Origin: Asaia siamensis
GTDB taxonomy: Bacteria > Pseudomonadota > Alphaproteobacteria > Acetobacterales > Acetobacteraceae
Length of the DNA stretch: 64,000 nucleotides
Direction of reading: 5' to 3'
Assembly: GCF_014635085.1 (NCBI RefSeq)
Contig: NZ_BMCH01000001.1
Coordinates: 403,151-467,150, forward strand
Positions 1 through 64,000 of this stretch are shown here, one piece after another. The translations under genes and the position numbers were made by a program. The stretch's first letter is position 1. Each line of letters begins with the position of its first letter. Under the pieces are notes generated by a model. The model was not told where the DNA came from, ran no database searches, and was given only the letters and a program-made list of their open reading frames with translations.

Positions 1-169
1 AGAGCAGAGCCCAGACCAGACCGATGGCAAGGAATACGCCTGAAAAGGCGCATAGTGCAGGGAAGAGCCAGCGAGACAGGCGCAGGAAGCGACCAGGATT
101 GGCGAAGCGATGCAGGAAGGCCCCCTGCGCGGGTCGCCCTGACAGGGGCTGATGCGTCGCTTTCGTCAC
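1..169 (-). CDS. ccmC: Heme exporter protein CcmC-like, 5' end only
   Basis: This partial gene runs off the left edge, so only its first ~56 residues are visible. The likely start is a GTG at 169-167 with a GAGAGG ribosome site about 8 bases upstream. The predicted protein has a short hydrophilic lead, then a motif of the type FLHRFANPGRFLRL, then a hydrophobic membrane segment containing GVFLAIGLVWALL. The FANPxRF stretch followed by a first transmembrane helix resembles the N-terminus of CcmC, the inner-membrane protein that passes heme to CcmE during cytochrome c maturation. Other hydrophobic membrane proteins cannot be fully excluded from so short a piece, and the rest of the ccm operon would lie outside the window. 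Confidence 0.6.
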   Translation of the reverse strand, partial: MTKATHQPLSGRPAQGAFLHRFANPGRFLRLSRWLFPALCAFSGVFLAIGLVWALL

Positions 170-187
170 TCTTGGCCTCTCTCCTGC

Positions 188-219
188 GGCGTTCGGGCAT
201 GGTATAGCCCGAGAACGCC
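188..219 (-). other. Hairpin in the ccmC leader
   Basis: An imperfect inverted repeat pairs GGCGTTCGGGC with GCCCG-AG-AACGCC around an 8-base loop. It lies about 19 bases upstream of the probable ccmC GTG start, just before its ribosome site. It may shape translation or mark the promoter region shared with the divergent gene at 348. No function is shown by the sequence alone. Confidence 0.3.
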
Positions 220-347
220 CCTATCCGATGAAGTTTTTTTGATCGGAATTCGTTTTGATAATGCAAAAAAATCTGCAGGGGGAGCGGGGCAGGGGCAATT
301 AATTCAGGCATTTTCCACAGACCGAGCCGATGGAAGAGGGGGCGTTG

Positions 348-764
348 ATGCAGTACTGGTTGATCAAATCCGAGCCAGAAACATTTTCATGGCAGCAGCA
401 GGTCCAAAACGGGGTCGAACCCTGGACCGGGGTGCGGAACTATCAGGCGCGCAACAATCTCTCGGCCATGCGCTGCGGCGATCTGGCTTTCTTCTACCAC
501 TCGGTCTCGGACAAGGAGATCGTGGGTGTCGTCGAAGTGGTGCGTGAGGCCTATCCCGACCCGACAGCGGAGGGAGAGAAATGGGTCTGCGTTGATGTGA
601 AGGCACGCGGCGCTTTTGCCAATCCGGTATCGCTTGCGATGATCAAATCCGATCCAACCCTCTCGGAAATGGCGCTTCTGCGTCAGTCCCGCCTTTCCGT
701 CGCGCCAGTGCGTGAAAGCGAATGGATCTATCTCTGCCAGCTTGGGCAGTGGCAGGGAAAATAG
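348..764 (+). CDS. EVE domain-containing protein
   Basis: The 138-residue protein consists of a single EVE domain (PUA/YTH-like fold), the size usual for stand-alone bacterial EVE proteins. It opens with MQYWLIKSEPETFSW, the hallmark start of the family, followed by a WTGVRNYQARNNL segment and a hydrophobic YHS region that form the ligand pocket in known members. EVE proteins are thought to bind modified bases in DNA or RNA, but the substrate here is unknown. The ATG at 348 follows a GGAAGAGG ribosome site. An in-frame ATG 18 bases upstream lacks such a site. The gene diverges from the ccmC-like gene and converges with the MocR gene. Confidence 0.88.
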   Translation: MQYWLIKSEPETFSWQQQVQNGVEPWTGVRNYQARNNLSAMRCGDLAFFYHSVSDKEIVGVVEVVREAYPDPTAEGEKWVCVDVKARGAFANPVSLAMIKSDPTLSEMALLRQSRLSVAPVRESEWIYLCQLGQWQGK

Positions 765-792
765 CCTTTCGGGCCCCTGATCTCTCTGTGGG

Positions 793-2229
793 TCAGGCTT
801 TTGCCGGGGCAGAGAGACATTGTCCGAGCAGCGAGGCAATACGCTGTGGGTCATCCGGGCGCAGTGTCGCAAAACCGATCACAAGTCCCTCCTGTGTTGC
901 GGCGTGGCAGAGGGCCGAAAGCCGGGCAACACGGTAGCCCGCTTGCGCAAGGGCTGTCTGACTGACCAGTTCGAAGCCTTTTTCCACAAAGCGGAGACCC
1001 AGTTGCACGCCGCCGCGTGGCCGGGTGACCACAACGCCCTCGCAATTTTGCAGCGCCTCATAGAGGGCTTCACCACGACTTTGATAAAGTCGTGCGATAT
1101 GGCGCAGATGTCTGCGGTAATGACCCGATTCCATCAGTTCCGACAAAGCAAGCTGGGCGTGAAGATTAGCGGCGCAGCCCATCGTGCGATGCGCGGCCCG
1201 CATCGGGTCGATCAGGGCTTCGGGTACGACTATCCAGCCGAGTCGAAGGCCCGGCAGAAGCGCCTTCGAGGCCGAACCGAGATAGATGCATTCCGTAAAG
1301 CTGCCATGCGCGGCAAGGGCCGCGATTTCGCGCCCATGCCAGAGAAACTCGCTGTCGTAATCGTCTTCTATGATCAGCGCGCCCTGACTGCGCGCGCGCT
1401 CAAGCAGGTCGAGGCGACGCGCAAGCCCCATCCGCCCACCCAGCGGATACTGATTTGAGGGGGTGATGTAGATGAGGCGCGCTTCGGGTGGCAGGGCCTC
1501 AACCTGCATTCCGTCGCTATCGACCGGCACAGGGCAAAGCGTCGCGCCTGCTGCCAGAAAGCTCGCTTTCGCGCCGACATAGCCGGGGTCTTCCATGGCG
1601 ATGACATCCCCCGGATCTGTCATGATCTGGGTAACAAGGCTGAGAGAGGCCTGCGTACCGGGCGTGATCAGTATCTGTTCTGGCCTGATGGCAAGGCCTC
1701 GATCGCTGGCCAGTCGCGTGCAGAGGGTTTCCCGAAGGGCCTGCGTGCCATGATAGCCGCCATATCCCGCTTCCTCTCCCCGTGCGGGTCGTGCCTGGCG
1801 GCGTAGGATCTGGGCCCAGAGACTGGCAGGGAACTCATGCTCGTCAGGCAGGCCGGGCGCCAGTCGCCCCGTCTCTGTTACATAGGTCGCCTTGCGCGGG
1901 TCATGTGCCAGACGTTGCCCGCGTGTCGAGACCCTTGGCGTGATGCTTTCGACCCTGTCGGTCGCGGGGGTGGTCGGCAGGCATGCCCTAGGCCGACTGC
2001 CTGGCCGCATCTCGATAATGCCTTCTGCGCGTAGCAGGTCATAGGCCGTGGTGATGGAGCTGCGCGAGAGACCGAGCATCTGCGCGGCATGACGTGTCGA
2101 GGGCAATACGGCCCCGTCGGCAATACGTCCGGCGCGTATGGCTGCCCCGAGAGCGGCAAAAAGCTGAACAGGTAACGGCTCGCTGCGTGTCGGATCGGGC
2201 AGGAAAAAGGCGGGGAGAAAAACTGGCAT
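793..2229 (-). CDS. MocR/GabR-type PLP-dependent transcriptional regulator
   Basis: The 478-residue protein has the full length of the MocR subfamily of GntR regulators. Residues about 15-80 form a winged helix-turn-helix (PSTRHAAQMLGLSRSSITTAYDLL). The rest is an aminotransferase-like fold with a GYGGYHGTQALRE segment, an IIEDDYDSEF motif, and the PLP lysine in YLGSASKALLPGLRLG. Such proteins sense PLP or a PLP adduct with an amino compound and commonly control a divergent gene. Here the divergent gene is a PNPOx-fold protein starting at 2330, which is the likely target. The ATG at 2229 begins directly at the winged-helix domain. Confidence 0.9.
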   Translation of the reverse strand: MPVFLPAFFLPDPTRSEPLPVQLFAALGAAIRAGRIADGAVLPSTRHAAQMLGLSRSSITTAYDLLRAEGIIEMRPGSRPRACLPTTPATDRVESITPRVSTRGQRLAHDPRKATYVTETGRLAPGLPDEHEFPASLWAQILRRQARPARGEEAGYGGYHGTQALRETLCTRLASDRGLAIRPEQILITPGTQASLSLVTQIMTDPGDVIAMEDPGYVGAKASFLAAGATLCPVPVDSDGMQVEALPPEARLIYITPSNQYPLGGRMGLARRLDLLERARSQGALIIEDDYDSEFLWHGREIAALAAHGSFTECIYLGSASKALLPGLRLGWIVVPEALIDPMRAAHRTMGCAANLHAQLALSELMESGHYRRHLRHIARLYQSRGEALYEALQNCEGVVVTRPRGGVQLGLRFVEKGFELVSQTALAQAGYRVARLSALCHAATQEGLVIGFATLRPDDPQRIASLLGQCLSAPAKA

Positions 2230-2329
2230 GAAGAAATATCGATAAACCGGATCTCGAATCAGTCCAGTTGGCGCGCTAGATCCGTTTCGGTCAAGCGACG
2301 ATTGCTCAGGACAGATCTAGGAGGCAAGA
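2230..2329. promoter_or_regulatory. Divergent control region between MocR and PNPOx genes
   Basis: This 100-base gap holds both promoters. A 7-base inverted repeat, CGGATCT at 2248-2254 and AGATCCG at 2278-2284, is a candidate regulator site. A strong ribosome site (TAGGAGGCAAG) precedes the ATG at 2330. The repeat is seen directly. Its binding by the MocR protein is inferred from the divergent arrangement. Confidence 0.4.
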
Positions 2330-2968
2330 ATGGTTCCCGATTATGCGAAGGCCCGTCAGGGCAAGCGCGCGCATTATGACGAGGCGACCATCCACGCCAT
2401 TCTCGATACGGGGCTCGTCGGGCATGTGGGTTTCGTGGCCGATGGCAGGCCGATGGTCATGCCGATGGCCTATGCGCGTTGCGGCGGCACGCTCTATCTG
2501 CATGGCGCTTCCAAGACGCGGCTGATGGGGCTGGATGGGCTCAAGCTCTGTGTAACAGTAACGCAGCTCACCGGCATCGTGGTGGCACGCTCGTCCTTTC
2601 ATCACTCGGTCAATTATCGTTGCGCCGTGGTGCATGGGCAAGCGAGGAAGGTGAGGGGCGAGGAGCACGCACGGGCTCTCGATGCGATTACCGACCATCT
2701 TCTGCCCGGTCGCAGCAGCGAGTTGCGGGGCATGACCGTGCAGGAACTCAAAGCGACAGGAGTGATCGCGCTCGATATCGAGGCGGCAAGTGCCAAGATA
2801 CGCACCGGCCCGCCGGTAGAAGATCCGGCAGATCTGCCCTCGACACTCTGGGGGGGGGTCGTGCCGGTTGTGACCGCCCTCGGTACGGGCATTCAGGATG
2901 CTCATACGCCAGAGGGGACATTACCCCCTGAGTCCCTGCGAAAGGCGCAGGCGAAATTCATCGCCTGA
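2330..2968 (+). CDS. Pyridoxamine 5'-phosphate oxidase family protein (flavin-binding split-barrel)
   Basis: This 212-residue protein has the FMN-binding split-barrel fold. HAILDTGLVGHVGFVADGRPMVMPM forms the first strands, followed by YLHGASKTRL, where PNPOx-fold proteins contact the FMN phosphate. A GxxVxxGxAR-like section follows. It resembles the flavin-nucleotide-binding group (nitroimidazole resistance-like) more than the vitamin B6 oxidase PdxH itself. The substrate cannot be read from the sequence. It has a strong ribosome site and is divergently transcribed from a MocR regulator, an arrangement often linked to vitamin B6 or amine metabolism. Confidence 0.8.
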   Translation: MVPDYAKARQGKRAHYDEATIHAILDTGLVGHVGFVADGRPMVMPMAYARCGGTLYLHGASKTRLMGLDGLKLCVTVTQLTGIVVARSSFHHSVNYRCAVVHGQARKVRGEEHARALDAITDHLLPGRSSELRGMTVQELKATGVIALDIEAASAKIRTGPPVEDPADLPSTLWGGVVPVVTALGTGIQDAHTPEGTLPPESLRKAQAKFIA

Positions 2969-2975
2969 ATTTCGC
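2951..2975. terminator. Hairpin at the convergent gene end
   Basis: A perfect 10-base stem, GCGAAATTCA paired with TGAATTTCGC around a 5-base loop, spans the stop codon of the PNPOx-fold gene and lies between two converging genes. It lacks a T run. It probably stops or protects transcripts from both sides. Confidence 0.5.
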
Positions 2976-2995
2976 AACCCGGCGAGGGCGCGTCG

Positions 2996-3793
2996 TCATG
3001 TGTCGAGACGGCCGCCTCCGGCAGCATCCCCCCGCCGCCAGTAACCGGCGGCGCGTATCTGCGTACGGGGTACGGCTTCCTCATTGACCAGATGATCGCG
3101 CAGCGTGCGCACGACCTCGATTTCGGCCGCAATCCAGACATTGAGCTTTTCGACCGAGGGCAGAACCACGTGGCGCAGCAGGTCTGGCAGCGTCTCATCG
3201 CCACCCTTTTCGCAACGATGCACCTCGATCCAGGCATGGCTGATCAGCGGATAGGTCTTTTCGGTCTCGCGCGTGTCCAGAAGGACGATGGCCCGATGGT
3301 TGGGCGCAAGGGTCTCGAGGGTGCGGGCGATGGCGGGCAGGGCGGTATCATCGCCGATCAGCAGATGCGTCGTCAGCGCCTCAGGCGCGATATGCGAGGC
3401 TTTGGGGCCCCCCATCCCCAGAACATGGCCCGGCTTTGCCTGGGCAGCCCATTGCGTGGCGGGGCCTTCATCATGCAGCACGAAGTCGATGACGAGTTCC
3501 CGCGTCTCTTCATCGAAACGTCTCGGCGTGTAGTCACGCGCGATCAGGCGCGGGTCACGCGGTGCGCTGCGGTCGGCGCCAAGATCGGGCAGAACCGGCG
3601 TGTCACTGCCTGGTTGCGGGAAGAACAGCTTGACGTGATCGTCCACGCCAGCGGTCACGAAGTCATGCAGATCTTCGCCGGTGAAGACGATACGGCGCAT
3701 CGTATCGGAAAGCGGAATAATCTGCGCGACCGTGATGCGTCTAAGCCGCAGCGCATGACGGATCTTTGTGGGAGCCAGGCCGTCCTGAGTCAT
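2996..3793 (-). CDS. yqjH: Siderophore-interacting protein / ferric-chelate reductase (YqjH-like)
   Basis: The 265-residue flavoprotein belongs to the SIP family. It has an N-terminal FAD-binding barrel with the RDYTPRRFD signature, then a C-terminal NAD(P)H-binding region (LLIGDDTALPAIARTLETL, then VWIAAEIEVVRTLRDHL and GYWRRG near the end). Family members such as E. coli YqjH and V. cholerae ViuB reduce iron in ferric siderophores to free it in the cytoplasm. The ATG overlaps the stop of the upstream PadR-type regulator by four bases (ATGA). The two are therefore coupled and should respond to the same metal signal. The start at 3793 is preferred over a longer frame that would overlap the regulator extensively. 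Confidence 0.9.
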   Translation of the reverse strand: MTQDGLAPTKIRHALRLRRITVAQIIPLSDTMRRIVFTGEDLHDFVTAGVDDHVKLFFPQPGSDTPVLPDLGADRSAPRDPRLIARDYTPRRFDEETRELVIDFVLHDEGPATQWAAQAKPGHVLGMGGPKASHIAPEALTTHLLIGDDTALPAIARTLETLAPNHRAIVLLDTRETEKTYPLISHAWIEVHRCEKGGDETLPDLLRHVVLPSVEKLNVWIAAEIEVVRTLRDHLVNEEAVPRTQIRAAGYWRRGDAAGGGRLDT

Positions 3794-4401
3794 GCGCTCT
3801 CTCCTTCGGCAATCTCGGCAGCGGCACGGGTCAGGATAGCCGCGATGCGACGCGCCTCGATCGGGCTGCACCCGCGTCGTGCGTAAAGCGTGGTCTTGAG
3901 AAGATGCCGGGCCTTGTGGAGACCGTCGGCGGCTTCAGGGTCCAGATCGTGCAACCCGGCAAAAGCCTCGCGCACCTCGCTCATGCGGGCGCCGATACGC
4001 TCGAGGATATCGAGAATACGATCGGCTTCTGCCTTGTTTTTGGCCAGATGCGCCCCGCCGGGTTCGGTAATCGTATAGAGCTTGCGTGTGCCTTCCTGCG
4101 TGACAGCGGCGAGGCCGATTTCCTCGAGATAGGTCAGGGCCGGGTAAACCATGCCGGGGCTCGGCTTGTAGAAGCCGTTCGACCGCTCCTCGAGCCTGCG
4201 GATGACTTCATAGCCATGGGCAGGGCTCTCTTGCAGCAAGGCGAGAATCACGAGCTGCAACTCCTCGGCGCTGAGCTTGCGACCGCTCGGAATATCGCCG
4301 CCGCGATGGCGGCCGAACCGCCCGCCGAAACGATGGCCTGACCCGCCGCCGAAGCCGTCGTGACGGCTGAAGACATGGCGTAGATGATGGCGAAAGGGCA
4401 T
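3790..4401 (-). CDS. yqjI: PadR-family metal-responsive repressor (YqjI-like)
   Basis: The 203-residue protein starts with a histidine- and glycine-rich tail (residues 1-40, with motifs such as RHHLRHVFSRHDGFGGG and GRHRGGD). A PadR winged helix follows (residues ~43-120: LQLVILALLQESPAHGYEVIRRLEE, PSPGMVYPALTYLEE), then a helical C-terminal dimerisation region. This layout matches E. coli YqjI, a nickel-binding repressor of the yqjH ferric reductase. Here it is co-transcribed with a YqjH homolog. A perfect inverted repeat directly upstream is the obvious operator, implying autoregulation. The ATG at 4401 follows a CAGGAG ribosome site. Which metal is sensed is inferred, not shown. Confidence 0.88.
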   Translation of the reverse strand: MPFRHHLRHVFSRHDGFGGGSGHRFGGRFGRHRGGDIPSGRKLSAEELQLVILALLQESPAHGYEVIRRLEERSNGFYKPSPGMVYPALTYLEEIGLAAVTQEGTRKLYTITEPGGAHLAKNKAEADRILDILERIGARMSEVREAFAGLHDLDPEAADGLHKARHLLKTTLYARRGCSPIEARRIAAILTRAAAEIAEGESA

Positions 4402-4412
4402 TTGTATCTCCT

Positions 4413-4448
4413 GTTATATCTTAAGAGTGTCTTATCTTAAGATATAAC
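4413..4448 (-). promoter_or_regulatory. Operator-like inverted repeat of the yqjI-yqjH operon
   Basis: Two perfect 14-base arms, GTTATATCTTAAGA and TCTTAAGATATAAC, are separated by 8 bases and lie 11 bases upstream of the yqjI start. Each arm also contains its own small palindrome, ATCTTAAGAT. The site is AT-rich against the GC-rich surroundings and probably overlaps the promoter. Binding by the PadR protein is inferred from position and symmetry. Confidence 0.75.
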
Positions 4449-4563
4449 GCAAGATGTTTTTGCGCGCGTTGCTGTTTGAGAGAGGTTCCGGCGGGCGTCA
4501 GTCGGTGAAAGGGACCTGCCCTCTGAGGCATTTCAGAAGGCAGGCTGAGGCTGGGCGAGGCGT

Positions 4564-5946
4564 TCAGCAGGCCCAGACGGTCTTGATGTTCATGAACTCG
4601 TAGAGACCGAGTTCGGTCAGTTCGCGACCATAGCCGCTGGCCTTGATGCCACCGATAGGCAGGGCCGGGTCAGACGCGGTAATCCGGTTGATGAAGACCC
4701 CACCCGCTTCGATGCGCTGCGACAGCGCCTGACCGAGCGCCGCGTTCTGGGTCCAGAGACTGGCGCCCAGCCCATAGGTGCTGTCATTGGCCAGAGCGAT
4801 GGCGTGATCGGTATCGTGTGCTTCGATCAGACAGGCGACCGGGCCGAAAAGCTCTTCCCTGAAAGCCGTCATCTGAGGTGTGACACCGGCGAGCACGGTC
4901 GGCTCGTACCAGGCGCCGGGGCGATCGCCCGGTTCGCCACCCACCACAAGCCGGGCCCCTTCAGCGACGCTGCGACGCACCTGCTCATGTAGCCCGTCGC
5001 GAAGGTCAGTGCGCGCCATGGGGCCGATGAAGGCGTCATCATCCAACGGGTTGGTGAGAGAGAGGGCACGCACTTTCGCGAGAAACTTCTCGCTGAAGGT
5101 TTCGGCAATCGGTGCCTCGAGAATGATGCGCTTGGCAGCGATGCAGACCTGACCGCAATTGGCGAAGCGGGCAGCCACGGCGGCATCGACGGCCTTGTCG
5201 AGATCGGCGTCGGCAAGCACGATGAACGGGTCCGACCCGCCAAGCTCCAGCAGGGATTTCTTGCCATATTGTCCGGCGATACCGGCCAGAATGCGCCCGA
5301 CACGCACGCTGCCTGTCACCGTCACACCGCTGATGCGCGAATCCGCAATGACATGGGCAGTCTGTTCGCGAGAGAGATTGGCGCTCATGAAGACGTCATC
5401 GAGGTCGCAATCGGCTGCGATCTCGTTGAGCAGCAGGCCACAGCCCAGCGTGTTTTCCGCCGGTTTGACGATGAAGCCATTACCCCCGACCAGAATGGGC
5501 ACGGCCGCCCTGATGATCTGCCAGTAGGGGAAGTTCCAGGGCATCACGGCAAGAACGATGCCGGTCGGCGCATAGCTGAGATGGGCCTCACCCATGGGCA
5601 CAGGCATAGGCTTGTCACGCAGCAGGGCAGGAGCGTGCTTGCCATACCAGTCGATCACTGCAGCGCATTTCTCTATCTCTGCCCGCGCAGAGGTGATCGA
5701 TTTGCCCATCTCGAGCGTGGCCAGACGCGCCAGCTCTTCCTTGCGTTCACGCAGGCGGGTGGCGAAGCGATGCAGAAGATCGAGGCGTGCGCCGAGCGAT
5801 TTGGCCCGCCAGCCCTCGAAACCCCGCTCGACGCGTCGCAGCATGTCCTGCAGGGCGCCATCCGTCAGAAACGGATAATGCGCCAGGGTTTCACCACTGG
5901 CCGGATTGACTGTTGTAACACCGTCATTCGGGTGCGGGCTGGTCAT
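4564..5946 (-). CDS. Aldehyde dehydrogenase, succinate-semialdehyde type (Sad/YneI-like)
   Basis: The 460-residue NAD(P)-dependent aldehyde dehydrogenase has the usual motifs: MPWNFPYWQ (cofactor binding), VTGSVRVG, the catalytic glutamate in LELGGSDPF, and the catalytic cysteine in NCGQVCIAAKR. It aligns closely by eye with E. coli Sad (YneI), which oxidises succinate semialdehyde to succinate, especially around LELGGSDPFIVL and GPMAR. The substrate could be another small aldehyde, since acetic acid bacteria carry many such enzymes. The ATG at 5946 has an AGAGGTAG ribosome site and clears the preceding gene's stop. An in-frame ATG at 5973 would overlap that gene. Confidence 0.87.
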   Translation of the reverse strand: MTSPHPNDGVTTVNPASGETLAHYPFLTDGALQDMLRRVERGFEGWRAKSLGARLDLLHRFATRLRERKEELARLATLEMGKSITSARAEIEKCAAVIDWYGKHAPALLRDKPMPVPMGEAHLSYAPTGIVLAVMPWNFPYWQIIRAAVPILVGGNGFIVKPAENTLGCGLLLNEIAADCDLDDVFMSANLSREQTAHVIADSRISGVTVTGSVRVGRILAGIAGQYGKKSLLELGGSDPFIVLADADLDKAVDAAVAARFANCGQVCIAAKRIILEAPIAETFSEKFLAKVRALSLTNPLDDDAFIGPMARTDLRDGLHEQVRRSVAEGARLVVGGEPGDRPGAWYEPTVLAGVTPQMTAFREELFGPVACLIEAHDTDHAIALANDSTYGLGASLWTQNAALGQALSQRIEAGGVFINRITASDPALPIGGIKASGYGRELTELGLYEFMNIKTVWAC

Positions 5947-5951
5947 GATCT

Positions 5952-6434
5952 CTACCTCTGGTTGTTGGTCCATAAAGCCGTGCCGGCGGCGTCAGATTGC
6001 GCGACCACATCCGTCTGCCCGTTGCCCGGTGAACCGGCATAATTGTGATACGCCGAGTTTTCATAGGGTGGGCGTACCGGCGCATTGAATTTCACCGGCC
6101 AGCCCAGAAACGAGAAATGCGACGGTGCATCATTCGGCAACTGGGTGGATTGATGCGCTTCCGACCCCGGCAGGCCGAGCGCCTGATGGGATCGGACGGT
6201 ATAGGAATAGCCACGCAACGAATTGTCAAAATCATCTGTCACCTCATAGCCATGGGGCGGCGGCGGCGCGCCACCATCGGGCAGGGCGACTTTTTCGACC
6301 GGGGTGAGCGGGCGTTCCATGGCATGGAGTTGTGACGCGGGATCGGCAGCAGCGCTTCCGAGACCCAGAGGCAATGAGGCGGCCAGCGCGGTCATGCAGA
6401 GGCCGAACTGGTAAAGGGGGAATGTCCTGAGCAT
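5952..6434 (-). CDS. Exported protein of unknown function
   Basis: The 160-residue protein has a likely Sec signal peptide (positive start, hydrophobic core GLCMTALAASLPLGLG, cleavage near SAAA-DP). The mature part is rich in Pro, His, Tyr and Asn, lacks cysteines and matches no domain I recognise. The chosen ATG has an AGGA site. An in-frame ATG at 6464 would place ten hydrophilic residues before the signal. It ends 5 bases before the aldehyde dehydrogenase start on the same strand, so they may be co-transcribed, which could mean a periplasmic role alongside aldehyde metabolism. Confidence 0.65.
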   Translation of the reverse strand: MLRTFPLYQFGLCMTALAASLPLGLGSAAADPASQLHAMERPLTPVEKVALPDGGAPPPPHGYEVTDDFDNSLRGYSYTVRSHQALGLPGSEAHQSTQLPNDAPSHFSFLGWPVKFNAPVRPPYENSAYHNYAGSPGNGQTDVVAQSDAAGTALWTNNQR

Positions 6435-6649
6435 CGGGGTGTCCTGTTTGCGATATCCATCCACCTAACAGGGGAGCCGCTGTTTCGTTTTCTCCTGACG
6501 TTGTAGGATGAAAAAAAAGCAGCCTCGCGACAAACTTTGGTGACTGCCGGGTGTGTCAGGCGTTGCGTCGGGTGCAACGGACCTTATGTCCACACGCCCG
6601 TGCCAGGCCTCGCCGTGCAGGCGCGCTCAGTTCAGGGAGAACAGAATTC

Positions 6650-7486
6650 ATGGCTTCAGCGACCGGATCGACAATCCCGGGAATCGGCGAAATCGCCCCG
6701 CTTTCTCTCGACAGCGAGTCTCTGGCGCAGCTTCAGTCTGCGCTGGCCAAGGTCGAGCACGGGCGCGGTGTGCTCGTGCGTCTGGCCGACCTGATGGGCG
6801 GCGCCGTCGGTCAGGCGACTCGTCTGGGTATGCAGGGCCTTGGCATGGCGCCCAATATCCAGGCCAAGCTGCAGGGTCTGGCCGAGGCATCGATCACGCG
6901 GGCTTTCGACATCGCCATTCTGGGTATGGCCCAGGAATCACCGGTCAAGGCGCCGAAATGGCGTGATCCCGCGGCTCAGGCCGCTGTCGCCGTATCGGGC
7001 GCGCTCGGTGGTTTTGGCGGTGTCGTCGGGCTCATGCCTGATATCGGGTTTACGACCCTGACGATCATGCGCGAAATTGCCCGTGTCGCACGCGAAGAGG
7101 GTGAGGATCTGAGCGATGAGGATACGCGTCGCGCCTGTCTTGAGGTCTTCGCTCTGAAGGGTTTTCTGGCTGGTCAGGCGGGTGACGAGAGTGAACTCGG
7201 GTTCTTCTCGGCGCGGGCCTTGATGCGCGGCAAGCCCATTGTGCTGCTGATTGCCGAAGTCGCCTCACATTATGGAATCGGCCTGTCGCGTAAATTCGCC
7301 CTGCAGATGGTGCCTGTGGCGGGCGCGCTCTGCGGTGCGTCGCTGAACGCGGCCTTCCTGTCCCATTATCGCGCTGTAGCGCGGGCGCAGTTCACGATCA
7401 GGCGTCTTGAGCGCCAGCACGGGCCCATCGTGCGCGATACCGCCCAGCACATGCGCCATACAGGGCCGTCCGACGCCACCTCGTGA
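6650..7486 (+). CDS. EcsC family protein
   Basis: The 278-residue protein fits the EcsC family. It has an N-terminal helical part (LADLMGGAVGQATRLGMQGLGM), a glycine-rich hydrophobic stretch (AAVAVSGALGGFGGVVGLMPDIGFTT, residues ~110-140), then CLEVFALKGF and a second hydrophobic region (MVPVAGALCGASLNAAFLSHY). EcsC was named from the Bacillus ecs operon, and its biochemical role is not settled. The ATG at 6650 follows GGGAGA. A longer frame reading back to 6551 lacks a ribosome site. The gene stands alone between divergent and convergent neighbours. Confidence 0.82.
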   Translation: MASATGSTIPGIGEIAPLSLDSESLAQLQSALAKVEHGRGVLVRLADLMGGAVGQATRLGMQGLGMAPNIQAKLQGLAEASITRAFDIAILGMAQESPVKAPKWRDPAAQAAVAVSGALGGFGGVVGLMPDIGFTTLTIMREIARVAREEGEDLSDEDTRRACLEVFALKGFLAGQAGDESELGFFSARALMRGKPIVLLIAEVASHYGIGLSRKFALQMVPVAGALCGASLNAAFLSHYRAVARAQFTIRRLERQHGPIVRDTAQHMRHTGPSDATS

Positions 7487-7647
7487 TGCCGCGCATTATG
7501 GGGTTTCCGCGTGGGATCTCCCGGTCTGAACGCCATGGATCCGGAAACGCCTGTGCGGGTTTGTCCCGCCATATGAGGGTCCGATGTGGGTCGGGCCCGC
7601 TTTGTCGCATGGTGGCAGGGGGAAAAACCCAGCCCCCGGCGGCATAC

Positions 7648-7854
7648 CTATTTCGGGTGCGATGCGCGAAAGGCCTCGATCAATCCGGCTGGAACAAGTT
7701 GGATGGAAAAGAGCGCTGTCATGACAAAAGCCAGCCCCTGATAATGCGGGGCGAAAAAGGCGAGAACACCACTAAGGGCTATACCGATCAGATAAACGAA
7801 AGTGAGGGGCATACAGAAAGTCCATCTCGCGGTCTGAGGGGGTTGCCCTACCAT
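7648..7854 (-). CDS. Small two-helix membrane protein, unknown
   Basis: The 68-residue protein has two hydrophobic segments (FVYLIGIALSGVLAFFA and GLAFVMTALFSIQLVPAGLI) joined by a short His-Tyr-Gln-containing loop, and a basic C-terminus. No family is recognised. The start is uncertain: ATGs at 7854 and 7812 both lack a clear ribosome site. The hydrophobic periodicity suggests a real protein. It diverges from aat and its 5' end is antisense to the aat leader. Confidence 0.45.
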   Translation of the reverse strand: MVGQPPQTARWTFCMPLTFVYLIGIALSGVLAFFAPHYQGLAFVMTALFSIQLVPAGLIEAFRASHPK

Positions 7855-7933
7855 GATGAGCCGGTCGGTGCCCATGATAAACCGTATCGGCGCCCGGGGT
7901 TCCGTCGGGCTGCGCTTCGGGAGAATGCCCGCC

Positions 7934-8599
7934 ATGCCGCCTGATCCGATCGCCCCGCAGTATCTTCTGGGCGCTTATCGGCAGGGGATTTTCCCTATGT
8001 CCGAATCACGCGATTCCGATGAGATCAGCTGGCATCGCCCGTACGAGCGCGGCGTTCTCCCTCTCGACTCGCGCTTTCATCTCTCACGCAGGCTGGCCCG
8101 TACCGTGCTTCAGGGGCGTTTCGACGTTACGAGCAATCGCTGTTTCGATGAGGTGATCCGCTGCTGTGCCGAGACACCGGGGCGAGGCGGCACTTGGATC
8201 AGCCTGCGTCTGCAGGCGCAGTACGATCTTCTGCATCGCCTCGGTTACGCCCATTCGATCGAGACATGGTCTGACGGTCGGCTGGTCGGCGGCCTTTATG
8301 GCGTGAAGCTGGGTGCAGCCTTTTTCGGGGAGAGCATGTTTTCGCGCTGCACGGATGCCTCGAAAGTGGCGCTGGTCCATCTGGTTGCCTCACTGCGCTG
8401 TTCGGGATTCGCGCTGCTCGATACGCAGTTTCCAACGGCGCATCTGGAAACATTCGGTTGTCTTGCCGTTCCTGATGCAGCCTATCGGTTGATGCTGGAC
8501 CACGCGGTCGCGATTGAGGCATCGTGGGATGAAGATGTCACGCTGGGCAGACTCCGGCAGGAGATCATCCGTCTTCGTGACGGTATCGACGCTCGCTAG
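7934..8599 (+). CDS. aat: Leucyl/phenylalanyl-tRNA--protein transferase
   Basis: The 221-residue protein is a complete Aat, which transfers Leu or Phe from tRNA to proteins with N-terminal Arg or Lys. The transfer creates N-degrons read by ClpS-ClpAP. Diagnostic motifs are LLGAYRQGIFPMSE near the N-terminus, WHRPYERGVLPLD, GGTWISLRLQAQYDLLHRLGYAHSIETW, GLYGVKLGAAFFGESMFSR and LLDTQFPTAHLETFG. The ATG at 7934 has GGGAG at proper spacing. An ATG at 7925 is too close to that site. It is a cytoplasmic enzyme and forms its own unit before two exported-protein genes. Confidence 0.95.
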   Translation: MPPDPIAPQYLLGAYRQGIFPMSESRDSDEISWHRPYERGVLPLDSRFHLSRRLARTVLQGRFDVTSNRCFDEVIRCCAETPGRGGTWISLRLQAQYDLLHRLGYAHSIETWSDGRLVGGLYGVKLGAAFFGESMFSRCTDASKVALVHLVASLRCSGFALLDTQFPTAHLETFGCLAVPDAAYRLMLDHAVAIEASWDEDVTLGRLRQEIIRLRDGIDAR

Positions 8600-8619
8600 G
8601 GCGTATTGGAGGGAATAAA

Positions 8620-9252
8620 ATGTCGATGTTCCAAGTAAAGGGCGCTGCGGCGCTTTCGCTGGCCGCCCTTGTCACGGGTGGGGCTGGCACGGCTCTGGCG
8701 CAGCAGCATCCGCGACTTTCGCCCTCTCGCGACGTCACGGTCGTTTATTCGGTGCAGCCGGAAAAAATGCCCAAGCCTGTAGAGGCCATCGTCCAGTTCA
8801 AGGCCGAGGGCGACAAGCTGCGCATCGACGCACCGGACCACGCGGGTTCGACCATTCTTGACCGGCCTGCCCAGCGCGTCACGCTGATCATGCACAAGCA
8901 GCGCGTCTATACGAGCTTTGCGCCCAAGCACGGCCTGCGCAACCCGTTCATGCTCGATATGTCGATGCAATATGCGCCCGATGGCACAGGCACGGTGGCA
9001 GGGCTTGCCTGTAACAAATGGACCATCACTTCCACCCACGGCAACGCGGTGGCCTGCGTCACGGAAGACGGGGTTATTCTGAGCGAGGAAGGCGTCGATG
9101 CGGACGGGCTGCATGGCAAGCTTGAAGCGCAGAAGGTCACGTATGGACCGATCGCCGAGACATTGTTCGTTCCCCCCTCCGATTATCAGCAGATCACCGC
9201 CCAGATGCCGATCCCGCACGGTGCCGGCCCGCAGAGCTCTGCCAAGCCGTGA
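8620..9252 (+). CDS. Exported DUF4412-like protein, first of a tandem pair
   Basis: The 210-residue protein begins with a signal peptide (GAAALSLAALVTGGAGTALA-QQ). The mature chain is beta-rich, with a DVTVVYSVQ strand, an LRIDAPDHAGSTILDR section and a later VAGLACNKWTITSTHGNAVACVTEDGVIL section with a pair of cysteines likely to be disulfide-bonded. This pattern resembles DUF4412-type periplasmic proteins, whose function is unknown. It has a strong ribosome site, TTGGAGGG. The next gene starts 2 bases after its stop and encodes a diverged relative, so the two are almost certainly co-expressed. Confidence 0.72.
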   Translation: MSMFQVKGAAALSLAALVTGGAGTALAQQHPRLSPSRDVTVVYSVQPEKMPKPVEAIVQFKAEGDKLRIDAPDHAGSTILDRPAQRVTLIMHKQRVYTSFAPKHGLRNPFMLDMSMQYAPDGTGTVAGLACNKWTITSTHGNAVACVTEDGVILSEEGVDADGLHGKLEAQKVTYGPIAETLFVPPSDYQQITAQMPIPHGAGPQSSAKP

Positions 9253-9254
9253 TC

Positions 9255-9851
9255 ATGAAGGCTTCCGTCCTTTGCGGCCTTGCCCTTGCCGCGCTTTCTT
9301 CTGCGGCCTCATCGGCTCTCGCCGATGAGGCCGCTCCGCCAGCCGCGACCACGCCTTATGTGACGCCTCAGGTCGATGTGGATGTCACCTATGAGGCCAC
9401 CGGGCCGGACGGACACGTCTATCCACAGCGCATGCGCTGGAACGCGGCCCATTGGCAGCAGCGTCTCGACATGACGTCGACAGGGCTCATCATGCTGACC
9501 GATTATCGCGCTCATCGCCTGTCTGTGGTCGATACGCGCGAGAAAACCTACACGGTTTCGGGCGCACCGGATTCGCAATTTGCGCCACCCGGACAGCGGG
9601 CTTCGGGCCAATGGATCAGAGGAGTGGCGGATCGCGTGGCGAACCAGGCCTGCACCCACTGGACCACGACCGATACTGACGGTCGGACTGCCGATTTCTG
9701 TTACGCAGAGAACGGCGTGCTGCTTTTGGCGACGCATGATGGCACGCCGCTCATTCGTGCTGTCGCTTATGCAGAGACGCCTCAGGGGCCCGAAATCTTC
9801 AGGGAGCCGGAAGGCTTTCACGAAATCGATGCGATGAAACTGGCCCAGTAG
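9255..9851 (+). CDS. Exported protein, second of the tandem pair
   Basis: The 198-residue protein has a signal peptide (MKASVLCGLALAALSSAASSALA-DE). It shares with the preceding product a DVxVxY strand near the mature N-terminus, a middle strand region, and a C-terminal block VANQACTHWTTTDTDGRTADFCYAENGVLL that lines up with VAGLACNKWTITSTHGNAVACVTEDGVIL. The two look like an old tandem duplication. Start is either ATG 9255 or an overlapping GTG at 9249, with coupling to the upstream stop in both cases. No function is recognised. A periplasmic or outer-membrane-associated role is inferred from the signal. Confidence 0.65.
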   Translation: MKASVLCGLALAALSSAASSALADEAAPPAATTPYVTPQVDVDVTYEATGPDGHVYPQRMRWNAAHWQQRLDMTSTGLIMLTDYRAHRLSVVDTREKTYTVSGAPDSQFAPPGQRASGQWIRGVADRVANQACTHWTTTDTDGRTADFCYAENGVLLLATHDGTPLIRAVAYAETPQGPEIFREPEGFHEIDAMKLAQ

Positions 9852-10019
9852 GCCGTTTCAGACGCCTTGGGACGGCAAACGGGCCATTTTGCGCGATTAT
9901 GTTACATTTCTGCCCGTTTTTCGTCCTGTTCGGTCCAAAATTCGACACCATATGGAGGGTATAACGTTCATGTCGGATCGGCCGCTCTGTTTGGCCCGAT
10001 CTGTCGAGGAGGTTTCCAA

Positions 10020-10388
10020 ATGCGTCATATCCTGAAAATTGGCCTTGCGGCTCTGCCTCTTGCAGGTCTTCTGGGAGGCGCTCCCCTGGCTCAGGCTCAC
10101 CCCTATGGCTGGGGCGGTGGCCCCGGCTGGCACGGTGGTGGCCCCGGTTGGCGTGGTGATCGTGGCTGGCGTCGCGGTGGCGGTGGCAATGCCTTTGTCG
10201 GTGGGCTGGTCGGCGGTCTTGTCGGTGGTGCCGTGATTGGCGCAATTGCGCGTCCCTATGTGGCACCGCCCCCGCCGCCGGTCGTTTATGCACCGCCCCC
10301 GCCAGTCGTTTATCAGCCCCCGCCGCGGGTAGTTTACCCGCCGCCAGTTGCGGTCTATCCCTCCTACCCGGCATATCCCGCATATTGA
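10020..10388 (+). CDS. Exported Gly/Trp- and Pro/Tyr-rich low-complexity protein
   Basis: The 122-residue protein has a signal peptide (ILKIGLAALPLAGLLGGAPLAQA-HP), then a Gly-Trp-Arg-rich stretch (GWGGGPGWHGGGPGW). Next comes a glycine-zipper-like hydrophobic segment (FVGGLVGGLVGGAVIGAIA), then a C-terminal tail of repeated PPPPVVY/PPPVVY units ending in PSYPAYPAY. The zipper could insert in a membrane and the Pro-Tyr tail would be extended, so a cell-envelope protein is likely. The ATG follows GAGGAGGTTTCC, a very strong ribosome site. No specific function is recognised. Confidence 0.7.
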   Translation: MRHILKIGLAALPLAGLLGGAPLAQAHPYGWGGGPGWHGGGPGWRGDRGWRRGGGGNAFVGGLVGGLVGGAVIGAIARPYVAPPPPPVVYAPPPPVVYQPPPRVVYPPPVAVYPSYPAYPAY

Positions 10389-10409
10389 GCACGAGGTCTC
10401 GATTTCATC

Positions 10410-10871
10410 ATGGTAGCTATTGGCGATAGCGCGCCCGCTTTTTCCCTTCCCGCTGCCGGTGGTCAGACCATTGACAGCGAGGGTCTCAAGGGGCAGCCCT
10501 ATCTGGTTTATTTCTATCCTAAGGCCGACACGCCGGGATGCACGACCCAGGCCTGCGACCTGCGCGACCAGAAGCAGACACTTGGAACTCTGGGGCTGAA
10601 GGTCATTGGCATCAGCCCCGACCCGGTCGAAAAGCTGGAGCGTTTCGCCAAGAAATACGGGCTCGACTTCACGCTCGCCAGCGATGCCGAGCATGAGCTG
10701 GCCGATCGTTACGGCACCTGGGTAGAGAAGACCAATTACGGCAAGACCTATTTCGGCATGGAGCGCAGCTCCTTTCTGGTCGATGCCGATGGCGTCATCC
10801 GCGCCATATGGCGCAAGGTGAAACCTGCCGAGCATGTTGCGCTCGTGACAGAAGCCGCCTCCGAATTGTAG
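10410..10871 (+). CDS. bcp: Thioredoxin-dependent thiol peroxidase (Bcp, peroxiredoxin Q)
   Basis: The 153-residue protein is a full-length Bcp/PrxQ. The peroxidatic cysteine is Cys44 in ADTPGCTTQACD and a second cysteine, Cys49, sits five residues on, as in the atypical two-Cys group. ERSSFLVDADGVIRAIWRKVKP is the conserved C-terminal section. It reduces hydrogen peroxide and organic peroxides in the cytoplasm using thioredoxin, which suits an organism with vigorous periplasmic oxidation. It is followed after 15 bases by the giant AsmA-like gene and may be co-transcribed with it. Confidence 0.95.
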   Translation: MVAIGDSAPAFSLPAAGGQTIDSEGLKGQPYLVYFYPKADTPGCTTQACDLRDQKQTLGTLGLKVIGISPDPVEKLERFAKKYGLDFTLASDAEHELADRYGTWVEKTNYGKTYFGMERSSFLVDADGVIRAIWRKVKPAEHVALVTEAASEL

Positions 10872-10886
10872 GTTTCTGAAAGAATA

Positions 10887-13800
10887 GTGCCGCACGATCT
10901 TTTCCATCGTGCGTCCTGGCGGGCGTTCCGTCTTGGGGCGCTTGTGCTGATCCTGCCGCTGGCTCTGGTGCTGGTGGCGGGCGCCGCACTTCTGTGGCGC
11001 CTCGCTGCCGGACCTCTGGATGTGACGGCCATTGCCCGTCATTTTTCCCCCGTGGCCATTCAGGCAGGGCAGCAGCCCGGTCACCCTGCGGGCAGGCTGG
11101 TCTGGCAGCAGGTCTTCCTGAGTTGGCAGCCCGGCCTGAGGCATATCCATCCTCTTCTGATCATCGACGCGAAAGATCTCCGTATCCTTCGTCAGGATGG
11201 CACGGCCACACTCGCTGCGCGGAATGCGCGCGTGGCCTTCAGGATGGCACCGCTCCTGCGCGGTAGTCTGGAGCCGAGGACGATCGCGCTCGATGGGGCT
11301 CGAATTATCCTCAAGCGATCGCAGGACGGGTCGATCGACCTCGACTGGCCCGGCGCGGTGCACCGATCTTCCCATTCCGGCGGGTTTTCGATCGATTTTC
11401 TGCGCGGGGCAGCGCTGCATGATGTCAGCGTAACCCTGCGCGATGCTCTTCCTGATCATGCGCAGGGCGCGGGTGATCTGACGCTGCAAATTGCCAGGGC
11501 GGCGCTTTCCCGCCCGCCTTCGGCAGATCTGTCGCAATGGCTCGGCACGGTCGAGGGTGCCTTCGGCCCGGCTTCGTTACCCCGGATGACTTTCGTGGCT
11601 CATGGTGCTGCAGGTGAAGGTGGTTCTACTGCCTGGGACCTGAAACTTGGCCCTGTATCGCCTGCGCTTTTTGCTGGGCTGCTGCCCCACGCCGCATCAT
11701 GGCGCCTGCCGGTTACGGCCGAGTCTCATGTCGTCATCCCGCCATCGGGTCATGTCCGCAATGGCAGCCTTCCCGTCTCCGAAGCACGGCTTTCAGTCAC
11801 TTTTCGCGCAGGGCAGATCGATCAGAAAGAAGGCTCACCGCTACAGGTTTCTGAGGCGGGTGTGGCGGCCCATCTTGCCCTGAAGGGCAAACAGGCTGTT
11901 CTCGACGATTTCCACGCGGGCATCACGCTTATCGATGATCAGGGCCACCCGACGCATTTCGCGGCAAGTGGAACCCTTGCTGTCGACTCCCTGATGCAGG
12001 CGAAACAGATCGACGGCCACGTCTCTGCTTCGGCAACGACGCTCGATGTGCCCCATCTCGCTTCCATCTGGCCAGCTATCGTGATGAAGGGCGCCCGCCG
12101 CTGGGTGACGCGTAACCTCACCGAGGGAACAGGCAGCAATCTCTCAATCGACGCGACGGTTCACAGCGGCTCGGGCTGGGCGCATATACGGCCAACACAG
12201 ACGGCGGCGACGCTGGATGTGAAAGATGCCGTCGTGAACTGGCTTAGGCCCATCCCCCCGGCGCGCAATGTCTCTGCACGTTTCAGTTTCGCCGGACCCG
12301 ATACGCTTAGGATTGATTTTCTTGGGGGAATCCAGCCCAGCGGTGATGCGGCCAACGCGCCACTTCTGCATCTTGATAGCGGAAGCATGTTGATCAGCGA
12401 TCTTCTGGCGCGTGATCAGATGGGTACGATCAATCTGGCCATGTCTGGCGATCTCGCCGCCCATATGGGGCTGCTGGCGCATCAGCGACTGCATCTTCTG
12501 TCGCGCCATCCGTTGCCTTTCACGCATCCCTCCGGCCCGGTGACAGTCACCGGACAGATCACGCTGCCTTTGTCGTCCCATATCGAGAATGACCAGATTC
12601 ACGTGAATGCAGAGGCGCGTTTCCGGAACGTTGCGCTGGGCAATGTCGTGCTCGGCCGCGATCTGACAAATGCCAGCGGCACGATGAAGGCGACCGAACG
12701 TCATCTTAGCCTCACAGGAGAGGGGCTGCTCGATAATGTGCCGACGACGGCACGGCTCGAAGAGAATTTTCTGAGTCGCGACGGCGGGTTGCGTGAAGAT
12801 GTGCACGCTGTCTCGGTTTTCGACGAGGATGCGCTCCAGCGCTCCCATATTGGCAGCCAGTCTCTCTTTCATGGCACGGCCCAGCTTGTGGCCGATTACA
12901 AGGCGCGTTTCGACGGGCGTGCTGATCTGCACTTATCGCTCGATCTTGCTGACTCGGCCCTGTCCATTCCGGTCTGGCGCAAGGCGCGTGGCGACAAGGC
13001 GACCGCCGCCGCACATATCGGGCTGAAACAGGGGCAGATTGTCGCTCTCGACCAGATTGCGGCAGAAGGGCCCGAACTGCATGTCGAGGGGAGAGGGCTG
13101 GTCAGCGACGGGAAGGTGAAAAGCCTTGCACTCGATAATTTCGTTGTGGGGCGGTCGAACGGAGATGCCGTGATCGAGCTGCCCGGCTTCGATAACGCGC
13201 CAGTCAATGTGCATGTGCATGCCCATGATCTCGATCTGGCGCCGCTGCTCCATGGGGATGACGCAAAGGAAGCGACTGCTACAGACAAGCCCAGTCCTTC
13301 GGGGCCTGTGTCAGGCCCCAGGCCTGCCGGGGCCGGAGCACCGGAGATGCGCTGGAGTGTCGATCTGGCGACGGATCGTCTCTTCTATAGCCAGACCGGG
13401 TCGTTTGGCGGCGTGGTGGCTCATCTCGAACATCGTAATCATCGCCTTGAGAAGGGGCATTTTTCTTTCAGGCAACCTGTCGCCGTACAGATGCAACTGA
13501 CGCCCCATAAGGACGGGCGGTATCTGCAGCTCAATGTCGATAATCTCGGCACGCTGCTGAGCCAGACCGGTATGACGGAAAGGCTTGAGGGGGGAGAAGC
13601 CCAGATTGCCGGGTCTGTGGGGGATGGTGGCACAGGTCAGTTGCCGCCCTTCAAGGGGGTCATTTCGGTCTCCCCCTTCACCTTCAGGCAGCCACCGGCT
13701 GCGCTGACGGCAGCGACCCATCTTTCGGTGTTCAACTGGTCTCAGGCCAGCAGCGACCGTTTTGAGGTGCAGCATCTGCATCTTCCGGTCAAAATCACTA

Positions 13801-14099
13801 ATGATGTCATGACCATCCATGATGGACATCTCGGCAATCCGGCGCTCGGGGCGACGCTCGAGGGCAAGATCGGCCTCGATCAGGGCAAGCTTGATCTTCA
13901 GGGCACGGTAGTACCTGTTTTCGGAATAAACGCAGCACCTGGTCGCCTGCCCAATGTCGGCAAGCTCTTTTCTCCCGAATCCGGGGGCGGGGTTCTGGCG
14001 GCGACATTTACGGTCAAGGGCACGGCGGGCAATCCGACACTCTCGGTCAATCCCTTTGCCATGCTATTACCCGGTGTGATGCGTCAGCTCGCCAAATAA
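10887..14099 (+). CDS. Large AsmA-superfamily protein (YhdP/DUF3971-like)
   Basis: The 1070-residue protein has one N-terminal membrane helix (residues ~15-40, LGALVLILPLALVLVAGAALLW) followed by a very long beta-rich periplasmic region. This fits the DUF3971/AsmA_2 architecture of YhdP. Internal sections such as GGFSIDFLRGAALHDVSVTLRD and the C-terminal LDLQGTVVPVFGINAAPGRLPNVG are typical, the latter being the conserved end of YhdP-like proteins. Members form hydrophobic grooves that carry phospholipids between inner and outer membranes. The start is a GTG at 10887 with a modest ribosome site. A second AsmA-like gene lies at 16552. Confidence 0.82.
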   Translation: MPHDLFHRASWRAFRLGALVLILPLALVLVAGAALLWRLAAGPLDVTAIARHFSPVAIQAGQQPGHPAGRLVWQQVFLSWQPGLRHIHPLLIIDAKDLRILRQDGTATLAARNARVAFRMAPLLRGSLEPRTIALDGARIILKRSQDGSIDLDWPGAVHRSSHSGGFSIDFLRGAALHDVSVTLRDALPDHAQGAGDLTLQIARAALSRPPSADLSQWLGTVEGAFGPASLPRMTFVAHGAAGEGGSTAWDLKLGPVSPALFAGLLPHAASWRLPVTAESHVVIPPSGHVRNGSLPVSEARLSVTFRAGQIDQKEGSPLQVSEAGVAAHLALKGKQAVLDDFHAGITLIDDQGHPTHFAASGTLAVDSLMQAKQIDGHVSASATTLDVPHLASIWPAIVMKGARRWVTRNLTEGTGSNLSIDATVHSGSGWAHIRPTQTAATLDVKDAVVNWLRPIPPARNVSARFSFAGPDTLRIDFLGGIQPSGDAANAPLLHLDSGSMLISDLLARDQMGTINLAMSGDLAAHMGLLAHQRLHLLSRHPLPFTHPSGPVTVTGQITLPLSSHIENDQIHVNAEARFRNVALGNVVLGRDLTNASGTMKATERHLSLTGEGLLDNVPTTARLEENFLSRDGGLREDVHAVSVFDEDALQRSHIGSQSLFHGTAQLVADYKARFDGRADLHLSLDLADSALSIPVWRKARGDKATAAAHIGLKQGQIVALDQIAAEGPELHVEGRGLVSDGKVKSLALDNFVVGRSNGDAVIELPGFDNAPVNVHVHAHDLDLAPLLHGDDAKEATATDKPSPSGPVSGPRPAGAGAPEMRWSVDLATDRLFYSQTGSFGGVVAHLEHRNHRLEKGHFSFRQPVAVQMQLTPHKDGRYLQLNVDNLGTLLSQTGMTERLEGGEAQIAGSVGDGGTGQLPPFKGVISVSPFTFRQPPAALTAATHLSVFNWSQASSDRFEVQHLHLPVKITNDVMTIHDGHLGNPALGATLEGKIGLDQGKLDLQGTVVPVFGINAAPGRLPNVGKLFSPESGGGVLAATFTVKGTAGNPTLSVNPFAMLLPGVMRQLAK

Positions 14100-14177
14100 C
14101 AGGCAGCAGGGCGTAAGGCCCGTCCGGGTGAAAGGTGTTTCAGCCAGTTTCCGGACAGCAGAACAGGGAGAGGCGCG

Positions 14178-15563
14178 ATGCGCGACGACAGCAATGCAGA
14201 TCTGTTTGGCGCACCGCCGCCCCGTCAGGGCAAGGCTTCTGTGCAGGCTCATCAACAGCGACCGTCCGTATCGGCCGCACCTGAGATGGCGCGCCAGACG
14301 CAGCCGCTGGCAGATCGCCTGCGCCCCAGACAGCTTTCAGAAGTCGTAGGGCAGGATCACCTGCTCGGCCCGACGGGTCTGCTTGCGCAGATGCTCAGGC
14401 GCAACACGCTGCCAAGCCTCATTCTCTGGGGTGGTCCAGGCTGCGGCAAGACAACCATCGCCCGTCTGCTTGCACGAGAGGCCAAGCTGCGTTTCGAGCA
14501 GATCTCTGCCGTTTTCTCTGGCGTCGCCGATCTGAAAAAAGCCTTCGAGACCGCCTCGCGTTTCCAGCAGGAGACGGGGCGGGGCACATTGCTCTTTGTC
14601 GACGAGATCCATCGTTTCAACCGCGCCCAGCAGGACGGGTTTCTGCCCTATGTCGAGCGCGGAACGGTCATTCTCATAGGAGCGACAACCGAGAATCCGT
14701 CATTCGCCCTCAACGGCGCCCTGCTTTCGCGCTGTCAGGTTCTGGTGCTCAACCGTCTGGATGATGCGGGGCTCGAAAAACTGCTGCAGCGCGCGGAGCA
14801 GGAGGCAGGCAAGGCATTGCCGCTGACGGAAGAGGGGCGGGCGTCTCTCAGGGCCATGGCTGATGGTGACGGGCGCTATCTGCTTAATCTGGTCGAGCAG
14901 ATCCAGGCCCTGCCCGAGGGCGAGCGCCTCGACACGGCGGGTCTGGCCACAGTGGTCGCGCGACGGGCGGTGCTTTATGACAAGGACCGCGAAGAGCATT
15001 ACAATCTCATCTCGGCGCTGCATAAATCGCTGCGCGGTTCTGACCCCGATGCAGGTCTCTACTGGTTTGCCCGCATGCTGGAAGGGGGGGAAGACCCTCG
15101 CTATATCGCCAGACGCATGACACGATTTGCCGCCGAGGATGTCGGGATGGCCGATCCTTCAGCGCTTCCTCTGGCCGTAGCAGCATGGGAAACCTATGAG
15201 CGCCTCGGCAGCCCGGAAGGGGAGCTGGCTCTGGCGCAACTCGTCGTTCATCTCGCCACGGCGCCAAAGTCGAATGCTGTCTATCGGGCCTATAATCAGG
15301 CACGCAAACTGGCCCGCGAGACAGGCAGCCTTGGGCCACCGCATCACATTCGCAATGCTCCTACCAAGCTGATGAAGAGCATCGGTTACGGCAAAGGCTA
15401 TGAATACGATCATGATACGGAAGAGGGGTTTTCGGGTCAGAATTACTTCCCCGATGAGATGGAGCGCGTGGCGCTTTACCAGCCGACCGACCGCGGGCAG
15501 GAGCGGGAGATCAGAAAAAATCTGGACAGGCAGGCCGCAATACGGGCAAGCCGTCGCCCATGA
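14178..15563 (+). CDS. rarA: Replication-associated recombination protein A (RarA/MgsA)
   Basis: The 461-residue AAA+ ATPase is related to clamp loaders. It has Walker A GGPGCGKTTIAR, Walker B LLFVDEIHRFNRAQQD, sensor 1 GATTENPSF, and the RarA-specific C-terminal block FAAEDVGMADPSALPLAVAAWE, followed by LATAPKSNAVYRA. RarA acts at stalled replication forks and gaps. The first ~50 residues are a low-complexity lead. The ATG at 14178 follows GGGAGAGG. It begins an overlapping chain, as its stop shares ATGA with the pseudouridine synthase gene. Confidence 0.95.
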   Translation: MRDDSNADLFGAPPPRQGKASVQAHQQRPSVSAAPEMARQTQPLADRLRPRQLSEVVGQDHLLGPTGLLAQMLRRNTLPSLILWGGPGCGKTTIARLLAREAKLRFEQISAVFSGVADLKKAFETASRFQQETGRGTLLFVDEIHRFNRAQQDGFLPYVERGTVILIGATTENPSFALNGALLSRCQVLVLNRLDDAGLEKLLQRAEQEAGKALPLTEEGRASLRAMADGDGRYLLNLVEQIQALPEGERLDTAGLATVVARRAVLYDKDREEHYNLISALHKSLRGSDPDAGLYWFARMLEGGEDPRYIARRMTRFAAEDVGMADPSALPLAVAAWETYERLGSPEGELALAQLVVHLATAPKSNAVYRAYNQARKLARETGSLGPPHHIRNAPTKLMKSIGYGKGYEYDHDTEEGFSGQNYFPDEMERVALYQPTDRGQEREIRKNLDRQAAIRASRRP

Positions 15564-16555
15564 GTGTCACAACCCGTATTGTCAGTGAAGACGAGGCCGA
15601 TATGCGCCTCGATCGCTGGTTTCGCCGCCATTTCCCCGATCTCACCCAGGGTGCGCTGCAAAAGCTGTGTCGCACCGGGCAGGTGCGCCTTGATGGCAAG
15701 CGCGTGACCGGTGCCAGTCGCCTCGCCCCCGGCCAGAGCCTGCGTATTCCGCCGTTGCCTGCGCCGACAGCGCCCCAGTCCGATCGTCCCGCTCCTCTCG
15801 ACCCGCAGCTGGCGCGCGAGATCGAGCGCATGGTGATCTATCGCGACGACCATGTGATCGTGCTCGATAAACCCTCCGGCCTGGCCACACAGGGCGGTCC
15901 CGGCATCACCAAGCATATCGACATGATGCTCGATGGTCTGCGTGGCGAATTGCATGACCGCCCGCGCCTGGTGCATCGCATCGACCGCGACACGTCGGGG
16001 TTGCTGCTTCTCGCCCGTACCCCGGGTGTTGCCGCCAAGCTCGCGGCAGCGTTTCGTGGGCGTGATGTCGACAAGACCTATTGGGCAATCGTCGTCGGTC
16101 GCCCGATGCCCGGCTCTGGTGTCATTGACCAGCCTTTGGCCAAGCTCGGCGCAGGCAACGGCTCGCTGATGATCGCCGCAACGCGTGAAGACGAAGACGC
16201 GATGGTCGCCAAGACCGATTATGAAGTCGTTGATGCGGCCGGCAAGAGACTGTCCTGGCTGGCGCTCAAGCCCCTGACCGGGCGCACGCATCAGCTGCGC
16301 GTGCATTGCGAGACACTTGGCACACCTATTCTTGGCGACCCGAAATACGGTGGCAAGGCCGCGCATATGGAAGGTTTCGTCGATCGGCTGCATCTGCACG
16401 CCCGGTCTCTCGAATTCCCGCATCCGGCGGGTGGGCGCCTGCGTGTAGCGGCCCCCTTGCCACCGCATATGCGCACGACATTCAAGGATCTCGGCTTTAC
16501 TCCGGGCGATACGCCCAAACCCGAGCGTATCGGCTTCAAGGGAGTCAGAAAATGA
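15560..16555 (+). CDS. rluC: RluA-family 23S rRNA pseudouridine synthase (RluC-like)
   Basis: The 331-residue protein has an N-terminal S4 RNA-binding domain (MRLDRWFRRHFPDLTQGALQKLCRTGQVRLDG) and a pseudouridine synthase domain. The catalytic aspartate is in LVHRIDRDTSGLLLLA. Other conserved blocks are VIVLDKPSGLATQGG, LKPLTGRTHQLRVH and PILGDPKYGG. It isomerises uridines in 23S rRNA. The S4 domain plus this layout favours RluC or RluD over RluA, and the exact target uridines are inferred. Start and stop both lie in four-base ATGA overlaps with neighbours, so it is tightly coupled. Confidence 0.9.
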   Translation: MSVTTRIVSEDEADMRLDRWFRRHFPDLTQGALQKLCRTGQVRLDGKRVTGASRLAPGQSLRIPPLPAPTAPQSDRPAPLDPQLAREIERMVIYRDDHVIVLDKPSGLATQGGPGITKHIDMMLDGLRGELHDRPRLVHRIDRDTSGLLLLARTPGVAAKLAAAFRGRDVDKTYWAIVVGRPMPGSGVIDQPLAKLGAGNGSLMIAATREDEDAMVAKTDYEVVDAAGKRLSWLALKPLTGRTHQLRVHCETLGTPILGDPKYGGKAAHMEGFVDRLHLHARSLEFPHPAGGRLRVAAPLPPHMRTTFKDLGFTPGDTPKPERIGFKGVRK

Positions 16556-19044
16556 AGCGTCTGGCTGCAGTACTGATCGTCGTTCTCGTGCTGGCGACCG
16601 GTCTGGCCGTTTCGGCCGATTTTCTGATCGATCGCTCGAATCTGAAATCCGACGTCATTGCTGCGGTCAAGCGCCAGACCGGACGCGATCTGACCATGGC
16701 CCGGTTCTCGGTGGGCATTCTGCCCTGGCCGAGCGTGAGCGCGCATGAGGTCACCTTCTCCGATATCGGGGGGGCTGCAAACACACCCATGTTGCAGGCG
16801 CGCGATATTCGCGCCTCCGTGGCGCTCATCCCGCTTCTGTGGCGGGAGATCCGTCTGGAAAATGTGACCCTGCAACGCGGCACGGTTGTCCTGCACCGTG
16901 ATGAGGCAGGTCAGGCGAACTGGGATTTTCATGCTGAGCCAGCCGACAAGGCGACGGGTTCGGCCAAGCCCTCTCATCCGACCGCGCGTTGGAGCCTCAA
17001 AATCGGTTCAGCGAAGCTTGATCGTATGGCCTTCTCTCTGGACGATCGCTTTGCCCATCACGGCGGCTCGGTGACGATCACTCATGCGGAATTTGATGGT
17101 CTCGCTTCAAGCGCCCCCTATCTCGATATCCGTGGCACGCATGGCGAGATGCCATTTCGGGTAAATGGCCATATCGGCCCGCTTTCCCTGTTTCAGGGCG
17201 CCAATCCTCCCTGGGCGCTCAGCCTGGGTGCCACTCTGGGCAAGGAGAGCAAGCCGCAGGACTGGCTGAATTTCGACGGCCAGATCAGCGATATGCGCCA
17301 TATGCGCGGGTTTTCCGGTGTGTTGCGGGGCGAGATGGCCTCGCTCAAGGATGCCGAGATGCTCTTCCCCAATGCCAACCTGCCCGCAATCACGGGGCTG
17401 GGGGGTGAAATCGGGATTTTCGACGCAGATCCGCAGAGCGACAGGCAGAAGCTCGATCTCTCGCGACTTGGCGTGAACCACGTTCATCTTCATCTCGAAT
17501 CGGCCCCTCCCTTGCATGGTCTGTCGGTCTCGGCTCTTCATGCCGATGCCGAGACCCTCTCGTCTGCTCTGACGGTAACCGCCACCGTGCAGGGGCCGAT
17601 GCCGGCGCTCGCGGTTCAGGGCGCATTCGGTACGCTGGCTCAGGCAGGGACTTCCTGGCAGACGGCGCTCGAAACGCCTCTCGCTGTTTCGCTCGATCTG
17701 CGTGAAGCCAATCGACTGGGCAAAGCCGAGGGCCTTCACGGTCATGTTGCGGGTCAGATCGGAGCCTCCCGGACCGCGCTGTCACTGGACGGTGGGGCTG
17801 ATACCCTGCCATTGCGTCAGTCAGTCCTGCATGACGTCACGCTCAAAGGCGCCTTCGAGCGTGATGTATCGGGTCGGATGACGCTCAAGGCGTTCACGCT
17901 GAACAGTCATGAGGCGACTGCGGTTCTCGATGCCGCGGCACAGAACGAGGCTCAGCCCGAGATGGAGGGCAAGCTGCATTTCCAGCATCTCGATCTCGAT
18001 GCATTGGCCGCGCTCTGGACCAGACCCAAAGCCGCGCAGCCAAGCGCGCAGGCTCAACCGGCTCTGCCTGGTCCTGTCGCTTCTCTGACCGCGCCGCAGC
18101 AGCAGGCTCCTTCAGCTGGCGCGTCTCCTCAGGCGAGCGCGGCGGCAGGGCAGAATTCAGTATCGCCTCCTCCGGCAACGGACGCATTTTCCTGGTCGCG
18201 GCTCGTGTCGACAGGGCGCGGGACGCTGGATATTTCCGCCGATACGGTGCGTTTCAATGCTGCCGATTACAGCGGGATCTCTGCTCAGGCGCGTCTGGAA
18301 TCGGGAAAACTGTCGCTCGATTCGGTCAAGGGGAGCGGGAATGGCATGACCCTGTCGGGGCGGGCGGTCTATGACATGAGCGTCAAGCCTGCATCCTTGA
18401 CCCTCTCTCTGACACCCCTCCTGTTTCCTGCAACGTTGGCCCAGAACCTGCTCGCCATGCCCGGATTTTTCCGAGGGCCGCTGATGCTCGTCGGGCAGCT
18501 GGAAGCCCATGGCGATACCAGAGCGTCGCTGATCGCATCGCTTACGGGCCATCTGGGCCTCTCGATGGTGGGCGGTTCGATCGCGACCGGCCCGCTTGGC
18601 CCCTATCTTGGCGATTCGGTCCGGGCACTGCTGCCGCATGACAATCTCTCGGTGCGTTGCCTTGGGCTTCACGCCAGCTTCGCCGATGGTCGCGCGCAGT
18701 TCGATACACTAGGTATGGAAGCAGGGGCTCTGAGCCTGTCCGGCCATGGCAGCTATGGTCTGGTCGACCAGACACTCGATCTGCATCTGCTGCCGCGTAT
18801 CGGCATCGCTGGTACCGGCGCCTCAACGCCTGTGCTGGTGACGGGCACCCTCGATGCCCCCAAGGCGAAGCAGGAAGCGAATACGGGTGGTCGCTTCGAG
18901 CTGACAATTGGCGGTAGCGAGCCCGATACCTGTCCGGCTGTGCTTGAGGCCGCTCGTGAGAACCTGCCGGGTGAGGCTGCACCCGAACGCAAGAAGCATA
19001 ACAAGGCTTCCGAACTTCTTCATGGGCTGGGGCTGCTGCATTGA
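16552..19044 (+). CDS. AsmA family protein
   Basis: The 830-residue protein has an N-terminal signal anchor (MKRLAAVLIVVLVLATGLAVSA) and the AsmA N-terminal domain (GRDLTMARFSVGILPWPSVSAHEVTFSD, then LEGRTV-type segments such as IRLENVTLQRGTVVLHRDEAG). A long beta-helical region and a Pro/Ala/Gln-rich linker at ~residues 490-540 follow. The C-terminal AsmA domain (LTGHLGLSMVGGSIATGPLGPYLG, GALSLSGHGSYGLVDQTLDLHLLPR) follows the linker. AsmA proteins act in inner-to-outer membrane lipid movement and outer membrane assembly. The start overlaps the pseudouridine synthase stop (ATGA), and the stop overlaps a TTG start of the next gene. Confidence 0.87.
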   Translation: MKRLAAVLIVVLVLATGLAVSADFLIDRSNLKSDVIAAVKRQTGRDLTMARFSVGILPWPSVSAHEVTFSDIGGAANTPMLQARDIRASVALIPLLWREIRLENVTLQRGTVVLHRDEAGQANWDFHAEPADKATGSAKPSHPTARWSLKIGSAKLDRMAFSLDDRFAHHGGSVTITHAEFDGLASSAPYLDIRGTHGEMPFRVNGHIGPLSLFQGANPPWALSLGATLGKESKPQDWLNFDGQISDMRHMRGFSGVLRGEMASLKDAEMLFPNANLPAITGLGGEIGIFDADPQSDRQKLDLSRLGVNHVHLHLESAPPLHGLSVSALHADAETLSSALTVTATVQGPMPALAVQGAFGTLAQAGTSWQTALETPLAVSLDLREANRLGKAEGLHGHVAGQIGASRTALSLDGGADTLPLRQSVLHDVTLKGAFERDVSGRMTLKAFTLNSHEATAVLDAAAQNEAQPEMEGKLHFQHLDLDALAALWTRPKAAQPSAQAQPALPGPVASLTAPQQQAPSAGASPQASAAAGQNSVSPPPATDAFSWSRLVSTGRGTLDISADTVRFNAADYSGISAQARLESGKLSLDSVKGSGNGMTLSGRAVYDMSVKPASLTLSLTPLLFPATLAQNLLAMPGFFRGPLMLVGQLEAHGDTRASLIASLTGHLGLSMVGGSIATGPLGPYLGDSVRALLPHDNLSVRCLGLHASFADGRAQFDTLGMEAGALSLSGHGSYGLVDQTLDLHLLPRIGIAGTGASTPVLVTGTLDAPKAKQEANTGGRFELTIGGSEPDTCPAVLEAARENLPGEAAPERKKHNKASELLHGLGLLH

Positions 19045-19772
19045 GCCAGACAATCAAACGCTTCTGGAAAGAGGTCCACGTCGTACCGAGCGCGGTGCCT
19101 CCGGGTCACGAGATACGCCTCGATGGGCGCTCCTTCCGTTTACCGGGGGGCAACCCGCTTATCGTGGCTTCAAGAGCGCTGGCTGACCGTATCGCCGAAG
19201 AGTGGCGCAGTATTGTGCCCGGCGCAGCGTTCAGAACCAGCGACCTACCTCTGACGCAGATGGCTGGGACGCAGATCGAGCGTATTGCACCAGACCGTCA
19301 GCAGATCATTGGTGGGCTGATGGCCTATGGTGAGAGCGATCTCCTCTGCTATCGCGCGACCGGGTCGCTCGGACGCGAGCAGGATACACTTTTCGATCCG
19401 GCTCTCGATCTGTTCGAGGCCCGCTACGGCGTCAGGCCGCCGATCACGAGAAGTCTTCTGCCCAGTCATGCTGGAATCGAGGTGCAGGGTGCGTATGCGG
19501 CCGCTCTTGATGGACTCGATGATGCGGCGCTGACCTGTGCGGCAGTCTGTGCCCCGGCGACAGGGAGTCTCATCCTGGCGATCGGTCTGGCAGAGGGCTG
19601 GATCGATGTGGTCACGGCCTGTGCCATGGCGAGCGTTGAGGAGCGTCACCAGATGGCGCAATGGGGCGAGGATAACGCGCTTCTGCAGGAAATGGGGCGC
19701 AATGCCGACGACATAAGTGCGGCGTTGGATTTTGTTACTCTTTCGCATGAAAAAGCGTCAAACGAGGCATGA
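19041..19772 (+). CDS. ATP12-family F1-ATPase assembly chaperone
   Basis: The 243-residue protein matches the ATP12 family, which in mitochondria binds the F1 alpha subunit before it joins beta. Family members are widespread in alphaproteobacteria. Typical segments are IRLDGRSFRLPGGNPLIVASRALADRIAEEW, LPLTQMAGTQIERIAPDR, YGESDLLCYRA and AAVCAPATGSLILAIGLAEGWI. The start is a TTG whose last two bases belong to the TGA of the AsmA-like gene, a translationally coupled TTGA junction. The cluster of pseudouridine synthase plus ATP12 gene is common in this class. Confidence 0.9.
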   Translation: MSQTIKRFWKEVHVVPSAVPPGHEIRLDGRSFRLPGGNPLIVASRALADRIAEEWRSIVPGAAFRTSDLPLTQMAGTQIERIAPDRQQIIGGLMAYGESDLLCYRATGSLGREQDTLFDPALDLFEARYGVRPPITRSLLPSHAGIEVQGAYAAALDGLDDAALTCAAVCAPATGSLILAIGLAEGWIDVVTACAMASVEERHQMAQWGEDNALLQEMGRNADDISAALDFVTLSHEKASNEA

Positions 19773-19904
19773 TTTCGCCACGATTGCTGCCTAACTCCTG
19801 ACCACGCCAGCCATCACATTAGGTGACCATTGGTTACTCGACTGGTCTTGGGGTGATGACTAGAACCGATCAGGTAATCAGGCGTTATCATGGAAGGATG
19901 ATCG

Positions 19905-20078
19905 ATGTCTTCTCGTATTCACGCTGTAATCGAAGACAACATCTCGGCAGAGGCTCTTATCCGCAGAATCCCTTTCAAAGTGAGATCCGCTCATTTCGTG
20001 GCGCGCTGTGTCCAGAACGTATGGCTCCTCCTCGCTGCAACGCCGGTCATCGTTATTATCTGCGCCATCAAGGGATAG
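19905..20078 (+). CDS. Small single-pass membrane protein (57 residues), unknown
   Basis: A short open frame of 58 codons lies in the gap between the ATP12 and ispDF genes. It starts with ATG after a good GAAGGATGATCG ribosome site and ends with TAG. The product has a hydrophilic N-half with charged residues (IEDNISAEALIRRIPFKVRS) and one clear C-terminal membrane helix (VWLLLAATPVIVIICAIKG). It is followed 43 bases on by a strong rho-independent terminator in the right orientation, as expected for an expressed unit. No family is recognised. Confidence 0.6.
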   Translation: MSSRIHAVIEDNISAEALIRRIPFKVRSAHFVARCVQNVWLLLAATPVIVIICAIKG

Positions 20079-20121
20079 GACCGGGCGATTTCCGGTTTTG
20101 GTCGCAAGAGTAACCGCCAAT

Positions 20122-20152
20122 AAAAAAGCCCGGCTGATACCGGGCTTTTTTT
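20122..20152. terminator. Bidirectional rho-independent terminator
   Basis: The stem GCCCGG/CCGGGC is extended by A and T runs (A6 upstream, T7 downstream) around a CTGATA loop. It sits between the small-protein gene on the plus strand and ispDF on the minus strand, and can terminate both. Confidence 0.9.
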
Positions 20153-20182
20153 GCGCTCGGACTGTTCTGGAAGAGGCCTTTC

Positions 20183-21346
20183 TCAGGGCACCAGAACGGT
20201 CGCAACTGCGGTCGCAGCAATGCCTTCCTCGCGCCCTGTGAAGCCGAGGCGTTCGGACGTGGTGGCCTTGACCGAGATCCGCTCAACATCGACCTGAAGC
20301 AGGGCAGCAAGGCGCTCGCGCATGGCCTGTGCGTGGGGGCCGATCTTCGGTCGCTCGCAGATGAGCGTGACATCGGCGTTGATCAGCATTCCGCCGCGCT
20401 GGCGGATACGCTCACCTGCATGGATCAGGAAGCGGGCTGAATCCATGTCTTTCCATTCATTGTCGGTCGGGGGAAAATGCCGCCCGATATCGCCCTCGGC
20501 CAGCGCGCCATAGATGGCATCACACAGCGTATGAATGCCGACATCGGCATCCGAATGACCCGCAAGGCCGCGATCATGGGGAATGGTAATGCCGCAAAGG
20601 ATCAGGGGGCGCCCTGCCTCGAAGGCATGAACATCATAGCCCAGCCCGGTGCGCGGGAGTGGGGTCGAGCCGAGCAGTCGTTCCAGACGCACGAGGTCCT
20701 CCGGTAGGGTCAGTTTGATATTGTCTTCGGCTCCCTGAACCAGAGCGACGGGGTGGCCGGCCGCTTCGAGAAGGGCAGCATCATCCGTCACCGGACCCTG
20801 ATGGGTGCGATGCAGGTCCAGCAGAAGCGGGAAGTGGAAGCCCTGGGGCGTCTGGGCACGCCACAGCGATTCGCGGCATACGGTTGTATCCACCAGGCCG
20901 TCGCGACCGCGCTTGAGCGTATCAGCAATGGCAACGGCTGGGATGGCGCCGGGATGGCGCTCCAAAGCTGACAGCACGTTGCGCACGACATCTGCAGGGA
21001 CATAGGGACGGGCACCGTCGTGAACCAGCACCAGATCGGGTGGTTCGGGAAGCTGCGCGAGGGCTTCGAGCCCGGCACGGACGCTGTCCTGACGCTCCCG
21101 CCCACCCGCGACCGGGGGCAGGGTCTCGAGGCCGTCGAGCGCCTGCAGTAGGAGCGGATCGTCTCCGACCGGCTGGATGAGGGTCACATGGTCTCGCAGC
21201 GCTTCGGCTGCATGACGAATGACTGTCTTGCCACCGAGCAGCATATACTGCTTCGGCATGGCGGCGAGGCCGGTGGTAGCGGCGGCGCTGGCATCAGCGA
21301 AGCGGCGACCGGAACCGGCGGCGAGGAGGATGGCAGCAATACGCAT
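20183..21346 (-). CDS. ispDF: Bifunctional MEP cytidylyltransferase / MEcPP synthase (IspDF)
   Basis: The 387-residue fusion enzyme of the non-mevalonate isoprenoid pathway has two domains. The IspD domain (residues ~1-225) shows [22 protein letters not shown] and QTPQGFHF. It activates methylerythritol 4-phosphate with CTP. The IspF domain (~230-387) shows [18 protein letters not shown] with metal ligands, [20 protein letters not shown] and [14 protein letters not shown], and forms the cyclic diphosphate. Such fusions are common in alphaproteobacteria. The frame stays open up to a GTG at 21517, but the ATG at 21346 gives the conserved N-terminus. The extension would read through the neighbour's terminator. 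Confidence 0.95.
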
Positions 21347-21386
21347 GGTGTTCAGGGAATGCGGATTTGTCACCTGCACGTCAAGC

Positions 21387-21416
21387 CAAGAAAAAGCCCC
21401 GCAGAAACTGCGGGGC
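21387..21416 (-). terminator. Rho-independent terminator of the sugar transporter gene
   Basis: Read on the minus strand, GCCCCGCAG pairs with CTGCGGGGC around TTT and is followed by TTTTTCTT. It lies just after the transporter gene stop and before ispDF on the same strand, so it separates the two units. Confidence 0.85.
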
Positions 21417-21449
21417 CTCAACTTTGAAACAGGTCGTTTCAGTCGGCGG

Positions 21450-22853
21450 TCAGCGGCCGATATCGCGTAGTCTGACGCCCTGGTTGAGCTTGTGCTCAAG
21501 GGATTCGAGCGTAACACCGCGTGTCTCAGGCACGAAGGCGAGAGTCACGAGAATGAAGACGCCGTTAAGGGCGGCATAGAGCCAGAACGTATGCGACGGG
21601 CCAAGCGCGCCAAGCAGCGTCAGGAAGGTCGAACCGACCGCCATATTGGCGATCCAGTTGGTGAAGGTCGAGCAGGCGATACCGAAATCGCGGCCCTGCA
21701 GCGGCTGGACTTCGGCGCAGAGTACCCAGATCAGCGGACCGGCCGAGAAGGCGAAGCCGGTGATGAAGAGCAGCAGCACGGCAACCGAGAGGTAATGCAT
21801 CAGCGTGCTCGAATCCTGTCCGAGCGAGAGAAGAACCGCAAGGGCACCCATGCCGATGGCCATGATGATGAAGCCGGCGATCAGCATCGGGCGACGGCCC
21901 CAGCGATCGACGAAACCAATGGCGATGAAGGTGGCGAGCATGTTCACAAGACCAACGATGGCCGTACCCCACATCTGACCGTCCTGACCGAACCCGGCCA
22001 CTTCGAAGATACGCGGGGCGTAGTACATGACCACGTTGATGCCGGTGAGCTGCTGCACGATCTGAAGACCGATGCCGAGCATGACCGAGCGGCGGAAGTT
22101 CGGGTTTTCGAGGAACATCGAAAAGCCGCGCTGCTTCTGCTTCAGGCCTTCCTGGATATCCCTGATCTCGCCTTCGGCTTCTTCACGCGACGGACGAAGT
22201 GCCGTGAGGGTTTCCAGTGCCTCATCGTGACGGCCTCGTAGCATCAGCCAGCGCGGGCTGTCCGGCAGGAACAGCGATCCAACCAGGAAGAAGGCGCCTG
22301 GAATGGCGACAATACCCAGCATCCAGCGCCAGGCGCCACGATAGGCGAAAATGGCGTCAGACACGAAAGCCAGCAGAATCCCGATCGTGATCATGAGCTG
22401 GTAGACCGAAATCAGGCTTCCACGGTGCTGCTCGTCAGCGACCTCCGAAATATACAGAGGGGCAACGAAGCTCGCTACGCCGATCGCAAGGCCAAGAATG
22501 GCGCGAGCGACAATCAGCATCGTGGCCGAGTTCGCGCCGACGCAGCACAGGGCGCCAATCATGAACAACGCCGCGCTGAGAACCAGAGCGCGTTTACGGC
22601 CGATGGAGTAGGACAGCCGGCCAGCGCAGAGAGCGCCGAATGCGGCGCCGACCATCATTGAAGAGACGATCCATTCCTGCGCGGGAACGCTGGCGTTGAA
22701 TTCCTTGGTGATGAAGCCGAGCGCTCCGGAAATCACACCGATATCGAGCCCGAACATCAATCCGGCCACAGCGGCCAGAATTGCTGCGAGCATCATTTTT
22801 CCTACCAGCGGAACTTTCGCTTCGCTTGGAGCAGAAGGAGAACCATGACTCAT
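21450..22853 (-). CDS. MFS sugar:proton symporter (GalP/XylE-like)
   Basis: The 467-residue protein has twelve membrane helices and all sugar-porter signatures: [11 protein letters not shown] in helix 1, [13 protein letters not shown] in loop 2-3, the [31 protein letters not shown] block, [29 protein letters not shown] in helix 7, [10 protein letters not shown] and [12 protein letters not shown] at the end. It resembles E. coli GalP, which imports galactose or glucose with protons. The exact sugar is inferred. The ATG at 22853 has AAGG upstream. A frame extending to 22916 adds a leader not found in the family. It has its own terminator and a long AT-rich upstream gap. Confidence 0.92.
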
Positions 22854-23333
22854 GTGAGGGAACCTTAGTCGAGAAAACCTGAGCGTGTGTATCGTGAAAG
22901 CCCTACTGCGCGACACGGGAAGTCTCAGGATGGATGTGATGTTCTACCATCCGGGACGTTATTTCAAACCAAATTCATTGTGACCCATAACATGAGCCAT
23001 TGAGTGTGTCCGATTAATCGCAGCGCTCGTGACAAGCCGCGACGTTGTAAAGGGGCGCGCGAGTAATGGATTAATTTATCATCAAAATTGAAAGTAACGA
23101 AGTTTATCTATAATATAACCGATAAAATAGGTCGATTTTCTATAAATACGTGGAATCAAAAACGTAAATAAAATGATAACATCAATTAAAATAAATATTT
23201 TATAAATATATAGTATTTAATTTTTTCACAACTCTTACGTCGTGCCATTCTATAACTAGTCGAGACATTGTTCAATTGGTCTTTTATCTATGGATCAAGC
23301 AATCATGCTTACTTCTGATAGAGAAAAGATATC
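22854..23333. other. AT-rich intergenic region
   Basis: This 480-base gap holds no credible gene. From about 23060 to 23300 it is strikingly AT-rich (for example GATAAAATAGGTCG, AAATAAATATTTTATAAAT) inside a GC-rich chromosome. It must contain the promoters of the sugar transporter (minus) and the small exported peptide (plus). A TATAACT at 23251-23257 could be a -10 element for the latter. Such islands often bind nucleoid proteins or act as UP elements. Confidence 0.6.
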
Positions 23334-23549
23334 ATGAACATTTTCACAATTGTTTCACGTGGTCTTTCGATTCTTGTTTTCGCTGGTTCTGTTGCCGCTG
23401 CCAGCCAGGTCGTGCCTGCGAATGCTCTCGCAGTTCACGCCGACAAGAATGACGGCGCGCGTATCGCTCTGACAGGTCCGCGTCCTGAGAAGGGCACAAA
23501 CATTGACCCTTGCACAATCGCTGGTAATTGCATCGCACATATCGGATGA
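23334..23549 (+). CDS. Small exported peptide with C-terminal CX5C loop, unknown
   Basis: The 71-residue product starts with a signal peptide (TIVSRGLSILVFAGSVAAASQ) with a likely cleavage site after ALA33. The mature peptide would be about 38 residues, polar and glycine/proline-containing (TGPRPEKGTNIDPC), with just two cysteines, Cys60 and Cys66, five residues apart near the end, suitable for a small disulfide loop. No family is recognised. The upstream site AGAGAAAAGATATC is purine-rich. The next gene, 195 bases on, encodes a membrane-anchored propeller-GGDEF receptor, so a secreted ligand is one possibility. Confidence 0.55.
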   Translation: MNIFTIVSRGLSILVFAGSVAAASQVVPANALAVHADKNDGARIALTGPRPEKGTNIDPCTIAGNCIAHIG

Positions 23550-23744
23550 TATAGCGGGTTTTTAACGACCGCCCTTGTGAGATAGCCTAGTGTGTTTGTG
23601 GAAATGAACCGTCCGTATAGCGAGGACTAGGCACTGACAGTTTTACCGGTCGCCTCTGATAACAAGGGGGCCAGCAGATCAATCACGCTGGCCACCCTTT
23701 GTCATACGCTTTGTATATTATTCGGGCATGCTTGCATCGCTCTG

Positions 23745-26600
23745 TTGGGAGCTATGTTTCTTGTCTTGCCAGCGCATTCGAGTGACATCGCTCTGGGTAT
23801 GCAGCGTTTTGCTCAGCAGAACGGCATAGACAATTCGTATATTTTCGATATGTCCCAAGACCGTCAGGGTTATATCTATCTCTCGACAATAAGAGGGATC
23901 TATTTTTTTTCCGGAACCAGATTTTACCGTCTCCCGGTAGGGAGCGCGCTTTCGACGGGTAACCGTACTATAATGATGCGCCAGATACCGGATGGCAGAA
24001 TGCTGCTCTCCGACGGGCGCCACCTGCTGATCTCCAGAGGCGAAACGTCTGTTCGCCGTTCCCCATCGACATTGTTGTTCGATACATTGCCCTTTGATCA
24101 TCAGGGGCACATTGATGGGATATTTGTCAGTAGTGATCAGGTTTTTCTGCAGGATCGATCAGGTCTTCACGGATGTAGTTTCTCCCCGCAGTCAGAAATG
24201 CTCTCTTGTGCGGAACAGAGTGTTTCGGGAACGAGAGGCGCTTCAATCTATCAGACGGGCAATCGTGTTCTCGTCGTTTCAAGGAATGCGACCTCAGTTC
24301 GTGATCTGAGTGGGCGGGACGTTATTCCTTCCTCAAGATCGTCAGGGTTTTCGATCTGTCCAAACGCGCCTGCTGGCTTGAACATCTGCCTGCTGCGCGA
24401 AAAAAATCTAACGTCCTCCGATAGCGCTGGCGTTCTTTCTCAAGCTCCTATCGATTGGGAGTTCAATGTGGCAGATCTTGGAGAACGACCCACCTTTGCT
24501 GTCGGCTCATCCGATGCGACTATTTTCTTCGATGGCAACTGGATGCGATCATTTGACGGTCGACACTGGAGTTTTCTCAACCACGATCTGAGCCGTGAGC
24601 AGGATATTACCTTCGCCTATGTCGACCGGGACAAGCAGCTCTGGACCGCACAGGATCTGGTTGAACTCGACAAGCTGATTGGCTGGGGCGATTGGGAAAA
24701 TCTCGAACCGCAGGACATCCGTTCTGTTTGGTCAGTCCTGCCAACTGGCGATGATAACCTCGTATTCACAGGCCAAGGAATATATGCGCTCTCCGGCGAT
24801 GAATTGGGTCACAGGCTTGCGGACGGGAACTTTTTCTTCGGAACGAGCGATGGCGCAGGAGCATTCTGGGCTCCTGTAAACGATGCGACCTTACTTCGTT
24901 GTCGTATAAAAAATCTGATGCTGGCATGTGATAGACATCTCGAGGTTAGCCGTGTGATGGGTCTGGCCTTTTCAAGACGATCTGGCACGTTATGGATCGC
25001 CTCCGATGACGGTTTGCTGTCTTTCGCCTCCGGCACGGAAGCGAAGCCAGATATGGTTAGGGATGTGCAGGGAAGGCCGCTTGCGGCCCCGGCCGCCACA
25101 GTTGCACTCAGGAAAGATGGAACGCCCTGGGCCGTTGAGGGTAACATTCTCTATCGAAAATCGGCTGACGAGCGATGGGTCCCTGTCGTCACGCACTGGC
25201 CGAATTCTGCTGATTTCAAGCCGATTGCCATGACCTTCTCATCGCGGAACGATCTGTGGATCGGAGGATTGCGGGCTCGTAACGGACTTCTGCATCTCAC
25301 GCTTGAGGGGAATCATGTTCGCAGAATCGAACAGATCGATCCCTCGCTGGTTGGCTCTTCGATTGTTTTCAGTCTGCTTTGGGATTCAAGGGGGCGTCTG
25401 TGGGTCGGAACGGAGAATGGACTGGCGGGGTTTGACGGGCATCAGTGGGTCCGTGCGACCAGGGATGACGGTCTGATCGCAGCGAACATCAACCAGCAGG
25501 GTCTTTCAGAGGACCGGGATGGGACAATCTGGATAACGGCGTCTCGCGGCGTCTCGCATCTTATGCATCCAGAGCATCTGTTTCAGAAGCAGGATCTCAG
25601 GCCAGTTTTCATCAAGGTGATGCTGGGCGAGAAAATGTTGCCGGAAAAAGCTGTGCCTTATTCGCGTGACCCGCTCATGGTCACTCTGGGCGCTCTTAAT
25701 ACAGCGCTCTCTTCCACGACTTATTTCCGCTATCGTCTCGACGGCGTGGATGGGAACTGGATTACAACGACGACCGGCGAAATTCGCTACAATTTCGTAC
25801 CGCCGGGACATTCCCGCCTGATAGTGCAGGCCCTGAATGATAACCGCAATCTGGTCTCCGAGCCTATCGTCCTAGAAATCCGGATGCAGCGGCCGTGGTG
25901 GAGCGCATGGCCGCTCATCCTGCTCTATACGGTTTCGATCATCGCGCTGCCTTATGCGCTGAACAAGCTGCGTTTTCGTTATCTGATGAAACGCCAGCGC
26001 CATCTCGAGGCTCTGGTCGATGAACGCACGATCGAGATGCGAGCGGCCCAGACGGCGCTCGAGCAGCAGGCTCGTCAGGACGGTCTTACGAAGCTTATGA
26101 ACCGGCGAACTGCCGAGGCGAGCGTCATGCGTCTGCTCGAGAAATTGTCACGCCCCGACGATACGGGGGTCATGCGCTCGGCTACCCTGGCACTGTTCGA
26201 TGTCGACTACTTCAAGTCAATCAATGACAGTTTTGGTCACGCGATCGGAGACGAAATTCTGGCAGGGATTGGCGCGCGTCTGATTCAGGCGAAGCGGCAG
26301 GAAGAAATCATTGGCCGTCACGGCGGCGAGGAATTCCTGATTGTCGTGCAGGGGGAGTTTGACGATGCGCAAGCACGTATCGCGAGCCTGTTGTCAGGAC
26401 TGAGCGATGTGCCCTTCGAAACCAAGATAGGGCCGTTATCGATCGGTTGCAGCGTCGGGATAGCCCGCACGAGAGCAGAGGAGGCCTGGGCAGATGCGCT
26501 CGAGCGCGCCGACCGGGCTCTGTACAAGGCCAAGCTTGAGGGACGAGGCCGTATCGTGGTTAGTGCACAAGACCAAGACGATGAGGGCTATCCAGACTGA
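23745..26600 (+). CDS. Membrane-bound diguanylate cyclase with beta-propeller sensor (Reg_prop, Y_Y_Y, GGDEF)
   Basis: From the TTG at 23745 the product is 951 residues. Residues ~15-640 are a periplasmic two-component-regulator propeller with repeats such as DMSQDRQGYIYLSTIRGIYFF and DSRGRLWVGTENGLAGFDG. A Y_Y_Y domain (~645-705), one membrane helix (~717-740, WWSAWPLILLYTVSIIALPY), a coiled coil and a GGDEF domain follow. The signature is GGEEF at 860-864, which is active in known cyclases and makes cyclic di-GMP. The usual RxxD inhibitory site reads RxxE. The N-terminus is doubtful: the TTG gives a truncated signal sequence, while the frame stays open upstream to 23631 and a CTG at 23634 with GAGGA would give a complete one. 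Confidence 0.88.
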   Translation: MGAMFLVLPAHSSDIALGMQRFAQQNGIDNSYIFDMSQDRQGYIYLSTIRGIYFFSGTRFYRLPVGSALSTGNRTIMMRQIPDGRMLLSDGRHLLISRGETSVRRSPSTLLFDTLPFDHQGHIDGIFVSSDQVFLQDRSGLHGCSFSPQSEMLSCAEQSVSGTRGASIYQTGNRVLVVSRNATSVRDLSGRDVIPSSRSSGFSICPNAPAGLNICLLREKNLTSSDSAGVLSQAPIDWEFNVADLGERPTFAVGSSDATIFFDGNWMRSFDGRHWSFLNHDLSREQDITFAYVDRDKQLWTAQDLVELDKLIGWGDWENLEPQDIRSVWSVLPTGDDNLVFTGQGIYALSGDELGHRLADGNFFFGTSDGAGAFWAPVNDATLLRCRIKNLMLACDRHLEVSRVMGLAFSRRSGTLWIASDDGLLSFASGTEAKPDMVRDVQGRPLAAPAATVALRKDGTPWAVEGNILYRKSADERWVPVVTHWPNSADFKPIAMTFSSRNDLWIGGLRARNGLLHLTLEGNHVRRIEQIDPSLVGSSIVFSLLWDSRGRLWVGTENGLAGFDGHQWVRATRDDGLIAANINQQGLSEDRDGTIWITASRGVSHLMHPEHLFQKQDLRPVFIKVMLGEKMLPEKAVPYSRDPLMVTLGALNTALSSTTYFRYRLDGVDGNWITTTTGEIRYNFVPPGHSRLIVQALNDNRNLVSEPIVLEIRMQRPWWSAWPLILLYTVSIIALPYALNKLRFRYLMKRQRHLEALVDERTIEMRAAQTALEQQARQDGLTKLMNRRTAEASVMRLLEKLSRPDDTGVMRSATLALFDVDYFKSINDSFGHAIGDEILAGIGARLIQAKRQEEIIGRHGGEEFLIVVQGEFDDAQARIASLLSGLSDVPFETKIGPLSIGCSVGIARTRAEEAWADALERADRALYKAKLEGRGRIVVSAQDQDDEGYPD

Positions 26601-27033
26601 AGGCCGGGATCGTGGCTTCAAAGCGTTCCGATGTGGCGGGAACGATCATATGAAAAAGACCGCGCATAAAGCCGCAAGGCGTCGGCAGAGCAGCCCCCGA
26701 CGTGTACTCAAAAACTTCATTCGCCACTAGAATGGGCTGCTCGCCGACAACGCCCTCGCCGTGAATATGATCCGTTTTACCGCGTCCGTCGGTTATTTCC
26801 CATGACCGGCTCAGGAGCTGGACGGTTTCATCGCCGCTATTTTCGATGCGGATATGATATGCCCATGCGTAATGATGGTCTTCGGGCAGGGACTGATCCT
26901 CGAGCCAGAACGTACGCACGGAAATCGTGATGTCTCTTGTCACCGCTTCATAGCGGGGAGCGGCATCCATAGCTTCAGCAAGACTCGCTTCCGGGTCTGC
27001 TACAAGGCGGGGAGGGGCAGGCTTATGCGACAT
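26560..27033 (-). CDS. apaG: ApaG domain protein
   Basis: The 157-residue protein has the ApaG immunoglobulin-like fold: RYEAVTRDITISVRTFWLEDQS, WAYHIRIENSGDETVQLLSRSWEITDGRGKTDHIHGEGVVGEQP and FEYTSGAALPTPCGFMRGLFHM, ending in IPAFSLDSP. ApaG proteins are linked to cobalt/magnesium homeostasis and pyrophosphate-containing compounds, with no settled enzyme activity. It lies 36 bases after metZ on the same strand, a pairing seen in many alphaproteobacteria, and so probably shares the SAM-II riboswitch control. Its last 41 bases overlap the end of the convergent diguanylate cyclase gene. Confidence 0.9.
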   Translation of the reverse strand: MSHKPAPPRLVADPEASLAEAMDAAPRYEAVTRDITISVRTFWLEDQSLPEDHHYAWAYHIRIENSGDETVQLLSRSWEITDGRGKTDHIHGEGVVGEQPILVANEVFEYTSGAALPTPCGFMRGLFHMIVPATSERFEATIPAFSLDSPHRLGLVH

Positions 27034-27069
27034 GCCCGCCTTGTAGGCCCATGGAGACGCTAAAAGCAA

Positions 27070-28257
27070 TCAGGCTTTGAGCGCGGCGAGGCCCCTCTCA
27101 AGATCGGCAATCAGATCCTTGCTGTCTTCAAGTCCCACCGAAAGCCGTATGGCCCCGTCCGTGATTCCAAGCCGTGCGCGTTCCTGCACGTCTACCTTGG
27201 AGTGGGTCGTCGTGGCCGGGTGTGTGGCCAAAGAGCGTGCATCGCCGAGATTGTTCGAAATGGCGATGAGCCTGAAGGCATTGAGGAAACGGAAAGCGCC
27301 TTCCTTGCCGCCCTCAACTTCGAAGGCAACGAGTGAGCCGCCATTGCTCATCTGTTTTTCAACGAGCGCACGCTGCGGGTGAGAGGCCAGACCCGGGTAG
27401 GAAACGCGGGCAATACCGGGCGCATTTTCGAGGAAATGAGCCACCGCACTCGCATTTGCCGCCATGGCATTGACGCGCAATGGCAGGGTTTCAATCCCCT
27501 TGAGCAATACCCAGGCATTGAAAGGTGAGAGGGCGTTACCCGTGTTGCGGGTGAATGGCTGCAGTGTCTCTTCGATCCACTGCTTGCGCCCGAGGACAGC
27601 ACCGCCGAGCACGCGCCCCTGACCGTCGATATGTTTCGTGCAGGAATACAGCACCACATCAGCACCCAGAGCGATCGGCTTTTGGCCTACCGGTGAGGCG
27701 AAGACATTATCGACCATCAGCAATGCGCCTGCCTTGTGGGCGAGTGTCGCAATGCGCTCGATGTCGAGAATATCAAGCATCGGGTTGGAGGGGCTCTCGA
27801 TCAGAACCGCCCCTGTCGGCTGTGAGAGGGCCGCTTCCCAGCCAGCCCAGTCATCACCGTCGACCAATACAGTCTCGATGCCGTATTTCGGCAGCAGCGT
27901 GGTGACGATCCAGTAGCACGAGCCGAAAAGAGCGCGCGAGGCCACGACGCGATCGCCCTGCTTGAGGTGGGCGAGTAGGGCGGAAGAGACGGCGCCCATA
28001 CCGCTGGCTGTGACGATGCAGGCTTCAGCCCCTTCGAGCAGGGCCAGTCTGGCTTGCAGGGCATCGGTCGTCGGATTGCCGAAACGCGAATATTGATAAT
28101 GGGCGACATCGCCCGTGAAGGTGGCGGCTGCCTGCTCGGCACTGTCATAGACAAAGCCGGAGGTCAGAAAGATCGCTTCGCTGGTTTCGCCGTGCTCGGT
28201 GCGGCTGACATCCTGATGAAGCAGCTTGGTCGACGGGCCGTAGGATGTATCTGTCAT
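27070..28257 (-). CDS. metZ: O-succinylhomoserine sulfhydrylase
   Basis: The 395-residue PLP enzyme of the Cys/Met metabolism family makes homocysteine directly from O-succinylhomoserine and sulfide. Conserved motifs are HYQYSRFGNPTTDALQARLALLEGAEACIVTASGMGA, SPSNPMLDILDI, MVDNVFASP and the PLP lysine in VLYSCTKHIDGQGRVLGG, ending with ATTTHSKV and RLSVGLED. The N-terminus MTDTSYGPSTKLLHQ is the family norm, supporting the ATG at 28257. However, an in-frame ATG at 28332 lies six bases after a GAGG inside the riboswitch pseudoknot. It would add 25 residues and may be the regulated start. Confidence 0.93.
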   Translation of the reverse strand: MTDTSYGPSTKLLHQDVSRTEHGETSEAIFLTSGFVYDSAEQAAATFTGDVAHYQYSRFGNPTTDALQARLALLEGAEACIVTASGMGAVSSALLAHLKQGDRVVASRALFGSCYWIVTTLLPKYGIETVLVDGDDWAGWEAALSQPTGAVLIESPSNPMLDILDIERIATLAHKAGALLMVDNVFASPVGQKPIALGADVVLYSCTKHIDGQGRVLGGAVLGRKQWIEETLQPFTRNTGNALSPFNAWVLLKGIETLPLRVNAMAANASAVAHFLENAPGIARVSYPGLASHPQRALVEKQMSNGGSLVAFEVEGGKEGAFRFLNAFRLIAISNNLGDARSLATHPATTTHSKVDVQERARLGITDGAIRLSVGLEDSKDLIADLERGLAALKA

Positions 28258-28335
28258 GGAAAAGACGCTCCAAAATGCACCTAAAAGAAAGTGGTGCGAT
28301 TCTGGCCGTGGAAAACCTGGAATGCAGAACATCCC

Positions 28336-28394
28336 GGGCCTCTTTAGCGCTGTTGTTTAGCCTCGCCGCAATCCGGCCTTTCAAATCGCGAGGG
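28336..28394 (-). promoter_or_regulatory. SAM-II riboswitch upstream of metZ
   Basis: On the minus strand CCTCGC (28393-28388) pairs with GCGAGG (28366-28361) to form stem P1. The loop begins GATTTGA and ends CCGGATTGC, matching the SAM-II loop. After P1 come CTAAACAAC and GCGCTAAAGAGGCC, the conserved 3' part, whose GGCC can pair with GGCC in the loop to form the pseudoknot. SAM-II elements are alphaproteobacterial and typically precede metA, metX or metZ. Binding of S-adenosylmethionine would close the pseudoknot over GAGG and lower metZ-apaG expression. Sequence match and gene context agree. Confidence 0.9.
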
Positions 28395-28504
28395 ACGCCC
28401 TCCTTCGAGAAGCGACGGCGGAACTATGCGCAAAGCGAGCCTGCTTCGTCAACCGATGCCGCGTGATTGCATCGTGACACAAGCTGCGATAGAAGGAGCG
28501 CCAT

Positions 28505-28578
28505 GCGGGTGTAGTTCAATGGTAGAACGGCAGCTTCCCAAGCTGCATACGAGGGTTCGATTCCCTTCACCCGCTCCA
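28505..28578 (+). tRNA. tRNA-Gly (anticodon CCC)
   Basis: The cloverleaf is complete: acceptor stem GCGGGTG/CACCCGC, D arm with TAGTTCAATGGTAGAA, anticodon stem GCAGC/GCTGC with loop TTCCCAA (anticodon CCC), T arm GAGGGTTCGATTCCCTT, discriminator T and an encoded CCA at 28576-28578. It reads GGG glycine codons. No integrase or attachment-site duplicate is seen beside it. Confidence 0.97.
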
Positions 28579-28604
28579 GAATTCCCCTGAAAATTCGAAA
28601 TAGT

Positions 28605-29168
28605 TCAGCCGCGCAGAAGCTTCTTCTTTGGCGCTTCCGGCGTCTTGTCTTTTGGGGCCGAGGGGGCAGCCGGGGCAGGAGCGCCGTCCTGATAGCCTGA
28701 ACCATTCCAGGTCCAGCGATCATTCTTGTCGATCAGCAGATCATGCATGCCATTATGCCGGCTTGGCAAAACCGAAATAGCCCCGCTGACCGAATCCAGA
28801 ACAAGCTTCCAGCCGCCTTTATGGCGCAGATAGACCGAGGTCGAGCATCCTGCGGAACCACAGAGGCGCGCTGATTGCAGCTGCACGAACAGCGCCATAT
28901 CGCTGCGATCAGACGAAAGCGGGGCTGACGCAACGAGAACGACCGGATTGTCATCATGCTTGGCGGCATCGGCAAGATCGGCGCTGTTGAGTTGGCGGGC
29001 AACCTGATCGAGATTGGTGCCGGGTTGCGCGCTCAGAATGACCGGCCGAGGCCCTGAGGCGTCTTTTGCCTGGGCGGTATTTGTCGTGGCGTGATGCGTT
29101 CGGGCAAGGCTCGCTGGTATGGCCAGCCCCATGACTGCGATACTCGCCACAGCAAGACCAAAACGCAT
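28605..29168 (-). CDS. Exported protein of unknown function
   Basis: The 187-residue protein has a signal peptide (MRFGLAVASIAVMGLAIPASLA-RT), a mature globular part with two cysteines close together (ARLCGSAGCSTSVYLRHKGGWKLVLDSV), and a Pro/Ala/Lys-rich tail (APAPAAPSAPKDKTPEAPKKK). The GGWKLVLD stretch followed by HDLLIDKNDRWTWNGSGY resembles periplasmic proteins with a repeated beta unit, but I cannot name a family. The ATG at 29168 gives the best signal peptide. Another ATG sits five codons upstream. It converges on the tRNA-Gly gene. Confidence 0.65.
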   Translation of the reverse strand: MRFGLAVASIAVMGLAIPASLARTHHATTNTAQAKDASGPRPVILSAQPGTNLDQVARQLNSADLADAAKHDDNPVVLVASAPLSSDRSDMALFVQLQSARLCGSAGCSTSVYLRHKGGWKLVLDSVSGAISVLPSRHNGMHDLLIDKNDRWTWNGSGYQDGAPAPAAPSAPKDKTPEAPKKKLLRG

Positions 29169-29240
29169 CGGAATTTCTTTCATATTCAGTATCGGATCGC
29201 TCTTTCGGCGAGTCGTGGGCAGATTGCCTTTGCGGCTCTT

Positions 29241-29999
29241 TTAGGCGTGACGCAGTGTCACGACCAGTACGTCACGATAGGCCGGACGCGCGGGGTCAAT
29301 CGGCTCGACAGGAGTTACGCCATGATAGACGCGATGATCGTCGACAAGGGCCGTATCGAGCGGTGCCTCAAGAGTGAAAGAACCGATTTCCTCACGATGA
29401 TCATTATGGATCGAGGTCACTCCTGAAGCCACGTTCTCGCGATTGACCATCAGCACGAAGACCCAGTCCACGCCGTCGCGATGCATGCCCTCGGGTGTGG
29501 GGCGGCCATTCTTCCCCGCCTGCGCCTCTATGCGGAACTGATGAATTTCAGCGTGCCAACTATCGGGCTGCGTCGAGGCGGGTGTCATGCGCAGCGCCAG
29601 AAGATGGGCGGCATTCAGAATGGATAGCATGACGGGATGCGCGGCAATCGCATCCTCAATGGGGCCAAACCAGCGTTCTATGCCGCCATTGAGGAGATTG
29701 TAATCGCGGCTCTGATAATGCGGTTGGTGGCGTTTGCGCTCGATACGCCCGCCCGTCAGCGCGTAGGTAGCATAGCGTCTTTTACGGTAGCGCCCGCCAT
29801 CGGCCATGTAACGGTCGAGACCTAGGCGGTTCCAGCTTTCAGCGAAGTTTTCCCAGTCCTGAAAGCCGAAGGCTTCCAGGAAGGAACGCATTTCCTTGCC
29901 GCGTTCGAAAGCGAACCCCTTCTCCTGAAGGGTCGCGACCATCGTGTCGAGGCGCGCCGATTCGGCTGGGGGAAGGACTTGAGAACGCTGCAAGGGCAT
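29241..29999 (-). CDS. 2-oxoglutarate/Fe(II)-dependent dioxygenase family protein (BsmA-like)
   Basis: The 252-residue protein resembles the 2OG-Fe dioxygenase family that includes BsmA. The iron ligands are visible as HRDG in TPEGMHRDGVDWVFVLMV and a distal histidine in DDHRVYHGVTPVEP. RYRKRRYATYAL and RKRHQPHYQSRDYNLLNGG are family blocks near the N-terminus. Some relatives hydroxylate free amino acids such as isoleucine. The substrate here is unknown. It starts 26 bases after the stop of the NADH dehydrogenase gene on the same strand and is probably transcribed with it. Confidence 0.82.
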   Translation of the reverse strand: MPLQRSQVLPPAESARLDTMVATLQEKGFAFERGKEMRSFLEAFGFQDWENFAESWNRLGLDRYMADGGRYRKRRYATYALTGGRIERKRHQPHYQSRDYNLLNGGIERWFGPIEDAIAAHPVMLSILNAAHLLALRMTPASTQPDSWHAEIHQFRIEAQAGKNGRPTPEGMHRDGVDWVFVLMVNRENVASGVTSIHNDHREEIGSFTLEAPLDTALVDDHRVYHGVTPVEPIDPARPAYRDVLVVTLRHA

Positions 30000-30025
30000 G
30001 ACGTCAATCTACCGCTGATCGAAGG

Positions 30026-31261
30026 TTACTGGTCCAGACGCGGACGAGTCGGCAACAGATGTGCCTTCAGGAAAGCTGCCGTTCCGCGCGCAAGACCCAT
30101 GACGCCGATCTGATGCTGACGGAAAATCAGATCATGCAGCCATCGCGGTGCAAGCCCACGCAGAAGGCCACCTCCGAAACTCGTCGAGGAGCCGACCATA
30201 CCCCAACCATTATAGTCACCTAGCGAGACCACGGCACCACGATCGCGGTAAACAAATGTCGAGGGCTCACGTCCCTGCGCGATGACAGGAATGGCGCGCC
30301 CCAGATAGATGCCCTGCTGTCTGGCGACCTGTGCCGTGGCAGGAAGCGGCGCGTCATTAATGCGCGCGCAGTCGCCGAGAGCGAAAATCGACGTATCGCG
30401 GGTCGATTGCATGTGATGGTTGACGACGATCTGTCCACCACGGGCGATATCAAGCCCTTCGAACAATTCCGTTGCGGCACTTGCTCGCACACCTGCCGCC
30501 CAGACGCGCAGCTCGGCGGGAACGACACGGCCATCCTTGAGGTGGAAGCCTTCCTCATCCACCGAGGTCACCATCGCCTCGGTCAGAACGCTGACACCAA
30601 GCGCCTCAAGCTGCTTGCGGGCATCGTTGGAAACGCGCTCGGGGAAAGCGGGAAGAATGCGCTTGCCTGTCTCGATCAGGGAAAGGCTGAGAATGTTCTT
30701 TCTGGCTTCCTTGCCATAGCCGGGGGCGAGGTCGATGGCGCTGCAGAGCTCAGCGGCCAATTGTGTGCCTGTTGCGCCGCCGCCGACAATGCCGACATCG
30801 AGCTTGCGGTTGGCCGCAGCTGCCTCGCGGAAGGCGGCACGGAATTTTTCATGGAACAGGCTGGCATCGGGCAGGGAATCGATGAAGGTGCAATTGGCCA
30901 TGACCCCTTCGATGCCGAAATCATTCGAGCGGGAGCCAAGAGACACGATCAGCATGTCGTAGGGAACGGTCTCGTCATTCGCGAGACGGATCTCGTGCTT
31001 TTCGCGATCAACGCTGCTCAGCGAGCTCTGCACAAAGCGAAAGCCGAAGCGGCGACTCGCCTCGACGAAGGTCGTACAGTCACGCGATTCTTGGCCGGTG
31101 CCCGCGGCAAACTCATGCAGCATGGGTTTCCAGTAATGCACGGCACCCTTGTCGATCAGCGTGGTCTCGATCAGGCGATGACGCCCACGACCGAGGGTCA
31201 TTGCCGTTTCCATCCCGGCAACGCCACCACCAATGATGACCACGCGAAATGCATTTGCCAT
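30026..31261 (-). CDS. ndh: Type II NADH:quinone dehydrogenase
   Basis: The 411-residue flavoprotein has an FAD-binding motif at the N-terminus (VVIIGGGVAGMETA) and an NADH-binding motif in the middle (VGIVGGGATGTQLAAEL). An ALGDCAR FAD block and a C-terminal part (DYNGWGMVGS, LHDLIFRQHQIGV) act as membrane contact. NDH-2 enzymes pass electrons from NADH to ubiquinone without pumping protons and are important in acetic acid bacteria with strong periplasmic oxidation. A GAGGAGG ribosome site and a perfect 9-base hairpin lie just upstream. Confidence 0.9.
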   Translation of the reverse strand: MANAFRVVIIGGGVAGMETAMTLGRGRHRLIETTLIDKGAVHYWKPMLHEFAAGTGQESRDCTTFVEASRRFGFRFVQSSLSSVDREKHEIRLANDETVPYDMLIVSLGSRSNDFGIEGVMANCTFIDSLPDASLFHEKFRAAFREAAAANRKLDVGIVGGGATGTQLAAELCSAIDLAPGYGKEARKNILSLSLIETGKRILPAFPERVSNDARKQLEALGVSVLTEAMVTSVDEEGFHLKDGRVVPAELRVWAAGVRASAATELFEGLDIARGGQIVVNHHMQSTRDTSIFALGDCARINDAPLPATAQVARQQGIYLGRAIPVIAQGREPSTFVYRDRGAVVSLGDYNGWGMVGSSTSFGGGLLRGLAPRWLHDLIFRQHQIGVMGLARGTAAFLKAHLLPTRPRLDQ

Positions 31262-31274
31262 GCCTGTTCCTCCT

Positions 31275-31304
31275 CAGCGTCGTTCGGGCGCGTATACGAC
31301 GCTG
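31275..31304 (-). promoter_or_regulatory. Leader hairpin of ndh
   Basis: CAGCGTCGT and ACGACGCTG form a perfect 9-base stem around 12 bases. On the ndh mRNA the stem ends directly at the AGGAGG ribosome site, 14 bases before the ATG. It could tune translation initiation or be a binding site for a regulator. The structure is seen; the role is inferred. Confidence 0.5.
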
Positions 31305-31442
31305 ATCTGATTGCGTTTTGGAGTAGCTCTCGGAGCTATCGACCCATAATGTGGGTGCAATCGATCCGTCCGTCCAGTCGCTGAAAGCCCTCGGACGATC
31401 AAAAATGGACAGACAGGGTACTAAATCTGAACGCAATCAGAT
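31305..31442. repeat. 13-base inverted repeat flanking the ndh promoter region
   Basis: ATCTGATTGCGTT at 31305-31317 and AACGCAATCAGAT at 31430-31442 are exact reverse complements separated by 112 bases. The pair brackets the probable ndh promoter. It could be two copies of one regulator site in opposite orientation, allowing looping. Confidence 0.6.
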
Positions 31443-31510
31443 GCAAGCGGTTCTCAACAAAGAGAAGGCCCGACTATGAGGGCAATCTAATGCCGCTCTT
31501 GTCGTCGCTG

Positions 31511-31537
31511 GGCGACCGACCTGAAAAGCCGGTCGCC
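31511..31537 (-). terminator. Hairpin after argJ
   Basis: GGCGACCG pairs with CGGTCGCC around an 11-base loop just after the argJ stop, but without a proper T run. It may end or protect the argJ transcript. Confidence 0.5.
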
Positions 31538-31544
31538 GGAAATT

Positions 31545-32780
31545 TCAGCTCCGGTAGGAGCCGTTGATGTCGATATAGCCATGGGTCAGGTCGCAGCTCC
31601 AGATCTGGGCATGACCATTGGCCAGCCCAAGGTCAATCTGGATCTCGATTTCCTGCCCTTTCATATGGGCGACAACCGGCGCTTCGTCATAGCCTTCGAC
31701 GACAGTGCCCTGGCGGGCAATCCAGGTGCCTCCGATGGCGACCGAGAGGGTGTCGCGATTGGCGGGTTCGCCGCTCTTGCCGACTGCCATTACGACACGT
31801 CCCCAATTGGCGTCTTCACCAGCGATGGCGGTCTTGACCAGCGGCGAGTTGCCGATGGCAAGCGCGATCTTCTTGGCGGACTCGTCGGAAACTGCACCGT
31901 TCACACGCACGGTGAAGAGCTTCGAGGCGCCTTCGCCATCGCGCACGACCATCAGGGCCAGTTCGAGAAGCAGGGATTCGAAAGCCTCACGGAAAGCAGC
32001 TAGTTCCGGATCGGCCAGAGAGGTGATCGGGGGGTGTCCGGCTTTGCCAGTGGCAAAAACCAGCACCATGTCGGAGGTGGAGGTGTCAGAATCGACCGTA
32101 ATGGCGTTAAAGCTGTGATCCGTGCCGACATGCAGCATGGCCTGCAGCACGTCATGGGAAATGGCAGCGTCCGTCACCACAAAGCCAAGCATGGTCGCCA
32201 TGTCGGGCGCGATCATGCCGCTCCCCTTGGCGATGCCCTGAATAGTGACATCTTTCCCTGCAATGGTGACCTTGCGTGTGGCCGCCTTGGGGAAGGTATC
32301 GGTGGTCATAATGGCGCGTGCCGCATCTTCCCAGCCGCTCGGTGTGAGCGTCTCGTACAGACCCGGCATCGCATCACTGATGCGTTCGGCGTCCAGCGGC
32401 TCGCCGATCACGCCCGTCGAGGCGAGGAAGACTTCAGTGGCGGCGCAATGAACGGCGCGTGCAGCAGCAGCGGCAGAGATCTGGGTGGCCAGAACACCGG
32501 CACGCCCGGTGAAGACATTGGCATTGCCCGAATTGACAACCAGCGCCCGTGCCGTACCCTGGGCCAGGGCAGCGCGGCTCCAGTCAATGGGGGCGCCGGG
32601 ACATTTGCTGCGGGTGAAAACGCCTGCTGCTGTCGTGCCGGGCTCGAACTCCATCATCATGAGATCGGGGCGATCCTTGTAGCGGATCTGAGCGGCGACA
32701 GCGCCAAGCCGCACGCCTGCTACCGGCTCGAGGCGCGGCAAAGGCTGGGCGAGGGGGGAGAGGGGAAGGGCTTTTGCCAT
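31545..32780 (-). CDS. argJ: Bifunctional ornithine acetyltransferase / N-acetylglutamate synthase
   Basis: The 411-residue ArgJ precursor is self-cleaved between Ala195 and Thr196 in GSGMIAPDMATMLGF, where the threonine becomes the nucleophile. Other family blocks are LVVNSGNANVFTG, FLASTGVIGEPL, TTDTFPK and DSDTSTSDMVLVFA, with the GEDANWGRVVMAVGKSG region near the C-terminus. It transfers the acetyl group from N-acetylornithine to glutamate in the recycled arginine pathway. Whether it also uses acetyl-CoA cannot be read directly. It lies downstream of the parvulin gene on the same strand across a 121-base gap. Confidence 0.95.
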   Translation of the reverse strand: MAKALPLSPLAQPLPRLEPVAGVRLGAVAAQIRYKDRPDLMMMEFEPGTTAAGVFTRSKCPGAPIDWSRAALAQGTARALVVNSGNANVFTGRAGVLATQISAAAAARAVHCAATEVFLASTGVIGEPLDAERISDAMPGLYETLTPSGWEDAARAIMTTDTFPKAATRKVTIAGKDVTIQGIAKGSGMIAPDMATMLGFVVTDAAISHDVLQAMLHVGTDHSFNAITVDSDTSTSDMVLVFATGKAGHPPITSLADPELAAFREAFESLLLELALMVVRDGEGASKLFTVRVNGAVSDESAKKIALAIGNSPLVKTAIAGEDANWGRVVMAVGKSGEPANRDTLSVAIGGTWIARQGTVVEGYDEAPVVAHMKGQEIEIQIDLGLANGHAQIWSCDLTHGYIDINGSYRS

Positions 32781-32901
32781 GATCTGTCTCCGAACTGGGA
32801 AGGTCGGAAGGAGGATGCACGGCTTGGGGCTCAGGTCCAGCCCCTCGCCCCTGAATGAGGCGAAAAGACCGGATTTCTGAGTGAAAAGTGAGCGTTAGCG
32901 C

Positions 32902-33828
32902 TTACTTCTTGGGGGCAGCAGGAGCGGCTGCAGGCGCGTCGGGAAGCGGCTTGCCCTGTGCGTCGTAACGCACGATCTTAACCTTGTCCTGAGCGGCCTT
33001 GACGATATCGCGCACATTGTCGCGGATCAGCTGCTGGCGGATCTCGTCATGAACCTGCTCCAGCGGCGGCACGGGGGCTTCACGCGAGGCCAGAACCTGA
33101 ATGACATGCCAGCCATACTGGGTCTTGACCGGGGTCTGGCTGATCGTGTTCGGCTTCATGGCGAAGGCTGCCTTGGAGAATTCCGGCAGCATATCGTCCT
33201 TCTTGAACCAGCCGAGATCGCCACCGCTTGCGCCCGACCCCTTGTCGGTCGAGAGCTTCTTGGCGAGATCTTCGAACTTCGCGCCGTGGTTCAGCTGCTT
33301 GATCACGTCCTTGGCCGTGGCCTCATCAGCAACCAGGATGTGGCGTGCATGGATTTCCTGCTCGCCCTTCTTGGAGGCGTAATTCGCCTGATAAGCCTGC
33401 TTGATGGCGTCTTCGGTGACCAGCGGTCCGACCTTCTCCTGCAGATAGGCATTCTGCAGCGCGTTATCGGCGGCTTCCTGCATCTGGGCCTTCACGTCAG
33501 GCTTCTTGTCGAGGCCTTCCTTCAGGGCGTCGATCTGGATGGCCTTCTGGCTGACGATCTGGTTCAGCAGGATGTTGACCAGCGTGTTGGGCGGCAGCTG
33601 ACGCGCCTGCGGGGGCAGGCCGGCCGCGGCCTTCTTGACGTCATCCAGATAGATCTTCTGGCCGTTGACCGAGGCGATCAGCGGATTGGCGTCGGCAGGA
33701 GCCGCCGGAGCAGCGGCCGGGGCCGCATTCGCCGGAGCGGCGGGAGCCGGGGCAGCGAAGGACGGCGCTACCAGAGTCGTGCCGGAGAGGAGAGCAGCGC
33801 AGAAAAGAGCCGGGCGGATAAGCCGCAT
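32902..33828 (-). CDS. Periplasmic parvulin-type peptidyl-prolyl isomerase (SurA/PrsA-like)
   Basis: The 308-residue protein has a signal peptide ([23 protein letters not shown]), an Ala/Pro-rich linker, a SurA-N-like helical region (residues ~50-150), and a parvulin rotamase domain. The domain motifs are [38 protein letters not shown] and [15 protein letters not shown]. An Ala/Pro/Lys tail ends the protein. It should assist folding of exported and outer membrane proteins. The ATG at 33828 gives a proper signal peptide. The frame extends further upstream without one. It is divergent from secA, a fitting secretion context. Confidence 0.9.
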
Positions 33829-34190
33829 GGAGAAACAACCTCGAAAAACTCGTGGAACTTCTGCCAGCATGGCGCAGGCTTTACCTCGCGGCAAGGCCGC
33901 TTGCCGGAACTTGGCGTGTTTTGATGGCACTCTTCATGAAGAAATCGTGCATTGCAGCCTGTTCAGACGGCCTGAACGCAGGGGGCTCGGTTGACCGGGG
34001 CAAGGGCGCGCCTTATCTCATTTCCCGCGTGGACGATCCTGATCCTGCTTCGGCGGGTGCGCCGCGCTTTCGCCGTATTCCGGGTTTCGACGCTTTCGGC
34101 TTCGGAACAACCCGAAAGGGGCGGGTCGGGATAATCCGCCTCTCAGTTCGCGGTCCGTCTGTTTCGGACCAGGTCGCCAGAAGGACAGTC
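33829..34190. promoter_or_regulatory. Divergent control region and structured secA leader
   Basis: This 362-base gap separates the parvulin gene (minus) from secA (plus). A sigma-70-like promoter, TTGACC at 33991 and TATCTC at 34014 with 17 bases between, points toward secA. It leaves a leader of about 165 bases with two short hairpins: CGGGTT/AACCCG at 34081-34114 and GGTCCG/CGGACC at 34152-34170, the second close to the AGAAGGAC ribosome site. E. coli secA is translationally regulated through its leader. A similar role here is inference only. Confidence 0.4.
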
Positions 34191-36917
34191 ATGTTCGCTC
34201 GTATCGCCCGCGCCGTGTTCGGCACCGCCAATGATCGCTCACTGAAGGGCTATCAGAAGCGCCTGCCTGAAATCAACGCGCTCGAGCCTGCCGTCAAGGC
34301 GCTCGACGATGAGGCGCTGCGCGCGAAGACTCAGGAATTCAAGGGCCGTATCGCCGGGGGTGAAAGCCTCGACAAGATCATGCCCGAAGCATTTGCCGTC
34401 TGCCGTGAGGCCTCGCGTCGTGTGCTGGGCATGCGTCATTTCGATGTGCAGCTCGTGGGCGGCATGGTGCTGCATTCGGGTCGCATTGCCGAAATGCGCA
34501 CAGGTGAGGGCAAGACGCTGGTGGCGACACTGGCGGTCTATCTCAGTGCGCTCGCAGGCAAGGGCGTGCATGTCGTGACGGTCAATGACTATCTGGCCAA
34601 GCGCGACGCCGAGGAAATGAGCAAGCTCTATACCTTCCTTGGCCTGACCACCGGTGTGATCATTCCCAATCTGTCGGACGACGAGCGTCGCGCGGCTTAC
34701 GGTTCCGACATCACCTACGGCACGAATAACGAATTCGGCTTCGACTATCTGCGCGACAACATGAAATACACGCTGGAAGAAATGGTCCAGCGCCCATTCT
34801 ATCATGCGATCGTCGACGAGGTGGATTCGATCCTGATCGACGAAGCGCGTACCCCGCTCATCATCTCCGGCCCTGCCGATGATAGCTCGGACCTCTATCG
34901 CGCGGTCGATGACGTCGTCATTGAGCTCGTGAAGAACAAGGAAGCCTTCGAGCGTGACGAGAAGCTGCGCACGGTTATCCTGACCGAACAGGGCTCAGAC
35001 CAGGTTGAGGCGCTTTTGCATGAGGCAGGCGTTCTCAATGAAGGCGGCCTGTATGACGTGCATAATATCGCCGTCATGCATCATGTGCAGCAGTCGCTGC
35101 GCGCCCATACGCTCTTCGCGCGCGATGTCGAATATATCGTGCGTGGCGGTAAGGTGATCATTATCGACGAGTTCACCGGCCGCATGATGGATGGCCGTCG
35201 CTATTCCGATGGTCTGCATCAGGCGCTTGAAGCCAAGGAACATGTTGAGATCCAGCCTGAGAACCAGACACTGGCCTCGATCACCTTTCAGAATTATTTC
35301 CGTCTCTATCCCAAGCTTTCCGGCATGACCGGCACGGCCATGACCGAGGCAGACGAATTCGCCGAGATCTACAAGCTCGACGTGGTCGAGATTCCGACGA
35401 ATCTCCCGGTCGCGCGCAAGGATACGGATGATGAGGTTTACATTACGGCGCGCGAGAAATTCGAGGCGGTAGCCAATCTGATTCAGGAAGTCTCGAAATC
35501 CGGCCAGCCTGTGCTGGTAGGCACGACATCCATCGAAAAGAGCGAGCATCTTTCGAACCTGCTCAGCTCCAAGAAAATCCCGCATAGCGTGCTGAATGCG
35601 CGTTTTCATGAAATGGAATCGCAGATCGTTGCGCAGGCCGGTGCGCCGGGTGCCATCACGATTGCCACGAACATGGCAGGCCGCGGCACTGACATCAAGC
35701 TCGGCGGCAACCTCGACATGCTGATCCGCCAGAGCCTCGAAAAGATCGAAGATGAGTCGGCGCACGAAGCCGAGACCCTGCGTCTGCGCGAGGAAATCGC
35801 GGTCAATCACGGCAAGGTCAAGGAACTGGGTGGGCTCTATGTAATCGGCACTGAGCGTCACGAAAGCCGTCGTATCGACAACCAGCTGCGTGGTCGTTCC
35901 GGCCGTCAGGGCGATCCGGGCGCGTCGCGCTTCTTCCTCTCGCTCGAAGATGATCTGATGCGCATCTATGGTGGCGAGCGCATGGGGGCGTTCTGGACCA
36001 AGCTCGGCATGAAGGAAGGCGAGGCCATCGTTCATCCCTGGCTGAACAAGGCCCTGGAGCGCGCCCAGAAAAAGGTCGAGGCGCGCAATTTCGACATGCG
36101 CAAGAACGTCCTCAAATACGACGACGTCATGAACGACCAGCGTAAGGAAGTTTACGCCCAGCGCCGCGAATACATGGCGATGGAGGATGTCTCCAGCATC
36201 GTTCAGGATCTGCGTGAGCAGAGTATCGAGGAGGCGGTCCATGCGCGTATCCCCGAAAAGGCTTTTGCAGAGCAGTGGGAGAGCGAGGCGCTCGAGGCCG
36301 ATCTGCTGTCGCTTCTCAACCTGAACCTGCCGATCAGCGACTGGTCGAAGGAAGATGGCATGGATGCGGGGCTGGTTATCCAGCGCGTCGAGGAAGCCGC
36401 CAATCAGGCACAGGCAGCGCGTTCGGCCAATATCGGCCCGAATATCATGCGCCATATCGAAAAGCAGGTTCTGCTGACCTCGTTCGACGCCGTGTGGAAA
36501 GAACATCTGCATGCGCTCGACCAGCTGCGTCAGGGCATCGGCCTGCGTGCCTATGGCCAGCGCGACCCGTTGAACGAATACAAGCACGAGGCCTTCCAGC
36601 TCTTTACGGCCATGCTGGATGACATGCGTCTGCGCGTGACCACCACCATGTCGCGTATCGAGGTGGTGCAGCAGGCCGATCCGTTCCCCGGAACCGAGGC
36701 GCAGCAGATATTTGCGCCCAATGACGAGGGCTTCTCTTCTGCGGGGCTGGAGCCGCGCCAGGTCGGGACGCAGCCTTCAGGTCTGTTTCAGGCGCCTTCG
36801 GCCGATGGGCTGAACGTGTCAGAGGCCCAGACCTATGCGCAGGAAACGCCGCGCAACGCGCTCTGCCCCTGCGGGTCGGGCAAGAAATTCAAACATTGTC
36901 ATGGCCGTCTGGCCTGA
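34191..36917 (+). CDS. secA: Preprotein translocase ATPase SecA
   Basis: The 908-residue motor of the Sec pathway is complete. Motifs include Walker [44 protein letters not shown], Walker [20 protein letters not shown], the second nucleotide-binding domain [14 protein letters not shown] and [30 protein letters not shown]. The helical wing region follows, and the C-terminal zinc-binding [14 protein letters not shown] ends the protein. It drives unfolded exported proteins through SecYEG. The ATG at 34191 follows AGAAGGAC. The frame stays open upstream by chance to 33852. Confidence 0.98.
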
Positions 36918-36948
36918 AGAAAAAAAGCAAGGTTGAGGAGAGGCTCTG

Positions 36949-37698
36949 ATGGCCGGTCATTCGCAATTCAAGAACATCATGCACCGCAAAGGTGCGCAGG
37001 ACGCGAAGCGCGCCAAGCAGTTTGCGAAGATCCTGCGTGAAATCACGGTCGCGGCCCGCTCGGGCCTGCCTGACCCCACCTCCAATCCCCGTCTGCGTGC
37101 CGCCATGATTGCAGCGCGTGAAGCCAACATGCCCAAGGACAATGTCGAGCGCGCCATCAAGAAAGCCAGCGGTGCCGGCGGTGGCGAGGACTATGTGGAA
37201 GTGCGCTATGAGGGCTATGGCCCGGCTGGCGTCGCCGTGATTGTCGAAGGCCTGACCGATAACCGCAACCGCACCGCCAGCGAAGTACGCGCCGCTTTCT
37301 CTAAGCATGGCGGGTCGATGGGCGAAAGCAACTCGGTGTCGTTCATGTTTCAGCGTCTTGGCGTCGTGACCTATCCGGTCGCCGCCGCGTCTGAAGAAGA
37401 CATGCTGGAGGCCGCCATTGAGGCGGGTGCCGATAATGCCGAGCTGACAGCAGACGGGCATGAGATCACCTGCGCCATGGAAAACCTCTTTGCCGTGCGT
37501 GACGCGCTCGAGGCGCGTTTTGGTGAACCCAGCTCGGCCAAGCTCGACTGGCGCCCTGAAAACACGGTGACGCTGGATGAGGAAAAGGCACGCTCGGTGC
37601 TGAAGCTGATCGACGTGCTTGAAGACAATGACGACATTCAGGCCGTCTATGCCAATTTCGATATCCCCGATTACGTCGCCCAGGCATTGGCTGCTTGA
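36949..37698 (+). CDS. yebC: YebC/PmpR family protein (TACO1-like)
   Basis: The 249-residue protein is a complete Yeb[24 protein letters not shown] at the start, [47 protein letters not shown] and [14 protein letters not shown]. YebC proteins are DNA-binding regulators in some species and translation factors for difficult proline stretches in others. Both views are from the family, not this sequence. It has the conserved place directly before ruvC, whose TTG start overlaps its stop, so it belongs to the ruvCAB operon. Confidence 0.95.
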
Positions 37699-38201
37699 TC
37701 CGACTTCTCGGGATTGACCCCGGCCTGCGCTTCATGGGCTGGGGTCTGATCGATGTTGAAGGCAATCGCCTTCAACATGTGGCCTCAGGCGTTATCGCAA
37801 CCGACGGGGCTGAGTCGGTGCCGCTGCGCCTGTGCGAATTGCACGGCGCCTTGCAGAAGCTGATACGTGACTATCAGCCTGCCGAAGCTGCCGTTGAAGA
37901 AACCTATGTCAATCGTAACGGCTCTTCGACACTCAAGCTTGGCTATGCACGCGGCGTCGCCTTGCTGACCCCCGCCTATGAAGGCCTGCCTGTTGCCGAA
38001 TATGGGGCGATGATGGTCAAGAAGTCGGTTGTGGGCACGGGCGCTGCGACGAAGGAGCAGGTCACGATGATGGTCAAGCGCCTTCTGCCCGGTGCGGTAA
38101 TCCACAAGGCCGATGCTTCAGATGCTCTCGCAGTGGCAATCTGTCATGCACATCATCGAGAGACCTCGCGTCTCGTTCAGGCCGGAAAGCGCATGGCATG
38201 A
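37695..38201 (+). CDS. ruvC: Holliday junction resolvase RuvC
   Basis: The 168-residue endonuclease cuts Holliday junctions. Acidic catalytic residues are visible: Asp8 in [14 protein letters not shown], Glu in [19 protein letters not shown] and the pair in [17 protein letters not shown]. The start is a TTG that shares its last bases with the TGA of yebC (TTGA). It ends in an ATGA overlap with ruvA. This is an unusual start codon, but the family N-terminus leaves no alternative. Confidence 0.96.
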
Positions 38202-38803
38202 TCGGACTTCTGACCGGCATGATTGTCAGCACGGAAACGGATCGCTGCATTCTTGATGTGAACGGGGTGGGCTATCTCGTTTCTGCCTCCAGCCGAACGC
38301 TCGCCAATCTGCCTTCCGCCCCCGAGAAGACACGTCTTCTGATCGAGACCGTGGTGCGTGAGGATGCCATCCAGCTCTTCGGGTTTCTGGCCTCGGAAGA
38401 ACAGGAGTGGTTTCGTCTGCTCACGACGGTGCAGGGGGTAGGGGCCAAGGTGGCGCTTGCCATCCTCTCCGTTTCGACGCCGGGAGATCTCGTTCTGTCG
38501 ATCAGTGCGGGAGACAAGGCGATGCTGACCAGAGCGGCAGGCGTCGGGGCACGTCTGGCCGAACGCATCGTGACCGAACTCAAGAACAAGGTGGGCAAAA
38601 TGCCCGGCGGCGGCGGCGCCCCATTGGGGAAGGTTGCTGGGTCTGCGGTCGGGAGCGTCGAGGCGGATGCCCTCCAGGCTCTGGCCGGTCTGGGGTTCCG
38701 TCGTGCCGAGGCATGGCCCGTTCTCAGCCGTATTCTGGTTGACCATGAGGGGGCGAGTCTCGACAAGGTCATCCGGCTGGCTCTGAAGGATCTGGCCCGA
38801 TGA
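38198..38803 (+). CDS. ruvA: Holliday junction branch migration protein RuvA
   Basis: The 201-residue RuvA has an OB-fold N-terminal domain ([39 protein letters not shown]), helix-hairpin-helix motifs (LTTVQGVGAKVALAILS, LTRAAGVGARLAERIVTELKNKV), a glycine-rich linker and a C-terminal domain III (DALQALAGLGFRRAEAW) that contacts RuvB. It binds four-way junctions and recruits RuvB. Its start overlaps the ruvC stop. Confidence 0.97.
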   Translation: MIGLLTGMIVSTETDRCILDVNGVGYLVSASSRTLANLPSAPEKTRLLIETVVREDAIQLFGFLASEEQEWFRLLTTVQGVGAKVALAILSVSTPGDLVLSISAGDKAMLTRAAGVGARLAERIVTELKNKVGKMPGGGGAPLGKVAGSAVGSVEADALQALAGLGFRRAEAWPVLSRILVDHEGASLDKVIRLALKDLAR

Positions 38804-38891
38804 GCCCGGCAGGGAGGTCTGAGCAGCTCCGTAAGGGTTCAGGTAAGCGTTCAACCACACGGTCAGGCCACGGAGCGGGCGGAGCAGGATC

Positions 38892-39950
38892 ATGAATGAA
38901 ACAGATCGCGGTGCCCTGAACCCCGAGCGTCGCATGGACGACAGTGATCACGGGCTGCGGCCGCAGACACTGGAAGATTTCACGGGGCAGCGCGCGAGTT
39001 GCGAAAACCTGTCCGTCTTCATTCAGGCGGCCCGCAGTCGCGGCGAGGCGCTTGATCATGTGTTGCTTCACGGTCCGCCAGGACTGGGCAAGACGACGCT
39101 TGCGCAGATCGTGGCGCGCGAACTCGGGGTGGGGTTTCGGGCGACATCGGGGCCGGTCATCCAGCGCGCGGGCGATCTTGCGGCTATCCTGACCAATCTG
39201 CAGCCCAATGACGTGCTGTTCATTGATGAAATTCATCGGCTGCAGCCTGCGATCGAGGAAGTGCTCTATCCCGCGATGGAGGATTTCCAGCTCGACCTGA
39301 TTATCGGTGAGGGACCGGCGGCGCGCTCCGTGCGTATCGATCTGGCGCCTTTCACGCTCGTTGCGGCGACGACACGCGCAGGCCTGCTTGCAACGCCTCT
39401 TCGCGATCGCTTTGGCATTCCCCTGCGTCTCGTTTTTTATACGCCCGAGGAACTGCGTTCGATCGTCTCCCGTGGTGCCGCAAAACTTGGCATGAATCTG
39501 ACCGAAGAAGGCGCAGAGGAAATCGCCATGCGCTCGCGTGGCACGCCCCGTATCGCCGGTCGGCTGCTGCGTCGTGTTCGTGATTTCGCTGCGGTAGGCG
39601 CGCCGGAGGGGCGGGCGATCACGCGCCCGATGGCCGATGCTGCGCTGTCACGTCTGGAAGTCGATTCGGTCGGGCTGGATGCCATGGATCGCCGGTATCT
39701 GCTGCGTATCGCCGAGCATCATCATGGTGGGCCGGTTGGTGTCGAAACCCTGGCTGCGGCGCTGGCCGAAGCACGGGACACGCTTGAAGATGTCATCGAG
39801 CCCTATCTGATCCAGGAAGGGCTCGTGCTGCGTACCTCAAGAGGGCGCATGCTCGGTGAGCGCGGCTGGGCCCATCTGGGCATGAAGGCGCCTGCCTCGG
39901 CCAGCGCTGCCCAGTTCGATCTGCTGAGAGAAAATGATGAAGGCGCATAA
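38892..39950 (+). CDS. ruvB: Holliday junction branch migration ATPase RuvB
   Basis: The 352-residue AAA+ motor shows [11 protein letters not shown], Walker [17 protein letters not shown], Walker [28 protein letters not shown], sensor 1 [11 protein letters not shown], an arginine finger region DRFGIPLRL, and the winged-helix C-terminal part ending in [16 protein letters not shown]. With RuvA it drives branch migration. The ATG has GGAGCAGG at good spacing. The last 17 bases overlap the start of ybgC. Confidence 0.97.
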
Positions 39951-40350
39951 GACGGGTTTTCGCGTTTACTACGAAGACACCGATGCAGGCGGAATCGTCT
40001 ATCACGCGCGTTACCTCGCCTTTGCCGAGCGGGCGCGCACCGAGGCGTTGCGGATGGCCGGAACGCCTGTTTCTGCCCTCCAGGAAGAAACAGGTCTGGT
40101 CTTTGTCGTAACAAAGCTGGGCATAGAGTATCATCAGCCCCTGCGTCTGGATGACTGGGCCGAGATCACAACTACAATTGATACGGTAGGGGCCGCACGT
40201 TGCCAGTTGCGTCAGATCGTGACGTGTGGCGACATGCGTGCCGCCACGCTGACAGTCGAGCTAGCATGCATCATGCAGAATTCCGGGCGGCCCGCCCGAA
40301 TTCCGCCGCGATGGCGTGCTTCCCTGCAGGCGTTATCGAACCAGAGCTGA
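39934..40350 (+). CDS. ybgC: Tol-Pal-associated acyl-CoA thioesterase YbgC
   Basis: The 138-residue hot-dog fold thioesterase has the family signature in [29 protein letters not shown] with the catalytic aspartate. YbgC hydrolyses short or long acyl-CoA and is encoded at the head of tol-pal clusters in many proteobacteria, as here. Its link to Tol-Pal function is probably through envelope lipids. Two adjacent ATGs (39934, 39937) could start it. Both overlap the end of ruvB. Confidence 0.93.
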
Positions 40351-40448
40351 GGATCGGCGGGAACGATTGCGCGTAACGATTCGGGATAGGCGCCGGTATC
40401 GCTTGCACTGTATAGGCGTGACGCAGAACGAAGCCTCAGGAGGTTTTT

Positions 40449-41165
40449 TTGGATCGAGCGGTAAATGCGGCTGACCTAGGGGCCGCCGCTTCTGGTTTGT
40501 CACCGTTGGACTTGTTCCTTCATGCGTCCATCGTGGTGCAGCTGGTCATGCTGGGGCTGATCTTGTGCAGCGCCTTTGTCTGGGCCGTGATCATCGAGAA
40601 GATCATTCTGATGCGTCGCGTCAATCGCGAAGCGACGGAATTCGAGGACCGCTTCTGGTCCGGTGGCAGCCTTGAGGATCTTTACGATTCCGACGGCGCC
40701 AAGCCGCTTCATCCGATGGCTGCCGTATTTGGCGCAGCCATGGGCGAATGGCGTCGTTCGGCGCGTATCACCGGCATCGATCTTGCACGCGGTGGCGTAC
40801 GCGACCGCGTGGATCGCGCCATCAACATCACCGTCACGCGTGAAATGGATCGCCTCAGCCGTCGTGTCGTGGCCCTTGCCACCATCGGCCCTGTAGCGCC
40901 GTTCGTTGGTCTGTTCGGCACGGTCTGGGGTATCATGCATGCCTTCGGCTCGATTGCCGCCATGCACAACACCAATCTGTCGGTTGTGGCGCCGGGTATT
41001 TCCGAAGCGCTTTTCGCGACAGCCATTGGTCTCGTGACCGCCATTCCGGCCTATGTCGCCTATAACGTGACAAGCAGCGCGCTCGACCACTTCGCCGAGC
41101 GTATGGATGCATTCGGCACCGAGTTCGCGGCGATCCTGTCGCGCCAGTCGGAAGAGCGGAGCTAA
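40449..41165 (+). CDS. tolQ: Tol-Pal system protein TolQ
   Basis: The 238-residue inner-membrane protein of the MotA/TolQ/ExbB family has three membrane helices (VVQLVMLGLILCSAFVWAVIIE; VVALATIGPVAPFVGLFGTVWGIMHAF; ISEALFATAIGLVTAIPAYVAYN). With TolR it converts the proton gradient into force on TolA. The start is a TTG at 40449 preceded by a perfect AGGAGG at short spacing. A later start would remove the family N-terminus. Its 98-base upstream gap may carry the tol promoter. Confidence 0.95.
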   Translation: MDRAVNAADLGAAASGLSPLDLFLHASIVVQLVMLGLILCSAFVWAVIIEKIILMRRVNREATEFEDRFWSGGSLEDLYDSDGAKPLHPMAAVFGAAMGEWRRSARITGIDLARGGVRDRVDRAINITVTREMDRLSRRVVALATIGPVAPFVGLFGTVWGIMHAFGSIAAMHNTNLSVVAPGISEALFATAIGLVTAIPAYVAYNVTSSALDHFAERMDAFGTEFAAILSRQSEERS

Positions 41166-41170
41166 GACCG

Positions 41171-41605
41171 ATGGGCATGTCTGCAGGGGGCGGCCCCGCG
41201 CGCGGCCGCAGGCGACGCCCGGCGTCGGAAATCAACGTGACCCCGCTTGTGGACGTCATGCTGGTGCTGCTTATCATCTTCATGGTGACAGCCCCCATGA
41301 TGACGAGCGGCGTCAATGTGGATCTGCCCAAGACCGATGCGAGCCCGCTCAACGCCGATACGAAGCCGATCACGGTGTCGATCAAGGCTGATGGCAGCAT
41401 TTTCATGGGTGAAGATCCTGTCTCGGCCGACCAGCTGGTGGCGCAGCTTCAGCAGGCGGCACAGAACGACAAGGAGCATCGCATCTTCGTGCGTGCCGAT
41501 GCTCATATCAATTACGGTCAGGTGATGGACATCATGGGGAAGATTACCTCGGGTGGCTTCACGCACGTGGCGCTGCTTGCCCAGCAGCCCGCCGCGGGCC
41601 AGTAA
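41171..41605 (+). CDS. tolR: Tol-Pal system protein TolR
   Basis: The 144-residue ExbD/TolR protein has a short basic N-terminus, one membrane helix (PLVDVMLVLLIIFMVTAPMM) with the conserved proton-channel aspartate in VTPLVDVML, and a periplasmic domain (PITVSIKADGSIFMGEDPVSADQL, VRADAHINYGQVMDIMG). It works with TolQ. It starts five bases after tolQ. Confidence 0.96.
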   Translation: MGMSAGGGPARGRRRRPASEINVTPLVDVMLVLLIIFMVTAPMMTSGVNVDLPKTDASPLNADTKPITVSIKADGSIFMGEDPVSADQLVAQLQQAAQNDKEHRIFVRADAHINYGQVMDIMGKITSGGFTHVALLAQQPAAGQ

Positions 41606-41622
41606 CCAGAGGAGAAGCAGCC

Positions 41623-42618
41623 TTGCTGCGTCCCCGTCGGTCCGATGTCCGGCGCTTCCGTTATGCTTTGGGAGCGTCGGTTGCAGCGCACGCGCTGTTC
41701 ATCGGCTTTCTTCTCGTGCGGCTGCCGATGAGCAAGCCGCCCGAGCCCCCCGAACCCCCGCCGATCGAAATGGCTTTCGAGGATTCCGGCCCGCCGGCGA
41801 CGCCGCACAAGGCTGATACGCCTGCGCCCAAGCCCGCTCCTGCGCCCGCCCCGACGCCCACCGACGCACCTCCGGCGCCCACGCCCCCCACGCCTGAGCC
41901 TGTTGAAGAGCCTCAGCCGCCGCCGCCGCCGCCTCAGGCTGTTCCGCCACCGGCAGAGAGCAAGACGCCGCCTTTACCCGACGTGAAAACGCCGGAGAAG
42001 ATGGTCGACGACTCGGCCGAGCCCATCAAGGCCTCGCCGCCCAAGCCGTCACCGCCATCCGCTTCCAAGCAGGTGGCGCCGCCTTCGCCGCAGACACAGC
42101 CTGTCGACAAGCTGCCTGAGACACCGACTTTCTCGCATATCACGCAGCCCAACCCGACGAAGAAGACGCAGGCCGACTCGCATTCACTGCTCGCGACGCT
42201 GGACGCCCTACGTGCAGACCAGAAGCAGACCCATCCGCCAAAGGCACGCGCCAACCCGCAGCAAGGCGGTGCGCCCAATGGTGGTGGTGCCCCCAATGGC
42301 GATATCACCAACGCCCTGAGCTCAGCCGAGCAGAAGGCAATCGGCGGGTCCGTGCGGCGCTGCTACTCGGAAGACACCGAAGCACGTAATTATGCCTCAT
42401 TTACTGCGCATCTTATCGTCACCGTTGATGCGACCGGAGAGGCAAGAATGGCGCGTTTCGCACCCGATACACAGGCGAAGGCAAATGCCGACCCGTCTTA
42501 TCGGGCGCTGGCCGAGCGGGCACGTGATGCCGTGTTGAGCCCGACCTGTTCGAAACTTCCCATACCTTCAAACCTTCTGGGCAAGACGCACGAACTCAAA
42601 TTCGTGTTCCGCCCATGA
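41623..42618 (+). CDS. tolA: Tol-Pal system protein TolA
   Basis: The 331-residue protein is anchored by one membrane helix (YALGASVAAHALFIGFLLVRL). A long Pro/Ala/Lys-rich spacer (~residues 40-190, with PAPKPAPAPAPTPTDAPPAP) and a C-terminal TolA domain (RRCYSEDTEARNYASFTAHLIVTVDATGEARMARF) complete it. It spans the periplasm and reaches TolB and Pal. Here the spacer is proline-rich rather than the long helix of E. coli TolA, as common in alphaproteobacteria. The start is a TTG with AGAGGAG upstream. Confidence 0.92.
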   Translation: MLRPRRSDVRRFRYALGASVAAHALFIGFLLVRLPMSKPPEPPEPPPIEMAFEDSGPPATPHKADTPAPKPAPAPAPTPTDAPPAPTPPTPEPVEEPQPPPPPPQAVPPPAESKTPPLPDVKTPEKMVDDSAEPIKASPPKPSPPSASKQVAPPSPQTQPVDKLPETPTFSHITQPNPTKKTQADSHSLLATLDALRADQKQTHPPKARANPQQGGAPNGGGAPNGDITNALSSAEQKAIGGSVRRCYSEDTEARNYASFTAHLIVTVDATGEARMARFAPDTQAKANADPSYRALAERARDAVLSPTCSKLPIPSNLLGKTHELKFVFRP

Positions 42619-44006
42619 TCCTCAAAGAGCGCAAGAGAAGCGAAGTCATGCCAGTCGATATGCCCCTGTTGACCGACGATCAGGCACAGAGCCTTTCCAC
42701 CCTTTTCTCCCGCCGCTCCCTTCTTGGTGCATCCATTGCTGCAGGCGGCCTGATGGCCACCCCGCTCAGTGCCTTTGCCCAGGCAGCCAGTGCGCCGGGT
42801 GAAGCCGAGATTACGGTCGATCAGGCCCGTACGGCACCGATCCCCATCTCGATCCCCTCCTTCGGACCGGGGCTTGGTGAGCAGATCACCAGTGTTGTGT
42901 CGGCCGATCTCGATTCGACCGGACTCTTCACTATTCTGCCCGGCTCGTCCGGAACGCCTGATTTTGCAGCTCTCAAGGCGCAGGGCGCCCGCGCCGCCGT
43001 GACGGGCAGCGCCGCCGGGTCGAGCAGCACGCGCGTCGAGATGCGTCTGTGGAACGTCCTGACCGGTGAGCAGATCCAGGGTACGGCCTATACGGCATCG
43101 GCAGGAAACTGGCGCCGCATCGCCCATACGATTGCTGACGTGATCTACGAGCGCATGCTGGGCGAGAAGGGCTATTTCGACACGCGTCTCGCCTATATCG
43201 CCCGTACCGGCCCGCGCCATCATCAGATCACCCGTCTGGCTGTCATGGATCAGGATGGGGCAAACAACCACATCCTGACGTCGGGACAGTGGCTGACCCT
43301 GACGCCGCGTTTCAATCCGGTGCGTGACCAGATTGCGTTCATGTCGTACGCGAATAACCGCCCGCGCGTTTATACGTTCGATCTGGGCTCAGGCAGCCAG
43401 CGCATGCTGGGTGAGTTCGACGGCATTTCCTTCGCGCCGCGCTTCTCTCCCAATGGTAGCCAGGTCGTTCTGTCGGCCACGCGTGGTGGTGGGTCAGATA
43501 TCTTCGTTGTCGATCTGGGGTCGGGTGCCAAGCGTCAGATTACCAATTCGGGTGCGATCGACACCAGCCCGTGCTTTAGCCCGGATGGCAGCCAGATCGT
43601 GTTCAATTCCGATCGTGGCGGTTCCCCTCAGCTTTACATGATGAGCGCATCGGGCGGCGGGGCACGACGCATTTCCTACGGTCATGGCACTTACGGTTCG
43701 CCCGTCTGGTCGCCGCGTGGGGACCAGATTGCGTTTACCCGTCTCAGCGGCGGTCGATTCTCTCTGGGCGTGATGGGCCCCGATGGCTCGGGTGAGCGCA
43801 TCCTGACAGAGGGCTTCACCGTAGAGAGCCCGACCTTCTGCCCCAATGGCCGCGTGATTGCCTTCTGCCGCCAGTCTGCGGCTGGTGCCGGTGGCGCTGG
43901 ATTCTCGAGCGGAATCGGAACGATCGACATTACCGGTTTCCACGAGCGTCCGATCCGTACCGAAACCGGTGCATCCGATCCGGCCTGGTCGCCGCTGCAG
44001 GGCTGA
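42615..44006 (+). CDS. tolB: Tol-Pal system protein TolB with a twin-arginine-like leader
   Basis: The 463-residue protein has an N-terminal domain (IPSFGPGLGEQITSVVSADLDSTGLFTILP) and a six-bladed propeller with repeated SPDGSQIVF units (FSPDGSQIVFNSDRGGSPQLYMM, SPRGDQIAFTRLSGGRFSLGVM). It connects Pal and TolA in the periplasm. Its leader is long. Residues 32-37 read SRRSLL, followed by GASIAAGGLMATPLSAFAQA, which fits a Tat signal rather than the Sec signal of E. coli TolB. The start overlaps the tolA stop (ATGA). Later in-frame ATGs would still keep the arginine pair. Confidence 0.93.
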   Translation: MILKERKRSEVMPVDMPLLTDDQAQSLSTLFSRRSLLGASIAAGGLMATPLSAFAQAASAPGEAEITVDQARTAPIPISIPSFGPGLGEQITSVVSADLDSTGLFTILPGSSGTPDFAALKAQGARAAVTGSAAGSSSTRVEMRLWNVLTGEQIQGTAYTASAGNWRRIAHTIADVIYERMLGEKGYFDTRLAYIARTGPRHHQITRLAVMDQDGANNHILTSGQWLTLTPRFNPVRDQIAFMSYANNRPRVYTFDLGSGSQRMLGEFDGISFAPRFSPNGSQVVLSATRGGGSDIFVVDLGSGAKRQITNSGAIDTSPCFSPDGSQIVFNSDRGGSPQLYMMSASGGGARRISYGHGTYGSPVWSPRGDQIAFTRLSGGRFSLGVMGPDGSGERILTEGFTVESPTFCPNGRVIAFCRQSAAGAGGAGFSSGIGTIDITGFHERPIRTETGASDPAWSPLQG

Positions 44007-44011
44007 GTTTC

Positions 44012-44048
44012 GTGTCCCCGGCGCCGCTTTTTGTGGCGTCGGAGACAC
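44012..44048 (+). other. Hairpin between tolB and pal
   Basis: GTGTC pairs with GACAC, continued by an imperfect GC stem with one mismatch and a TTTTT loop, directly after the tolB stop. No T run follows, so it is likelier to be a processing or partial-termination site that lets pal be expressed at a different level. The 224 bases after it probably carry a pal promoter. Confidence 0.45.
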
Positions 44049-44272
44049 TAGTTTCTGAATTTCTCATGAATTCCGCGCGACTTGGCTCGTGACGGTTATC
44101 ATCCCGCTTGACCACAGTTCTCAGGAATGAGTATGGCCGATCTTGGTCGTCGGGATCGGTGAGGCCCAATGGTTCTGGTAACCAGCAAGCAAAACGGGAA
44201 CTCCGACCTTCGTAATTAGTTGTCGTCACGCTTCCTGGTCCCGGATGGGGACTATATTCAGGGTTGGCAAAA

Positions 44273-44749
44273 ATGAATTTCAAGCTTCTCGGTGCGCTTG
44301 GTCTGGCAGTCGTTCTGGCTGCCTGCTCGGACGAATCAAACAAGGGTGCATCGACCGGTGCAGGCGCAACGGCTCAGGAAACCGGCGCTGCGCCCGGTAG
44401 CGAAGCCGATCTGGTCGCCAATGTCGGCGATCGCGTCTTCTTCGACCTGAACCGCAACACGCTCTCCAGCGATGCGCAGGCAACCCTCGACAAGCAGGCA
44501 GCCTGGCTCGCCCGCTACCCGCAGGTCAGCGTCCAGATCGCCGGCAACTGCGATGACCGCGGCACGGAAGAGTACAACATTGCTCTGGGTCAGCGTCGTG
44601 CAAACGCAGCGCGCGACTATCTGGTCGCCAAGGGCGTTGCTCCTTCGCGCATCACGACGATCTCCTACGGTAAGGATCGTCCGACCGCCGATGGTGACGA
44701 CGAGCAGGCATGGGCTCAGAACCGTAACGGGATCACCTCGGTCAAGTAA
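44273..44749 (+). CDS. pal: Peptidoglycan-associated lipoprotein Pal
   Basis: The 158-residue lipoprotein has a lipobox LAAC with the acylated Cys18 after a short signal. A Ser/Gly/Ala linker follows, and then an OmpA-like peptidoglycan-binding domain (VFFDLNRNTLSSDAQATLDKQAAWL, IAGNCDDRGTEEYNIALGQRRANAARDYL). It anchors the outer membrane to the cell wall and docks TolA and TolB. The ATG at 44273 gives the proper lipoprotein start. Confidence 0.96.
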   Translation: MNFKLLGALGLAVVLAACSDESNKGASTGAGATAQETGAAPGSEADLVANVGDRVFFDLNRNTLSSDAQATLDKQAAWLARYPQVSVQIAGNCDDRGTEEYNIALGQRRANAARDYLVAKGVAPSRITTISYGKDRPTADGDDEQAWAQNRNGITSVK

Positions 44750-44833
44750 TCGGTTCGACGCTCGAAAGGGCGTTTCTCCGACCGACGTCTGACGGCGGAC
44801 CGTCCAGCGCAAGCGGGACGGGGAGAAGTTTCT

Positions 44834-44920
44834 GTCTCAGGCCTTCAACTGCCTGAGACGGTACCCAGCGAGCAAAGCCTCGAAACCGGCTGGCGCTTAT
44901 GCGTCAGCCGGTTTTGTTTT
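44834..44920 (+). terminator. Two hairpins after pal, the second a rho-independent terminator
   Basis: The first hairpin pairs GTCTCAGGC (44834-44842) with GCCTGAGAC (44851-44859). The second pairs AACCGGCTG-GCGC with GCGTCAGCCGGTT and is followed by TTGTTTT, a plausible terminator. Together they separate pal from cpoB. Confidence 0.75.
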
Positions 44921-44982
44921 ATGGTGAATGCAATCTTGCGTGGCATGCTGCCCGCTCCCACGATTTGACTGAAGGATGCGCC

Positions 44983-45837
44983 ATGCGCGGTGCCCGAGTT
45001 TCCCGGTTCTTCATCCTCTCGACCGTTTCCCTGCTCTCCGTGCTCGGCGCTTCTGCCGCACAGGCTCAGGTCACGAGCCGCGAAGGCATCGCCCTTCAGA
45101 ACCAGATCCAGCAGCTCAGCGAACAGCTTCAGCAGGTTCAGTCCAGCGCGCAGAGCGTTCCTGTTTCCGGTGGAGGTGCCGCGTCATCTGTTCCGGCTGG
45201 CAGTGGCGATCTGGTTTCGCAGCTCCTGCAGCGTGTCTCGACCCTCGAAAACGAGAATCGGGAAATGCGCGGCGAGCTCGATCAGCTCACGAATCAGGTC
45301 CAGACGCAAAACGCGACTCTCACCAAGCAGATTGGTGATATGCAGTTTGCCGCGCAGAATGGCGGCGGCGGCAGTGCACCGGCAGCAGCGCCTGCGGCAT
45401 CCGACGCGCCAGCCTCGCCCCCCGCAGCCCCTGCCGCAGCCGACAAGCCGGTAACGGCGCTTGAGCTGCTCAAGACCGGGCAGGCAGCGCTCAAGAGCCG
45501 CGATTACGCGACAGCGCACAGTGACGCCAGTCAGGCGCTGAAACTCGCCAAGACACCCAATGGCAAGCTCGAATCGCAGTTCCTTCTCGCTCAGTCTCTC
45601 GCCGGTCAAAAGCAGTATCGTGACTCGGCCGTCGCCTATTTCGATGCCTATAACCGCGCACCAAAATCGCCGCGTGCGCCTGAGGCGCTGTTGGGCGTTT
45701 CCGCGTCGATGCTGGCGCTCGGAGACAAGAATTCTGCCTGTCAGGCCCTGCAGAAGCTGGACGCTGAATTTCCCTCGGCCACGCCCCGCGTGAAGGCCGC
45801 TGTGACAACCTTCAAGGGTCGCGCAAGCTGCCATTGA
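44983..45837 (+). CDS. cpoB: Cell division coordinator CpoB (YbgF)
   Basis: The 284-residue periplasmic protein has a signal peptide (FFILSTVSLLSVLGASAAQA-QV), a Gln-rich coiled coil (LQNQIQQLSEQLQQVQSS and LENENREMRGELDQLTNQVQ), an Ala/Pro linker (~residues 128-155) and a C-terminal TPR region (ALELLKTGQAALKSRDYATAHSDASQAL onward). CpoB links Tol-Pal to septal peptidoglycan synthesis. The ATG at 44983 follows GAAGGA. Its stop overlaps the TTG start of tilS. Confidence 0.92.
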   Translation: MRGARVSRFFILSTVSLLSVLGASAAQAQVTSREGIALQNQIQQLSEQLQQVQSSAQSVPVSGGGAASSVPAGSGDLVSQLLQRVSTLENENREMRGELDQLTNQVQTQNATLTKQIGDMQFAAQNGGGGSAPAAAPAASDAPASPPAAPAAADKPVTALELLKTGQAALKSRDYATAHSDASQALKLAKTPNGKLESQFLLAQSLAGQKQYRDSAVAYFDAYNRAPKSPRAPEALLGVSASMLALGDKNSACQALQKLDAEFPSATPRVKAAVTTFKGRASCH

Positions 45838-47090
45838 GAAAAGCTCACCCGGTTGGCGAGAGTGAGTTCGCCAGCCTGATGTCTGTCTTCGGGCCTTTCC
45901 TCCCTGATGAGGCCCGCTTTCCCATCGGTATTGCTGTGTCAGGCGGGGCAGATAGTCTGTGCCTTGCCTGGCTGATGCGACGCTGGCGCTATGCGGTCCT
46001 GGCGCTGGTTGTCGACCATGGTCTGCGAGACAATTCCGCAGCCGAGGCGGCAGAGACGGCGTCCCGACTGCAGGCGCTCGATATCCCCTCCGTCATTCTC
46101 AGGCTCGACTCCGTTATTCGCACGGGGAGCCTGCAGAAAAACGCCCGTATCGCTCGTTATGAGGCGCTCGAGGCGGCCTGCCATTCTCGTGGTATTCTCG
46201 ATCTGGCGCTGGGCCACCATGAGCGCGACCAGGTCGAGACGTTTCTGCTTCGAGAGGCCCATGGGAGTTCGACCCATGGTCTGGCCGCCATGGCGTTCGC
46301 GAGAGAGACGCCGCAATTGCGATACCTCAGACCACTGCTCGAAATCGCGCCGGAACGTCTGAGGGCGACCCTGCGACAGCAAGGGATCCAGTGGGTTGAG
46401 GATCCCAGCAATCGCAATCCTGTGTTTGAGCGCGTTCGTATCCGTCTTTCCCTTGATGAATCCGGGCATAGAGCGGCACGGGCCCAGCTTGCTCTTCATG
46501 CAGGACAGCGAAACGAGGCCGCTCTGGTGAACGTGGCGGCACTCTCGAAACTGCATGCCGATCCGTTGGGATTTGTGGTCATGGATTCCTTGCCCGGCGA
46601 TCCAGCCCTTCTCGGGCGAATTTGGCAGAGCGTTTCCGGTGCCGCCTATCCACCGTCTCCTCAGGCTCTTGCCGCGTTGATTGCGGCGCCAAGGCCGGCG
46701 ACATTGGCGGGCGCGCAGCTCTGCGCTGCCGGGCGGCTGGGTAAAACCTGGCTGTTGGTGAGAGAGCCCGCAGCGATTGCTAGACGTATCGCAGCGCAGT
46801 CTGGTGTGACATGGGACGGAAGGTTCACCCTTCGGGGCATGGTGCCAGAGCCGGGGACAGAAATCGCGGCTCTTGGCGCCGAGGCGCGTCACTTTCGAGA
46901 CCATGCGCTACCGGCAAAAATCCTGAGCGGGCTGCCTGCGCTCTGGATCGGGACACGCTTGATGGCCGTGCCTCAGCTGGGTGCTTTTGCTGCGCCTCAT
47001 TGGGCGAGGCTGCGTTTCTCTTTCAGTCCGGCCACGCCCCTCAGCGATCCCTCATTCTGGCCGGAATACCGCGAAACAGTGAAAACTTGA
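45834..47090 (+). CDS. tilS: tRNA(Ile)-lysidine synthetase TilS
   Basis: The 418-residue enzyme attaches lysine to C34 of the tRNA-Ile that reads AUA, which is essential for decoding. The PP-loop SGGADSLCLAWLM is at residues ~34-46. ALVVDHGLRDNSAAEA and LDLALGHHERDQVETFLLREAHGSSTHGLAAM follow, then RYLRPLLEI and VEDPSNRN. The C-terminal part is divergent, as usual for the family. The start is a TTG within a TTGA overlap with cpoB. No better start fits. Confidence 0.93.
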   Translation: MRKAHPVGESEFASLMSVFGPFLPDEARFPIGIAVSGGADSLCLAWLMRRWRYAVLALVVDHGLRDNSAAEAAETASRLQALDIPSVILRLDSVIRTGSLQKNARIARYEALEAACHSRGILDLALGHHERDQVETFLLREAHGSSTHGLAAMAFARETPQLRYLRPLLEIAPERLRATLRQQGIQWVEDPSNRNPVFERVRIRLSLDESGHRAARAQLALHAGQRNEAALVNVAALSKLHADPLGFVVMDSLPGDPALLGRIWQSVSGAAYPPSPQALAALIAAPRPATLAGAQLCAAGRLGKTWLLVREPAAIARRIAAQSGVTWDGRFTLRGMVPEPGTEIAALGAEARHFRDHALPAKILSGLPALWIGTRLMAVPQLGAFAAPHWARLRFSFSPATPLSDPSFWPEYRETVKT

Positions 47091-47113
47091 TCGCAAGGGG
47101 GTGGGAACATACT
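47086..47113 (+). promoter_or_regulatory. Possible heat-shock (RpoH-type) promoter of ftsH
   Basis: CTTG at 47086-47089 and CATACT at 47108-47113, 18 bases apart, resemble the alphaproteobacterial sigma-32 pattern (CTTG, 17-18 bases, then CYTAT-like). The -35 element overlaps the tilS stop and the site is ~120 bases upstream of ftsH, a heat-shock gene in other bacteria. The match is imperfect. Confidence 0.3.
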
Positions 47114-47234
47114 GCCGAATGCTTATGTTAGTTCGCAAAGTGTGGTTGCTGCCGGTCCCTGGCAGAGAACCAGGGACTGTCGTGTCATCGTCGAGCAGTC
47201 TTCGACCCAAAGTTTGGAAACAATAGAGACAGTG

Positions 47235-49157
47235 ATGAACAATTTCGGCCGTAATCTGGCACTCTGGGTGATCATCATCGTTCTGGCGCTGCTGCTCTTC
47301 CTGGCGTTCCAGCCAAGTGGAAGCCAGCACGCCTCCCAGCAACTCGCCTATTCCGATTTCGTCACTGACGTCGATCAGGGTAAGGTGCGATCGGTAGTGG
47401 TTCAGAACCAGAACATCACCGGTACGCTCAAGGATGGCACATCCTTCGAGACCTATGCCCCCGTCGACCCGGGCCTCGTGCCCCGTATGACTGGCAAGGG
47501 AGTTGAGGTTGTCGCCAAGCCGCTCGACGCCGATGGCAGCCCCATCCTGCGGGCGGTCACGAGCTGGTTACCGATGATCTTCCTGCTCGGGATTGGCATT
47601 CTGTTCTTCCGTCAGATGCAGTCCGGCAGCGGTCGTGCGATGGGGTTCGGCAAGTCCCGGGCCCGTCTGCTGACCGAAAAGCAGGGGCGCGTCACTTTCG
47701 ATGATGTTGCGGGTATCGATGAGGCGAAGGCTGAGCTCGAGGAAATTGTCGAATTCCTGAAAGATCCCCAGAAGTTCACGCGTCTTGGCGGCAAGATTCC
47801 CAAGGGGGCGCTGCTTGTCGGTCCTCCGGGCACAGGCAAGACCCTTCTGGCGCGCGCCATTGCCGGCGAAGCCAACGTGCCGTTCTTCACGATTTCCGGT
47901 TCCGACTTTGTCGAGATGTTCGTAGGTGTTGGTGCGTCCCGAGTCCGCGACATGTTCGAGCAGGGCAAGAAATCTGCTCCCTGCATTATCTTCATCGACG
48001 AAATCGACGCTGTGGGCCGTCATCGTGGCGCTGGTCTCGGCGGCGGTAACGACGAGCGCGAGCAGACCCTCAACCAGATGCTGGTCGAGATGGATGGCTT
48101 TGAGAGCAATGAAGGTGTGATCCTGATTGCCGCCACCAACCGCCCGGACGTGCTTGACCCCGCGCTGCTGCGTCCCGGCCGCTTCGATCGTCAGGTTGTG
48201 GTGCCTAACCCGGACGTCTCTGGTCGCGAGAAGATCCTGCGTGTGCATATGCGCAAGGTGCCGCTTGCCTCTGACGTCGATCCCAAGGTCATCGCGCGCG
48301 GTACGCCTGGTTTCTCGGGTGCCGATCTGTCGAACCTTGTGAACGAAGCGGCGCTGCTTGCTGCCCGTCTCGGCAAGCGTACGGTCGCCATGCTCGAGTT
48401 CGAGAATGCCAAGGACAAGGTGCTCATGGGTGCCGAGCGCCGCTCGCTGGTGATGAGCGATTCAGAGAAGCGTAATACGGCCTATCACGAAGGTGGACAC
48501 GCCATCTGCGCGATCCTGACTCCGGGTTGCGATCCTGTGCACAAGGCAACAATCATTCCGCGTGGTCGTGCGCTTGGCATGGTCATGAGCCTACCGGAGG
48601 GCGATCGCTATTCGAAGAGCAAGGCTCAGTGCAAGGCTGATCTGGTTCTGGCGATGGGCGGTCGTGTTGCTGAAGAGCTCATTTTCGGTGCCGAGAATGT
48701 CTGCACGGGCGCTTCGGGCGATATCAAGATGGCAACCAATCTGGCGCGCCGCATGGTTACCGAATGGGGCATGAGCGACAAGCTCGGCATGATTGCCTAT
48801 GGCGATAACGGGCAGGAAGTGTTCCTCGGGCATTCGGTAACGCAGAATAAGAATGTCTCTGAACAGACGGCGCGTGAAATCGACCGTGAGGTGAAGGAAC
48901 TCGTCGACGAAGCCTATCGCCGGGCTCATGCCCTGCTGCTGGAGCACATCGATGATCTGCATCGTCTCGCGAATGCGTTGCTCGAGTTTGAAACCCTCTC
49001 GGGTGACGAGGTCGGCAAGGTTATTCGTGGTGAGCCAGTGGAGCGCGCGGCTGTCGATGATTCCGCCCCGGATAACCGCCGCGCCTCGGTGCCGACGGTG
49101 AAGCCAGAACCTGTCGGTGAAACCGACGCCCTTGATCCTTCACCTCAGGCAGGGTGA
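47235..49157 (+). CDS. ftsH: ATP-dependent zinc metalloprotease FtsH
   Basis: The 640-residue membrane protease has two N-terminal membrane helices ([19 protein letters not shown] and [19 protein letters not shown]) flanking a periplasmic domain. The AAA ATPase shows Walker [18 protein letters not shown], Walker [16 protein letters not shown] and second region of homology [20 protein letters not shown]. The zinc peptidase has HEGGH in [15 protein letters not shown]. It degrades misassembled membrane proteins and regulators such as RpoH and LpxC. The ATG at 47235 gives the standard start. Confidence 0.97.
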
Positions 49158-49183
49158 GCCAAGATCAGGACTGAGAGAGAAAT

Positions 49184-49207
49184 GGGGGGCGAGAGCCCCC
49201 CTTTTTT
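49184..49207 (+). terminator. Rho-independent terminator after ftsH
   Basis: GGGGGGC pairs with GCCCCCC around a GAGA tetraloop, followed by TTTTTT. It ends the ftsH transcript and separates it from glmM. Confidence 0.93.
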
Positions 49208-49272
49208 CGTAATACAGGCTATGCTTGAAGAAGGTCGTTTCACGACACGGACAAGTGGGAAGAAGGACTGTC

Positions 49273-50640
49273 ATGAATAAAGAGCGCAAGGCAGAGCGTA
49301 AGCTGTTCGGCACAGATGGTATTCGGGGGACGGCCAATAGCTTTCCGATGACGGTTGATGTGGCGCTGCGTCTCGGTCAGGCCGCAGGGCTCTACTTTCG
49401 TCGCGGTGCCCATCGCCATAGTGTCGTTTTGGGCAAGGATACGCGGCTTTCGGGTTACATGATCGAAAGCGCTCTGGTCTCGGGATTCCTCTCTGCCGGG
49501 ATGGACGTCATTCTCGTCGGTCCTCTGCCGACACCTGCGATTGCCATGCTGACCCGCTCGCTGCGCGCCGATTTGGGCGTGATGATCTCAGCGTCGCATA
49601 ATCCGTTCGGCGATAACGGCATCAAGCTTTTCGGCCCTGATGGTTTTAAGCTGTCTGACGAGGTCGAGGCAGAAATCGAAGATCTCATGGACCAGGATCT
49701 GACAGCCCAGATGGCGCCGCCGGAAGAAGTGGGGCGTGCCTCGCGGCTGAATGATGCTGCCGGTCGCTACATCGAGGCAGCCAAGGCTTCTTTCCCGAAA
49801 GGGTCACGACTCGAAGGTCTGCGTATCGTGCTGGATTGCGCCAATGGCGCTGCCTACCGCGTGGCGCCTACGGCCCTTTGGGAACTAGGGGCTGAGGTCA
49901 TCAAGATCGGCTGTGAGCCGAACGGGGTGAACATCAACGCAAAATGCGGCTCCACCTGTCCGGAACCCCTGCGCGAGGCGGTGATTGCTCATAAGGCGCA
50001 TCTTGGCATCGCGCTCGATGGTGATGCCGATCGCGTCATTATTGTCGATGAAAAAGGACAGATCGTCGATGGCGATCAGATCCTCGGCCTGATTACCCTG
50101 TTCCTGCAGAAAAGCGACCGTCTCGGCAGTAATGATGCAGTTGCCACGATCATGTCCAATCTCGGTCTTGAAAAAAAGCTGGCCGAGCATGGCGTGACTC
50201 TTCATCGCACAGCGGTGGGCGATCGATACGTCGTCGAGAAAATGCGTGAGCGTGGAATCAAGCTTGGTGGCGAGCAATCGGGACACATGATCCTGTCCGA
50301 TTTCGCGACAACGGGTGATGGGCTCATCGCAGCCCTTCAGGTGCTTGCTGTCCTCGTTGAGGAGGGGCGCCCCGCAAGCGAGATCCTGCGTGTTTTCGAG
50401 CCCTATCCGCAATTGCTGCGCAATGTCCGCTATCAGGGTGGCGATCCACTTCAGACCGAAATCCTTGCCGAGGCACGACGTGCGGCAGAGGCGCGGCTTG
50501 GCACGCAGGGGCGTCTTGTCCTGCGTAAAAGCGGTACCGAGCCGCTGATTCGCGTGATGGTGGAGGCAGAAGATCCGGCTCTGGTTGAAGAGATCGTCTC
50601 TTCGATCTGCGATGCGGTCCAGAAGGCGGTTGCGGTCTGA
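49273..50640 (+). CDS. glmM: Phosphoglucosamine mutase GlmM
   Basis: The 455-residue enzyme converts glucosamine-6-phosphate to glucosamine-1-phosphate for cell wall precursors. [11 protein letters not shown] is the N-terminal signature, the phosphorylated serine is Ser108 in [15 protein letters not shown], the metal loop is [10 protein letters not shown], the sugar-binding GGEQSGHMI follows, and [12 protein letters not shown] is the phosphate loop. The ATG at 49273 follows AGAAGGACTGTC, almost the same leader as secA. The stop overlaps the thiD start by one base (TGATG). Confidence 0.96.
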
Positions 50641-51434
50641 TGAAGGGCCGGGTGCTGATCGTTGCCGGAAGCGACTCTGGTGGTGGCGCGGGGATTCAGG
50701 CCGATATCAAGACGGTCAGTGCCTTTGGGGGCTTCGCAACGACGGCGATCACAGCTGTCACCGCGCAGAATACATGCGGGGTAAATGCGATCGCCTATCT
50801 GTCGCCTGGCATGGTGGCCGATCAGATGAGGGCGGTGCTTGAGGATATCGGGGCTGATGTCATAAAGCTCGGCATGCTGGGTAATGCCGAGATCATGGAG
50901 GCGGTGTGCGATACGCTTGCGCGCTATCCTTCCATACCCTGCGTGATCGATCCGGTGATGGTCGCAACCAGCGGGGCGCGGCTGATGACTGAAGACGGCG
51001 AGGCTGCATTCCGACGTCTCTACGCCCATTGCTTCATGTTGACGCCCAATCTGCCTGAACTCGAAGTTCTGAGCGGACATTCGCTCTCGACGTCACAGGA
51101 GATGAGAGAGGCTGCAAGCGAGGTCATGAAAAGTCAGGATATTGCGTGGATCCTCGCAAAAGGCGGGCATCTGCCAGGAGAGGACGTGATCGATATCCTG
51201 CTTTCAAAGCAGCACGAACGGCAGTTTTGGGACCGGAAGATCGAGACGCTGCATACGCATGGGACAGGTTGCACCCTGGCGAGTGCTATTGCCGTGTGCC
51301 TTGCCCAGGGCGAGGGCGTAGAGCGGGCGGTGGAGCGCAGCAGGGCTTATGTCCGCCATGCAATCCTGCAGGCACCACCTTTTGGAAAAGGAAGCGCCCG
51401 GCCGATGAATCATATGCATCAGAAGGAAGGCTGA
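50640..51434 (+). CDS. thiD: Hydroxymethylpyrimidine/phosphomethylpyrimidine kinase ThiD
   Basis: The 264-residue kinase of thiamine synthesis shows VLIVAGSDSGGGAGIQADIKT (substrate binding), GFATTAITAVTAQNT, DPVMVATSGARLM, TPNLPELEVLSG and the anion hole HTHGTGCTLASAIA. It phosphorylates HMP and HMP-phosphate. It is coupled to glmM, and its 3' end overlaps the convergent CtrA-like gene by 16 bases. Confidence 0.94.
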   Translation: MKGRVLIVAGSDSGGGAGIQADIKTVSAFGGFATTAITAVTAQNTCGVNAIAYLSPGMVADQMRAVLEDIGADVIKLGMLGNAEIMEAVCDTLARYPSIPCVIDPVMVATSGARLMTEDGEAAFRRLYAHCFMLTPNLPELEVLSGHSLSTSQEMREAASEVMKSQDIAWILAKGGHLPGEDVIDILLSKQHERQFWDRKIETLHTHGTGCTLASAIAVCLAQGEGVERAVERSRAYVRHAILQAPPFGKGSARPMNHMHQKEG

Positions 51435-52162
51435 AGGGACGATACCGTCAGTTTGTTCTGTTCCGTCGTTGCGTCAGGCAAAAGCGGTTTGCTGTCGTCG
51501 CGTAGCACATAGCCACGCCCCCAGACTGTGCCGATCAGATGCCCGGCGCCAAACTGCTGCAGTTTTCTGCGCAATTTGCAGATGAAGACATCGATGATCT
51601 TCATCTCCGGTTCATCAATGCCTCCGTAAAGATGGTTCAGAAAAGCATCCTTCGTAAGAACATTGCCCCTGCGCAATACGAGAAGCTCAAGGATGGCATA
51701 TTCCTTGCCTGTAAGCTGCACGGGGTTGCCATCGACAGAAGCGCTCTTGGCATTCAGGTCGAGCGAGAGGGGGCCGACCGTCATGACCGTGGTGCTGAAG
51801 CCGCGCGAGCGGCGCAAGACCGCCTGAAGACGAGCCAGAAGCTCCTCTGAATCGAAGGGCTTCGTGATGTAGTCATCAGCCCCGGCGTGAAACGCTTTTA
51901 TTTTGGCTTGCGCCCGGCTTAGTCCACTCAGAACAATAATCGGCGTCTGTATTTGGGTTTTTCGAACGCGCCTGATGACTTCGTATCCTTCGAGGTCTTC
52001 GAGAGTCAGTTCGGTCAGGGCAAGATCGTAATCGTAATGGCGGAGCATATCGATTGCTTCATGCCCTGTATGAGCATGATCAACAGTAATGCCGCCCTGT
52101 TTGAGGGTTTTGATCAGCGCATGAGCCGCAGCTTGATCGCTTTCCACAAGAAGGAGGCGCAT
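51419..52162 (-). CDS. CtrA-family response regulator with Glu at the phospho-acceptor site
   Basis: The 247-residue OmpR-type regulator aligns strongly with CtrA. The DNA-binding half is nearly diagnostic: LTGKEYAILELLVLRRGNVLTKDAFLNHLYGGIDEPEMKIIDVFICKLRRKL and TVWGRGYVLRD, the last being the CtrA end. In the receiver, CtrA's YDYDLILLDLNLPD reads YDYDLALTELTLED here, so the phosphorylated Asp51 is Glu51 (codon GAA at 52012-52010), and acidic-pocket Asp8 is Ser. The conserved LSG and TKPF remain. It may be permanently active. ATG 52162 follows AGGAGATTGATGAG. A canonical ctrA may exist elsewhere, so I leave the symbol blank. Confidence 0.88.
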   Translation of the reverse strand: MRLLLVESDQAAAHALIKTLKQGGITVDHAHTGHEAIDMLRHYDYDLALTELTLEDLEGYEVIRRVRKTQIQTPIIVLSGLSRAQAKIKAFHAGADDYITKPFDSEELLARLQAVLRRSRGFSTTVMTVGPLSLDLNAKSASVDGNPVQLTGKEYAILELLVLRRGNVLTKDAFLNHLYGGIDEPEMKIIDVFICKLRRKLQQFGAGHLIGTVWGRGYVLRDDSKPLLPDATTEQNKLTVSSLQPSF

Positions 52163-52259
52163 CTCATCAATCTCCTGGGTTGATGATGGTTTGGTACTAC
52201 CTAAGGTTGCTGTCGGCAAGCAAAATACTTTCTTTCACTGAAAACATTTCCTCGAATTA

Positions 52260-52275
52260 GTAACGAGTTTTTAAC
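52260..52275 (+). promoter_or_regulatory. CtrA-box-like site upstream of the CtrA-like gene
   Basis: GTAA-CGAGTTT-TTAAC matches the CtrA consensus TTAA-N7-TTAAC with one mismatch. It lies about 100 bases before the CtrA-like start in the gap shared with the divergent unknown gene. Autoregulation is inferred. AT-rich gaps can produce such matches by chance. Confidence 0.35.
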
Positions 52276-52443
52276 GTATTGATCCTAAGGTTTTCTTGTG
52301 GATACACAAGTCTACATCAAAAAAATCAGATTTTCTGAATGAGTTACGCTATCTCATACCTTGTGTTTATCGCATAGTTGCGGCGAGAGTTGACGTTCTT
52401 TAACACCAGCTTCTGGTATTCCCCTTAGGTACCCCAGGGTTCG

Positions 52444-52953
52444 GTGATCAATACTCGTATAGGTTGTATTGATATAAAGTTATCAGAAAGCAAACCAAAG
52501 TCGAGGATAGGGCGAAGGGACGATGCCCTCCAATCTTTTTTGGATTTTTTCGCGACTGAAATTCGGTCAATACTAGGTATGGATTGTGAACCGAGAGTAG
52601 GCGCCGTGCGGCTCAAGCAAAACACGCAAATACAAAGGTGGCATGAGATGCTTGATCGTGCCCAAGCACTTATTGAAGTTTTGCGGCGGGAAACGGGCGT
52701 TCGTCTCACGCGAAGAAACGCGGAGGCGAAGATCGTCAGTGCCGAGCGTGCCATACTCATGTCTAATGACGGTGATCAGGCTGTAGAGGGGTTCGTCAGC
52801 TGGTTACCAAAGGCAAGAAGCGCCATTGAAAAGGCGCGCAGCGCCGAGCGCGAAGTCGCGATCGACGTGGCTGTGGCCTATCATGTGTTCATGCTTGCCA
52901 AGGGGGATCAAAGCGAGATTAGCGAGCGCAGTGAGAGTTGTGAAAAGAAATGA
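52444..52953 (+). CDS. Unknown protein divergent from the CtrA-like regulator
   Basis: The 169-residue product is mostly helical, charged and soluble, with blocks such as RWHEMLDRAQALIEVLRRETGVRLTRRNAEAK and SAIEKARSAEREVAIDVAVAYHVFMLAKGD. It has no signal peptide, membrane helix or motif I recognise. The start is a GTG at 52444 with CCAGGG close upstream. The 5' third is lower in GC than neighbours. The shared 281-base upstream gap with the CtrA-like gene suggests common control. Confidence 0.55.
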   Translation: MINTRIGCIDIKLSESKPKSRIGRRDDALQSFLDFFATEIRSILGMDCEPRVGAVRLKQNTQIQRWHEMLDRAQALIEVLRRETGVRLTRRNAEAKIVSAERAILMSNDGDQAVEGFVSWLPKARSAIEKARSAEREVAIDVAVAYHVFMLAKGDQSEISERSESCEKK

Positions 52954-53008
52954 CTGTCTCGCGGCGACTTATCGGCCTTATGTGCTGCCCGGGATCGCCA
53001 TCAAGGTA

Positions 53009-53425
53009 TTATAGGCGGCGCTCAGCCTCGATGGCGCTCCAGGGGCGAGTGCCGATTATAACGCAGGCTACCGGGTGCGTGCGATCACGCACAAAAGAGA
53101 GATAGGTTTCGCCATCATCTGAGAAGAGATCGGTTCGGGTGCTCATCGTTGCGCTGACCGCACCTGGCGTCTGCTTGCTGAGAGTGGCTGCGGCGTGGCT
53201 CAGGAGGCGCCAAGCTGCAGCCTCGACCGCCTCAATCAGGCGTTCCGGTGCTGCCTTTTCGCGCCCGAACCGTTCGGCAAGGCAATCCCAGTCCTGTCGG
53301 GTGACAAAAGCGGGAATACCTCCGGATGGGGTTTCCCGCTCGGCACGGCAAAGGAGCCCTGCCTGGGCCAGCTCAAGAATGTCGGTGGCGGGCAAGGTGG
53401 CTGGGTCGAGCGCAAATTCTTGCAT
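53009..53425 (-). CDS. Unknown cytoplasmic protein
   Basis: The 138-residue product, from ATG 53425, is predicted soluble and helical at the start (ILELAQAGLLCRAERE, ERLIEAVEAAAWRLLSHAA) and beta-rich at the end (GETYLSFVRDRTHPVACVIIG, ending in SAIEAERRL). No family is recognised. It follows the exported-protein gene by 19 bases on the same strand and is probably the last gene of the aminopeptidase operon. Confidence 0.55.
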   Translation of the reverse strand: MQEFALDPATLPATDILELAQAGLLCRAERETPSGGIPAFVTRQDWDCLAERFGREKAAPERLIEAVEAAAWRLLSHAAATLSKQTPGAVSATMSTRTDLFSDDGETYLSFVRDRTHPVACVIIGTRPWSAIEAERRL

Positions 53426-53444
53426 TGGCAGATCGACTCCAGTC

Positions 53445-53924
53445 TCAGTTCTGTCCGGGCGGTGTGCCCATCGCCTGCATGAGCGCGGTAACCTGCTCCG
53501 GATGCGCGTGGAACAGGGCAACGTTGCCAGCGTTCGGCGCGGGCAGACCGGCGGGCAGCGCCTGTCCGTTTGTCGCCGCCAACGTCATGCCGAACGCCGT
53601 CATGCCCATGGTGAAGCTCTCGGGTGTGAAGCCATGGGCGCTCAGGATCGCTGGTACACCGGGGGTTGCTGCAATCTGACCAATTGTCTGCTGCAGTGAG
53701 AGCTGTGTCGAGTTGGGCGGGCGAATATTGGCCGCCTGAAGCGCCTGCAGGGTTTCGGCGGCGCGTGGCAAGAAGTCGGCCGGTAGCGGATAACGCAGCC
53801 CCGCCTCGATATCCTGCTTCATGACAGGAGAGAGGGTTTGCTGCTGTGCACTCTGGGCAAAGGCCGATGGGGTGAGTGTCCCCAGGATGCCGAGGGCGGC
53901 GGCTATTGCGACGATTCTGGTCAT
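53445..53924 (-). CDS. Exported protein of unknown function
   Basis: The 159-residue product has a signal peptide (MTRIVAIAAALGILGTLTPSAFA-QS). The mature part has no cysteines and includes QQQTLSPVMKQDIEAGLRYPLP, FTPESFTMGMTAFGMTLAATNG and a C-terminal HPEQVTALMQAMGTPP, likely helical. No family is recognised. The ATG shares one base with the aminopeptidase stop (TGATG), and the GGGGGA upstream serves as ribosome site, so the two are coupled. Confidence 0.62.
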   Translation of the reverse strand: MTRIVAIAAALGILGTLTPSAFAQSAQQQTLSPVMKQDIEAGLRYPLPADFLPRAAETLQALQAANIRPPNSTQLSLQQTIGQIAATPGVPAILSAHGFTPESFTMGMTAFGMTLAATNGQALPAGLPAPNAGNVALFHAHPEQVTALMQAMGTPPGQN

Positions 53925-55165
53925 CAGACCCATTCCCCCTTTCGCATGAGTGGCGTGCGTGCGCCGTCCTGATGAACGCCATCGAGATCGATTTCGTTCG
54001 AACCGATCATCCAGTCGATGTGAATCATGCTCGTATTGGCACCGCGTCTTGCCAGTTCTTCCGGCGTCGCCCCTTCGGTATCAAACAGGCACTTCGTATA
54101 GGCCTGACCCAAGGCGATATGGCTCGACGCGTTCTCGTCAAACAGGGTGTTACGAAACAGGATGCCCGTATCCGAGATGGGGGATGCGTGGGGAACGAGC
54201 GCCACTTCGCCCAGTCGTGCTGCACCGTCATCGGTTTCTAGAATACGTCTCAGGGCGTCTTCGCCCTTGGCGGCGTGAGACTCGATGATCCGTCCATCGG
54301 CAAAGGTCACGCGGATATCGTCGATGAGCGTACCCTGATGAAAAAGCGGCTTCGTGCTGGCGACATGGCCACTCACACGATGGCTATGGGGCGTTGTGAA
54401 GACTTCTTCTGTCGGGATGTTCGGATTGCATTCTATGCCGTTGGTGGTGTGCTCTGCGCCACCAGCCCAGGCATGGCCATCGGCCAGCCCCACCAGCAGA
54501 TCGGTACCCGGACCGGTGAAGTGTAAAGAGTCGAAACGACGTTCATTCAGCATCGCGGCCTTCGCGTGAAGCGTCGCATTATGCTGTTTCCAAGCAATAA
54601 CCGGGTCGGGCGTGTCGAGGCGGGATGAGGCAAAGATCGCATCCCACAGACGTGCCTGAGCCTGGTCCGGGGAGAGATCGGGAAAGACCTGCGCCGCCCA
54701 GTTGGCCGTGGCATAGGCTACGATGGTCCAGTTGGTATCGAAGCGGGTGATGATTTCCATCGCCTCGCGATTCGCATGCGATGCGGCGCGGCTGGCGCGT
54801 GAGACTCTTTTGGGATCCTGACCGTTCAGCAGGGTCGGGTTGGCCCCCGTAACGGCCAGGCGGGCCGCGCCCTCGCGATAGGCGCGGGCGATACCGTCCG
54901 CCATCCAGGCGGCACTTGTGTCGAGGCTTTCATCTGACGCAAAGCGATAGCGGGCGAGGGTTGTCTCGTCATCGCTGTACTGCGTCGTGACGAGGCTCGC
55001 CCCGGCGCGATAGGCGTGTTCGGTCAGGCGCCGCACCAGTGGCACGGCTTCGAGCGGGGCTGAAATGACCAGCTCCTGTCCGGGCTGAAGATTGAGGCCG
55101 ATTCTGATCGCAACCTCGCCGAGTCTGTCGAGACGTTCGGCGAAGGGCAGGGTGGTTTCAGACAT
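53924..55165 (-). CDS. M29-family aminopeptidase (thermophilic aminopeptidase type)
   Basis: The 413-residue metallopeptidase of family M29 (AmpS/AmpT) has family blocks GLNLQPGQELVISAPLEAVPLVRRLTEHAYRAGASLV, FTGPGTDLLVGLADGHAWAGG, NPNIPTEEVFTTPH with metal ligands, and DTGILFRNTLFDENASSHIALGQAY, ending in HIDWMIGSNEIDLDGV. It is a cytoplasmic exopeptidase that removes N-terminal residues, with two metal ions. The ATG at 55165 has AGGAG upstream. It leads an operon with two unknown genes. Confidence 0.94.
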   Translation of the reverse strand: MSETTLPFAERLDRLGEVAIRIGLNLQPGQELVISAPLEAVPLVRRLTEHAYRAGASLVTTQYSDDETTLARYRFASDESLDTSAAWMADGIARAYREGAARLAVTGANPTLLNGQDPKRVSRASRAASHANREAMEIITRFDTNWTIVAYATANWAAQVFPDLSPDQAQARLWDAIFASSRLDTPDPVIAWKQHNATLHAKAAMLNERRFDSLHFTGPGTDLLVGLADGHAWAGGAEHTTNGIECNPNIPTEEVFTTPHSHRVSGHVASTKPLFHQGTLIDDIRVTFADGRIIESHAAKGEDALRRILETDDGAARLGEVALVPHASPISDTGILFRNTLFDENASSHIALGQAYTKCLFDTEGATPEELARRGANTSMIHIDWMIGSNEIDLDGVHQDGARTPLMRKGEWV

Positions 55166-55224
55166 CAGTTTTCTCCTGGCGGGCAACGCCCGTTCTGGCT
55201 CGATTGGGGCGCCTGATCGATTGT

Positions 55225-55509
55225 TTATTCGCCGAATGTCTCGGCGTGATGAGCGCGGCGCGGGGCGCGACGCGGGCGTTCCTGACGGGGTGCCTTGTCG
55301 CGGCTGGCCGGCTTTTCATCGCGTGGCGCCGTGCGGATTTCCACTTCCAGTTCACGAATGCGGCGCTGGACGCTCTCCTTCAGGGAAGGGGAGGTATGCG
55401 GCTTCATTGTGGCCAGGGTTTCCTTGAGGTCGCGCAGTTGCTTCTGCTTCTCGGCCAGGTTGCGGCGGATTGGCTGGTTGTCGGAAAGCTGTCCTGTGTA
55501 GGAGCGCAT
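55225..55509 (-). CDS. Small basic coiled-coil protein, unknown
   Basis: The 94-residue product has a coiled-coil-like first half (RRNLAEKQKQLRDLKETLATMK, VQRRIRELEVEIRTA) and an Arg/Pro/Ala-rich second half (SRDKAPRQERPRRAPRRAHHAETFGE), which suggests nucleic-acid or membrane-surface binding. No family is recognised. The ATG at 55509 has a weak AAAGAG site. It lies between hisC and the aminopeptidase, all on the same strand. Confidence 0.5.
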   Translation of the reverse strand: MRSYTGQLSDNQPIRRNLAEKQKQLRDLKETLATMKPHTSPSLKESVQRRIRELEVEIRTAPRDEKPASRDKAPRQERPRRAPRRAHHAETFGE

Positions 55510-55638
55510 GGTCGAGTCTCTTTATTCTGCTCTGGTACAGGCCAGAGTGTGTCGTTACCCGGAATCCGTCTGGCGCAGCTTGGCGTCAGGGCGGGTCCGG
55601 TTGCGGTCATGTTGGAAGGGCAGGACGCGCGCCTGATT

Positions 55639-56706
55639 TCAGCGCGACGTCAGACCCATGGAGGCAAGTGCCTCGATCAGCCGGTTCATTTCTTCATCCG
55701 TGCCGATCGTGATGCGAAGCCAGTCGCGAATGCGTGGCGCACTGAGCTGTCGCACGATGATGTGGCGCTCCCGCAGACCCGCCAGCAACGTGCTGGCCTG
55801 GTGGGCGGGGTGATGCACAAGAACAAAATTGGCACAGGACGGCAGAATGTCAAAGCCCAACCCGGCCATGCGCTGCACAAAACGTCCTCGCGTCGCCATG
55901 ACCTGCCCCGTTGTGTGCTCGAGCCATTCCTCATCGGCGATGGCAGCGGCAGCGCCCGCCTGGGCAAGGCGGCTGAGCGGGTAGGAATTGAAGCTGTCCT
56001 TGACGCGGATAAGGCCTTCAATCAGATCGGGATGGCCGATGGCGTAGCCTACCCGAAGCCCCGCCAGCGCACGTGATTTCGAGAGTGTCTGCACGACGAG
56101 AATATTGTCGTGTTCGTCAGTCAGTCGGATGGCGGATTCAGCGCCGAAATCGACATAGGCTTCATCGATGATGATTGTCCGGTCCGGCTGAAGCATCGCA
56201 AGGCGTGACAAGGCCTCGAGCGACACTGCGTGGCCGGTGTTGGCATTCGGATTTGCAATGGCAATGCCGCCACAGGCAATGGTGTAGCTCTCGATATCGA
56301 TCTCGAAGCGCTCATTGAGCGGGATCTCGCGATAGGGCTGGCCAAACAACCCGCAATAAACCGGATAAAAGCCATAGCTCACATCGGCGAAAAGCATGGG
56401 GGCATCGGGCGAAATCAGGGCACGGAAGGCGTGGGCGAGCACTTCGTCCGAGCCATTGCCGACGAATACCCGGTCTTCAGTCGTGCCATAGGTTGCGGCA
56501 ATGACGCACCTCAATTCCCGTGCCGTGGGGTCGGGATAAAGACGCAGCGTGTCGTCGCAGCCGTTCTTCATCGCCTCAAGGGCGGCCGGGCTGGGACCAT
56601 AGGGAAGCTCGTTCGTATTGAGCTTCAGAATATCGGTGAATTGCGGCTGCTCGCCCGGGATGTAGGGATGCAGATCCGCTACGAGGGGGTTCCAGAAGCG
56701 GCTCAT
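55639..56706 (-). CDS. hisC: Histidinol-phosphate aminotransferase
   Basis: The 355-residue PLP aminotransferase shows KLNTNELPYGPSPAALEAM, LYPDPTARELR, VFVGNGSDEVLAHAFRAL, ADVSYGFYPVYCGLFG, IDEAYVDFG and the PLP lysine in VVQTLSKSRALAGLRVGYAI. It converts imidazole acetol phosphate to histidinol phosphate. Some relatives use aromatic amino acids, so the exact role is likely but not certain. Its start lies in an ATGA overlap with the ankyrin gene. Confidence 0.9.
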   Translation of the reverse strand: MSRFWNPLVADLHPYIPGEQPQFTDILKLNTNELPYGPSPAALEAMKNGCDDTLRLYPDPTARELRCVIAATYGTTEDRVFVGNGSDEVLAHAFRALISPDAPMLFADVSYGFYPVYCGLFGQPYREIPLNERFEIDIESYTIACGGIAIANPNANTGHAVSLEALSRLAMLQPDRTIIIDEAYVDFGAESAIRLTDEHDNILVVQTLSKSRALAGLRVGYAIGHPDLIEGLIRVKDSFNSYPLSRLAQAGAAAAIADEEWLEHTTGQVMATRGRFVQRMAGLGFDILPSCANFVLVHHPAHQASTLLAGLRERHIIVRQLSAPRIRDWLRITIGTDEEMNRLIEALASMGLTSR

Positions 56707-57287
56707 GAGGAACTCGCCATGTCAGAAGTGAAGAGATGTTTCTGGCCATGGGTTTCAGCGATGTCGCGAACAGACAGACCCTCGGCGTCACGCTGGTCGG
56801 GGTCTGCTCCATGAGACAAAAGAAGGCTCACCATATCCTGTCGGCCGAACATGACGGCAAACATGAGGGGGGTGCGTCCGAGATGGCTCGGGATGTCGAG
56901 TTTGGCGCCAGCGCTGACGAGCAGTTCCGCCACGGCCAGATGACCCTTGAAGGCAACACCCGAAAGGGCCGTTGCCCCCTTGGCATCCTGTCTGTTCGGG
57001 TCGGCGCCACGCTCCAGAAGCAGGGCGGTAGCCGGCAGGACCCCGTTATAGGCGGCGACGATGAGCGCCGTATAGCCGCGGCTATCCTGCGCATCGACCG
57101 CCATTCCGGCATCGAGAAACTGGGTCAGCATATCGGTGTCGCCAATGCGTGCCGCATCGATGAAAAGCGCCGTTATCTGCTCGGGCGAAAAACTGCCTGC
57201 CGGCATCATTTCGGTCATGGAAAAGCCTGAAGCTGTCATATCCTTTCCAGAATAGCCGAGCGTCCGTAGAACCGGAAGCTCAGGCAT
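56703..57287 (-). CDS. Ankyrin repeat protein
   Basis: The 194-residue protein has about four ankyrin repeats from residue ~35 on: DSRGYTALIVAAYNGVLPATALLLERGADPN, DAKGATALSGVAFKGHLAVAELLVSAGAKLD, LGRTPLMFAVMFGRQDMVSLLLSHGADPD and EGLSVRDIAETHG. Ankyrin repeats bind other proteins, but the partner is unknown. No signal peptide is visible. The start may be 57287 or a later in-frame ATG (57239, 57218). The stop overlaps the hisC start, so both are translated together. Confidence 0.82.
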   Translation of the reverse strand: MPELPVLRTLGYSGKDMTASGFSMTEMMPAGSFSPEQITALFIDAARIGDTDMLTQFLDAGMAVDAQDSRGYTALIVAAYNGVLPATALLLERGADPNRQDAKGATALSGVAFKGHLAVAELLVSAGAKLDIPSHLGRTPLMFAVMFGRQDMVSLLLSHGADPDQRDAEGLSVRDIAETHGQKHLFTSDMASSS

Positions 57288-57329
57288 TTCTTTTCTTCAT
57301 ATGCGGCCTTTCGCCCTGCCTGTGGCTGG

Positions 57330-58340
57330 TCAGGGCGCGCGCAGGCTCTGCCCTCGCTCCGGCAAGCTGAACCAGGAGAGGTCTCTGCCCGTGGATTTGA
57401 GGCAGCGTTCTAGACGGCCTCCCGGCTCCCAGTATCCTTCATCTGTAAGCTGGAATGTGCCGAAATGCATGGCAACCGCATGACGGGCTTCAAGCAGCAT
57501 GGCGGCTTCGACGGCCTGCTCGGGCGTCATATGCACCGGCTGCATGAGCGAGATCGGCTCGTAAGCGCCAATTGGAAGCAGGGCGAGATCCGGCGCACCC
57601 AGGCGGCTGTTAATCTCGGCCCAATGATGGCCATGGGCCGTGTCGCCTGCAAAAATCAGGCTCTTCAGCCCTGTACCAATATGAAAGCCACTCCATAGCG
57701 CCCGATTCTGGTCGAATGGTGTGCGGGCCGAGCCGTGCAGGGCCGGAATTGCCGTTATTGTGATCGGGTCGATACGAAATTCCTGCCACCAGTCGAGCGT
57801 GGCGACGGCGGAAAAGCCCAGACCACGCAGATGGCGCCTATTGCCAAGCGGCGCGATACAAAGCGGCCTGTCACGCCGGCCAAATCGTCTGAGTGTCGGG
57901 CGATCGAGATGATCGTAGTGACAGTGAGACACGAGAATGATGTCGATCGCCGGTATGGCGTCGAAAGCCAGCCCAGGAGGCACCACCCGTCTGGGGCCGA
58001 GATGTCGAAAAGGGGAACAGCGTTCGGACAGGATGGGGTCTGTCAGAATGGCGAGTGGGCGTTCTCCCGCCCGACCGATGCGGATCAGAAAGCTCGAATG
58101 GTTGATGAAGCTGGCAGAAATCTCGCCCGGCGCAAGTTCGGGAAAAGGCTCGGGTGAGAAAGTCGGAACATCGTTCGGCCATCGGAGCCGCAGGCTTCTT
58201 TGCCAGGAGAGGATACTCGTGAAGTCAGGTTCGACCGACGGGCGTTCCGGGGGAGCCTGCAAGGGAGGGGAAAGGCGATAAGAGGCCGGGTTATGAAAAC
58301 TCCGGCCGTCGCAATGATCGGATTCTGGAAAAGGCTTCAC
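57330..58340 (-). CDS. MBL-fold metallo-hydrolase (NAPE-PLD/UlaG-like)
   Basis: The 336-residue protein has the metallo-beta-lactamase fold with the metal-binding SHCHYDHLD motif and further ligands in the ALHGS and FAGDTAHG segments, plus GAYEPISLMQPVHMTPEQAVEA and HFGTFQLTDE, typical of the NAPE-hydrolysing phospholipase D-like group. Such enzymes cleave phosphodiesters or phospholipids. The substrate here is unknown. It starts with GTG after CAGGA. A signal peptide is not seen. Confidence 0.85.
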   Translation of the reverse strand: MKPFPESDHCDGRSFHNPASYRLSPPLQAPPERPSVEPDFTSILSWQRSLRLRWPNDVPTFSPEPFPELAPGEISASFINHSSFLIRIGRAGERPLAILTDPILSERCSPFRHLGPRRVVPPGLAFDAIPAIDIILVSHCHYDHLDRPTLRRFGRRDRPLCIAPLGNRRHLRGLGFSAVATLDWWQEFRIDPITITAIPALHGSARTPFDQNRALWSGFHIGTGLKSLIFAGDTAHGHHWAEINSRLGAPDLALLPIGAYEPISLMQPVHMTPEQAVEAAMLLEARHAVAMHFGTFQLTDEGYWEPGGRLERCLKSTGRDLSWFSLPERGQSLRAP

Positions 58341-58727
58341 CGCAAATCCTGCAAATTTTCGTGTGGTCGAGCAGTCGTGAAGAGTTTGGCTCTAGCACAA
58401 TGTGGGCAATAGGCGTCTTATGCGCAACGCAATGTATTGCCGGGCCGGTAGGTTTCAGTTTGGTGTCAATGCTGTCGGGATTTTGAGGCAATATGTGCGG
58501 CGCAGCGGAACATCGTCATCACGCAGGCGTATGTTCAGGGTGTTCTGGTGATCTTCTCCCCGTGGCCAGGCCATGAGAGGTGAGAGTGGTCGCCAATTCT
58601 GCGTGGTCGCCTATGCGAAAAGGATCCCTGGTGGGGTTGTCTCAGGCAGCAAACCGGTCTTGAACATTGATGTCTGTCCGGCGGATGGTTTTCCATCGCA
58701 GAGAGTTAATTCGGAGGTCGATTTTTG
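58341..58727. other. Intergenic region upstream of tkt
   Basis: This 387-base gap separates the MBL gene (minus) from transketolase (plus). I see no convincing gene or RNA. It must hold the tkt promoter, but no clear -35/-10 pair stands out. A strong ribosome site TTCGGAGGTCG lies at its end. Confidence 0.5.
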
Positions 58728-60848
58728 ATGCGTTCTTTAAGCAACCCGTCCGCGTTTGGCGCGGAAACAGGTGGAGCGGCCGGCGCCAATGTCTCTGACA
58801 TCGCGCAGCTGAGCATCAACACTATCCGCACCCTGTCGATGGATGGTGTGGAAAAGGCCGATTCAGGCCATCCGGGAACGGCGATGGCGCTGGCTCCTGT
58901 TATGTACACGCTCTGGCAGAACGACCTGAAATATGATCCGGCAGATCCGCTCTGGCCGGCACGCGACCGCTTCGTGCTGTCCGTTGGTCATGCTTCGATG
59001 CTGCTGTATTCGACGATCTATCTCACCGGCATCCGCGATGTGGTGAAGGACAAGGTTCTCGACAGCCCGTCGCTGACCCTTGAAGACCTCAAGCAGTTCC
59101 GCCAGCTGAACTCCAAGACCCCGGGTCACCCGGAATACCGCCACACGGCGGGCATCGAGACCACGACCGGCCCGCTGGGCCAGGGCTGTGGCAACTCGGT
59201 CGGTATGGCAATGGCCGAGAAATATCTCGCAGCCCATTACAACCGCCCTGGCTATGACCTGTTCGATTACCACACCTACGTGTTCTGTGGTGACGGCGAC
59301 ATGATGGAAGGCGTTTCGTCCGAAGCAGCTTCCATGGCCGGTCATCTGGGTCTGGGCAACCTGATCTGGCTGTATGATTCGAACCAGATCTCGATCGAAG
59401 GCTCGACCAACCTTGCCTTCACCGAGAACGTTGCCGAGCGCTTCCACGCTTACAAATGGCATGTTGTGACCGTCAACGATGTCAATGACATCGCCGCTGT
59501 CAGCAAGGCGCTTGAAGAAGCCCGTTCGGTCAAGGACCGTCCGAGCCTGATCATCATGCACACGATCATCGGTTTCGGTGCCCCCAAGAAGGCTGGTACG
59601 GCTTCGGCCCATGGTGAGCCCCTGGGTGAAGAAGAAATCGCCGGTGCCAAGAAGGCCTATCACTGGCCCTGGACCGACGCATTCCATGTGCCGGAAGGCG
59701 TTCTGGAGCATTTCCAGGAAGGTCTCGGCAAGCGTGGCGCTACGGCGCGTGCAGAATGGCATGCCCTGTTCGACCGCTACACGAACGAATATCCGAAGGA
59801 AGCCGCAGAGCTGCGCGCCATCTTCGAACGTCGCCTGCCAGAAGGCTGGGACAAGGATATTCCGAAGTGGGATGCAGACGCCAAGGGCATTGCCTCGCGC
59901 GCAAGCTCGGGCAAGGTCATCAACGCCGTTGCCAAGAACGTCCCCTGGATGCTCGGTGGTTCGGCTGACCTTTCGCCGTCGACCAAGACCAACCTCACCT
60001 TTGAGGGTGCAGGGTCGTTCCAGCCGCCGCAGTGGGGTGGCACCTATGCGGGTCGCAATATCCATTTCGGTATTCGCGAACATGCCATGGGCTCGATCTG
60101 CAACGGTCTGGCGCTGGCCGGTCTGCACGCCTATGGTTCGGGCTTCCTGATCTTCTCTGATTACATGAAGGCTCCGATCCGTCTGTCGGCTCTCATGGAA
60201 CTGCCGGTCACCTACATCTTCACGCATGACTCGATCGGCGTTGGTGAAGACGGTCCGACCCATCAGCCGATCGAACAGCTTGCTCAGCTGCGTGCAACAC
60301 CTGGCATCATGACTATTCGTCCGGCAGACGCCAACGAAGTGTCTGAAGCCTGGCGCACCCTGATGCCGATGACGCACAAGCCCGCCGTGCTGATCCTGAG
60401 CCGCCAGAACCTGCCGACGCTGGATCGCAGCAAGTATGCCTGCGCTTCCAACCTCGCCAAGGGCGCCTATGTGCTCGCCAGCTGTGAAGGCAAGCCGGAC
60501 GTGATCCTGATGGCTTCGGGCTCGGAAGTGTCTCTGGTGGTCGACGCCTATGAGAAGCTGACCGCAGAAGGCATCAAGGCGCGTGTCGTTTCCTTCCCGT
60601 CCTTCGATCTCTTCGAAGAGCAGGATCAGGCCTACAAGGACAGCGTGCTGCCGCCGGACGTCAAGGGACGTGTGGCTGTCGAGCAGGCTGCTGCCTTCGG
60701 CTGGGATCGTTACACCGGCATCGGCGGTTCGATCATTGCGATGAACAGCTTCGGTGCTTCGGCTCCGCTCAAGGCGCTGCTCACCAAGTTCGGCTTCACG
60801 CCGGAGAAGGTGTATGACGCAGCGCGTGAGCAGGCTGCTCGCAAGTAA
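58728..60848 (+). CDS. tkt: Transketolase
   Basis: The 706-residue thiamine-diphosphate enzyme shows ADSGHPGTAMALAPVMYTLW, LLYSTIYLTG, TTGPLGQGCGNSVGMAMAEK, the cofactor motif GDGDMMEGVSSEAASMAGH, IHFGIREHAMG and HDSIGVGEDGPTHQPIEQLAQLR. It moves two-carbon units between sugar phosphates in the non-oxidative pentose phosphate pathway, central in acetic acid bacteria lacking a full Embden-Meyerhof route. The ATG at 58728 has GGAGG upstream. The adjoining TTG at 58725 is possible. It heads the tkt, tal-pgi, gnd cluster. Confidence 0.97.
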   Translation: MRSLSNPSAFGAETGGAAGANVSDIAQLSINTIRTLSMDGVEKADSGHPGTAMALAPVMYTLWQNDLKYDPADPLWPARDRFVLSVGHASMLLYSTIYLTGIRDVVKDKVLDSPSLTLEDLKQFRQLNSKTPGHPEYRHTAGIETTTGPLGQGCGNSVGMAMAEKYLAAHYNRPGYDLFDYHTYVFCGDGDMMEGVSSEAASMAGHLGLGNLIWLYDSNQISIEGSTNLAFTENVAERFHAYKWHVVTVNDVNDIAAVSKALEEARSVKDRPSLIIMHTIIGFGAPKKAGTASAHGEPLGEEEIAGAKKAYHWPWTDAFHVPEGVLEHFQEGLGKRGATARAEWHALFDRYTNEYPKEAAELRAIFERRLPEGWDKDIPKWDADAKGIASRASSGKVINAVAKNVPWMLGGSADLSPSTKTNLTFEGAGSFQPPQWGGTYAGRNIHFGIREHAMGSICNGLALAGLHAYGSGFLIFSDYMKAPIRLSALMELPVTYIFTHDSIGVGEDGPTHQPIEQLAQLRATPGIMTIRPADANEVSEAWRTLMPMTHKPAVLILSRQNLPTLDRSKYACASNLAKGAYVLASCEGKPDVILMASGSEVSLVVDAYEKLTAEGIKARVVSFPSFDLFEEQDQAYKDSVLPPDVKGRVAVEQAAAFGWDRYTGIGGSIIAMNSFGASAPLKALLTKFGFTPEKVYDAAREQAARK

Positions 60849-60860
60849 GACGACTACCGG

Positions 60861-60950
60861 GGCCTGACCGCTTCCTCGGCGGTCAGGCCTCTGGGGCCAC
60901 AGCGTGCTATGGCCCCCTCTCATGAGGTCAGGGTCGGAAGGCCGACCTGA
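60861..60950 (+). other. Three successive hairpins between tkt and tal-pgi
   Basis: Stem 1 pairs GGCCTGACCGC with GCGGTCAGGCC (60861-60889). Stem 2 pairs GGGGCC with GGCCCC (60893-60916). Stem 3 pairs TCAG-G-GTCGG with CCGAC-CTGA with a bulge (60928-60950). None has a T run. They may protect the tkt message, cause partial termination, or set the tkt to tal-pgi ratio. Confidence 0.6.
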
Positions 60951-61003
60951 GCTGAGACGGGTGTCCACAGGGAGCCCGTCAGGTGGACAGACAGGAGTAC
61001 GTC

Positions 61004-63871
61004 ATGGACGTCGAACAGAAGCAGGGTGCCGCTACGAGCGGGAACCCGCTGCGTGATCTTTCCAATTTTGGCCAGTCACCCTGGCTGGACTTCATCCAGA
61101 GATCCTATACTGCCGATGGCAGCCTCAAGAAGCTGGTGGACGAAGACGGCCTGCGTGGCGTGACGTCAAACCCGGCCATCTTCGAAAAGGCGATGGGCTA
61201 CGGCACGGATTACGACGCCCAGATCAAGGATCTGCTGGCCGCCGAAACCCTCTCTCCCGGCGAACTCTACGAAAAGCTTGCCATCACCGACATTCAGGCT
61301 ACCGCCAAGGTCATGCACCCGGTCTTCGTTCAGACCCAGGGTCTCGACGGCTATGTGAGCCTTGAAGTGTCGCCCTATCTCGCATTCGAGACCAAGGCTA
61401 CGGCTGACGAAGCCCGTCGCCTCTGGGCCGCCGTCAACGAAGAAAATCTGATGATCAAGATCCCGGGCACGCCCGAAGGGATCCCGGCATTCCAGGAAGT
61501 CACGTCTGAAGGCATCAGCGTCAACGTCACGCTGCTGTTCTCGCTCGAAGCCTACAAGAATGTCCTCGAAGCCTATATCAAGGGCCTCGAAATCCGCCAT
61601 GCAGCGGGCAAGGACATCAGCAAGATTGCCAGCGTTGCCTCGTTCTTCGTGTCGCGCATCGACGGCAAGATCGATGGCGCCATCGATCGTCGCGTCAAGG
61701 AAGGCGACAAGGACGCAGAAGCCCTCAAGGCCCTGCGCGGCAAGGTCGCTATCGCGAACGCCAAGGTTGCCTATCAGCATTATCTGGAAGTCACTGCTTC
61801 CGAGCGCTGGAAGAAGCTCGCCGCCGCTGGTGCCCAGCCGCAGCGTCTCCTCTGGGCCTCGACGGGCACCAAGGACAAGACCTTCTCCGATGTTCTTTAT
61901 GTTGAAGAACTGATCGGTGCCGACACGGTCAACACCATTCCGCCGGCAACTTTCGATGCCTTCCGCGATCACGGCAAGCTGCGCGCCAGCCTGACCGAAA
62001 ACGTCGAAGACGCCTTCAAGGTGATCGAGCAGCAGGCCAAGCTGGGTCTCGACCTCGACGGTGTCACCAAGACTCTCGTAACAGAAGGCTGCGCTTCGTT
62101 CTGCGACGCTTTCGACCAGCTGCTTGGGGCGGTAGCAAACAAGCAGGCCACGTTTCTCGGGTCCAAACTGATTGAGCAGAAGGCCGAGCTTCCAGCCGAC
62201 CTGAAAGCCGCAGCCGATGCGGTGCTCGAAGACTGGCGCAAGACCGGCAAGGGCCGCAAGCTCTGGGCCAAGGACGCGACGGTATGGACCGGCGGCGACG
62301 AAGCCAAGTGGCTGAAGTGGCTCGACATTGTCGATGAGCGTCTGGCCCATGTGTCTGAGCTTGAGGCGTTTGCGAGCGAGGTGAAGGCCAAGGGCTTCAG
62401 CGACGTGCTGCTGCTCGGTATGGGCGGTTCGAGCCTCGGTCCGGAAGTGATTGCCGAGACCTTCGGTCACATCGCAGGCTTCCCGAAGCTGCATGTGCTC
62501 GACAGCACCGACCCGCAGCAGGTCAAGACGTATGAAAATGCCGTCGACCTCAAGAAGACCCTGTTCATCGTTTCGTCCAAGTCGGGCGGTACGCTTGAGC
62601 CGAACATTCTGAAGGCCTATTTCTTCGCTGCTGCCGAAAAGGCACTCGGCTCGGCTCCTGGCGCACATTTTGTCGCCGTGACCGATCCGGGCTCGCATAT
62701 GGAAGAAGTGGCCAAGAAGGATGGCTTCTGGAAGATCTTCTACGGCGAAAAGCAGATTGGCGGCCGTTTCTCGGTTCTGTCCAATTTCGGTCTGGTTCCT
62801 GCCGCTGCTGCCGGTCTGGACGTGCGCGCATTCCTCGAATCAGCGCTGCGTTCGGTCAAAGAAGCTTCGGCCAGCACCCCGCCCGCGCAGAACACTGCGC
62901 TCCAGCTCGGTGCCATCCTCGGCGCTGCCGCAACCAAGTTCGGCCGCGACAAGGTGACGATCATCGCATCGCCTGCGATCTATGATCTCGGCGCCTGGCT
63001 CGAGCAGCTTCTGGCTGAATCGACCGGCAAGAAGGGCACGGGCCTGATTCCCATCGACGACGAGACCCTCGGGGCTCCTGCCGTCTATGGCAAGGATCGC
63101 GTCTTCGCCTATCTGCGTCTGAAGGGTGAAGCCTGCCCCAACCAGGAGAAGGCAATCGCCGCTCTCGTGGAAGCAGGTGAGCCGGTTGTGACGATCGATC
63201 TGGCCGACAAGCTCGATATCGCTCAGGCTTTCTTCCACTGGGAATATGCCACGGCAGTTGCCGGTTCGGTTCTCGCGATCGACCCGTTTGATCAGCCGGA
63301 TGTGGAATTCAGCAAGATCGAGACCAAGAAGCTCACGACTGCCTTCAACGAGACGGGCAAGCTTCCGCCTGAGACACCGTTCGCAACCTCGGGTGCGTTC
63401 GAGTTCTTTGCTGACGATGCCAACGCCAAGGCGCTTGGCGGCGGCGATGCGCTGGCGATCCTGAAGGCCCATTTCGGCCGCGTGAAGGCGGGCGATTATG
63501 TGGGTGTTCTGGCTTATGTCGAGCGCGATCTGAAGACACGCGAGTGGATCCAGAACGTTCGCCTCGATCTGCGTGACCAGTTGAAGGTTGCAACGGCTGC
63601 CGAGTTCGGCCCGCGCTTCCTGCACTCGACCGGTCAGGCCTATAAGGGCGGCCCGGATAGTGGCGTGTTCCTGCAGATCACGGCTGACGATCATGCCGAT
63701 CTGAGCGTCCCTGGTGAACGCTTCACTTTCAGTGTGGTGAAGGCTGCTCAGGCACGTGGCGATTTCGATGTGCTTTCCGAACGTGGCCGCCGTGCCCTGC
63801 GCGTGCACATCAAGGGACCGCTCGAAGCTGGCCTTGCCGAACTGGCAGCGGTCATCAAGAAAGCCGTCTGA
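61004..63871 (+). CDS. tal-pgi: Bifunctional transaldolase / glucose-6-phosphate isomerase
   Basis: The 955-residue fusion has a transaldolase half (~1-370: WLDFIQRSY, GLRGVTSNPAIFEKAM, the Schiff-base Lys152 in LMIKIPGTPEG, NVTLLFSLEAYKNVLEAYIKG, GKVAIANAKVAYQHYLE). The isomerase half (~390-955) shows LLLGMGGSSLGPEVIAET, SSKSGGTLEPNILKAYF and DPGSHMEEVAKKDGFWKIF. It links fructose-6-phosphate made by transaldolase directly to glucose-6-phosphate. Such fusions are known in acetic acid bacteria. The ATG at 61004 follows ACAGGAG. A GTG at 60983 is an inferior alternative. Confidence 0.96.
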   Translation: MDVEQKQGAATSGNPLRDLSNFGQSPWLDFIQRSYTADGSLKKLVDEDGLRGVTSNPAIFEKAMGYGTDYDAQIKDLLAAETLSPGELYEKLAITDIQATAKVMHPVFVQTQGLDGYVSLEVSPYLAFETKATADEARRLWAAVNEENLMIKIPGTPEGIPAFQEVTSEGISVNVTLLFSLEAYKNVLEAYIKGLEIRHAAGKDISKIASVASFFVSRIDGKIDGAIDRRVKEGDKDAEALKALRGKVAIANAKVAYQHYLEVTASERWKKLAAAGAQPQRLLWASTGTKDKTFSDVLYVEELIGADTVNTIPPATFDAFRDHGKLRASLTENVEDAFKVIEQQAKLGLDLDGVTKTLVTEGCASFCDAFDQLLGAVANKQATFLGSKLIEQKAELPADLKAAADAVLEDWRKTGKGRKLWAKDATVWTGGDEAKWLKWLDIVDERLAHVSELEAFASEVKAKGFSDVLLLGMGGSSLGPEVIAETFGHIAGFPKLHVLDSTDPQQVKTYENAVDLKKTLFIVSSKSGGTLEPNILKAYFFAAAEKALGSAPGAHFVAVTDPGSHMEEVAKKDGFWKIFYGEKQIGGRFSVLSNFGLVPAAAAGLDVRAFLESALRSVKEASASTPPAQNTALQLGAILGAAATKFGRDKVTIIASPAIYDLGAWLEQLLAESTGKKGTGLIPIDDETLGAPAVYGKDRVFAYLRLKGEACPNQEKAIAALVEAGEPVVTIDLADKLDIAQAFFHWEYATAVAGSVLAIDPFDQPDVEFSKIETKKLTTAFNETGKLPPETPFATSGAFEFFADDANAKALGGGDALAILKAHFGRVKAGDYVGVLAYVERDLKTREWIQNVRLDLRDQLKVATAAEFGPRFLHSTGQAYKGGPDSGVFLQITADDHADLSVPGERFTFSVVKAAQARGDFDVLSERGRRALRVHIKGPLEAGLAELAAVIKKAV

Positions 63872-63880
63872 GACTGACGC

Positions 63881-63915
63881 AATCCGCCCCGCTCCAACGG
63901 GGCGGATTGTTTTTT
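63881..63915 (+). terminator. Rho-independent terminator after tal-pgi
   Basis: An 11-base perfect stem, AATCCGCCCCG with CGGGGCGGATT, is followed by GTTTTTT. It lies directly after the tal-pgi stop and before gnd. Confidence 0.92.
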
Positions 63916-63962
63916 GACGTGGTAGTTAGAGGGCACAGGAAGACTGTGCAGGAGTTTTGAAG

Positions 63963-64000
63963 ATGCAAATCGGTATTGTTGGCCTTGGCCGTATGGGCGG
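63963..64000 (+). CDS. gnd: 6-phosphogluconate dehydrogenase, 5' end only
   Basis: Only the first 12 codons lie in the window. They read MQIGIVGLGRMG, the NADP-binding start typical of 6-phosphogluconate dehydrogenases. A CAGGAG ribosome site is upstream. The order tkt, tal-pgi, gnd fits the pentose phosphate cluster of acetic acid bacteria and supports the call. Other Rossmann-fold dehydrogenases such as 3-hydroxyisobutyrate dehydrogenase start similarly. Confidence 0.7.
   Translation, partial: MQIGIVGLGRMG

Follow-up and report, generated by a model that had tools for sequence, protein, structure and literature searches.

The ctrA locus

The window, a stretch of 64,000 nucleotides of the Asaia siamensis genome, contains on its minus strand a ctrA gene (Table 1) whose product combines an OmpR-type architecture with a best NCBIfam match to the CtrA model NF045991 (residues 1–222 against model positions 1–223, E 3.8e-95) and for these reasons is regarded as a CtrA ortholog; it should be noted that the score of 317.9 bits is below the model cut-off of 350. 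The receiver domain is recognized by PF00072 with an E value of 8.3e-25 despite Glu51, and the CtrA receiver of PDB entry 4qpj (chain residues 35–152) corresponds to residues 1–118 of the window protein over an equal length. The initial annotation had placed Glu at the CtrA phosphorylation site and Ser at residue 8 of the acidic pocket, and the codons, GAA and AGC respectively, confirm both readings. Glu7, Asp9, Ser79, and Lys101 are kept. The protein begins with MRLLLVESD and ends with PSF, and so is without the degron-like AA tail, which in CtrA is a ClpX degron. Having Glu51 and Ser8, it possesses neither the Asp51 nor the intact acidic pocket of a phosphorelay-controlled CtrA, and its receiver domain belongs to the aspartate-less type.

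This is the only CtrA-grade protein of the Asaia siamensis genome. A search of the genome for a second canonical ctrA found none, the runner-up match being only 37% identical, so that a second paralog is ruled out and the earlier suggestion that the window protein might be a paralog with a new input is unsupported. A flagellar region of the same genome (contig C1, ~21.6 kb) holds a further OmpR-type regulator, L003 (positions 1393–2190), beside an ORF that we take to be flgD-like. L003 is 37% identical to the window CtrA over 35–233; its DNA-binding domain is CtrA-like, its receiver has degenerated to the point that Pfam finds no receiver domain, and the protein presumably resembles the Rem/FtcR-type flagellar regulators.

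The neighbors of ctrA, named from their translations, are presumed to resemble ftsH, glmM, and thiD, and parts of the order ftsH-glmM-thiD-ctrA are common to some of the 18 loci compared; an upstream ORF near ctrA has no Pfam match. The 3′ ends of ctrA and of the ORF at 50640–51434 on the plus strand, which we take to be thiD-like, overlap by 16 bases (window positions 51419–51434). The consensus of the CtrA box is TTAA-N7-TTAA. The candidate box TTAAAAACTCGTTAC, at −112, is also found in four Asaia and in Swaminathania and in none of 10 other loci examined; with up to one mismatch allowed, the window holds 4 box matches against 2.8 expected, which is not above chance. A box without mismatch occurs once in locus L299 and is absent from L300. 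A leader element (gCAACCttaGGTAGTAcc in the window), of the pattern ACAACC-N3-GGTAGTAAC, lies upstream of ctrA (~50 bp) in most of the Glu51 genera examined and was not seen in the two Saccharibacter. A similar sequence, ACACG-N-ATAGGTGGTAT, precedes ctrA in a number of Asp51 relatives, and the element is possibly an old promoter or leader element of ctrA.

Table 1. Coordinates of ctrA and associated features in the window
Feature	Position	Strand	Basis
ctrA, 247-aa OmpR/PhoB-type response regulator with Glu51	51419..52162	-	translation, NCBIfam, Pfam, PDB 4qpj match
Receiver domain, residues 4–112	51827..52153	-	Pfam PF00072 (Response_reg)
Codon 8, AGC (Ser); Asp of the acidic pocket in 60/61 Asp51/ChpT+ CtrAs	52139..52141	-	codon read, comparison
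Codon 51, GAA (Glu), phospho-acceptor position	52010..52012	-	codon read
Codon 101, Lys, switch lysine, kept	51860..51862	-	coordinates computed from frame
Winged-helix DNA-binding domain, residues 145–220	51503..51730	-	Pfam PF00486 (Trans_reg_C)
3′ end of ctrA, Phe codon and stop	51419..51424	-	translation
Leader element gCAACCttaGGTAGTAcc	52193..52210	-	comparable sequence ahead of ctrA in most of the Glu51 genera examined
Candidate CtrA box TTAAAAACTCGTTAC upstream of ctrA	52260..52274	-	one mismatch to TTAA-N7-TTAA

Residue 51 and the phosphorelay in Acetobacteraceae

The distribution of residue 51 was read in a sample of 120 genomes of the family, 108 of which have a CtrA match at E 1e-50 and 12 of which have none. 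Two genomes with both ChpT and a CtrA match (G116 and G123) were left out, and each genome was represented by its best CtrA copy (the second copies L151–L154 being set aside); in the resulting 106 genomes, Asp occupies residue 51 in 77 and Glu in 22, with Ala in 2, Arg and Ser in 1 each, and 3 proteins cut. The Glu51 proposed from the window alone thus recurs in the alignment of Acetobacteraceae CtrA. The Arg51 (L147) and Ser51 (L150) proteins are very diverged, at 41 and 38% identity with the window CtrA; both are included in the set of 26 non-Asp51 CtrAs used below and omitted from the set of 24. In the two Ala51 CtrAs (L139 in G009 and L140 in G069), position 101 is also changed. Three ctrA genes (L145 in G065, L148 in G084, and L149 in G038) have no readable N-terminal receiver part; a contig end truncates L148, and L145 contains two stops inside the match, with ChpT present in its genome.

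In a named collection, the best 80 of 496 relatives comprise 46 with Glu51, 33 with Asp51, and 1 that is cut, and the 46 occurrences rule out a sequencing error or chance as the source of Glu51. Judged by genus name, which covers only the genera among these best 80 of 496 relatives, Glu51 is present in all 21 Gluconobacter and all 11 Acetobacter loci (A. estunensis counted twice), in 5 of 6 Asaia (one cut), in 3/3 Neokomagataea and 2/2 Saccharibacter, and in the one locus each of Swaminathania, Brytella, Acidomonas, and Tanticharoenia. Glu51 CtrA is a state common to many acetic-acid-bacterial genera and is no private mutation. Outside the family, in a class-wide sample of 86 genomes, Asp51 is found in 55 and Glu51 in 2 of the 57 genomes counted, with one CtrA copy per genome (G132 has two copies). 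The two Glu51 proteins from outside the family, L359 (G200) and L380 (G199), have altered pockets and come from alphaproteobacterial genomes of 1.1–1.2 Mb.

In the alphaproteobacterial cell cycle, phosphorylation of CtrA, to which ChpT delivers the phosphate, is the textbook example of a switch. The ChpT model PF10090 gives a match at E 0.001 in 75 of the 120 family genomes, above the cut-off in 71; the 68 genomes with ChpT-sized matches were counted as having ChpT, and the 7 whose only match lies in an ORF of 625–941 aa (G000, G009, G016, G023, G033, G095, and G120) were dropped, such ORFs being taken, as a matter of judgment, for hybrid kinases. On this count, a ChpT-sized match is present in 61 of the 77 Asp51 genomes of the family but in none of the 26 non-Asp51 genomes, including the window genome (Fisher p ~1e-13, uncorrected for kinship). 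When all PF10090 matches at E 0.001 are counted, the proportions become 65/77 and 3/26 (G000, G009, and G016; the match in G009 is just at the cut-off and embedded in a kinase), and the contrast remains at this worst case. The class-wide sample, searched at E 1e-5, gives 49/55 for Asp51 compared with 0/2 for Glu51 genomes. A ChpT-sized match is also absent in 16 of the 77 Asp51 genomes of the family. Within the family, ChpT is present in 60 of the 67 genomes whose CtrA combines Asp51 and Lys101 with acidic residues at 8 and 9, and in 1 of the 10 whose CtrA has Asp51 and one of residues 8, 9, and 101 changed. In the window genome, the search for chpT returned no ChpT-sized match, only a hybrid kinase whose PF10090 match, at 21.6 bits, is below the cut-off.

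It should be recognized that the association of Asp51 with ChpT rests on few independent origins (a tree-aware test, from whose tree L146 was also left out, comprised 5 pairs, with ChpT differing in at most 1, and was uninformative) and that the relay conclusion also rests on one judgment about what counts as ChpT. Among the best 80 of 496 relatives, ChpT lies within ~6 kb of ctrA in 0/46 Glu51, 2/33 Asp51, and 0/1 cut loci, a count that carries no information, since at least 18 Asp51 genomes have ChpT and ctrA on one contig at a distance, as read by eye, of mostly 6–7 kb. A CckA-like query at E 1e-90 matches in 41 of the 61 Asp51/ChpT+ genomes, missing 20, and in 2/16 Asp51/ChpT− and 0/26 non-Asp51 genomes; it has no match in the window genome, a result to be read alongside the 20 of 61 misses. 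Two window-genome kinases with the HDFNNLL pattern match CckA models mainly in the kinase half, with scores of 288 and 397 bits against a cut-off of 1000. The CckA model NF046020 matches at 1e-60 in 110 of the 120 genomes, never above its cut-off, and has 3 matches in the window genome, but it cannot tell CckA and related kinases apart. The relay independence proposed in the initial annotation is, as judged from genome content, well supported for Glu51 CtrA; the absence of CckA from non-Asp51 genomes is less sure, and CckA-ChpT, rather than ChpT alone, was probably lost upstream of Glu51 CtrA. It is highly improbable that phosphorylation persists by way of an undetected divergent relay or at another residue, such as Asp9 or a Ser/Thr. 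ChpT diverges fast, substitute phosphotransferases are proposed in the accessible text of earlier studies (PMC2877005, PMC8116508), and hybrid kinases are present in the window genome, but the acceptor has been replaced by Glu51, the pocket is altered by Ser8, and the PF10090 counts given above, both in the family and outside it, differ between Asp51 and non-Asp51 genomes.

Changes in the receiver of Glu51 CtrA

In the 24 non-Asp51 CtrAs, residue 51 is Glu in 22 and Ala in 2, and residue 8 is Ser, Asn, Pro, Thr, Gly, His, Tyr, or Glu in 23 and Asp in 1; Asp8 is found in 60 of the 61 Asp51/ChpT+ CtrAs. Lys101 is present in 16/24 of the former and 61/61 of the latter, the AA tail in 3/24 and 40/61, respectively (family sample), and residue 80 is Gly in 58 of the 61 Asp51/ChpT+ proteins and varied among the non-Asp ones. 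Among the best 80 of 496 relatives, all 11 Acetobacter loci have Glu51 together with EDD at residues 7–9, Lys101, and an AA tail, residue 51 being the sole key receiver residue that is changed, and Gluconobacter and Asaia have the pocket DSD or ESD and an AA ending in 0/21 and 0/6 loci, respectively. Genome G016, which is closest to Acetobacter fallax and A. oeni (75–79%), also has Glu51 with EDD and has no ChpT-sized match. RcdA was sought as an explanation of the tail difference with PF07323 (DUF1465), which we take to represent it; it was found in Caulobacter and in 0 of the 120 family genomes, and the result is uninformative for the tail difference because the Asp51 genomes are without it too.

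A quick tree of 106 proteins has 8 changes of the Glu51 label, 5 of which are forced by starred branches. These changes involve three Asp51 proteins with altered pockets (L053, L054, and L128) and the Ala51 protein L140, which lie inside Glu51 clades, and also a CtrA with Glu51 and His8 (L070 in G081), which is placed among Asp51 relatives and is perhaps a separate origin of D51E. As 53 of the 103 inner branches, about half, are open and no root was assigned, the direction and order of the changes are matters that we infer.

The favored explanation, held with some reserve, is that the acetic-acid-bacterial CtrA may be a naturally fixed phosphomimetic (Asp51 to Glu) freed from its phosphorelay, and constitutive activity through Glu51 is probable. 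The main rival, which we consider rather unlikely, is that the domain is a pseudo-receiver in which Glu51 is incidental, loss of the relay having relaxed the active site and a constitutive dimer having arisen via other changes; it sees in Glu the closest neighbor of Asp, one base change away. The fall in receiver identity to 0.50 and the Ala51 in 2 of the 24 non-Asp CtrAs agree with such relaxation, as does, in the accessible text of PMC4395418, the precedent of ChxR, whose DNA binding is not abolished by changing its Glu, and the finding that receivers lacking the Asp most often (26%) have Glu in its place. However, residue 51 stays Glu in 22 of the 24 proteins while residue 8 diversifies, and the 11 Acetobacter loci among the best 80 of 496 relatives have changed residue 51 and none of residues 7–9 and 101. 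The argument from retention of Glu is weakened by the proteins within Glu51 clades that have left Glu, of which L140 has Ala and the others Asp.

Asp96, Asp97, Arg111, and Arg118 are conserved in 24/24 and Glu107 in 23/24 of the non-Asp51 CtrAs, residues that presumably form the α4-β5-α5 salt bridges of the OmpR family. Identity within these 24 proteins is 0.78 in the DNA-binding domain and 0.50 in the receiver, compared with 0.83 and 0.71 within the 61 Asp51/ChpT+ proteins. This pattern of conservation in the dimer face and the DNA-binding half fits a receiver held in an active dimer. In Asaia/Swaminathania, the mean dN of the receiver is 0.056 compared with a dS of 1.45, the latter being near saturation, and the Glu51-type receiver remains under purifying selection. 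Persisting selection, together with the diversity at residue 80, would also agree with a receiver re-purposed to bind some new ligand or a partner such as an anti-activator, with Glu51 as part of a new switch; Rem is an example of a regulator with an anti-activator. Such a change of function is improbable, as no apparent partner gene adjoins ctrA, the neighbors being ftsH-, glmM-, and thiD-like genes and an ORF without a Pfam match.

Under the fixed-phosphomimetic explanation, Glu51 would keep the receiver in an active-like dimer that binds TTAA-N7-TTAA boxes without phosphorylation, and the output of CtrA would be set by its expression, by protein turnover (the AA tail being still present in Acetobacter), and by partner proteins. 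The first step would have been D51E in an intact pocket, as in Acetobacter, which either made the relay dispensable or came after its loss; the loss of Asp8 and, in most lineages, of the AA tail would have followed. We give an even chance to the wider proposition that the classic phosphomimetic mutation was fixed group-wide in this master regulator of the cell cycle and the kinase-phosphotransferase relay discarded, turning a signal-gated switch into a protein-amount switch, with Acetobacter representing the first step (D51E on its own) and Gluconobacter and Asaia later ones (loss of the pocket and the degron).

Boxes were sought in the flagellar-region loci of 15 genomes of the Glu51 group (residue 51 is unread in one of them, Asaia G001), the genus of box-bearing genomes being taken from 100% CtrA identity. 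TTAA-N7-TTAA occurs 11 times in these loci, and 9 of the occurrences are ≤200 bp upstream of an ORF, compared with 0–4 for 15 other spacings in the same loci. The box precedes fliF in Acidomonas and Tanticharoenia, flhA in Neokomagataea (one of two ORFs scanned), and an ORF of 513–521 aa in five Asaia, which is an MCP-signalling protein in the window genome and was equated with it in the other four by length and place. Of the 9 upstream boxes, 5 represent a single Asaia site and 2 a single Neokomagataea site, so that there are about four independent sites. The exact box is absent from 5 of the 15 Glu51-group flagellar regions, including that of the Acetobacter-like G016, and from six Asp51 flagellar regions with a GC content of 0.70–0.78, which consequently provide no Asp51 baseline. 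fliF is present in 16 of 22 Glu51 genomes and absent in 6, so that CtrA is also retained without fliF.

Relation to known systems

The incompleteness of the CtrA relay in this part of the class has been described before. In the accessible parts of the two studies, Brilli et al. (2010) report that a cluster of Rhodospirillales has a degenerate relay lacking chpT (PMC2877005), and Tomasch et al. (2021) find chpT, cckA, and divL in 27–36% and ctrA, gcrA, and ccrM in 72–82% of Rhodospirillales genomes (PMC8116508). Missing chpT and cckA were there attributed to detection limits, lower selection, or substitute phosphotransferases; the accessible text of neither paper mentions a substitution of residue 51, and the accessible text of PMC2877005 uses neither “aspartate” nor “phosphorylation site”. 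The open-licence papers in PMC yielded none that is visibly about Glu51 CtrA in acetic-acid bacteria. Glu51 CtrA offers one explanation of why chpT and cckA are absent from many Rhodospirillales genomes. In many acetic-acid bacteria, evolution seems to have locked and rewired a familiar bacterial switch, with a seeming intermediate state surviving in Acetobacter, and a lineage that keeps CtrA without the residue that accepts the phosphate amounts to a natural experiment on the question of which functions depend on the relay.

The window CtrA is, like the CtrA of Caulobacter and Brucella, an orthologous full-length regulator, and its substitution is that of the engineered ctrA D51E allele, a laboratory phosphomimetic (PMC12186491, accessible text). 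Unlike that allele, Glu51 in the acetic-acid bacteria is natural, extends over many genera, occurs without a ChpT-sized match, and is the only form in the window genome; Asaia and Gluconobacter, in addition, have an altered pocket and are without the AA tail. A 2025 Caulobacter paper describes, in its accessible part, ctrA D51E, a stabilized allele, and a double allele as chromosomal replacements (PMC12186491), and since the double allele exists, the combination found in Asaia, Glu51 without an AA tail, need not be lethal.

The Rem-type flagellar OmpR regulator L003 also pairs a CtrA-like DNA-binding domain with a receiver that is without phosphorylation residues, but it is a separate flagellar-cluster protein, only 37% identical to the window CtrA and with no Pfam receiver match. 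The ChxR-like aspartate-less regulators of the OmpR family, in the accessible text of the sources, have Glu at the acceptor position and are expected to act independently of phosphorylation, as is proposed here (PMC4395418, PMC12632262, PMC3960148); a 2025 review notes, as a point against the favored explanation, that the residue-D hypothesis has been disproved in some cases (PMC12632262, accessible part). In contrast with ChxR, the family that has the Glu51 proteins also retains phospho-competent CtrA orthologs together with their relay, and the transition can therefore be traced one step at a time.
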